A stretch of 37,045 bases of DNA from an uncultured Clostridia bacterium (lineage in GTDB: Bacteria; Bacillota; Clostridia; Christensenellales; UBA1242), in NCBI GenBank assembly GCA_946630785.1, contig CAMOZC010000004.1, forward strand, positions 1-37,045, read 5' to 3'. A program made the translations under genes and the position numbers. A model generated the notes under the pieces. It saw only the letters and a program-made list of their open reading frames with translations, did no database searches and had not been told where the DNA came from. Positions 1-37,045 of this stretch are shown here, one piece after another (position 1 is the stretch's first letter; every line of letters starts with the position of its first letter).

Positions 1-115
1 AAATTCTTTAATATTCATTATCATCAACATTTATTTTGTTTTTCTCATAATCAAATTCTAACAATACAACATGGATTTTGTAAATTCATTTTACGCATCG
101 GTTAAGCAATAAAAA

Positions 116-133
116 AGACGGTTTGCACCGTCT
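116..133 (-). terminator. intrinsic terminator downstream of tRNA-Lys
   Basis: On minus strand AGACGGT-GCAA-ACCGTCT followed by TTTTT; lies 30 nt 3' of the tRNA. Confidence 0.8.
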
Positions 134-162
134 CTTCTAAACCACTGCGAATTTCGCTTTTG

Positions 163-238
163 TGGTGATCCGCCCGAGGCTCGAACTCGGGACAACATCA
201 TTAAAAGTGATGTGCTCTACCAACTGAGCTAGCGGACC
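163..238 (-). tRNA. tRNA-Lys (anticodon TTT)
   Basis: Reverse complement GGTCCGCTAGCTCAGTTGGTAGAGCACATCACTTTTAATGATGTTGTCCCGAGTTCGAGCCTCGGGCGGATCACCA: cloverleaf with encoded CCA, anticodon loop CTTTTAA. Confidence 0.96.
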
Positions 239-300
239 ATGATTATCATCATAACATAGAACTATTTACACTGTCAACTTTTATTATTTATAATTCTGAC

Positions 301-822
301 TTATTTAGCTCCCAACGGATTTAACAGATTGGCAATTTTACGGCGTAATTCATCAATGTTACAGTTGTCAGTATATTGATAATCAAGAACAGGAATTCCG
401 CTGTTACGTAAAATATCCTTAGAAACAGTTTTAATGCGATTGACACGATCAAGGTTGATAATTGACATATCGAACAAATCAACAACCAATATCGGCATCA
501 AATTCGGTGTGAAGACAACAAAATCAGCATACTGCCCTGACATGTGCAAACTTTCACGTACCGATGGGTCGAATAATTTTTCAATTGGCACATTAACGTA
601 AATAATATATTTTTCCGGCAAAGCCTTACGCAAAGCTTCGTAGAAACTCAAAGTGATGGAATCATAATAAGGAATTACCGGCGCACTTTTCGGCATTGTT
701 TTCGGCGTTTTAATTTTTGCTTCAGTACGTTTCAAACGACGGTAACGCAAAAACCAGGCATAAAAGCCTGCAATAATTGCGACGACCAATGCCGGAAAAA
801 TAAAATTTCTTAAAACGTCCAT
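301..822 (-). CDS. membrane-anchored DUF2726-like protein
   Basis: N-terminal TM helix (FPALVVAIIAGFYAWFL) then a DUF2726-like region (ADFVVFTPNLMPILVVDL...GIPVLDY). Confidence 0.5.
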   Translation of the reverse strand: MDVLRNFIFPALVVAIIAGFYAWFLRYRRLKRTEAKIKTPKTMPKSAPVIPYYDSITLSFYEALRKALPEKYIIYVNVPIEKLFDPSVRESLHMSGQYADFVVFTPNLMPILVVDLFDMSIINLDRVNRIKTVSKDILRNSGIPVLDYQYTDNCNIDELRRKIANLLNPLGAK

Positions 823-830
823 AAACTTAA

Positions 831-1355
831 TTATTTAGCTTCAGTCTTAGTTTCTGCAGCTTTAGTAGCTGTAGTTTTTGCAGCAGCGGTTTTAGCTGTT
901 GCAGTTTTAGTTGTTTTGGTTGCTTTCTTAGCAGCTGGTTTTGCCTTGTTTGCGGCAATCAAAGCTACTTTTTCATCTTCAGTTAAGACTTGTTTTTTCT
1001 TGTCGCTAACTTTGATTTTTTCCTTAACCTTAACACCTGCTTTACCGTTCAAGTCGCGGATGTAATACAATTTAGCACGACGAACTTTACCTTCGCGAAC
1101 AACTTCAATTTTATCAATACGTGGTGAATATACTGGGAAAGTACGTTCTACACCAACGCCGAAGCTGATTTTACGAACAGTGAAAGTTTCACGGATACCG
1201 CCGTTCTTACGTGCGATAACCAAGCCTTCAAAAACCTGAATACGTTCCTTGTTTCCTTCAACAATTTTGAAATACACTTTAACAGTGTCACCAACCTTAA
1301 ATGGAGTGATTTCCTTGGTTTGATTTTCCTTCTCAATAAGTTCTACTAAATTCAT
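831..1355 (-). CDS. rplS: 50S ribosomal protein L19 with Lys/Ala/Thr-rich C-terminal tail
   Basis: [92 protein letters not shown] is a canonical L19 core. Start at internal Met ([11 protein letters not shown]) preferred over the ORF-track start at 1391. Confidence 0.96.
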
Positions 1356-1404
1356 AGAGTATATTATATACACCTTTAAAAAATTTTGCAAGAGTTTTAT
1401 TGCG

Positions 1405-1956
1405 TTATATTTTTAATTGCGGAAACTGACAAAGTGCACCCCGATAGATAACTTTCCCCTTCCCACTTTGTTCCAACTTTAAAAGTTCCATCGGGCGCAC
1501 CACTTTCCCAAATTCTTCCTGTTGAATAATACCAAATCGTTCCAAGAAATCCATCACAAATTCCGAACAATATAAACGGCGCGGATTTTTAGAGCGAAAG
1601 CATACATTCCAACGCGACAACACCGCGCCTAAATAATTATATTTATACTTTTTACGTTCCGCATACATCGTTGTAATAAATTCTACAATCTGCGCATATT
1701 TGTCATCACTGACATCAACTTGCATTACTAGAATATCCGCCTTTTTAAAACGTCGCATTAAACCATATTCAACCGACTCTTTAACAAAACCGCCTGGCCA
1801 CGGCCAATAACTCCATATCCGTCCAAAGGAGTACATTGTTTGCAAATTATCATCCACAGAAATTGACACATGAGTGAACCAATCACCGGTAAATTTACTA
1901 ATCGCGCGTGACGTAATCGTTCCTGTTTTACTTAAAACCACATATAAAGACTTCAT
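1405..1956 (-). CDS. YiiX/NlpC-P60-like permuted papain-fold hydrolase
   Basis: N-terminal [10 protein letters not shown] (His region) and later [13 protein letters not shown] (Cys region), circularly permuted NlpC/P60-like order. Confidence 0.5.
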
Positions 1957-2065
1957 TTTCGACTATCCATTTTTATGTCAGGCAATTTTTTTCAATCACT
2001 TGTGTAAAAACACTTTACCATATATCAAACTCACGCGCACTATTTTTTATTTTGTAATCAAGGAC

Positions 2066-2593
2066 CTACTTCGCCCGATTTGCCAGTGGTCTTTGTCCGT
2101 TATGTTCACGCTTGAACTTTTCGATTTCGGCAGTTTCCCATTCGTCAGCCGTAGCGTACTCTTTTGTTAATGGATACCATGCCACGTGTAAATAGACGTC
2201 ATAATCTTGTACTGCAAAAATATCAATACCACCACGATGTGAATGTCCACCCACAGCCATTTGTGCATATTGACGCAAACGCTTTTTCAATGATGTTGCC
2301 TTACCAATGTAAATCACATTATCATTCAAATCTGTAAAACGCTTTTGTAATTCGTCTGCGTTTGTAACCGTAACTTTTACCACCCGCCCATCATTTCTTG
2401 TAAATGTTGGACAAAATGGTTTGCCATTCACGGTTTTTGCCACGCCAAATTTGATTTCATTCTGCTCTTCATCTGTTACAAAAATCTTATAAATTCCCGG
2501 ACAATCTGGAATCATATTAAACGGATTGGTGCCAATTCGATTTCCATTCAACCACGCAATCAAAGCACCAAATTTTATTTCTTTATTATTCAT
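2066..2593 (-). CDS. GIY-YIG domain protein
   Basis: PGIYKIFV ... VIYIGKATSLKKRLRQYA ... ETAEIEKFKREHNGQRPLAN: GIY, YIG, Arg, Glu and Asn motif positions present. Confidence 0.75.
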   Translation of the reverse strand: MNNKEIKFGALIAWLNGNRIGTNPFNMIPDCPGIYKIFVTDEEQNEIKFGVAKTVNGKPFCPTFTRNDGRVVKVTVTNADELQKRFTDLNDNVIYIGKATSLKKRLRQYAQMAVGGHSHRGGIDIFAVQDYDVYLHVAWYPLTKEYATADEWETAEIEKFKREHNGQRPLANRAK

Positions 2594-2605
2594 TCAATTC
2601 TCCTT

Positions 2606-3271
2606 TTAATTATTCGCAATTGGTGAACTCCCATCATGCTCCTGTTTGTAAATTAAAATTGCTTTTTCCTTTTCTTCATAGACATCACGCTCAGCAGAAA
2701 CAAACTGCCAAGCTACATATAAATAATCTTGATAGTTTTGGATTGTCCAAAGATTTTTTCCTCCTGTATGAGCACTTTCACCTAACGCCATACCAGCTAA
2801 CTGATTCAAGCGTTCATTTAAATGACTAGTGCAACCAATATATAAAACAACATGGTCTTTATCGAATTTTGATTGTTCAACAAAATTTTCTTGCAATGAA
2901 TTTATATCTGGTTGGCTTATATTCTTATTCGGACAAAATGTCTTTCCATTTATAGTTCTAATGCTACCAAAATGGATTTCGGCGAATTTGTTGACAAACA
3001 CACGATAAACCGCCGCTTTATCAGGGATTTTTTGCGTTTTCTCACCCCATAAGCCATCTTCTTTCCATGAAATCAAAGTTTCTAACTTTATTACATTAAA
3101 AAAAGGATTTTCTTCGTCTTTTGATTTCTCTCGCTCAAGTTCGTTTTTCACTCTGAGTTCATACAACTCTTGCTTTTGTTTCTCTTGATTTTTATTATCA
3201 TTTTTTATATATGAAATAAAAAACAAAAGTCCAACGATTAAAACAATCACAAAGAAAGCTAACTCGAGCAT
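2606..3271 (-). CDS. membrane-anchored GIY-YIG-like protein (paralogue of the 2066-2593 product)
   Basis: N-terminal TM (AFFVIVLIVGLLFFISYI); AVYRVFV ... VLYIGCTSHLNERLNQLAGMALG ... EEKEKAILIYKQEHDGSSPIANN aligns with the downstream paralogue. Confidence 0.7.
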   Translation of the reverse strand: MLELAFFVIVLIVGLLFFISYIKNDNKNQEKQKQELYELRVKNELEREKSKDEENPFFNVIKLETLISWKEDGLWGEKTQKIPDKAAVYRVFVNKFAEIHFGSIRTINGKTFCPNKNISQPDINSLQENFVEQSKFDKDHVVLYIGCTSHLNERLNQLAGMALGESAHTGGKNLWTIQNYQDYLYVAWQFVSAERDVYEEKEKAILIYKQEHDGSSPIANN

Positions 3272-3274
3272 ACG

Positions 3275-3553
3275 TTACATCTCCATTTTAGTTTTACGGT
3301 ATTTTGACAAACGATATAACCCAGCATTTTTACCATGCGGCGGATAAACGATATCCCATTCTCCACCAGTCTTAAAATCTGGATATAGGCGTTTACAAAC
3401 CATTTCACGCAATAATGTGCGCAAACGTTTACCATTGCTATCATTTACGGCAATTTTCATTTCTGTTAAAATTTCAGTAGTATCATAACCGTTAATGTTA
3501 TGAAATTTTTGTTCCAATCTTTCCAGAGCATTTTTAATTTCTTCTTTATTCAT
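3275..3553 (-). CDS. hypothetical protein
   Basis: Start MNKEEIKNALERLEQ preceded by AAAAGGAGA; in same-strand tight cluster. ORF-track start at 3598 judged too far upstream. Confidence 0.65.
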   Translation of the reverse strand: MNKEEIKNALERLEQKFHNINGYDTTEILTEMKIAVNDSNGKRLRTLLREMVCKRLYPDFKTGGEWDIVYPPHGKNAGLYRLSKYRKTKMEM

Positions 3554-3578
3554 TCTTATTTCTCCTTTTCTTTTGTTT

Positions 3579-4028
3579 TTAATACGGATATCTATCACTC
3601 ACGATTTCGTGAACGCGATATAATGCTTCATACTGTTTTAATTCAAACACTCCAGCAAAACAATATTGACCGTCTGAATTCTTAATAAACACAATGCGGT
3701 TTTTGCAATCTGAACCTTTAGCATTATTATTCTTTGTATCGGCAATTTCTTCGGTAATACGGTTACCGTTGTTTTCAATAAAATTATGCACATGCTTGTC
3801 CGCTACAACTTCGGTTTGACTGCGGTTAGAATAACAAATAAACCAAACGCCAAGTCCATCAAAATCACATTCTGGGGCGTATAAACGATGCCCGCGTGTA
3901 AACTCCTCTGCCTTTTCAGTGTCCCAACCAAACGCATCGCAACACCTTAAATAAATTTCTTGTGCGTTATCGCCATACGAACGACCGCGCACTAATTCGG
4001 TAATTAAATGCTTATTGTTTTGACTCAT
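3579..4028 (-). CDS. hypothetical protein with C-terminal RIVFIKNSDGQYCFAGVFEL motif (possible PUA/SRA-like fold)
   Basis: ORF with SD-like GGGG; overlaps end of upstream gene by 17 nt. Confidence 0.6.
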   Translation of the reverse strand: MSQNNKHLITELVRGRSYGDNAQEIYLRCCDAFGWDTEKAEEFTRGHRLYAPECDFDGLGVWFICYSNRSQTEVVADKHVHNFIENNGNRITEEIADTKNNNAKGSDCKNRIVFIKNSDGQYCFAGVFELKQYEALYRVHEIVSDRYPY

Positions 4029-4494
4029 TCTTATCATCCCCTTTTTTTAATTTACGAGAAATATTTTTAAGGATTTTCTCTGATTTTTCTTCCGTGATAT
4101 TTAATAAACGAGCAATCTCCGCGTTAGAATGCATTTCATAACCAGTTTTTTCATCATATCCCAAATATAAACGTACAAACCTTCGTTCGTATGGTGTCAA
4201 CAATTTAAATTGTTTTTCAAAATTATTTCTTATCCCAATTAATTCATCTTTTTTCTTCAAAACTTTTGCCTGAAACGCCGCCTCACGATCAGCTCTTCCC
4301 TTTTCATAGGCTTCTACGCTAAAATAATCCCTATGCATTATAGATTCTTCTCGGCGGCACTTAAACAAAGCAGTAGTTTCTGCCCATTTTTCTATTTCTC
4401 GTTTTTTTCTAGCACTAAACTCAATACTATCTTGACTAACTTCCTTATCAGCATCAACTAACTTACTACTTTCATCATTAGTAGTTTCACTCAT
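4012..4494 (-). CDS. sigma-70 region 4-like / HTH protein
   Basis: LTPYERRFVRLYLGYDEKTGYEMHSNAEIARLLNITEEKSEKILKNISRKLKK resembles a sigma-70 region 4 HTH; GGAGG SD upstream. Confidence 0.6.
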   Translation of the reverse strand: MSETTNDESSKLVDADKEVSQDSIEFSARKKREIEKWAETTALFKCRREESIMHRDYFSVEAYEKGRADREAAFQAKVLKKKDELIGIRNNFEKQFKLLTPYERRFVRLYLGYDEKTGYEMHSNAEIARLLNITEEKSEKILKNISRKLKKGDDKNESKQ

Positions 4495-4687
4495 AAATAT
4501 TTTTCCTCCATTAAATTAAATTTTTATTTTCTAGCAACTTGGAAAAATGTTTGTTCGTTTACCTCCTTTTATTTCTAGCCTGGTAGATGAAAGTGTTTTG
4601 GTTGTGCCCTCCTTTGTTTTGACAATACAACAATATATACGACAAAGTCAACAAAAATCCTAATTATGCGACGTTCATAATACAAAA

Positions 4688-4711
4688 AAAATTGCCCTTA
4701 GCAGCAATTTT
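4688..4711 (-). terminator. intrinsic terminator downstream of tRNA-Lys(CTT)
   Basis: Minus strand AAAATTGC-TGCTAAGG-GCAATTTT followed by TTTT. Confidence 0.75.
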
Positions 4712-4743
4712 CGTTCTAGACTTGTTTCGGATTTGTTAAGAAT

Positions 4744-4819
4744 TGGTGAGCCGCCAGGGGCTCGAACCCTGGACCAAAAGATTAAGAGTCTTTTGCTCTA
4801 CCAACTGAGCTAGCGGCCC
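4744..4819 (-). tRNA. tRNA-Lys (anticodon CTT)
   Basis: Reverse complement GGGCCGCTAGCTCAGTTGGTAGAGCAAAAGACTCTTAATCTTTTGGTCCAGGGTTCGAGCCCCTGGCGGCTCACCA; anticodon loop CTCTTAA. Confidence 0.96.
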
Positions 4820-4876
4820 TCACAAATTATAGTAACACATTTTTTTATACTCTGTCAATTAACACTTAACATACAA

Positions 4877-5350
4877 TCATTTGGTTTCCAGATGATAGTC
4901 CACCAATTTTGCTTCCAGTCCACCACTGAATTTAAAAAAGCCATTCAACGAACCACGGTTTTCAATCAGCCAAGGCAACCACATTTTATCCGTTGGATAC
5001 ATTTGTTCCCATGGTATCTGTTTTAAATCAAACCATGACGGGCGCATCTCTTCGGTTTCGCAAGGTTCACCCGCGAATTCGGTCGCAGTAAAGACGTGTA
5101 CATCTTCCAAAACATGTTCGCCTTTAACGTACATATCAAAACGCAAAACCCCATGTTTCTGATAATTCGTTGGCGTCACGTTGATTTCCTCCATGGTTTC
5201 ACGGAGCATTGCTTGCTCAACAGTTTCGCCGGGTTCCAATTTGCCACCAATGCCATTATAATTTCCCGCACCAAAACCGCGTTTTTTCATTGCCAACAAG
5301 ATTTGGTTTTCTTTGAATAAGTATAACAATGTTGTTTGAATTTCTTTCAT
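4877..5350 (-). CDS. Nudix hydrolase (MutT / 8-oxo-dGTPase-like)
   Basis: Nudix box GGKLEPGETVEQAMLRETMEEINV. Confidence 0.9.
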   Translation of the reverse strand: MKEIQTTLLYLFKENQILLAMKKRGFGAGNYNGIGGKLEPGETVEQAMLRETMEEINVTPTNYQKHGVLRFDMYVKGEHVLEDVHVFTATEFAGEPCETEEMRPSWFDLKQIPWEQMYPTDKMWLPWLIENRGSLNGFFKFSGGLEAKLVDYHLETK

Positions 5351-5408
5351 ATGATTCGCTACAGTATAAATCATCTTTCCCGTTTTTCCAATCAGTTAAA
5401 GTTGCAGT

Positions 5409-7007
5409 TTATTCATTACGGAACAAAACGATGATGTCCGATTTCCCATAACCATTGGGTTCAAAGAAGTTGAATGGTAACGTACTAGATCTCACATCGT
5501 TTTCGACATAAGGATGATAATATTGTTCTAAGAATTTACGATTCAGATCGTATTTATGACGATAGGTAATTACAAAATCACACAGTTTGCTACTGATGGT
5601 TTGTTCAAAGGCGTCAAACATCTCTGGAAAATCTTCCTTAGCAAAACAGTTTTCAGCATAATAACGGACATTCGGCACTATGCCCGCAGCATTATAAAAT
5701 CCACAGTCCGCCATCAAATAACAGAACAAAGTTGCTGGCTTTTCTGCAGTTTTGTTATACTCCCCAATCATATCTGCCACCACCAGTTGTGCATATGCTT
5801 CGCGCGGACGATTAATCTCCACCCGATTCGTAACCATCGGTAACGCAGCAAAAAAGCTGATTACGACGATAATTACCGTCCCTACTATTTTAAGCGTTCG
5901 GCGTTGTATCGTGATTTCTACAGCCTGCAACATACTTGACACAACTTTCAGAGCGTAAATCACACCCAAAACCGCATAAGCATGCATTGGCAAATAATAA
6001 TAAAAATAACCGCAGAAGAACCCAATCATAAACCAGGTTGAAAGCGCAGCAATTAACAATAATTTACCACTTCGGCGTTTCCAATTATGCACGGCAAAAC
6101 AAATTAAACCCCAAATCAACACGATGATATAATATGGACCAAGTAAAAATGACTGACCAAAATTCTTCAGCGGATTCACGTAAGATACGCTATTATCAGT
6201 TTGCGTATTACCATTGTAGTTGCCAATATTAACAAGGAAATAAACATTAAATAAATCATCCAGGGCGCCCAGTGCTGCGAAACAAATTATAACTGGAATC
6301 GCAACCAAAACAAAACCACCCAACATCACCCCGCAGCCACGCAAAACGACTTTCAGTTCACGGTTCTTCGCGTTAATCACAAACCAAATTATCAACGGTA
6401 CCAAAAAAAATTCTAGCATAGTGAATTTAACCCAAAACAAAATTCCCATACAAATGCCTAATGCTAAATCACGTTGCCAAGTCACAACTTTGTTGTCCAT
6501 GATAAAATCCAAGAAGCACAATAATCCATACGCAAAAATCGGGAAGCAAAACTCTTCCACGCAAGAACCTTCTAAGCCACGTGCAAGATTTGTACTCAAT
6601 ACCATCATCATCAAAGGCACGACCGCCAAACTCAACCACGGCGATAAAAATTTACGCGCAATACGGTAACAAAAGAACAAGAACAAACTGACACTTAAAA
6701 TTTCCAAGCACCATACGACAAACTGCGAATTTGGGAACAAGCACGCCACCGCAAAAACCGCATAAACAATCGGACCCTTTTGCTCAAACAAATCACGGTA
6801 TGGGACCTTACCGGCAAGAATACCATGACCCATTGTGGTAAACCATTGGTAATCACAATGCGGATTAAAAGTATGGATTGGCGAATTCAGACCATAGAAA
6901 AACATAAAAAATAACGACACAGATAAACAAACTAAATAAACCACCCACGGGCGGAAATCTTTAGCAACTGACTGAATTGGTGTTTCAGTTTCGTTCACAG
7001 TATCCAT
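5409..7007 (-). CDS. GT-C family membrane glycosyltransferase (ArnT/PMT-like)
   Basis: 532 aa, ~10 or more hydrophobic segments, HCDYQWFTTMGHGILAGKVPYRDLFEQKGPIVYAVFA region typical of GT39-like enzymes. Confidence 0.65.
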   Translation of the reverse strand: MDTVNETETPIQSVAKDFRPWVVYLVCLSVSLFFMFFYGLNSPIHTFNPHCDYQWFTTMGHGILAGKVPYRDLFEQKGPIVYAVFAVACLFPNSQFVVWCLEILSVSLFLFFCYRIARKFLSPWLSLAVVPLMMMVLSTNLARGLEGSCVEEFCFPIFAYGLLCFLDFIMDNKVVTWQRDLALGICMGILFWVKFTMLEFFLVPLIIWFVINAKNRELKVVLRGCGVMLGGFVLVAIPVIICFAALGALDDLFNVYFLVNIGNYNGNTQTDNSVSYVNPLKNFGQSFLLGPYYIIVLIWGLICFAVHNWKRRSGKLLLIAALSTWFMIGFFCGYFYYYLPMHAYAVLGVIYALKVVSSMLQAVEITIQRRTLKIVGTVIIVVISFFAALPMVTNRVEINRPREAYAQLVVADMIGEYNKTAEKPATLFCYLMADCGFYNAAGIVPNVRYYAENCFAKEDFPEMFDAFEQTISSKLCDFVITYRHKYDLNRKFLEQYYHPYVENDVRSSTLPFNFFEPNGYGKSDIIVLFRNE

Positions 7008-7051
7008 AAATCAATCCAGTATACACTGGCAATAAACGAACCGCAAAAACT

Positions 7052-7765
7052 TTATTTAATGGTTTCAGTTTCAGGTTCATAACTGTAAAGAACTTTATCA
7101 ATGCCATCCATTTTTTTTGGTTTTTGGCTATCGGTTTTCTTCATATCAACCATGTCGGCGTCTGGTACAGCTACACCCAAAGATAATAATTTATTTTGAC
7201 AATCTTCAATTCTTAATTCTAATTCATGATGCCATTTGAAATTTATTTCAATGTGCTCATTACGTTCTTGCTCACTTTTTTCAATGAATCTTTTTTTCAT
7301 GCGTTTTTTATCTTCTTCGCTGATAACATGTTTTTTTGCATATTTATTTAAGCGACGTTTCAGTATCGGAAGCGATTCTGTATAAAAGGAATAGCACTCT
7401 TTGTAGAATTGAATTTTTCCACGTTTCCCAAGTTTGAAAAAATCTTTTTCGTAATCTTTTAATAACTCATCGTCAATGTTAGAAGCGAGATCAACAAAAT
7501 CGTCATAAGTATCATCTTCATCCCCGTATACCTCATCTTCATCTAGCACACGAAAATCCAAACGGAAATTACCAACCAACCACCAAAGTTTTTCTTCAAC
7601 TTGTTCTTTAGTCATCGGACAACCTTTTTTATCTAAAATGACTTCCCCTACCGATGCTTCACTGATTGCTTTCTTTTCGGCAGCCGTATGTTTAGCTTCA
7701 CCTGCTTTTAGTAAAGTTTTATCATTTTCCGTGATTGTGGTACTTTTCAATTTCCCCATTGACAT
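7052..7765 (-). CDS. hypothetical protein, charged
   Basis: Long ORF with no recognised domain. Confidence 0.6.
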   Translation of the reverse strand: MSMGKLKSTTITENDKTLLKAGEAKHTAAEKKAISEASVGEVILDKKGCPMTKEQVEEKLWWLVGNFRLDFRVLDEDEVYGDEDDTYDDFVDLASNIDDELLKDYEKDFFKLGKRGKIQFYKECYSFYTESLPILKRRLNKYAKKHVISEEDKKRMKKRFIEKSEQERNEHIEINFKWHHELELRIEDCQNKLLSLGVAVPDADMVDMKKTDSQKPKKMDGIDKVLYSYEPETETIK

Positions 7766-7858
7766 ATCTTACTCCACCGCGCGCAAAATTACAAGACCGA
7801 AATTCATATAAAATCATCCAATGAAATAATTAACGATATTGGGAATCAAAAACATATT

Positions 7859-8623
7859 TTACGCTGAATAACTTTTGCCAAACATTTTTTCCGCAAAATG
7901 CGTATTCACGTTTTTAGAATCCATCACGGTTAAAACATCGGTACTATTAAATTCATAATCGAAATAAGCACCTTCGCCTAAACGGCAACCTAACATGCAA
8001 TACATACGAATCAATGGTGGTAATTGTTGTTTTACCAAGTCCATATTAATTTCATTTTCGGGTAACAAATCCAACTTCGTGCAAGGTTCTTTGGCATAAC
8101 ACATCATTGTTTTATCTTCCAACAAATAATGATAGTGGCAATAGGACAAAGCATGTTTAAGTGCTTCTGGGTCTACACCATGTAAACTGGATGTACCAAA
8201 AACATAACGACAATCTTGCAAACTAGCATACTCAAAGATTGCGTGTAGCAATAATTTAATAGCCGGTCCATTGCGGTAATCACTATGCACCACCGCACGT
8301 CCTAATTCCAACAAGCGAATCCCTGGTTTTCTTAAATTGCTGATATCAAATTCACTTTCGCACAAAAATTCCTGATTAGGATTTTTAATGTTAGATAACA
8401 AACGATAGGTACCAATCACTTGATTTGTTTCCATGTCCTTCACAATTAAATGATCACAAATCGCATCATATTCACTTTTATCGTTCGTTGCCTCGGAAGA
8501 TTGATTAAATGCTAAAACCAATAATTGGTAACGCAATTCCTGAGCAGCTGTCAACTCTTCTGGTTCATTTGCCAAACCAACGCATAAATTGCCGATTGGT
8601 TTAATTGCATCAAACATAATCAT
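7859..8623 (-). CDS. OlsB-like GNAT-fold N-acyltransferase (Acetyltransf_5 type)
   Basis: DHLIVKDMETNQVIGTYRLL ... RLLELGRAVVHSDYRNGPAIKLLLHAI ... RYVFGTSSLHGVDPE ... LPPLIRMYCMLGCRLGEGAYFDYEFNSTDVLTVMD follow the OlsB family pattern. Confidence 0.8.
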   Translation of the reverse strand: MIMFDAIKPIGNLCVGLANEPEELTAAQELRYQLLVLAFNQSSEATNDKSEYDAICDHLIVKDMETNQVIGTYRLLSNIKNPNQEFLCESEFDISNLRKPGIRLLELGRAVVHSDYRNGPAIKLLLHAIFEYASLQDCRYVFGTSSLHGVDPEALKHALSYCHYHYLLEDKTMMCYAKEPCTKLDLLPENEINMDLVKQQLPPLIRMYCMLGCRLGEGAYFDYEFNSTDVLTVMDSKNVNTHFAEKMFGKSYSA

Positions 8624-8701
8624 ATACTGTATTATGTTTAGTTTTTAACTGACCGTCAATCACAATTTGACAATCAACACGATAAAACATAAACTTAATT
8701 A

Positions 8702-9982
8702 TTGAGTAAATTAATAAACTGCCAACAGAAATTATTACATCATGAGGTTTCAAGCCCGAATCCATTTTGGTGGCGCTTGCTAAGTTTTGTCTGCAAACAT
8801 CAAGCCAAAAAGCATCATGTTAAGTTTACTTACCACGGCGATGTTAAACAATATGCTAATCAGCAAATCATCATGCTGGCACAACATTGTTCCCGGGAAG
8901 AATTCTTTTATACGCTGGCTGGTTTTCCGAAAAAAGATTTACATATCGTGGTAGGCTACCAAAATTTTTTGCGCAAAAATCGCATTTGGTTTTTGCCAGC
9001 AATTGGTGCCATTCCCAAATACCTATACAGCCAAGATACATTATCTGTACGTAAAATGCTACGTGTCATTCAACGCGGAGAAAGTTTATTATTATATCCT
9101 GAAGGTATTCAATCGACCAGTGGCCGTACTCAACCCATCAACCCCGCCACCATCAAGTTGTTAAAAAAATGTGGCTTGCCTGTAGTTTTATGCAGTTCAC
9201 AAGGTGCTTATCTGACTCGTCCACGCTACTCACCTATCATTCGTCGCGGTCAAATCAATTATCAATATCAACTGTTATTTACTCCACAAGAACTGGCTGA
9301 ACTTTCCGAAGATCAAATCTACGACAAATTATTAAACAACTTTCGTTACAACGATTTCGATTTCAACCAAAAATTTCACATCGCTTACCGCGGCAAAGTT
9401 CCTAACATCACAGGGCTGAATAATATTATTTTCCGTTGCCCGGTTTGCGGACAGGATTTTGGTTTCCAAATTGAACATGACACTATGACTTGCACACACT
9501 GTGGCTTAGCGGTAACTATGGACGCTTATTACCAGTTACACGCAAATAAAGCATCATTCAAGTTTACTAACATCGATCAATGGTATCAATGGCAACGTCA
9601 AATTGTTCACCATTCTGTCAACCAAAACGACTTTACCTACACGCTACCAGTTCAAATTGGCGACATTAACTTACGAACTTTAGTTGCACGCCCCGACATC
9701 ATTGGTACCGGCACTTTAACTTTAACACACGAATGTTTAATTTACCAAGGCACCTATCGCAACCAAAACACCACACTAACGTTTGATTTACACTTGATTC
9801 CATCATTACCCTTTGACCCCGTTTTACATAATGTTGACATGATTTATAATAACCAATACTATTGTTTTATACCCACGGCTAATCCATTAGCATGCGTGCA
9901 GTTAACCTTAATGGTTGAAGAACTACACAACCGCATCGATCCAGCGTGGCGCAAAGTTTGTGAGGATGTTTATGACTATTAA
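8702..9982 (+). CDS. PlsC-like acyltransferase with C-terminal zinc ribbon
   Basis: AQHCSREEFF (His motif region), LLLYPEGIQS (PEG motif), then zinc ribbon CPVCG...CTHCG. TTG start with no obvious SD. Confidence 0.75.
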   Translation: MSKLINCQQKLLHHEVSSPNPFWWRLLSFVCKHQAKKHHVKFTYHGDVKQYANQQIIMLAQHCSREEFFYTLAGFPKKDLHIVVGYQNFLRKNRIWFLPAIGAIPKYLYSQDTLSVRKMLRVIQRGESLLLYPEGIQSTSGRTQPINPATIKLLKKCGLPVVLCSSQGAYLTRPRYSPIIRRGQINYQYQLLFTPQELAELSEDQIYDKLLNNFRYNDFDFNQKFHIAYRGKVPNITGLNNIIFRCPVCGQDFGFQIEHDTMTCTHCGLAVTMDAYYQLHANKASFKFTNIDQWYQWQRQIVHHSVNQNDFTYTLPVQIGDINLRTLVARPDIIGTGTLTLTHECLIYQGTYRNQNTTLTFDLHLIPSLPFDPVLHNVDMIYNNQYYCFIPTANPLACVQLTLMVEELHNRIDPAWRKVCEDVYDY

Positions 9983-10763
9983 ATCCAAAAAAAAAGTTAG
10001 TGATTATATCTTATTGGGCGTCTTGTGCGTCTTAGTTGTCGCCATCGTAACATTTTGCATTTTCAAATGGTCTTTAATCGTCAGTCTTTTTGATTACTTA
10101 ATCAAGGGTAAAAACATTTTGCGAGAATACATTTTATCGTTTGGCATTTGGGGTGTAATTGCTATCTCCTTACTGATTGTTTTTTGTTTCTTTTTCCCGA
10201 TTATTTCTTCCCTACCCTTGCAAATTATCGCTTTAGTTACTTATGGGCTTTGGGGTGGTACCTTGTTAATTGCACTTTCCTTTACTTTTGGCAGTCAATT
10301 ACTCTACTTATTCCAACATAATTTCAAAGCCTTTATGTATACCGCTAAGCAACGCAAGAAGCAAGCTGACATTGAAGCCCGAATTCAAAACAGCAGTCGT
10401 AACATTTACGGCGTAATGTTTTGGCTTTACATCATTCCATGTATCCCGTTTTTAATTATTGCGTCAGTTGCTTTGCGTAGCAATATGAAATGGTGGAAAT
10501 ATACCCTATTTACTTCTCTGGGACCAGTACCGGAAATTTTGGTAACCTTGTTACTAGGTAATCAATTAATCAGTGCTGGTTCTCCTGTTTGGAGTTTCAT
10601 GATTTTAATTGGCATGCTTGCTTTGGTCGTACTGTCATTTGTTTTTCAAGACAAAATGATTTATTGGGTATTTAAGCCCAAGAAAACAGTTTCGACCAAT
10701 AACACTGCGACGCAGACCTCTGATGAAAACCAAAACGCGCCCGAACAACCGGACGCGCACTAA
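9972..10763 (+). CDS. VTT/DedA-like (TVP38/TMEM64) membrane protein
   Basis: SSLPLQIIALVTYGLWGGTLLIALSFTFGSQLLYLF ... IIPCIPFLIIASVALRSNMKWWKYTLFTSLGPVPEILV; start preceded by TGAGGA and overlapping the upstream CDS by 11 nt. Confidence 0.7.
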   Translation: MTIKSKKKVSDYILLGVLCVLVVAIVTFCIFKWSLIVSLFDYLIKGKNILREYILSFGIWGVIAISLLIVFCFFFPIISSLPLQIIALVTYGLWGGTLLIALSFTFGSQLLYLFQHNFKAFMYTAKQRKKQADIEARIQNSSRNIYGVMFWLYIIPCIPFLIIASVALRSNMKWWKYTLFTSLGPVPEILVTLLLGNQLISAGSPVWSFMILIGMLALVVLSFVFQDKMIYWVFKPKKTVSTNNTATQTSDENQNAPEQPDAH

Positions 10764-10770
10764 TTTTTTT
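10736..10770 (+). terminator. terminator overlapping 3' end of the VTT gene
   Basis: CGCG-C-CCG-AACAAC-CGG-A-CGCG stem with one mismatch, followed by CACTAATTTTTTT. Confidence 0.6.
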
Positions 10771-10783
10771 TAATCATCAATAT

Positions 10784-12442
10784 TTAATTCATCACAACGT
10801 ACAAATCGTAAATTTCTTGTCCACCGTCAATTTCGTAAACTTCCAAATCAGGATACTTGGTAGCTAAATAGTTTTTAGCAAACTCTTTTTCTTTAGAACT
10901 AAAATTTTTACCATAAATCAAAGTCGCACATACCTTTTGTTCCGGCTGCATCTGGTCTAACAAGTTAATAACCACACGTGGTTTCAACGCATGCACTGTT
11001 ACAATATTTTCATCAACCAAGCCAACAAAATCACCTTCTTTAATCGACAAGCCGTTACATACAGTTGTACGACTTGCCACGGTTATGGCACCAGTCCTTG
11101 CATTTTTAATTTCACTTTCAATGTTTTCCACGATAGCAGAATCATCTTCCACGGTAAAATCCAACATCGACAAACCCGCATATCCTTCACCAATATTGCG
11201 TGTTTTGATAATATGAATCTTAGCAGCTTTATACTTATCGGCAGCTTGTTTAGCAGCCAAAATCACATTACTGTTATTTGCGAAGACAAAAATAATTTCT
11301 GCATTAGCTTCCGTGTATGCTTGGATAAAATCGCTACTAGCTGGATTGTTGGTTTGTCCACCATCAATCACGACATCCGCGCCAAATTCTTTAAAGACAG
11401 ACTTCACACCAGCACCGTTAGCCACCGCCACCACTCCGTATTTCTTGCGTTGTTTGTTTTCCACAACCTTTGGAGCAAAGTTGTTTTGGATTTGAGTTTC
11501 GCTATGTTGTAAAGTCATATTTTCAACTTTAACTTTTAAAAACTCACCAAAACGTCCACAATACTCTAACAATTTGTACGGTTCAAAAGTATGCACATGC
11601 ACTTTAATCGTATAGCCATTTTGTACCACTACCAACGAATCGCCGATAGAATTCAAGAAGTCTTTTAAAGCGTTTAAATCAAACTTGTCAATATCGCATT
11701 TGTGTTTAGTTAATTGCAACAATACTTCTGAGCAATAACCAAATTCTAAAACACTATTTTCGTTAAATTTATGGTAATCAACTTCGGAGGTGTCCACAGT
11801 TTTACTACTTGTGATTTCAACATTTTCGCCGCGCAAGTACTTAGCGCAACCTTCAAAAATGTAATACAAACCGGCGCCGCCTGAATCCACCACGCCGTTA
11901 TCCTTTAATTTTTGCAATTTGTCTGGCGTAGCTTCTACTGATTTTTTAACAATTTGCAACAACTGGTCTACAAAATCCAACGCCGACATTTTAGATAAAT
12001 CTAACGCCTTTAAACTTTCAGTCGTTTCACGCGCTACCGTCAAGATTGTACCTTCGGTCGGTTGGTCTACTGCACTATATCCTTGTTTGGTAGCACTCTC
12101 AAATGCAATCACTAAATCCGCTAAAACAATTGTATCTTTATTCGTGATGCCGTTAGCAAACCCATCAAACAACTGCGATAAAATTACTCCCGAATTGCCA
12201 CGCGCTGCATTCAACATTCCGTCCGAAGCAATCCGTGCCACGGTAGCCACACTGCTCTCTTTTAAGTCTTTGATTGCTCGCACACCGCCTTGCAAAGTTA
12301 AATACATGTTTTCGCCTGTATCACCATCTGGAATTGGGAATACATTCAAGTCATTAACAATCTTTTTATTTTGCAACAAAGAACTCAGACCATACTGCAT
12401 CAAATCATTTAAGATATTTCCATCAATGATAACCTGTTCCAT
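10784..12442 (-). CDS. fakA: DAK2 domain fatty acid kinase catalytic subunit (YloV family)
   Basis: NVFPIPDGDTGENMYLTLQGG, ARGNSGVILSQLFDGF, DSGGAGLYYIFEG. Confidence 0.92.
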   Translation of the reverse strand: MEQVIIDGNILNDLMQYGLSSLLQNKKIVNDLNVFPIPDGDTGENMYLTLQGGVRAIKDLKESSVATVARIASDGMLNAARGNSGVILSQLFDGFANGITNKDTIVLADLVIAFESATKQGYSAVDQPTEGTILTVARETTESLKALDLSKMSALDFVDQLLQIVKKSVEATPDKLQKLKDNGVVDSGGAGLYYIFEGCAKYLRGENVEITSSKTVDTSEVDYHKFNENSVLEFGYCSEVLLQLTKHKCDIDKFDLNALKDFLNSIGDSLVVVQNGYTIKVHVHTFEPYKLLEYCGRFGEFLKVKVENMTLQHSETQIQNNFAPKVVENKQRKKYGVVAVANGAGVKSVFKEFGADVVIDGGQTNNPASSDFIQAYTEANAEIIFVFANNSNVILAAKQAADKYKAAKIHIIKTRNIGEGYAGLSMLDFTVEDDSAIVENIESEIKNARTGAITVASRTTVCNGLSIKEGDFVGLVDENIVTVHALKPRVVINLLDQMQPEQKVCATLIYGKNFSSKEKEFAKNYLATKYPDLEVYEIDGGQEIYDLYVVMN

Positions 12443-12450
12443 CTTTTCTC

Positions 12451-13467
12451 CTAAGCCAACGCCGGCATGTGGCTAATAGCCTCATCAATCAAACCGCGTA
12501 AATGATTTTTTTCAATATTGTAAGCTTGTTCAATACAATGTTTAATGGTAATCGCCTTACAAGAACCATGACCTTTAATAATAGTTTTAGCACAGCCTAA
12601 TAGAACGCCACCACCATAGTTGTTGTAATCCATAAAATCTTTTAAGCGCATAATATCTTTTTTTAAGAATAAAGCACCCATCTTGGTTTTCAGATTTTTC
12701 GTAAATGTTGCTTTCAATAATTTCAACATTTCCAAACACGAACCTTCCACGGCTTTACACAAAACATTACCAGCAAAACCGTCGCACACAATCAAATCGT
12801 ATTTTCCGCTAATCGCGTCGCGACTTTCCATATTGCCAACAAAATTTAATGTCTTATCGGCCGCTAATAATTGGTAAGTATTTTTACGTACCGTGTCGCC
12901 CTTTTCTGGTTCCACTCCCACATTTAACAAAGCAACACGCGGTTTTTCGATGTTATAGGTCTTTTGTAAATACAAATTTGCCATAATCGCGAATTGGTGC
13001 AACATATAATCATCGCATTCAACATTTGCACCACTGTCGCAAATTGCCACCATACCTTGATTCATCGTTGGCATCACAGGACAAAACGCTGGTCTTTTTA
13101 TTCCATGAATACGACCCAAACGCAACACACTACCCGCAATAATTGCGCCTGTAGAGCCATTGGAAACCAGTGCATTCAATTCGTCATTACCACGCATCAT
13201 TTCAAAAGCTTTATATAAGGAACTTTGTGTTTTATGACGGATTGCATCCGTCGGTTTATCATTACATGAAATTTCATCTGGTGCGTGTACAATTTCCACC
13301 CGCTCCATCGGACAATTTAATTGACTTAATTTCTCACTAATTACTGCCTCATCACCCAAGAAAATAATTTTTATATCTAGGTTTTCTTTCAAGGCCATGA
13401 CCGCACCTTGAATATTTACATCAGGGCTGTGATCGCCACCCAAAGTATCAACTAAAATATTTATCAT
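12451..13467 (-). CDS. plsX: phosphate acyltransferase PlsX
   Basis: DTLGGDHSPDVNIQGAVMA ... VSNGSTGAIIAGSVLRLGRIHGIKRPAFCPVMPT ... YNNYGGGVLLGCAKTIIKGHGSC. Confidence 0.95.
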   Translation of the reverse strand: MINILVDTLGGDHSPDVNIQGAVMALKENLDIKIIFLGDEAVISEKLSQLNCPMERVEIVHAPDEISCNDKPTDAIRHKTQSSLYKAFEMMRGNDELNALVSNGSTGAIIAGSVLRLGRIHGIKRPAFCPVMPTMNQGMVAICDSGANVECDDYMLHQFAIMANLYLQKTYNIEKPRVALLNVGVEPEKGDTVRKNTYQLLAADKTLNFVGNMESRDAISGKYDLIVCDGFAGNVLCKAVEGSCLEMLKLLKATFTKNLKTKMGALFLKKDIMRLKDFMDYNNYGGGVLLGCAKTIIKGHGSCKAITIKHCIEQAYNIEKNHLRGLIDEAISHMPALA

Positions 13468-13475
13468 CTTAAATC

Positions 13476-14354
13476 CTACCTATGCTTTCCATGGAAACAA
13501 ACACCTACACCGTCCGGTCCACAGTGGCTACCCGCCGTCGGATTAACTACTACCATTTCAATTTGCAAACCACTACCATATTTGGCTTCAATGCGTTCAC
13601 GTAACATTTGCGCCGTTTTCAAGTCATCAGTGTGCCCAATAATGATGCGGTGCTTAGTAATATCTTCTTGTAATTCATCAATAATTTCCATTACTTTGTC
13701 CAAGGCACCTTTCAAGCCACGGGCTTTCCCTTGTGGACCCATTAAGCCATCGGAATCCATGCATAAAATTGGTCTGATTCCTAACAAGTTTCCCATAATT
13801 GCCGCCATTGCTTTAACGCGCCCACTACGTTTGAAGAATTTCAAATCATTGACAAAGAAATAGGTCGGGAACTTATCAACTTCGTTTTTACTCCATGCCA
13901 TAATTTCTTCCGCACTTTTTCCTTGTAAATACATATCGCCAACTTCACGCACGATATTGTACGAACAAATCGTGATACCTTTCGTATCAATTGCATAAAA
14001 TTTTCTGTCTGGATATACCGCTTGCAATTCTTTTACCGCGATATCCATTTGTGCAAAACTTCCACTCATTGCACGGGAAAAGTGGACATATAAAATATCC
14101 TTACCATCACGGAAGAATGGCTCAAAATATTCTTTATATGCTTTTGCATTTAACGCACTAGTTGTTGGCATGACACCATTACGCAAACTGTCATAAAAAG
14201 CATGACACTCAAATTCTTTAAAATCACGATACGGAAATACATCTTTTCCGTCTATCGTATACGGCATTGCGATTAAATTGTACCCATATTCTCCCGCTAT
14301 CACTGGAGTAATATCCGTATCCGTGTCCGTAAATAAAACATAATTTTGCTTCAT
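13476..14354 (-). CDS. DegV family / FakB-like fatty-acid-binding protein
   Basis: FTDTDTDITP...YTIDGKDVFPYRDFKEFECHAFYDSLRNGVMPTTSALN ... RSGRVKAMAAIMGNLLGIRPIL. Confidence 0.92.
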   Translation of the reverse strand: MKQNYVLFTDTDTDITPVIAGEYGYNLIAMPYTIDGKDVFPYRDFKEFECHAFYDSLRNGVMPTTSALNAKAYKEYFEPFFRDGKDILYVHFSRAMSGSFAQMDIAVKELQAVYPDRKFYAIDTKGITICSYNIVREVGDMYLQGKSAEEIMAWSKNEVDKFPTYFFVNDLKFFKRSGRVKAMAAIMGNLLGIRPILCMDSDGLMGPQGKARGLKGALDKVMEIIDELQEDITKHRIIIGHTDDLKTAQMLRERIEAKYGSGLQIEMVVVNPTAGSHCGPDGVGVCFHGKHR

Positions 14355-14654
14355 TAGTTCACCTTTTAATTTATCTGTTTACACAGACTTTATATATAGT
14401 AACATAAACTCAACAAAGATAAAACACTATTTTAACTTTAAAGGTATTTTTATGACTTTTAAGTGAGGAATCACATTCAATTCCACATTAAAAGTACAAT
14501 AACAGTATTTTCACATGCGAATACATCCGATATAGCACGGGATACAATTTGAAAGACAGTCCTTCAACTATTATTTCTACTATAATAGGGCACAATATTT
14601 TATATGTAACTATTGTTCCTACCCACTGCCTCTCACTTCTTCCGAACTCTCTCC

Positions 14655-17336
14655 TTAAATATTTTTTATTAATTTAATTTGAGCTGTTGCATTATTACTT
14701 GTGTTTTGATTAATACTGATAACTTCAACACTCCAACCAAGATCACTACCATTATCTAATTTACCGTCAGCACGATAAAATTGTGATTTATACGTATTCA
14801 TATCAAACGTATCACCTGTCACAAATAAATTATTTTGGCTTAAAGTATCAGTTGCATGATAAGCGCATTCAGCATTATTTCGAATAAAATGTAATAAATC
14901 AAAATTAGTTTCCGCACTGTTATTAGTGTAAGCATGTTTTTTTGTTGAACTATCGACCACTGCATTCACATGCCAAACACGAATACCAACACAATCTGCA
15001 TAACCCGTTCGAATAGCATCATAGGTATTCAAGCCAGTCGGTGTATACAATTCCAATAAAATGTATTCATCAAAAATCTGTTTATCATCATCCCAGTTAG
15101 ATGTTAATAAAATCACATCACCACTAGCTTGAAAATCATTAATTGTGATGTCAATTTCATCAGCCAAAGTAGTATCACTGCTGTCAAAAACATATGGTTT
15201 CGCCCAGCCAAGTGCCATCATATTGTAGGGGTCGTGTCCACCATTATCATTGGATTGCATTGTAAAGCTAGTCGGAACCGTAGCTAACTTATTAGTATCA
15301 TACACATCGTACAAGCCTAAAGCGTGTCCAAATTCGTGAATCGTAGTACGACAATCTAAACCATAACGTCCCGCCAAATCAGCTTCGTTCAATTGATTTG
15401 CACCCGCGTTCAAACCTGCACGACCATACATATCCATTACCGAAATCCAACTGTAATTTGAAAAGTTACTTTGTTTAGTACGACGACACCAAGCACTGGA
15501 TACCGTATATCCATTACGGAAACAGTGATAATTAGCCCCGTAATACAAAATCACGTGGTCAATTTTACCATCACTGTTACCATCATAATCCGCGACTGTC
15601 TTACCACTTGTGTTCAAATACCAGTTAACCGCATCGACCGCTAAAGTTGTAATAGCAGTATCTTTGTCACCATAACTGGTTGATACTTGTCCACATTCAT
15701 ACCAAGGTGCAACGACACCGCTAATACGCATTTGTCCGAGCGATTCTTCCAAATAATAAGTTTTCAAACTACGCCAAGCAATTTCATCTTGATTGCCAAA
15801 CAAACTAATATTCAAGTCGTTAATGATTTGCTGTTTTTGGTTTTTCTCATCATTAATGAATTCGTTTGAATCTGTAAACCAAACCGGAACCGCTAAAATT
15901 CTAACATCCCCTTCAGTAGGTGTTGCAATCACCCCATTAGCATTCCAATACGTTTGGTAATTTTGGGTTAAATCAGTTTTTTGCAAACCTGTTTTAACCA
16001 CTGGAACATTAAATTCGGCTGTTTGGGTTACGCCACGATAAGTATAGGTCAAAGTAACTTGTTTGGTATTACTGTCTATATCCGTAACCTCAACCAACAA
16101 ATCATCACTGCCATTAATTGCTTCGGGAGCACCAACCGCATATACAGCATAGATTTTACCACTAACATAAACACTATTACCCACAACGGTAAACGCATCA
16201 GCCCCTAATGGTACATTAATCTCAGTTAATGTTTTTTGGTCAATGACTACAATTGTGATTGTAATTGATTTTTCTTGCGAAGTATCCTGACCATAAGTTA
16301 AAATTATAGACGCACTACCAACTTTTTTAAATTTGAAAACACGTTCAAGTTTACTATTAAATGCTGCCGTGTCGATTGAAACAACCTCCCCATTATCAAT
16401 AGAAACCTTTAAAGCACTGCTTAATGCATTAATACGGTCATGATTATAATAAGCTACAAACTGAATTTGATTTTGCGTTTTTTCAACATATAAAGTTTCG
16501 CCATTGCGAATTTGTTCATTATGATTACCATAGAAAATTTGGAACACATCCTCATCATCAAAAGTATATGATACGTAACAAATCAAACTACGAACTAATT
16601 CATGAGTATCCTTATCCTTAACATCAATATATATGTATTTTTTGACATACTGATTTTTTTCTGGGTTAGCCATAAAATATATGGCATCACGTTCATATTG
16701 CAAAATCAATGAATTCTCGTCTGTATCGACGTTAAATTCCAGTTCATATTCCCCATCCCAGTTTTCAATTTCAACTTGTGGCATTTGGTATAATTTACCA
16801 GCCATTGGAATGTAGAAGACATAATCATATCCGTAATAAGCAGATTGACTGGTCGTTACATTTACATTTTCATCTAACACAGTAAATTTAGCAGTAACTT
16901 GCGGGTTATCAATCACTCTTGCAGAGAAAGTAATCTTAATTGTCTTTCTCTCATAAACTTTAGAACTACCCTGTTTCTGTAATTTAAGATATAAATAGGC
17001 AATTTTGCCAACAGTAGCCTGATTACTAGCCGTAACTACATTATTTTCGTCAATCGTAAAGTAATCTGCAGAACTTTCGAGTTTATCATAAACGATGTAA
17101 TAATCTTTACCAGTATAATCACCTAAAGAAACATTTAAGGTATATGGTTGAGTTAATGCTAATGTTAATTCATAGTTTTTATTGTCAGAAGTTGTTAAAA
17201 AATTGTCAGTTTTTAAAATCAGTGCCGGCATATTTGAATTACCATTCTTTGAACTAATTTCACCACCAAAACAAGCCGCCAAACCAGGCACAACCAAACA
17301 CAGAATCAAAATAATCGTAAAAAACTTTTTCCTCAT
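14655..17336 (-). CDS. secreted lipoprotein M6-like metallopeptidase with Ig/cadherin-like N-terminal region
   Basis: Signal peptide with lipobox LAAC; zinc motif TTIHEFGHALGLYDVYD; large N-terminal beta-rich region. Confidence 0.75.
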   Translation of the reverse strand: MRKKFFTIILILCLVVPGLAACFGGEISSKNGNSNMPALILKTDNFLTTSDNKNYELTLALTQPYTLNVSLGDYTGKDYYIVYDKLESSADYFTIDENNVVTASNQATVGKIAYLYLKLQKQGSSKVYERKTIKITFSARVIDNPQVTAKFTVLDENVNVTTSQSAYYGYDYVFYIPMAGKLYQMPQVEIENWDGEYELEFNVDTDENSLILQYERDAIYFMANPEKNQYVKKYIYIDVKDKDTHELVRSLICYVSYTFDDEDVFQIFYGNHNEQIRNGETLYVEKTQNQIQFVAYYNHDRINALSSALKVSIDNGEVVSIDTAAFNSKLERVFKFKKVGSASIILTYGQDTSQEKSITITIVVIDQKTLTEINVPLGADAFTVVGNSVYVSGKIYAVYAVGAPEAINGSDDLLVEVTDIDSNTKQVTLTYTYRGVTQTAEFNVPVVKTGLQKTDLTQNYQTYWNANGVIATPTEGDVRILAVPVWFTDSNEFINDEKNQKQQIINDLNISLFGNQDEIAWRSLKTYYLEESLGQMRISGVVAPWYECGQVSTSYGDKDTAITTLAVDAVNWYLNTSGKTVADYDGNSDGKIDHVILYYGANYHCFRNGYTVSSAWCRRTKQSNFSNYSWISVMDMYGRAGLNAGANQLNEADLAGRYGLDCRTTIHEFGHALGLYDVYDTNKLATVPTSFTMQSNDNGGHDPYNMMALGWAKPYVFDSSDTTLADEIDITINDFQASGDVILLTSNWDDDKQIFDEYILLELYTPTGLNTYDAIRTGYADCVGIRVWHVNAVVDSSTKKHAYTNNSAETNFDLLHFIRNNAECAYHATDTLSQNNLFVTGDTFDMNTYKSQFYRADGKLDNGSDLGWSVEVISINQNTSNNATAQIKLIKNI

Positions 17337-17559
17337 TTTTCTTAAACCCTCAATTGATATAAGATAACATTATTTTCAGTTTTTGTATTCTTATTTTTAC
17401 TGGTTTTTAGCATTTGAATGAGTTGAACAAATTAATAACTTTCCTTCATCACTAATTTCTCCGATTAAAGAATTATCACTGTTTAAGTAAAATGTGTACA
17501 TAAAACACCATCTTTTAAATTTTAACAAATCAAACTCTAAAAGTAAATAAATAATACAA

Positions 17560-17585
17560 AAAGCCAGTGGATTTCGACTGGCTTT
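17560..17585 (-). terminator. intrinsic terminator
   Basis: AAAGCCAGT-CGAAATCC-ACTGGCTTT followed by TTGTATT on minus strand. Confidence 0.7.
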
Positions 17586-17602
17586 TCAAAAAATTTTTGT
17601 AA

Positions 17603-18322
17603 TTACATTGTTATTCCGCCGTCAAGTTCTTGCGTATTATCTTGGTATGTATAGGCGTTTTTTTCAAATACTTTATCTTGTTCAAATAATTTGCGGAGGT
17701 TTTCATCCTCAAATGTTCCATTTTTATCACAACGGGAATAAGTATTCGCTTCATTGTTTGGATACCAATCAAGTTTGTTAGCACCTTGTTCTTCCCAAGC
17801 TTTAACCTGGTCTTTCAAATTTAATTTTGCATCAAACGGGAACATCATAATGCCACCTGCTATTAAGGTACCCTCATATCCTCCCCATCCCGGAGGCAAC
17901 ATAGTAATACCATCTTTAATCAAATTATCTGGGACTTTAACCGCTGCCATAACTGAGCCTGGTGCATATGGGTCTTTCACGAAATGACCACCTTTGACTT
18001 GTTTTGGATAAGTTTTTAAGAATTTAGCTAACTTCATGTCATAGGTATTTGTATTACCTTTTTCATCTATCACTGGGTTACCTTGGGTATCCAAAGTGGT
18101 CAACAAAACGGTATCTTCAGCTAAAGTAATTTCTTTTTCAACTTTACCGTGACTATAAACAGTATGTTTTTTACCAACTTCTTCTGGTGAAACTTTGTGA
18201 GCATCCACTGCTACACTTTTCGCACAAATGGTTGGTCTAATTTCGCCTGTTTTAATTCCATTCATAATGTAATCAAACAATGCCTGATTAGTTTGTTCAA
18301 TTGGTAATTTATTTAATTCCAT
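17603..18322 (-). CDS. hypothetical protein
   Basis: 239 aa ORF preceded by AAAGGAGA SD; no domain recognised. Confidence 0.65.
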   Translation of the reverse strand: MELNKLPIEQTNQALFDYIMNGIKTGEIRPTICAKSVAVDAHKVSPEEVGKKHTVYSHGKVEKEITLAEDTVLLTTLDTQGNPVIDEKGNTNTYDMKLAKFLKTYPKQVKGGHFVKDPYAPGSVMAAVKVPDNLIKDGITMLPPGWGGYEGTLIAGGIMMFPFDAKLNLKDQVKAWEEQGANKLDWYPNNEANTYSRCDKNGTFEDENLRKLFEQDKVFEKNAYTYQDNTQELDGGITM

Positions 18323-18515
18323 ATTTGTTTCTCCTTTTATGGTAATCTATTGTTAATATAATATTTTCTACAGAAATAATCAATATAAATCTGGAATTGG
18401 TCAAAGATAAATAACTAATACAATACACAAACTCCATACATCTCTCCAGAAATTTTTTCATGTCATAATCACTCTTGGCATCTCACAAAATTTTTAGTTC
18501 ATTTACCAGAAAGAA

Positions 18516-18539
18516 GAACCCTGACAATTGTCAGGGTTC
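18516..18539 (-). terminator. perfect 24-nt palindrome, probable terminator
   Basis: GAACCCTGACAATTGTCAGGGTTC, followed on the minus strand by TTCTTTCT. Confidence 0.5.
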
Positions 18540-18707
18540 ATATTTGAACCAATACGGTTTACCCAGTTTCGCGGTCGTACCGCCCATAAACTGACCATTT
18601 GTCAATTTATAGTCGCCGTAACAATCGGGGCGACGCACGGTTTTAGCGCACACAAAATTTTTACGCACATAATCGACACCTTGATAAATGAAACGCGGAC
18701 AAACCAC
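18531..18707 (-). CDS. possible 58-aa small ORF or gene remnant
   Basis: GTG-initiated MVCPRFIYQGVDYVRKNFVCAKTVRRPDCYGDYKLTNGQFMGGTTAKLGKPYWFKYEP*, stop inside the 18516-18539 hairpin. Below the ORF-track length cut-off; no clear SD. Confidence 0.3.
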   Translation of the reverse strand: MVCPRFIYQGVDYVRKNFVCAKTVRRPDCYGDYKLTNGQFMGGTTAKLGKPYWFKYEP

Positions 18708-18724
18708 TTTTCAAGATGCCACAA

Positions 18725-18758
18725 TAAAAAAAGTCCGCGATTTACGGACTTTTTTTTT
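18725..18758. terminator. bidirectional intrinsic terminator after MMPL gene
   Basis: AGTCCG-CGATTTA-CGGACT flanked by A-tract and T9. Confidence 0.8.
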
Positions 18759-18769
18759 GACGCGGACGA

Positions 18770-21469
18770 TTATTTCTGCGCTTTCTCTTCGTGGTAAAAT
18801 TTAGTTTTAATTGAAGTCTTTTCGATGACCCGATCGCAAATCATTAAGCATTGCGGTAAAACTCCCAAAATCATCAAGATGGAAATTAAACAGCCACGCG
18901 ACAACAACAAACCCAAATCCGCGACAATGGAAACCTTAGAAACCAAACCGATAATCAAAGTCGCCAAAACCAAAATTGAGCCCGAAGTTAAAATCGTGGA
19001 AATTGATGACGACATCGCCTGCGACATTGCAGTTTTCATGTCTTGTTGTTTTCTGTTATTGATGTAGTTGTTGGTCAACAAAATACCATAATCGATAGTC
19101 GCGCCCATTTGTACGCACATGACCACCATGTAGCAAATGAAGAAGATTTCGTTGCCCATCATGGTCGAAATACCCATCGTAACCCAAATCGCACCTTGAA
19201 TTAACAAAGTCAACAAAGCTGGCGTAAATACGGACTTGAACGTAATTGCGATAATCAACAAGATGGCGACGAACGAAATAATATTGACGGTCACAATATC
19301 TTGGTTGAACACATTTTTAATTTGAGAGTAAACAAACGTTTCGGAAACCAATTTTGTGTTATCGTATTCGCCATAAAGGTAGTCGCTAATTTCGTTGATG
19401 GCTTTGAACGAATCTTCGCCCGAACTCGGCATATCGAAGTTAAAAATCACGCGAATGTAGTTTTCAGATTCAAAGTTGCCTAACGCTTGATAGTTGGTAT
19501 CGAATTGGGCTTGCATGGCTTTTTGGTAAGCCGGTTGTACATAATATTGTTTGGTACTTAACACTGTAATCAAAGTCTTGCTGCTAACTTTTTCGTTTGC
19601 GTCATAAATCAAATTCAAAGTAGCGTCATCGACACCATAATTCAATTTGGCATCTTTTTTGGTCAGTTCCGCACTCAATTCTGCGTACTTAGTTTTGATG
19701 GCTACGTCAGAAGTCATATTATGTTCCACCACGAATTTCAAAACTTCGTAAGTGGTTGCAGTGTCTCCTGCGGCACCTTTTCCCATGTAAGTATAAATGC
19801 CTTGCACGGTAGGTAAATCCATTTGGTTCGCATAAGCGAATTGTTCTGCGGTCAACGGAACCGTGTAAGCTTGATACGCTTGGTCAATCAACTTTTGGGA
19901 CGCTTGCGTAATTTTGTCCGCACCTTGGTTTTCCGCCGCGTACTTGATGACGTCATACACGTTCTTCGCTTGGTCGGTTGCGCCCATGTAAGTATACAAA
20001 ACTTTAATACCACGAATGTTCGCGTTCTTACTGTCTTGGTCCAAATATGCGTTAGCAAATTGCTCCGCGGTCAAATCATTGTAAACCCCGTAGGTGCTGT
20101 AACCTTGCGTGGAGTTAATCACTTTCTTGCCGTTGTATTCGTAGTTGTTTAAGTACTCCACAATGGCTTGTTCTTCGGCTTTAAATTTGTTGCGGTTTTT
20201 ACCGTCCTTGTCAATCAATACTATCAAAGTATTTTGTGTGCCAAATTCGTCCGTAATCTTTTCGTCGTCGACATTGATGGTCGAATTAGCGTCGGTCGAA
20301 GCTTGCAAAGTGAAACTGTAATCGCTGTTAAAGTCATAGACTGCCCCAACCACGAAGATAATCGCCGCCAAAATTGGCACAATAATTTTGGTCTTATTTT
20401 GGAAGCCCGCCATAGTATAAACTTTCTTGCCGGCGGCTTTGCGTTTGTCGTCGTGGGCTTTCATTTTAGCCAAGATGATTCGGTCAATCGGACGGTGCGC
20501 CGTTTTAACCAATAATTTGTCGCACAATAACAACATTCCTGGCATAAACAAGAACACACATAACAAACTAATCAAAATACCTTTGGCCAAGACCAAACCG
20601 ACATCAAAGCCGATTGAAAAACTCATGAACATTAACGCTACTAAGCCCGCAATCGTAGTAATGGACGAAGCAGAAACCGGCGCGAACGCTTTTTGTAAAG
20701 CCACCATCATGGCTTCTTTTTTATCGCTGTAACTTTCTTTTGCTTCCTTGTAAGCGTGTAACAACACAATAGCGTAGTCCATTGACAAAGCCAACTGCAT
20801 GACCGCCGCAATGCTCTTGGTGATAAATGACATTGCGTTGCCGATATAAGGAATGGCGTTCAACAACAGGTTGGTACCCATATTGATTAAAATTGCACCA
20901 CCCGCAATTAACAAGAACAACACCGGTTCAATAAACGAAGACGAGGTCAACATCAAAATCAAGAACACAACCGCAACTACGATGGCAATAATGATGACCA
21001 TATCGCGTTCCAAAGAATTGGTTAAGAATTCGGATTCTACCGAGCCACCATTTAACGAAAATTCATACCCGCTCAACGCTTCACGAATTTGATCCAAAGT
21101 GTTATATGAAGCCGTATCAAAGTTACCGGTCGTCAAGAACACTTTGTACAACGCTTTTCCCGTGTCTTGGTGGTAATACTCAATAACCGAAGCTACGCCG
21201 TCAACTTTTTCCAGTTTGGCTTTAATTTCAGCCACTTGTTCAGCTGATTTCACTTCGCTGACCATGGCCTGACATTGACCCACGCTGCCGAATTCGTTTT
21301 CCATTACTTCCAACGCTTCGGTCGACGAAGAATTTTTATCCAAATATTGCATCAAGTTGTAATTGATGTTTACGTGTTGCATCATGAAGCAGGACGCCAC
21401 CACCGACAAAACAAAAACCGCCAACAAGAAGTAACGACCTTTCACAATCAACGAACTAAGTTTTTTCAT
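18770..21469 (-). CDS. MMPL/RND superfamily exporter
   Basis: 899 aa; two repeats of TM bundle, QLALSMDYAIVLLHAYKEA and QMGATIDYGILLTNNYI, SSSITTIAGL and SSSISTILTSG signatures. Confidence 0.9.
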   Translation of the reverse strand: MKKLSSLIVKGRYFLLAVFVLSVVASCFMMQHVNINYNLMQYLDKNSSSTEALEVMENEFGSVGQCQAMVSEVKSAEQVAEIKAKLEKVDGVASVIEYYHQDTGKALYKVFLTTGNFDTASYNTLDQIREALSGYEFSLNGGSVESEFLTNSLERDMVIIIAIVVAVVFLILMLTSSSFIEPVLFLLIAGGAILINMGTNLLLNAIPYIGNAMSFITKSIAAVMQLALSMDYAIVLLHAYKEAKESYSDKKEAMMVALQKAFAPVSASSITTIAGLVALMFMSFSIGFDVGLVLAKGILISLLCVFLFMPGMLLLCDKLLVKTAHRPIDRIILAKMKAHDDKRKAAGKKVYTMAGFQNKTKIIVPILAAIIFVVGAVYDFNSDYSFTLQASTDANSTINVDDEKITDEFGTQNTLIVLIDKDGKNRNKFKAEEQAIVEYLNNYEYNGKKVINSTQGYSTYGVYNDLTAEQFANAYLDQDSKNANIRGIKVLYTYMGATDQAKNVYDVIKYAAENQGADKITQASQKLIDQAYQAYTVPLTAEQFAYANQMDLPTVQGIYTYMGKGAAGDTATTYEVLKFVVEHNMTSDVAIKTKYAELSAELTKKDAKLNYGVDDATLNLIYDANEKVSSKTLITVLSTKQYYVQPAYQKAMQAQFDTNYQALGNFESENYIRVIFNFDMPSSGEDSFKAINEISDYLYGEYDNTKLVSETFVYSQIKNVFNQDIVTVNIISFVAILLIIAITFKSVFTPALLTLLIQGAIWVTMGISTMMGNEIFFICYMVVMCVQMGATIDYGILLTNNYINNRKQQDMKTAMSQAMSSSISTILTSGSILVLATLIIGLVSKVSIVADLGLLLSRGCLISILMILGVLPQCLMICDRVIEKTSIKTKFYHEEKAQK

Positions 21470-21501
21470 TTTCTTACCGCTCCTTATTTTTTTTACTACA
21501 G

Positions 21502-21568
21502 CAATAGAAATAATTATACAACTGTTAAATTTTCTATTGATTAGTTGATAATTTTAGTCTATTATAGA
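21502..21568. promoter_or_regulatory. candidate TetR operator cluster in divergent intergenic region
   Basis: Inverted repeat CAATAGAAA (21502-21510)/TTTCTATTG (21531-21539) plus palindrome TCTATTATAGA (21558-21568) sharing the half-site TCTAT/ATAGA. Confidence 0.45.
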
Positions 21569-21646
21569 AATAAGTCAACCGATTTAATTCACACCAAAGT
21601 TTGAATTTGTTGGCATAATTATACAAAAAGAAGGAAGTGTATCATT

Positions 21647-22240
21647 ATGGAATTTAAAGAGGACTTAAGAATTCAAAAAACGCGTCGCGATTTACGCAAA
21701 GCAATTTTGGAATTATTAAAACAAAACCCGCTGGAAAAAATTTCCGTCAAAGAAATCTGCGACCGCGCCATGGTCAACCGGATTACTTTTTATAAATATT
21801 ACGAAGATAAATATTTACTGCTTGATGACGCCTTGAATGAAATTAAAGATACTTTACTGAACAGCGTTTCTCGGAACGCGAAATTCACTTCAATTGACGA
21901 AGCCTCGACATATTTTGTGCATTTGCTGGAAGCGGTCGTCAAATACATTGAAGATAACCTTGACTTTATTTACGCTCTAGAACAAAACTCCAGCATGAAA
22001 TTGATTAACATTATTACTTTCGTTTGTGAATCGGGTATCAATGATTTGTTGACCGAGATTAACAAAATTAAACCGCTGAAATATTCTATTCCGGTCACAG
22101 CGTCCTTTATTTACGGTGGTTTTGTTTCCGCATTGACTTATTTAATTCATCACAAAAACACCAATTACAAAGCCGAATTGAATATGTTAATTGACGACTT
22201 AAAATCCAACATTTTCAAAATCGAATTTTTGTACAAATAA
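21647..22240 (+). CDS. TetR/AcrR family transcriptional regulator
   Basis: RKAILELLKQNPLEKISVKEICDRAMVNRITFYKYYEDKYLLLDD: canonical TetR HTH. Confidence 0.9.
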   Translation: MEFKEDLRIQKTRRDLRKAILELLKQNPLEKISVKEICDRAMVNRITFYKYYEDKYLLLDDALNEIKDTLLNSVSRNAKFTSIDEASTYFVHLLEAVVKYIEDNLDFIYALEQNSSMKLINIITFVCESGINDLLTEINKIKPLKYSIPVTASFIYGGFVSALTYLIHHKNTNYKAELNMLIDDLKSNIFKIEFLYK

Positions 22241-22443
22241 GCTTCTACCTTCACTCTTCACTCACTTCATTCTTCACTAATCTGTCTGCCACAATTGCGA
22301 CAATTTCTATCTGTCGCGTTCGCGTCAGATGTCTCGCTTCGCTCGCCATCAGGCCCCACACAAGACTTCTTCTGAACCCTTGTCTGACCTATTTACACTC
22401 ACATCAATTTTCAGTGACCACCATTAATCTGTTTTTAACATTT

Positions 22444-25400
22444 TTACTTTTTTATAAAGTTTATATCTGGTAAGAGTACTAAACTTTCTTGTTCATCATC
22501 TTGACCTTGCCAATAGACCAAGAAACGAATTTTTGCATCTTTAACAACATAGCCTTTTTCTTTTAATTTTAAAATATCATCAATTGCTTTTTTTGAAAAC
22601 ATTGCGACCTTTGTTCTTTTTCCACTGATGTCAGCAAATAAACAATTATCGTCAACTTCAAGTAAATTACCTGCTCGTAATTTCTGATATAAGGCCACTT
22701 TGCCTTTAAAATAGTTTAAATAAACATCCTTAAAACCAAACTGCAAAGTAATTTCATTTGGTATTTCATATTCATGATTGTCAATATTGAATTGATCCGC
22801 ATTGTCTTTATAATTGTCTAATTTAGTACCTGTATAATGAATTACTAAATTGTTTTTAGCTCTTGTCATACCAACATAAACTGCTCGACGTCCAGCATCA
22901 GTATCTAGTTTATAATTATCCAACAAGATAAACACATTATCAAATTCCTTGCCTTTTGAACGATGTAAAGTTGAAACAATAATTGCTTCTTTATCGCTAT
23001 CAACATAATCAGACAAGTTAGACTCCAAAATAAATTCTTTTAAATCCGAAAAATATTTAGTTCCTGCCGCAGCGTAATTTTGCAATAGTAATAAACAATT
23101 CTGCAAAATATCACTTTGAGCAAAATTATTTTTTAGAACATTAATAGCACGATTCCATAAATCATCATCGATTACCGGTGAACTAATACAACATTTAATA
23201 TAATTAATCAAATATCTAAATTCTAATAAATTCACTAATCTAAATCCCTCATTACTTTGAACTAATCGTGCTTTAATTCCTTGTTTAATTAGTAAACCTA
23301 AAATTCTTAAAGCTTCTTCGTTTGTACCCGACAAAATCGCAATATCTTTTTTTAAACCAGAGTTAACTACATCTTTAATTAAAGGTATTTCAATTGAGCC
23401 ATGGTCATACTTTACCAAGCGAACAAAACCGTTGTTAGCCTTGGTGGAAAAAATCGGATTTGTTTTTAAACGATTGCTAATTGATGGTAAAAAACCATTA
23501 GCAAATTTAACAATATTTTGTGAACTTCGATAGTTTTGTAAAAGTTCGTATTTTTTAGCATTTTCGCAATTAATAAATGATTCGAAATATTTTGAATCTG
23601 ACCCTCGGAATTCATAAATATTTTGGTCATCATCACCAACAAGAATTACTCTAATATCCTCATTCTTATCAATAATAGTTTTTACAAGATTAAAATCTTT
23701 TTCATCCATATCTTGCGCTTCATCAATTACAAGCACTTTTTTTGTAATACTTTCAATTTCAATTTCATCATTAACAATCATTTCAGTTACTTTACCAACT
23801 ACATCGTCGATGTCTTCCAAATTACCAACCTTACCTAATAAATCAAAACAATATGAATGGAAAGTTTTAATATCGATGAAATTGATTGCTCCACCAATTA
23901 ACTCACGCAATCTCTTTTTAAATTCGAGTGCTGCCGTTCGTGAAAATGTTAACATCAATAATTGCTCATATTTCACATCTTCTAACTGCACTAATGAAGC
24001 TAATTTATTTACAAGGATACGCGTTTTACCACTACCAGGACCAGCGGCAACAACAATAAATTTAGAATCTTTATCAGAAATAATTGCCGACTGTTCATCA
24101 GAAAGTTTATTATAAATTTCATCATATTTCTCTTGAGTTATACTACGATTTATTTGTTCCCAACGACCCTTAAAGTATTTTTCGATGAATGCTTGATAAT
24201 CTAATTCAAAATAATCATTAACGAATTGAAGTGCATGGTTTGGATTTTTTATCATTAAATTTGCATATTCACCAACAATATGAATCTGTTGAATTTTGTG
24301 TTGGTAGAATGTTTTTAACATTTGATAATCATTTTGCTTGAATTGTATTTTATTATCTTGCACTAATCGTTTAATAGTCATACCAGCATAAGTAACCAAG
24401 AAACCACCATCTAATTTAAGTGAATCAATTTTTAATAAGTATAATAATGCATTCTCAATTTCACGATAATCTGCATCTTCGTGAAATAACGAAATTTCGT
24501 TGTTATAATTTTTCTTTAATTCCAAGACCGAAAACATTACAGGGGTTTCATCCGACGAATACTCCATTCCCCCTGTTTGCGTAGATTTCTGATCTTGGCG
24601 TAATGCCCAATTTACAATTTGTTTCTTTTGGTTTTCGTGAGATAAAAGGAATAAATATCTAATCACATTTTTAGCAATATCATTACGTTTTTTTATTTGA
24701 CTTTCAAATTCGGTATATGGAACTTTTAGTTTTATCCAACGATTTTCTTGGTTATCAATTTCTTTTTCAATCAATCCGTTAATTGTCCAATAGTAGATAA
24801 TTGTCTTTAAAATTTTTATCGTTGAATATTCAATACCTGATTTAATTGCCTTATCATTGATTTCTTTATAATTAATTGAACTAACTATGCTTTGCTCAGC
24901 AAACAATTCGGCTAATAAGAAATTTTCAATTTTGATATAACGATCCAAAATATTTAACGATTTATTTTCTGAATCTGAACTTTTAATTCTTGCTGACAAA
25001 TCTTTATCATCAGCTAATATATTAAGTTCTCTTAAAATATTAACATATTTAATTACATCTTTAACTTTCATTGAAAGCAAATCGGCAATATAATCAACAC
25101 GAGTTTCCGTTGATATTGATGAATCATCTTGATTTACTGGCTTATTAATGTTTTTCTGTGTAAATAGCTTACTTAAGATCCTTCTTGATGAAATCTTATC
25201 TGCTTCATTGAGTAATGGTGAATTTTGGATAATTTGATATGAATCAATCATACTTTTACGAATAATACTCGTAGCATAAACTCGTGGAACGTTAAAACCT
25301 CTTTCGATATATCCAGCATACTCTAAAGTAGCCAAAGCTGTTCTGACGCGTGTTTCAAGTTCTTTTCCATCTTCGCTCCATCCAGCCTGTCTAGCGATTT

Positions 25401-27306
25401 CTAATGCTGTCTTTGAAATAGTTTTCTTATCTTTTGTTAAAAATTTAATTGCACGCCAAATTTCACGAACTTCATCAATAGTTAGCCGAGTTTGATTTAA
25501 AAGTGTAAAATGTTTATCCAAATCATTATTATTAAATAAGACAAAACATTCAGCTTCATCTTTTTCATTTCTTCCAGCCCTTCCAGCTTCTTGTACATAA
25601 TCCTCCAATGAACTTGAAATATCATAGTGTACAACTAATTTTACATCACTTTTATCAACCCCCATTCCGAAAGCTGAAGTCGCAACAATAACTTGAATTT
25701 CGTTTTCTATGAATGCATTTTGAGTTTCAATCTTGACATTTGGTTCCATTCGGCCATGAAATGGTAAAGCTGCGAACCCATCATTTTTTAACCTTTTAGC
25801 CAATTCAACCGCACGTTTTGTTCTTGATACATAAACAATCGTTGGACAATTACGAGATTCAATTAGCATTCGTAAACTTTGATATTTTTCATCCTCAGTT
25901 GCTTTGTGAATCACAGAATAATGTAAATTTTTTCTTGATGTGTTTGTTGTAAACAACTCTAATTCTAAATTTAATTTACCCTTAAAGTAACTAACAATAT
26001 CATTAATAACTTTTTGCTTAGCGGTCGCAGTAAAACAAGAAACTGGAATGGTTTGAATAGATTTTTTCTTTTGACATAAGCGTTTAATAAAATCTCCAAT
26101 AAACAAATAGTCAACACGGAAGTCCTGTCCCCAAGAAGAAAAACAATGCGCTTCATCAATTACAAACCTAGCGATATCTCTTGATAATAAAAGTTTTTCG
26201 ATTGTTCTTGAGCGTAAAGATTCAGGAGAAATGTATAAAATACTAGCATCACCACTTAAAACACGCTCAATTGCACGGCTTCTTTCTAATGGACTTAATA
26301 ATCCATTAATTGTAACAGCTTCGGCAATTCCTTTTCTTTCTAAATTATCAACCTGGTCTTTCATTAAAGATTGAAGTGGTGAAATTACCACAGTTAATGC
26401 TTTTGTTGTTTCCGCTGCAATTAAAGCTGGTAATTGAAAGGTTAATGATTTACCACCACCCGTAGGGAACACTGCTAATAAAGACTTTCCTTCAACCGCC
26501 GCTTTAACTGTTTTCTCTTGCAGTGGCTCACCATTGTATTTACGGAAATTGTCATACTTAAAATATTTTTTTAAATAACTTTGTAAATTAAAAGCATTCC
26601 GACAATATTCACATAAATAACAAGGCGTATTTCTTAAAACATTTATCACGTGTACAATTTGTGGATATTGGAAATATACCCACGACGGAGTTAATGATTT
26701 TTTATCTTTTGCATTAATAATTGCCAAAGCATATGCTAATTCAATTGGATAAGTATTTACTAAAGATTGAATATCAATATTCTCGCAAATTAACCCATGG
26801 AAAAAAGTTTTAATATCGTAACAAATATTATTTGATTTTGGAGTATTAACATAACTAAGAAAACCTGTAAAATGTGGATCCTTACTTAACAAGTACCCAT
26901 AGATACCTTTCAATTGATAATCAAGTTTAAAAAAATTACTAATTTCATCATAAAATAATTCACTAGCCTTTTTAGAGTCGGCAACAGGATTATTTAATTC
27001 ATCTTTTGTTAACTGCTCATCTTTTAATAATTTATGATATGGTCTAGTTGGAAATAATAATGGTGAAACATATAAAGTATCTATAAATATAAAACTGTCA
27101 TTTTGATATTTAATTGCGTCTTGCACATATTTCAAATCGTGTTCAATAATGTTGTGTCCACAAAGATATTTTTTGTTGCCAATAAATTCTCTAAATTTAG
27201 ACAATGAATTTTCGTGGAAAACACTTCCTGCTTTAATTGCCCCAATATCAAGCAATTTGGAACCATCACTTGTTGTTTCCGTGTCAAAAAAGATAACGTC
27301 ATCCAT
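22444..27306 (-). CDS. DnaQ-like exonuclease - RecQ helicase - UvrD/PcrA helicase fusion
   Basis: FFDTETTSDG / CGHNIIEHD (exonuclease); FPTGGGKSLTFQLPAL, VIDEAHCFSSWGQDFR (RecQ); AAGPGSGKTRILVNKL, VIDEAQDMDEKDF, GDDDQNIYEFRG, LLQNYRSSQNIV, VSTLHRSKGKEFDNVFILL, YVGMTRAKNNL (UvrD). Confidence 0.92.
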   Translation of the reverse strand: MDDVIFFDTETTSDGSKLLDIGAIKAGSVFHENSLSKFREFIGNKKYLCGHNIIEHDLKYVQDAIKYQNDSFIFIDTLYVSPLLFPTRPYHKLLKDEQLTKDELNNPVADSKKASELFYDEISNFFKLDYQLKGIYGYLLSKDPHFTGFLSYVNTPKSNNICYDIKTFFHGLICENIDIQSLVNTYPIELAYALAIINAKDKKSLTPSWVYFQYPQIVHVINVLRNTPCYLCEYCRNAFNLQSYLKKYFKYDNFRKYNGEPLQEKTVKAAVEGKSLLAVFPTGGGKSLTFQLPALIAAETTKALTVVISPLQSLMKDQVDNLERKGIAEAVTINGLLSPLERSRAIERVLSGDASILYISPESLRSRTIEKLLLSRDIARFVIDEAHCFSSWGQDFRVDYLFIGDFIKRLCQKKKSIQTIPVSCFTATAKQKVINDIVSYFKGKLNLELELFTTNTSRKNLHYSVIHKATEDEKYQSLRMLIESRNCPTIVYVSRTKRAVELAKRLKNDGFAALPFHGRMEPNVKIETQNAFIENEIQVIVATSAFGMGVDKSDVKLVVHYDISSSLEDYVQEAGRAGRNEKDEAECFVLFNNNDLDKHFTLLNQTRLTIDEVREIWRAIKFLTKDKKTISKTALEIARQAGWSEDGKELETRVRTALATLEYAGYIERGFNVPRVYATSIIRKSMIDSYQIIQNSPLLNEADKISSRRILSKLFTQKNINKPVNQDDSSISTETRVDYIADLLSMKVKDVIKYVNILRELNILADDKDLSARIKSSDSENKSLNILDRYIKIENFLLAELFAEQSIVSSINYKEINDKAIKSGIEYSTIKILKTIIYYWTINGLIEKEIDNQENRWIKLKVPYTEFESQIKKRNDIAKNVIRYLFLLSHENQKKQIVNWALRQDQKSTQTGGMEYSSDETPVMFSVLELKKNYNNEISLFHEDADYREIENALLYLLKIDSLKLDGGFLVTYAGMTIKRLVQDNKIQFKQNDYQMLKTFYQHKIQQIHIVGEYANLMIKNPNHALQFVNDYFELDYQAFIEKYFKGRWEQINRSITQEKYDEIYNKLSDEQSAIISDKDSKFIVVAAGPGSGKTRILVNKLASLVQLEDVKYEQLLMLTFSRTAALEFKKRLRELIGGAINFIDIKTFHSYCFDLLGKVGNLEDIDDVVGKVTEMIVNDEIEIESITKKVLVIDEAQDMDEKDFNLVKTIIDKNEDIRVILVGDDDQNIYEFRGSDSKYFESFINCENAKKYELLQNYRSSQNIVKFANGFLPSISNRLKTNPIFSTKANNGFVRLVKYDHGSIEIPLIKDVVNSGLKKDIAILSGTNEEALRILGLLIKQGIKARLVQSNEGFRLVNLLEFRYLINYIKCCISSPVIDDDLWNRAINVLKNNFAQSDILQNCLLLLQNYAAAGTKYFSDLKEFILESNLSDYVDSDKEAIIVSTLHRSKGKEFDNVFILLDNYKLDTDAGRRAVYVGMTRAKNNLVIHYTGTKLDNYKDNADQFNIDNHEYEIPNEITLQFGFKDVYLNYFKGKVALYQKLRAGNLLEVDDNCLFADISGKRTKVAMFSKKAIDDILKLKEKGYVVKDAKIRFLVYWQGQDDEQESLVLLPDINFIKK

Positions 27307-27336
27307 TAGTGAAATTCTCCATTAACTATACAAAAC

Positions 27337-27342
27337 ATTATA
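27337..27342 (-). promoter_or_regulatory. candidate -10 box (TATAAT) of the fusion gene
   Basis: Minus strand TGTTATAATG about 30 nt upstream of the ATG, before SD ATGGAGA. Confidence 0.4.
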
Positions 27343-27519
27343 ACACATGGGAAAAAACTTTTCATATATATTTACCAAGAATTGGGTTTTCATTAATACA
27401 AATATATTTTGAGCCATCTAATACTTCTAAAACATTTCATAAAGAAACGTACAAATTTAAATATATCATATTATATGTTGTAATACTATAGGTCCATGAT
27501 TAATACAAAAGGAGTTAAA

Positions 27520-28062
27520 ATGTTTTGGATTAAGTTTTCATCCCTACTAAGTAATTTTTTACCTTTTGGAATATATATGTTGATTCTAAGTTTTACAGAA
27601 ACTAACATTTTTGTTTTAAGAATCATCTTATCTATTGTTGTAATTATTCAAATAATTTTAGCTTTTACACTAACAATAAGCATTAAAAATGTAATAAAAC
27701 ATTACTCCTATAGTGATTCTGAATATAGAATTATTAGAATTTCACGAGATAGGACTTCTCCGTTAAATTTTTTTGTTACAAACATTTTCCCGCTAATAGC
27801 ATTCGATTTTAATAACACAGGACTTATAGTTTTTACAATAATAATGATTTTTATTATTGCAATTCTATTTATTAGAAATAATTTATATCTATATAATCCA
27901 TTTATAGAACTATTTAATTGGAAATTATATAATATAAAATTAGAAAAAAATGATGATAACAATAGCAATAATATTTTTTCAAAAACATATATTACGAATA
28001 TCGTTGTACCAATAAACTCAACAATAAAAATTAAAGATTTTGAAGATGATATATGCTTCTAG
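27520..28062 (+). CDS. 4-TM membrane protein, KwaA-like candidate
   Basis: SD AAAAGGAG before MFWIKFSS (ORF-track start 27496 is upstream of the SD); four hydrophobic segments; LYNPFIELFNWKLYNIKL after TM4; adjacent to DUF4868-like gene. Confidence 0.5.
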   Translation: MFWIKFSSLLSNFLPFGIYMLILSFTETNIFVLRIILSIVVIIQIILAFTLTISIKNVIKHYSYSDSEYRIIRISRDRTSPLNFFVTNIFPLIAFDFNNTGLIVFTIIMIFIIAILFIRNNLYLYNPFIELFNWKLYNIKLEKNDDNNSNNIFSKTYITNIVVPINSTIKIKDFEDDICF

Positions 28063-29019
28063 TCAATAATTGCATTCCCAGGCGCATCATAAACTTGCTC
28101 CGTATTAACAAAATCTCTTTTATAATCATTACATAAAAATTTATTAATAATTTTTCGCTTTTCATTATTATCAAGTATCAATAAACCGGTACTATCTTTT
28201 TCGATATTATACTTCTTTAAAAAATTAACAACATTAGCATTGTTATTCTTTAATGAATTTAATTTAGTTTTATCAAAATTATTATAGCAGTAATAATTCT
28301 TACCAAAAGAAGAATATTCTTTAAGACTTTCAAATGAATCTTTTGTAAATATTCCTGATTTTGAAATTTCACTCATTGCTTCATTCATTTGCTCTCTCAA
28401 ACTGTTTTCAAAACCAAATATAGATGTAATTGAATTACCAAAAAGGTAAACTTCTTTATTAAAAAGACATGCAGACAAAGACATTGGAAATTTCAAATTA
28501 TACACTAACGAAGAAGTTTGTTCATCACTATCATTTATCATAAAAATAAACTTTGGAGTTTTAACATAAGGAATCCCTTTCGCGAATAAAAAGACATCCT
28601 GACTATTATATTTAATATGCACAACTATACAGTTTGCCACTTTCTTTATTTCAGAAAATTTTTGAACATTTGCTTTTGTAATTTTACAAACACAATCGTT
28701 TATTTTGGAAGAATAAGATGAATCTTGATTCAAATCCACATAATCAATTGTTGTTTTATTATTGCTAAAATTAAAAGGTTTTATTTCATTGCATTTACTA
28801 AGATTAGAATTAGCATTTGACAGAAGCGTTTTTGTATAAAGTTTAGCATCTTCCGTTTTTACGTTTATTCGATAACTGGGAAAGTTAAACTTATTTTCTT
28901 TTTTATCATATTTACTTGCAAAAGCATACACAGACACTTGCAAACTTGAATCAAAACCATTCACAATATCTTGTATTGTTTTTTCAATATATTTTTTTTA
29001 ATTCATTAATATCCAACAT
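28059..29019 (-). CDS. DUF4868/KwaB-like protein with apparent frameshift in an A8 tract near the 5' end
   Basis: KFPMSLSACLFNKEVYLFGNSITSIFGFENSLREQMNEA and C-terminal LLILDNNEKRKIINKFLCNDYKRDFVNTEQVYDAPGN follow the DUF4868 pattern. SD GAGGAG plus ATG at 29019 encode MLDINELKK, then a 1-nt shift at 28992-28999 into YIEKTIQDIVNGFDSS. ORF track shows only 28059-28964 (GTG start). Confidence 0.6.
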
Positions 29020-29083
29020 TTATATTTCTCCTCTTTTGATTATATCATAAAATGATAAACACATTTTAGATCAAACTATAAAT

Positions 29084-30397
29084 TTATTTACAAATACAAA
29101 ATACAGCATACAAAGGTACAGATTTAATATTATTTTCAAAACCAAAGTTTTTGCCAGAAATACGAATTGCATACTTAGGTTTCATTGTCGATATGTACAC
29201 ATTCAAACTTTTGGAACGAGTGTTATCATTAGCTTTAACCTCAATCGGAATAATATCAACACCAATACGGGTAATAAAATCAATTTCGGCGTCAGATTTA
29301 CTCGTCCAGTAATATAAATCAAATTCATTAGCGATTAACTGATTGTTCACATAATTTTCCGTTAAACCACCTTTAAAATCGTTAAAATCACTATTTGGAT
29401 TTAAAACATCTTCAGGTAAAATTTTTTGAATAGCGCAACATAAACCAACATCATTCATGTAAAACTTAAAGTCATCCAAAGCCCGATAAGCTTCCAACGG
29501 TAATTTAACCTGCTCTAAACGATACAATTGACTAGCTATACCGACCGTACAAATCCATTTAATGCTTTGTTCGAAATCGCGAGAACGTCCACCTTTTTTC
29601 ACATCTGAGTATTTAAATTTTTTATTTTCCTTAGCTAATTGCGTAGAAATATTTTCAAACACTAATTTTGTCTTCGGAACTTCTGTAGCACTATTGTATT
29701 TACTCATATCGTCAAAATACGATTCCAAAATCGCGCGCTGTTTAATTCTAACTAATTCATAGTTACCAGTACGCACAAAGACGTCCACTACTTCAGGCAT
29801 ACCCCCTACAAATAAATATTGACGATATAAGTTTAAAGCATCTTCATGAAACAATTTTGGTAATGGCTTATTTGTTTGGTAACTGCTTTTTATCTCATTA
29901 ACTAAAACACTATAGTTATCATGTTGAGCTAATAAGAATTCTTCAAAATCAAGTGGTAACATGGTTTTGAATTGAACCTTACCCACAGGGAAAGAATATT
30001 GATTGCGATTAACTGCTATGCCTAACAATGACCCCGTAGCGATAATATGATACTCATTAGCACGTTCGTTAAAATATTTTAACGAAGTTAACGCTTCAGG
30101 ACAAGCTTGAACCTCATCAAAAATAATTAAAGTATGTCCAGGAATAATTTCTTTTTTCTTATAATAACCAATTCGCTGCAAAATTGTTTTTGGTTCCAAA
30201 GTATCAAATAAACTTTTTAATTCTTTTTCCTCTTCAAAGTTGCAATACACGAAATTGTTATATTCATGCTTCCCGAATAAATTAACAATATAAGTTTTAC
30301 CTACCTGTCTCGCACCCTGTAAAATCAATGGTTTACGTTCTGGGGATGCTTTCCATTCTAATAAAAATTGATAAATTTTCCTTTTAATTACTTCCAT
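29084..30397 (-). CDS. AAA_14 / DUF4143 family ATPase
   Basis: LILQGARQVGKTYIVNLF (Walker A), LIIFDEVQACPEALTSLKYF (Walker B), GSLLGIAV, C-terminal DUF4143 DFITRIGVDIIPIEVKANDNTRSKSL. Confidence 0.9.
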   Translation of the reverse strand: MEVIKRKIYQFLLEWKASPERKPLILQGARQVGKTYIVNLFGKHEYNNFVYCNFEEEKELKSLFDTLEPKTILQRIGYYKKKEIIPGHTLIIFDEVQACPEALTSLKYFNERANEYHIIATGSLLGIAVNRNQYSFPVGKVQFKTMLPLDFEEFLLAQHDNYSVLVNEIKSSYQTNKPLPKLFHEDALNLYRQYLFVGGMPEVVDVFVRTGNYELVRIKQRAILESYFDDMSKYNSATEVPKTKLVFENISTQLAKENKKFKYSDVKKGGRSRDFEQSIKWICTVGIASQLYRLEQVKLPLEAYRALDDFKFYMNDVGLCCAIQKILPEDVLNPNSDFNDFKGGLTENYVNNQLIANEFDLYYWTSKSDAEIDFITRIGVDIIPIEVKANDNTRSKSLNVYISTMKPKYAIRISGKNFGFENNIKSVPLYAVFCICK

Positions 30398-30451
30398 AAT
30401 TAACTCCTGAAACCAATTATATCCTAAATAATGGAAAAATCAAGTGTTTTA

Positions 30452-30503
30452 TGCCACTTTTTTGGAGATACCCGGGGCAATTTCTGCCATTTTTTTGGAG
30501 ATA
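30452..30503. repeat. two 19-nt near-identical direct repeats, period 33 nt
   Basis: TGCCACTTTTTTGGAGATA (30452-30470) and TGCCATTTTTTTGGAGATA (30485-30503), separated by CCCGGGGCAATTTC. Confidence 0.8.
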
Positions 30504-30621
30504 ACTTACATTTTTACTATTTAGATTCAGATTAAACAGATAAACAAAAGTCAAATCAACTAACAACATTATAATTTTTAATTATTGTTTTCTACAATTA
30601 AGTCAAAGATTGGCTTAATAT

Positions 30622-30640
30622 AAAAGAGCGACTGTCGCCC
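30622..30640 (-). terminator. probable terminator of the HNH gene
   Basis: Minus strand GGGCGACAGTCGCTCTTTTA: palindromic GCGACaGTCGC followed by a short T-rich run. Confidence 0.5.
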
Positions 30641-30686
30641 ACCGCTTTTTATATTATATACTTTAATCAATAGGAAATATTTTATC

Positions 30687-31628
30687 TTAGTTTCCGTTTA
30701 CCTCCTTTTCTAAATTTTTTGCTAAGTTCGTGAACGTATAATCGTATTCACGATATTCATAATTTTTAAAAACGAAATTAGGTTCGCGTTTTTGAGCTTC
30801 AGTATTAATATAAACCAACTCATTAATAAACAACGCATTATCAAGTCTTTCGTTAAAATCATCAAAATTTATCTCTTGAGCTTCTAAATACATATCCTGT
30901 TTATCATCAAAATTCATCGCTTGATAACAAATATCATATTTAGACACATACCCTAATGGATAAAAATAAAATTTTAAGTAAGTATTTAAAAGAATACATT
31001 TATCCAAAAGATTTGAAACATCGTCTTGATACGGCATATTATAGTTCGTCGCAATAATCCGAGTTTCACTTTGACGATAATTACTCGACATTGAATATGA
31101 AATATTTTCCTCATTGAAAAACCTTTCGATAAAATCAATAACAGCAGTATTGGTTACATTTTTTAACCTGATCAGAACCGAACCAACAAACCTTGATTTA
31201 TTTTGAATTCCTTTCAGCTGTTTAAAAAAGCGAACACCTGAAGCCGAATCCATGAAATTAACTATATTGGGTTTTATTGGTTTTTGTCTTTCTTTTACAT
31301 CACCATCAACTAACTCGATTTCATAATGATTTTCAACTTTAATGATTTCAAATTTTTTATCATTAGCTCTAAACACCGGAAATCGATCAGCTTTCTCATC
31401 ATTTGTAAGAATATGACAACAAACCAAGTTATAATCTGCTGTTTTACCTCCCCTGCTTCGCGGCAAGATGTGATCCACATTCCAACCAAATTCACTATTA
31501 CGATCGTCGTAAGCACCTTTTGCAATAATTCGTCCAGCAAAATCTTTTACTTTCGTTTCATTGCCAAAGGACTTATTCCAGAGTCGCATAGCGGTTTCCC
31601 TATTTAAATCCATAAATTTTTCTTTCAT
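30687..31628 (-). CDS. HNH endonuclease domain protein
   Basis: GWNVDHILPRSRGGKTADYNLVCCHILTNDEKADRFP is an HNH motif; C-terminal ~190 aa unrecognised. Confidence 0.8.
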   Translation of the reverse strand: MKEKFMDLNRETAMRLWNKSFGNETKVKDFAGRIIAKGAYDDRNSEFGWNVDHILPRSRGGKTADYNLVCCHILTNDEKADRFPVFRANDKKFEIIKVENHYEIELVDGDVKERQKPIKPNIVNFMDSASGVRFFKQLKGIQNKSRFVGSVLIRLKNVTNTAVIDFIERFFNEENISYSMSSNYRQSETRIIATNYNMPYQDDVSNLLDKCILLNTYLKFYFYPLGYVSKYDICYQAMNFDDKQDMYLEAQEINFDDFNERLDNALFINELVYINTEAQKREPNFVFKNYEYREYDYTFTNLAKNLEKEVNGN

Positions 31629-31940
31629 CTTCTTTTACACGAAAAAAAGATATTTAACCTCCTATGATTAAAGTCAGTGTCGGAAATCATGTGACCAATC
31701 ATAGGGCGACCTATCGCTATAAACCTCAATGGGTAATCCTCTTAATAGCATTACAGAAGATTAATTGGTCAAACTTTCAAAAGAAAGCTGTCAGTTTCCT
31801 AAACTGCATATTTCTTTTATCACATATTCACAACAATGTCTACTAAAAACATCCTTCACGTCAACATCTTCATTTTAGTTTTGCTCATCATACAAAACCA
31901 AACCAATAGGGTCGCAAAACTTAGCCCAACAAAAAAAACA

Positions 31941-31962
31941 AACCCCGACAATAGTCAGGGTT
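31941..31962 (-). terminator. intrinsic terminator
   Basis: Minus strand AACCCTGAC-TATT-GTCGGGGTT-TGTTTTTTTT (one G-U pair); downstream of the 32134-33195 gene. Confidence 0.75.
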
Positions 31963-32133
31963 CGTCTCAGTCTCATATGGGACAGGTCGCAGTGTGACGT
32001 GTCACCCATTTTATCCATTAAAATCCGACACTACCTTTTATCACATTTAAGCCAGCTATTCTCATTCAAATACACACAACCAGTACTGAATAAACCAAAA
32101 CCTTTTCATAGGCAACACTAATAAAAATTTATT

Positions 32134-33195
32134 TTACATTCGATTTGATATTTCATTTTCTAATTCTTCTTTTGATAATTCATTCATCGTTCTTATTGTG
32201 TGATCTTCTAATTTTCCTTTTTTCAGCGAGGCCAACGATAAAACAGCTATTTTATAATAATAAAAATTACCTAAGCTATCTTCAGCTTCCAAATAAATTT
32301 TTTCAGGATTATTAAAAAGGAATTCAAAAACAACAACTCTTTTTGGCAATACTATTGTGTTTCCCGTTAAATTAAACCATTTATTATCATGGAAAATTTT
32401 ATTTAATTTAAATACTGAACAATCAGAATTATCAATTAAAAATCTGGTTTTTAATTTATAAATATCATTATATTCCTCATCTGAAAAACAAGTTTTCATC
32501 CCTGACAAAATTTTAGGTTCTTCTAAAATTAAACTATAATCGAAAATAGGTTTTGCCTTTTTGATTTCTTTTTTTTCTTCTTCTTGTTTTGCGCTTTTGA
32601 TAGTCCAAGCAACACCCCCAAGTGTTAATCCACCACCAACAATTGCAGAAAAAATAGTAATGAGTGAATTAAAAATTGTATTATTATCAGTACCATAACT
32701 TGCAAATACAATTGTTACATAACCAATAACAACAAAAGCTATACATAATAGAATTACAACATTCAACTTATTTTTTAAACAAAACACGCTATAAAATGTA
32801 GTATACAAAATATATACTTCTAAAAAGAAAATTCCAATGCAATAAACTATATTTCCATAAGATGAATTATCGTTATAATACAAAAAATAAGCATAAATAA
32901 AAAATACGAACGATACAACTAATGGCCAAACAATTTCGACTTTAATTATTTTTTTAAATGAAGTGAACAAGACAAACGCAACCCAAACTGTAAATAAAAT
33001 TGCTATTGTTATTTTTAGCGCAAAATTAAATCCAGTATATTTAAAGTTTTCTTCTAAAAATGTTAAAAACATTAAAACCAAAGATGGAATTATAAAATAT
33101 AAATAAATTTTATCAGATGACTGATTTAATTTTTCAAAAAAATTAAACTTTTGCTTTGGCTTTTCTTCTTCCTTGATTGTATTTTTCTTCTTCAT
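32134..33195 (-). CDS. multi-TM membrane protein with C-terminal soluble domain
   Basis: About six hydrophobic segments followed by a ~150-aa soluble region; no family recognised. Confidence 0.7.
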   Translation of the reverse strand: MKKKNTIKEEEKPKQKFNFFEKLNQSSDKIYLYFIIPSLVLMFLTFLEENFKYTGFNFALKITIAILFTVWVAFVLFTSFKKIIKVEIVWPLVVSFVFFIYAYFLYYNDNSSYGNIVYCIGIFFLEVYILYTTFYSVFCLKNKLNVVILLCIAFVVIGYVTIVFASYGTDNNTIFNSLITIFSAIVGGGLTLGGVAWTIKSAKQEEEKKEIKKAKPIFDYSLILEEPKILSGMKTCFSDEEYNDIYKLKTRFLIDNSDCSVFKLNKIFHDNKWFNLTGNTIVLPKRVVVFEFLFNNPEKIYLEAEDSLGNFYYYKIAVLSLASLKKGKLEDHTIRTMNELSKEELENEISNRM

Positions 33196-33256
33196 AGTTG
33201 TTAAACTATAACATTTAACCTAATATTCAAACAAATATTTTGTGAATAAAGCGTTA

Positions 33257-33649
33257 TTAAAACCTCACTACTCTTGGAGTCGCCGAGAATGAATAAAAAG
33301 TTGCTGTTGCGTTTTCAAAATACAAAACAGCAGTATTGCCATCGTCTTCGTTATACATTCCACGAAGATTTGAATAAGCATCCAACATCGACTTTCTTAC
33401 TTCTCTTCTATCATCGTGAACAAGTTTTCCAGAAAGTCTAATCCACTCTCCATTGATAAAACCAGAAATCTCTACATTTGGATTTGCCATGATTTGTTTG
33501 AAAACATCTTTACTTTTCCCTGTTTGGATGTAAAGTTTATTCTCAAATATATGTGCAGTTCCGAATGGACGAACCCTTGGTTGATTTCCGTCAACTGTTG
33601 CTAAATAATAAACTCCGCATTTCTTTAAAAATTCACATACTTCTTTCAT
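33257..33649 (-). CDS. pyridoxamine 5'-phosphate oxidase-like (PNPOx/Nim-like) flavoprotein
   Basis: YYLATVDGNQPRVRPFGTAHIFENKLYIQTGKSKDVFKQIMANPNVEISGF. Confidence 0.85.
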   Translation of the reverse strand: MKEVCEFLKKCGVYYLATVDGNQPRVRPFGTAHIFENKLYIQTGKSKDVFKQIMANPNVEISGFINGEWIRLSGKLVHDDRREVRKSMLDAYSNLRGMYNEDDGNTAVLYFENATATFYSFSATPRVVRF

Positions 33650-33669
33650 TTCTTCTCCTTTGTGATTTT

Positions 33670-36600
33670 TTAAGCCGCAATACTTATTCCTTGAACATAT
33701 TTATCTACAAGTAACGAAAGTATTAAATTTGTTTTAGCAATAAACATTTCCCTATCATAAGATTCAGGTAAATCACTATCTAATGAATTTTCAATGGCTG
33801 ATTTAACCATTGATACAGTTCTATCGTCTTTGTACCAATCCACAACTAATAATGATTTTCTTTCGGTTACCAATTTATTAAATAAGTTCTTAGCTGCCAG
33901 TTTAACCTTCTGCTCTTCCGCTAAAGTAAGTTTCTTTCCTTTTACAAGCAAATCGTATATTTCCAATTCGCTTTCGGTCAAACCTTCCAATGAAGGTCTC
34001 TCTTGTTCTTTTTGAAGTTCCTCAACTAGTTTTAACAATTGTTCATAGTAATCTTCGTTTTCAGTTCCGCCCGCATTGTATCTATCAATAATACCCTTAT
34101 ATCTTTCAGCAAATCTAATTCTGGTTTGATTTTTATTAATCATTTGTTGCAGGACAGAATCAATATATTCTTTTAAAGCATTTACTTCAATTGCCTTATA
34201 AGGAGCTTCTTTAATTCTCTTTTTAATATCACTTACATCAAGTTTTGTTAAATCAATTACCTTTGAACCTTTAATAACATATTCTTGTTCATCAACTGCA
34301 TCCTGGGCTGTAACTGAGCTATCAAGAATTTGTTGCATTTTACATCTAGCTCTATCTATTTTCTCATCATCAATTAAGTTGTAGAATAAACCATTAATAT
34401 AATTAATTGGTGCAAATTTTTCATTCTCCCAACCCTTCTCAAAAATTTCTGGTTTAGATGCTTCATACAAATTTATCATTGTATTAGAAAGAACTTTAAA
34501 TTTATCTTTATCGGCATCTTTTTCAATTATCGTATCATAAGCTTTACGCAACATTTCAAGTTGATCGAAAGTATCATTCTCTTCAAGAATCTTATTTAAA
34601 TCGATGTTTAAATTAGATAAGAAATTAGATGTTTCATCAATAACTGAATCTAAATTACCAATTAAATTATCAATGTCTTTAATTGGCATTTGGTCTTTTT
34701 CATTTTCCGGTAAAGCATAATCTTTCAATGCCTCTCGCATATATTTAAACACATTGACATAGTCAACAATAATACCACAAGGTTTATTTGGATAAACCCT
34801 ATTTGCTCTTGCAATCGCTTGCATAAGAGTATGAGATTTCATTGGTTTATCTAAATAAAGTGTTGAAAGGTTTTTAACATCAAACCCGGTTAACCACATT
34901 GAACAAACGAAGACTAGCTGTAAATGATTATTGGGGTCTTTAAATTGGTCCTCAATATCTTTACCATCTTGATCAATAAAATTCATTCGTTCTCTATGCT
35001 TCTGAATATCTAATCCTAATTTAGTAAATTTATCGTCATTTCCATCATCTGAAATTACAACCGCCATTTCGACAGAATTCATATAGTCAATAATTTTTGT
35101 AATGTTATCACGCTCTTCTTTTGTTTGCGCATTGTTTCTTTGCTGAATAAAATTCTGTTTTTCCTTAGCCCAATAATATTGGACTTTGTCGTACATTTTA
35201 ACAGTAGTAAATTTATCAACAGAAACAACAAGTCCTTTACCAAGGAATCCCCTACGCGGGAAATGATGAGCAATATCTTTCGCAATTTTATCCAACCTAC
35301 TTTCACGCTTAATAACTTCTAGAATTTTAGATTGCGAATTTTCTAAAAGTCGTGATTCGGCTTCATTTAAGTTCTCTTGTTCAATTATATCAACAATATC
35401 ATCATCCAAGAAATTATTCTCAAGACCTACTTCAGGAACCCTTCTCGAATAAAAAAGTGGCACTGTTGAACCATCGGCAACTGATTGAGCAAAATTATAT
35501 TCAGAAACATAATCACCAAACCATTGATTGGTTAAACGCTTTGAACCTAAAAGTGGCGTACCTGTAAATGCGACAAAATTAGCATTAGGCAAACCAGTTC
35601 TCATATTTTCTGCTAAATCTTTATATTGAGTACGATGTGCTTCATCAACCAAAACAATAATGTCGTTTCTTGTCGAAAGTACTGGATATTTCTTTGTTTT
35701 ATCATATCTAAACTTGTGAATTAATGTAAAAATAAATTCTTTGTTTTGCCCTAGGAATGTCCTTAATTGTTCACTGTCTTTTGGTTGAGATTCATCTTCA
35801 TTTAAAATAACTTCTGTTCTTGCAAAATTCTTATGAATTTGTGTATCCAAATCCTCTCGATCTGTAACAATCAAGAATGTAAAGTTACCGTGAGTCTTTC
35901 TCTTAACCTTTCTTGCAAACATAACCATTGAATAGGATTTTCCACTACCCTGTGTATGCCAAAACACACCAAGCTTTCCTTGCAACTTTTCGCGGTTGTT
36001 AAAAGAATTCATTAAATTATTAACACCAATAAACTGGTGATTTTTAGCAATAATTTTAATTCGCTTGTTTTCAAAGATGATAAAGTTCTCAATGTAATCA
36101 ATCAGCTTATCCTTCTTAAATAAACCGTTAATTAAATATTTAATTGAAATTCCCTCTTCTTCAATTTGTTTGCGATCAATCTTTTCATTTTCACTTTCTT
36201 TTAACCATTCAAAATAATTTTCATAACCAGCATTAAATGCTCCCATTCGTGTTTCTAAACCATTTGATAAAACACAAATTTGGTTAAAAGCAAAAAGATT
36301 GGGAATATCTTGTATATATGATTTTAAATTTTTATTATAAGCTTCTTCAACTTTAACAATGCTATTTTTTAATTCAATAAAAACGAGTGGCAAGCCGTTA
36401 ACAAAAATCAAAACATCTGGACGACGATAATTATATCGACCTTGAATCCACATTTGTGATACAGCGGTAAAAGTGTTGTTATTAGGATTATCAAAATCAA
36501 TTAGCTTGATAAAATCAAAGTCATCCTTACCATTTCGTTTAACATTTATTTTAATATTTTCACGGAGTTTTTTATAAAGTTTATAATTCGTATCCACTAA

Positions 36601-36867
36601 ATCAGCATCGGAAAAATCAAGTGTTAATTTTCTAATTTCGCTATCAATCATCTCGTGAGGAATACTAGGATTGATTCGATACAAAGATTCTTTTAATACA
36701 TTTGGTAAAATACATTCTTTCTTTGATTGACGATGTGTTCCATCGTTCAAATCTTCTTTCATATCAGGAGAACTTGGGCAAACCAAAACATCATATCCGA
36801 AATCTTCCGATTTCAGCATCGCAAGCATTCTTTGCTCAATATCATCTTCCGAAATAAAGTTCTTCAT
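33670..36867 (-). CDS. hsdR: Type I restriction-modification system endonuclease subunit R
   Basis: RRPDVLIFVNGLPLVFIELKN (nuclease motif), GVFWHTQGSGKSYSMVMFARK (Walker A), VDEAHRTQY, CSMWLTGFDVKNLSTLYLDKPM, AIARANRVYPNKPCGIIVDY. Confidence 0.95.
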   Translation of the reverse strand: MKNFISEDDIEQRMLAMLKSEDFGYDVLVCPSSPDMKEDLNDGTHRQSKKECILPNVLKESLYRINPSIPHEMIDSEIRKLTLDFSDADLVDTNYKLYKKLRENIKINVKRNGKDDFDFIKLIDFDNPNNNTFTAVSQMWIQGRYNYRRPDVLIFVNGLPLVFIELKNSIVKVEEAYNKNLKSYIQDIPNLFAFNQICVLSNGLETRMGAFNAGYENYFEWLKESENEKIDRKQIEEEGISIKYLINGLFKKDKLIDYIENFIIFENKRIKIIAKNHQFIGVNNLMNSFNNREKLQGKLGVFWHTQGSGKSYSMVMFARKVKRKTHGNFTFLIVTDREDLDTQIHKNFARTEVILNEDESQPKDSEQLRTFLGQNKEFIFTLIHKFRYDKTKKYPVLSTRNDIIVLVDEAHRTQYKDLAENMRTGLPNANFVAFTGTPLLGSKRLTNQWFGDYVSEYNFAQSVADGSTVPLFYSRRVPEVGLENNFLDDDIVDIIEQENLNEAESRLLENSQSKILEVIKRESRLDKIAKDIAHHFPRRGFLGKGLVVSVDKFTTVKMYDKVQYYWAKEKQNFIQQRNNAQTKEERDNITKIIDYMNSVEMAVVISDDGNDDKFTKLGLDIQKHRERMNFIDQDGKDIEDQFKDPNNHLQLVFVCSMWLTGFDVKNLSTLYLDKPMKSHTLMQAIARANRVYPNKPCGIIVDYVNVFKYMREALKDYALPENEKDQMPIKDIDNLIGNLDSVIDETSNFLSNLNIDLNKILEENDTFDQLEMLRKAYDTIIEKDADKDKFKVLSNTMINLYEASKPEIFEKGWENEKFAPINYINGLFYNLIDDEKIDRARCKMQQILDSSVTAQDAVDEQEYVIKGSKVIDLTKLDVSDIKKRIKEAPYKAIEVNALKEYIDSVLQQMINKNQTRIRFAERYKGIIDRYNAGGTENEDYYEQLLKLVEELQKEQERPSLEGLTESELEIYDLLVKGKKLTLAEEQKVKLAAKNLFNKLVTERKSLLVVDWYKDDRTVSMVKSAIENSLDSDLPESYDREMFIAKTNLILSLLVDKYVQGISIAA

Positions 36868-36888
36868 ACCGCCTCACTTCACTATACA

Positions 36889-37045
36889 CTATTTTATAGT
36901 TTTAATAAAGTCCCTAAATTTTTTGATTATTTTATAATTATTAAAACAAACATCTCTATATTTATTATTTGAAGATAACTGCACAAATGATATTCCATCA
37001 TTATTTATCCTGGTCAGTTCTTCTGGTACATCAGCAACACCACGT
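36889..37045 (-). CDS. C-terminal fragment of a CDS truncated by the window edge
   Basis: Open frame RGVADVPEELTRINNDGISFVQLSSNNKYRDVCFNNYKIIKKFRDFIKTIK* upstream of hsdR on the same strand. Confidence 0.5.
   Translation of the reverse strand, partial: RGVADVPEELTRINNDGISFVQLSSNNKYRDVCFNNYKIIKKFRDFIKTIK

What the first reader, a model, noticed from the sequence alone, without database searches (positions are those of the whole stretch)
28059..29019. KwaB-like gene carries a one-base shift in an A8 homopolymer: error, phase variation, or slippage
Seen directly: minus strand AGAGGAGAAATATAAATG (SD spaced ~8 nt from ATG at 29019) opens MLDINELKK, then the coding strand has A8 (28992-28999). In frame 0 translation stops at once (ATA TAT TGA). 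Dropping one A gives MLDINELKKYIEKTIQDIVNGFDSSLQVSVYAFASK, running seamlessly into the long ORF. The ORF's own frame has TAA at 29000-28998 upstream and only a GTG (28964) with no SD. So the annotated ORF start is almost certainly wrong. The A8 tract could be a sequencing/assembly error, an inactivating mutation, a phase-variable switch, or a site where RNA polymerase slippage restores expression.
Basis: partly seen in the sequence, partly recalled or inferred. Interest (0 to 1): 0.75.

Follow-up and report, generated by a model that had tools for sequence, protein, structure and literature searches.

The report
Frame-shifted KwaB-type defence gene
A probable anti-phage gene in a small uncultured bacterium is thrown out of frame by one extra A in a run of eight, most likely an ordinary recent mutation (or, less likely, an assembly error) that switches the gene off, and there is no sign of a purpose-built genetic switch.

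Summary
On the minus strand, AGAGGAG sits 8 nt before ATG 29019. Nine codons later an A8 tract (28992-28999) leads frame 0 into TGA (28986-28984), while the next frame is open for 312 codons.

One homologue, 61% identical (L002, another MAG), is intact. It starts at exactly the same ATG, encodes the 'missing' N-terminus and has no A8. So the true start is ATG 29019 and the window copy carries a +1 lesion; the GTG start is wrong.

The tail-to-tail neighbour is KwaA-family. The broken gene is a very divergent DUF4868/KwaB relative, seen only by profile-profile comparison.

In 385 conserved genes tested against a same-genus genome, none of the 150 A/T tracts of 7 or more crossed by an alignment is out of frame. 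This is the only real frame split at a homopolymer found by a targeted scan of 1446 strand-tracts. A8 is unremarkable at 25% GC.

Slippage rescue would need a deletion on poly(A), which published E. coli RNAP reporters did not detect.

Verdict: most likely a recent frame-disrupting insertion (about 0.6). An assembly or read error is possible (about 0.28). A programmed or phase-variable switch is unsupported (about 0.08). Interest is low.

The parts
28984..29019 (-). Leader reading frame that begins at the true start codon (ATG 29019) and ends at a premature TGA: MLDINELKKIY*
   Evidence: sequence; AGAGGAG at 29034-29028; same start codon position in homologue L002:4926
28992..28999 (-). A8 tract at which the reading frame changes
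   Evidence: homologue L002 encodes the same segment without a long A run
28059..28997 (-). Open frame of 312 codons plus stop: rest of the KwaB-type gene; the GTG at 28964 is its first standard start codon
   Evidence: 61% identity with the L002 protein with one single-residue gap; dN/dS about 0.18
27520..28062 (+). KwaA-family membrane protein gene, convergent with the KwaB-type gene and sharing 4 bp (CTAG, both stop codons); likely start ATG 27520 with AGGAG rather than ATG 27496
   Evidence: PADLOC KwaA E 1.7e-17, NCBIfam KwaA E 6.8e-17, below its cut-off; L002 homologue starts at the equivalent MFW
29084..30397 (-). Upstream AAA_14/DUF4143 ATPase (PADLOC PDC-S01), neighbouring gene of the defence region, ends about 65 bp before ATG 29019

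Best explanation
This is a KwaB-type effector gene of a divergent, tail-to-tail KwaA/KwaB pair, broken by one extra base in an A tract nine codons after its start. The lesion is most likely a real, recent replication-slippage mutation (A7 to A8) in the sequenced population. It leaves the KwaA partner intact and the KwaB-type protein off, or at most present in traces. Traces could come from reinitiation at GTG 28964, which would lose the first helix, or from rare +1 ribosomal slippage of the Lys tRNA on AAA before the rare AUA codon. The mutation could revert at the ordinary homopolymer slippage rate, but nothing indicates a dedicated switch. Shown: the frame break, the ancestral start, the otherwise intact coding frame, past purifying selection. 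Inferred: that the base is real, that the product is lost, that the pair is antiviral.
For: Sequence read directly. The intact homologue has the same start, N-terminus and convergent kwaA neighbour but no A8. The rest of the gene shows no other stop or frameshift against a homologue at dS about 1.5 and dN about 0.27, so the lesion is recent relative to that split. Homopolymer errors look rare in this assembly: alignments of conserved same-genus proteins cross 150 A/T tracts of 7-9 in frame, and none of the 3 frame breaks found among 385 conserved proteins lies at a tract of 7 or more. A genome-wide scan of 1446 strand-tracts for this layout returned only this gene and one false positive, surE, which has its own start. 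Frameshifted, silent restriction-modification genes are reported as common in natural strains (PMC11514479). AUA is rare here, 5.7 per 1000 codons against 55.8 for AUU.
Against: No reads, no second genome of the species and no RNA data were available, so the base itself is not verified. The genome is a 68-contig draft. The clean conserved genes bound the error rate only loosely (0 of 150 gives up to about 2% per tract of 7 or more; 0 of 18 gives up to about 15% for tracts of 8 or more).
Confidence: 0.6

Rival explanations
1. Assembly or sequencing error: the genome has A7 and the gene is intact and expressed.
For: Draft assembly of 68 contigs. The gene is otherwise perfectly preserved and under past purifying selection, which is what an error in a working gene looks like. 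Homopolymers are where indel errors fall.
Against: 0 of 150 A/T tracts of 7 or more crossed by conserved-protein alignments are out of frame; the scan for the same layout elsewhere found no other real case.
Confidence: 0.28
2. Phase-variable or slippage-driven switch: the A8 is a contingency tract, or RNA polymerase or ribosome slippage restores some full-length KwaB-type protein.
For: The tract lies near the 5' end, where off-switches are most effective, and long A tracts are somewhat more frequent in the first tenth of this genome's genes (14 of 68). P-site tRNA-Lys can re-pair perfectly one base on, with rare AUA waiting.
Against: The tract is absent from the homologue. Its length is ordinary at this GC. 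A one-base loss is needed: in E. coli, poly(A) runs gave no detectable rescue by deletion, and no activity at all below eight As (PMC6260861), and in-vivo transcription errors in A/T runs of E. coli and Buchnera are mainly insertions (PMC5574713). A -1 ribosomal shift, the usual direction on A tracts, meets a stop after 10 codons in the third frame (read).
Confidence: 0.08
3. The gene naturally starts at GTG 28964 (or another weak start) and the upstream match is irrelevant.
For: The GTG is in frame and about 20 nt after the leader stop, so reinitiation is conceivable.
Against: The homologue begins at the upstream ATG and shares the N-terminal segment. The GTG has no Shine-Dalgarno sequence, while ATG 29019 has a strong one. 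The GTG start would remove the first predicted helix (residues 4-20 of the L002 model, low confidence).
Confidence: 0.04

Closest known systems
Kiwa anti-phage system (KwaA membrane protein plus KwaB, DUF4868)
   Same: Adjacent KwaA-family gene; the broken gene matches KwaB proteins in profile-profile comparison over the C-terminal part (hhalign probability 96%, E 3.5e-9); similar length (about 318 aa)
   Different: No direct hit to any KwaB or DUF4868 model even at E 10, nor to solved KwaB chains from the two-member profile. The genes are convergent with a 4-bp overlap instead of co-directional. The KwaB-type gene is frame-shifted in the window.
Homopolymer phase variation (contingency loci)
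   Same: Frame-changing mononucleotide tract near the 5' end of a gene of an accessory defence region
   Different: The tract is not conserved, not longer than background, and no alternative allele was observed
Transcriptional slippage rescue as reported in Buchnera, Blochmannia or Citrobacter tssM
   Same: A-run at the frame break in an AT-rich gene
   Different: Needs a deletion rather than the usual insertion; A8 is at or below the reported threshold for bacterial RNAP; no RNA evidence

Membership tests
Kiwa (KwaA + KwaB) | KwaA membrane protein | tested here: met
   PADLOC KwaA models, best E 1.7e-17; NCBIfam KwaA E 6.8e-17 but 61.9 bits against a cut-off of 100
Kiwa (KwaA + KwaB) | KwaB protein with DUF4868 domain | tested here: inconclusive
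   No hit to PADLOC KwaB or Pfam at E 10; profile-profile match to seven related KwaB-type proteins, probability 96%, E 3.5e-9, residues 182-313. A profile that also includes those KwaBs finds solved KwaB chains (E 1.4e-12); the two-member profile alone does not
Kiwa (KwaA + KwaB) | kwaA and kwaB adjacent | tested here: met
   Adjacent in the window and in L002, sharing 4 bp
Kiwa (KwaA + KwaB) | Co-directional operon | tested here: not met
   Convergent in the window and L002; co-directional in L128, L130, L131, L138, L139
Kiwa (KwaA + KwaB) | KwaA-KwaB membrane supercomplex; anti-phage activity | not testable with these tools
   Needs experiments
Homopolymer phase variation | Tract changes reading frame of the gene | tested here: met
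Homopolymer phase variation | Tract kept in relatives or unusually long for the genome | tested here: not met
   Absent in L002, the only close relative found; A>=8 at 0.47 per kb in genes below 28% GC
Homopolymer phase variation | Both alleles seen | not testable with these tools
   No reads and no second genome of the species
Transcriptional slippage rescue | Tract length and direction permit restoration | tested here: not met
   Requires a one-base deletion (or two-base insertion); poly(A) deletion slippage not detected for E. coli RNAP (PMC6260861); the organism's own RNAP was not tested
Transcriptional slippage rescue | Mixed-length transcripts | not testable with these tools
   No RNA data

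The most novel reading that the evidence does not exclude
The A8 is a functional low-rate switch (replication slippage, or +1 ribosomal slippage at AAA AAA AUA) that keeps the DNA-binding effector of a divergent, convergently arranged Kiwa-type pair mostly off.
Probability: 0.07. Interest if true: 0.5.

Novelty: new member of a known kind. Interest (0 to 1): 0.22.

Why it matters
It corrects the gene model (true start 29019; the gene is frame-shifted, not short). It shows that this defence pair is probably non-functional in the sequenced population, so defence-system surveys that count the intact kwaA or the long ORF would overcall it. It also documents a KwaA/KwaB-type pair in convergent arrangement, with an effector too divergent for current models.

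Tried and rejected
1) Search for the same species' other alleles: no match in 40 relatives (including the nine other held genomes of the genus), and no close relative in 392 class or 399 phylum genomes. The two weak class hits were a DHH-type phosphoesterase-like protein (L003) and a KwaB-type protein (L004).
2) Viral contigs, phages and plasmids: nothing.
3) AlphaFold model of the intact homologue: mean pLDDT 49 with two sequences, too poor for a fold search.
4) A second candidate homopolymer split (contig C1, near base 39485) is surE with its own ATG, a chance hit.
5) Three frame breaks in conserved genes against the sister genome are not at A/T tracts of 7 or more.
6) Promoter scan upstream of 29019: no more sites than shuffles.
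7) The first own-genome pattern search used a mistyped motif and is not evidence of absence.

Full report
WHAT WAS CHECKED. The window is one whole contig (C4, 37,045 bases) of an 895-kb draft genome in 68 contigs, 89% complete. The minus strand around 29019 reads AGAGGAG-8 nt-ATG, then TTG GAT ATT AAT GAA TTA AAA AAA ATA TAT TGA. The A8 tract is at 28999-28992 and the stop TGA at 28986-28984. The frame one base on is blocked by TAA 29000-28998 and then open for 312 codons to 28059.

WHERE THE GENE REALLY STARTS. The genome collection holds one close relative, L002, a contig of another MAG ('Clostridiales bacterium isolate MAG-R023'). Its gene (4926-5882) is intact, 318 codons, and begins MLKTDELKSFIKTTCTTIKDK. 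The two pieces of the window gene either side of the tract read MLDINELKK and YIEKTIQDIV. They fit that start without a gap: 8 of 19 identities, 1 of 20,000 shuffles as good. The nine residues before the tract on their own are matched as well by only 0.2% of random draws. Over the 311 aligned codons the two genes differ by one single-residue gap and no stop, with dN/dS about 0.18. So ATG 29019 is the ancestral start, and the window copy departs from it by one frame step at the A8. In L002 the same codons read GAA CTA AAA TCA TTT, so the tract is not conserved.

IS THE A8 SPECIAL? No. The genome has 130 A/T tracts of exactly 8 and 23 longer ones, and 59 sense A8 tracts inside ORFs of at least 100 codons. 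Genes below 28% GC carry A>=8 at 0.47 per kb, and this gene region is 25% GC. Long sense A tracts are somewhat over-represented in the first tenth of genes (14 of 68).

IS IT AN ASSEMBLY ERROR? This can only be bounded. I used 475 proteins from 560 kb of a same-genus genome (G006), of which 385 have a match here. Their alignments cross 132 A/T7, 17 A/T8 and 1 A/T9 tracts in frame. Of three frame breaks found, none lies at a tract of 7 or more. A scan of 1446 strand-tracts for 'SD + ATG, frame stops after tract, neighbouring frame open for at least 100 codons' gave this gene and one false positive, surE. Systematic homopolymer error is therefore unlikely, but a single error at low coverage cannot be excluded.

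CAN SLIPPAGE RESCUE IT? The frame needs one base less (or two more). In reporter tests E. coli RNA polymerase showed no activity on runs shorter than eight A, and no rescue by deletion on the poly(A) runs examined (PMC6260861). Transcription insertions in E. coli and Buchnera lie mostly in A/T runs (151 of 157 in Buchnera), while few deletions do (16 of 57 in Buchnera; rare in E. coli) (PMC5574713). A -1 ribosomal shift, the usual outcome on A tracts, enters the third frame and meets a stop after 10 codons (read). A +1 ribosomal shift is mechanically possible: P-site tRNA-Lys can re-pair with AAA one base on, and the next codon AUA is rare here (5.7 per 1000). Nothing shows that it happens.

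WHAT THE GENE IS. The convergent neighbour (27496 or more likely 27520 to 28062, plus strand) matches KwaA models. The broken gene matches no KwaB, DUF4868 or other family directly. Profile comparison of its two-member family with seven KwaB-type proteins found in the same class gives probability 96%, E 3.5e-9 over the C-terminal part. Of those seven, five lie next to a KwaA-family gene (L128, L130, L131, L138, L139). A nine-member profile recognises solved KwaB chains (E 1.4e-12), but the two-member profile alone does not. So 'works like KwaB' is likely, while 'is a KwaB' is not established by the standard models. The published model of Kiwa has KwaA tetramers in the membrane carrying KwaB dimers that bind injected DNA (review PMC12904381), and KwaB is reported to have an anti-phage effect independent of KwaA, with KwaA thought to be needed for its controlled expression (PMC11514479). 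On that model, loss of KwaB removes the effector and leaves the membrane partner.

VERDICT. The best account is an ordinary recent +1 insertion in a poly(A) tract that inactivates the effector gene of a divergent Kiwa-type pair (0.6). Read or assembly error is the main rival (0.28). A switch or recoding site is the interesting but unsupported reading (0.08).

Noticed in passing
window 27496-28062 (+) and 28059-29019 (-); L002:4926-5882 (+) and 5879-6412 (-): KwaA-type and KwaB-type genes are convergent and overlap by 4 bp through palindromic stops (CTAG in the window, TTAA in L002) in both known members; other class members are co-directional in either order.
   Followed up: partly
L132-L135 and L137 (same-family genomes of genus g32): A KwaA-family membrane protein sits next to or near gyrB in several same-family genomes, with no recognisable KwaB next to it: an apparently orphan KwaA relative in a core-gene neighbourhood.
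   Followed up: no
window 22444-27306: 1620-aa protein with a DEAD/RecQ-like helicase half and a UvrD-like helicase half (best PADLOC models DpdF and GajB), and an N-terminal stretch that looks like an exonuclease (by eye).
   Followed up: no
window 30687-31628: HNH protein (Pfam HNH_4) whose HNH stretch weakly matches Cas9d (NF049971, E 8.9e-9 over 36 residues, far below the cut-off).
   Followed up: no
window 32134-33195; L002:2919-4544: Membrane proteins sharing a GGGLTLGGVAWTIK motif (35% over 85 residues) lie in both Kiwa-type neighbourhoods; no family model matches.
   Followed up: partly
L008:7149 and L022:9472 (contigs C7 and C1 of the same genome): A dispersed repeat in which CTTACAGTATA is followed by C8 in one copy and C11 in the other: a length-variable poly(C) that is a better phase-variation candidate than the A8.
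   Followed up: no
window 27496 versus 27520: The KwaA-type start is probably ATG 27520 (AGGAG just upstream; the L002 homologue starts at the same MFW), 8 codons inside the longest ORF.
   Followed up: yes
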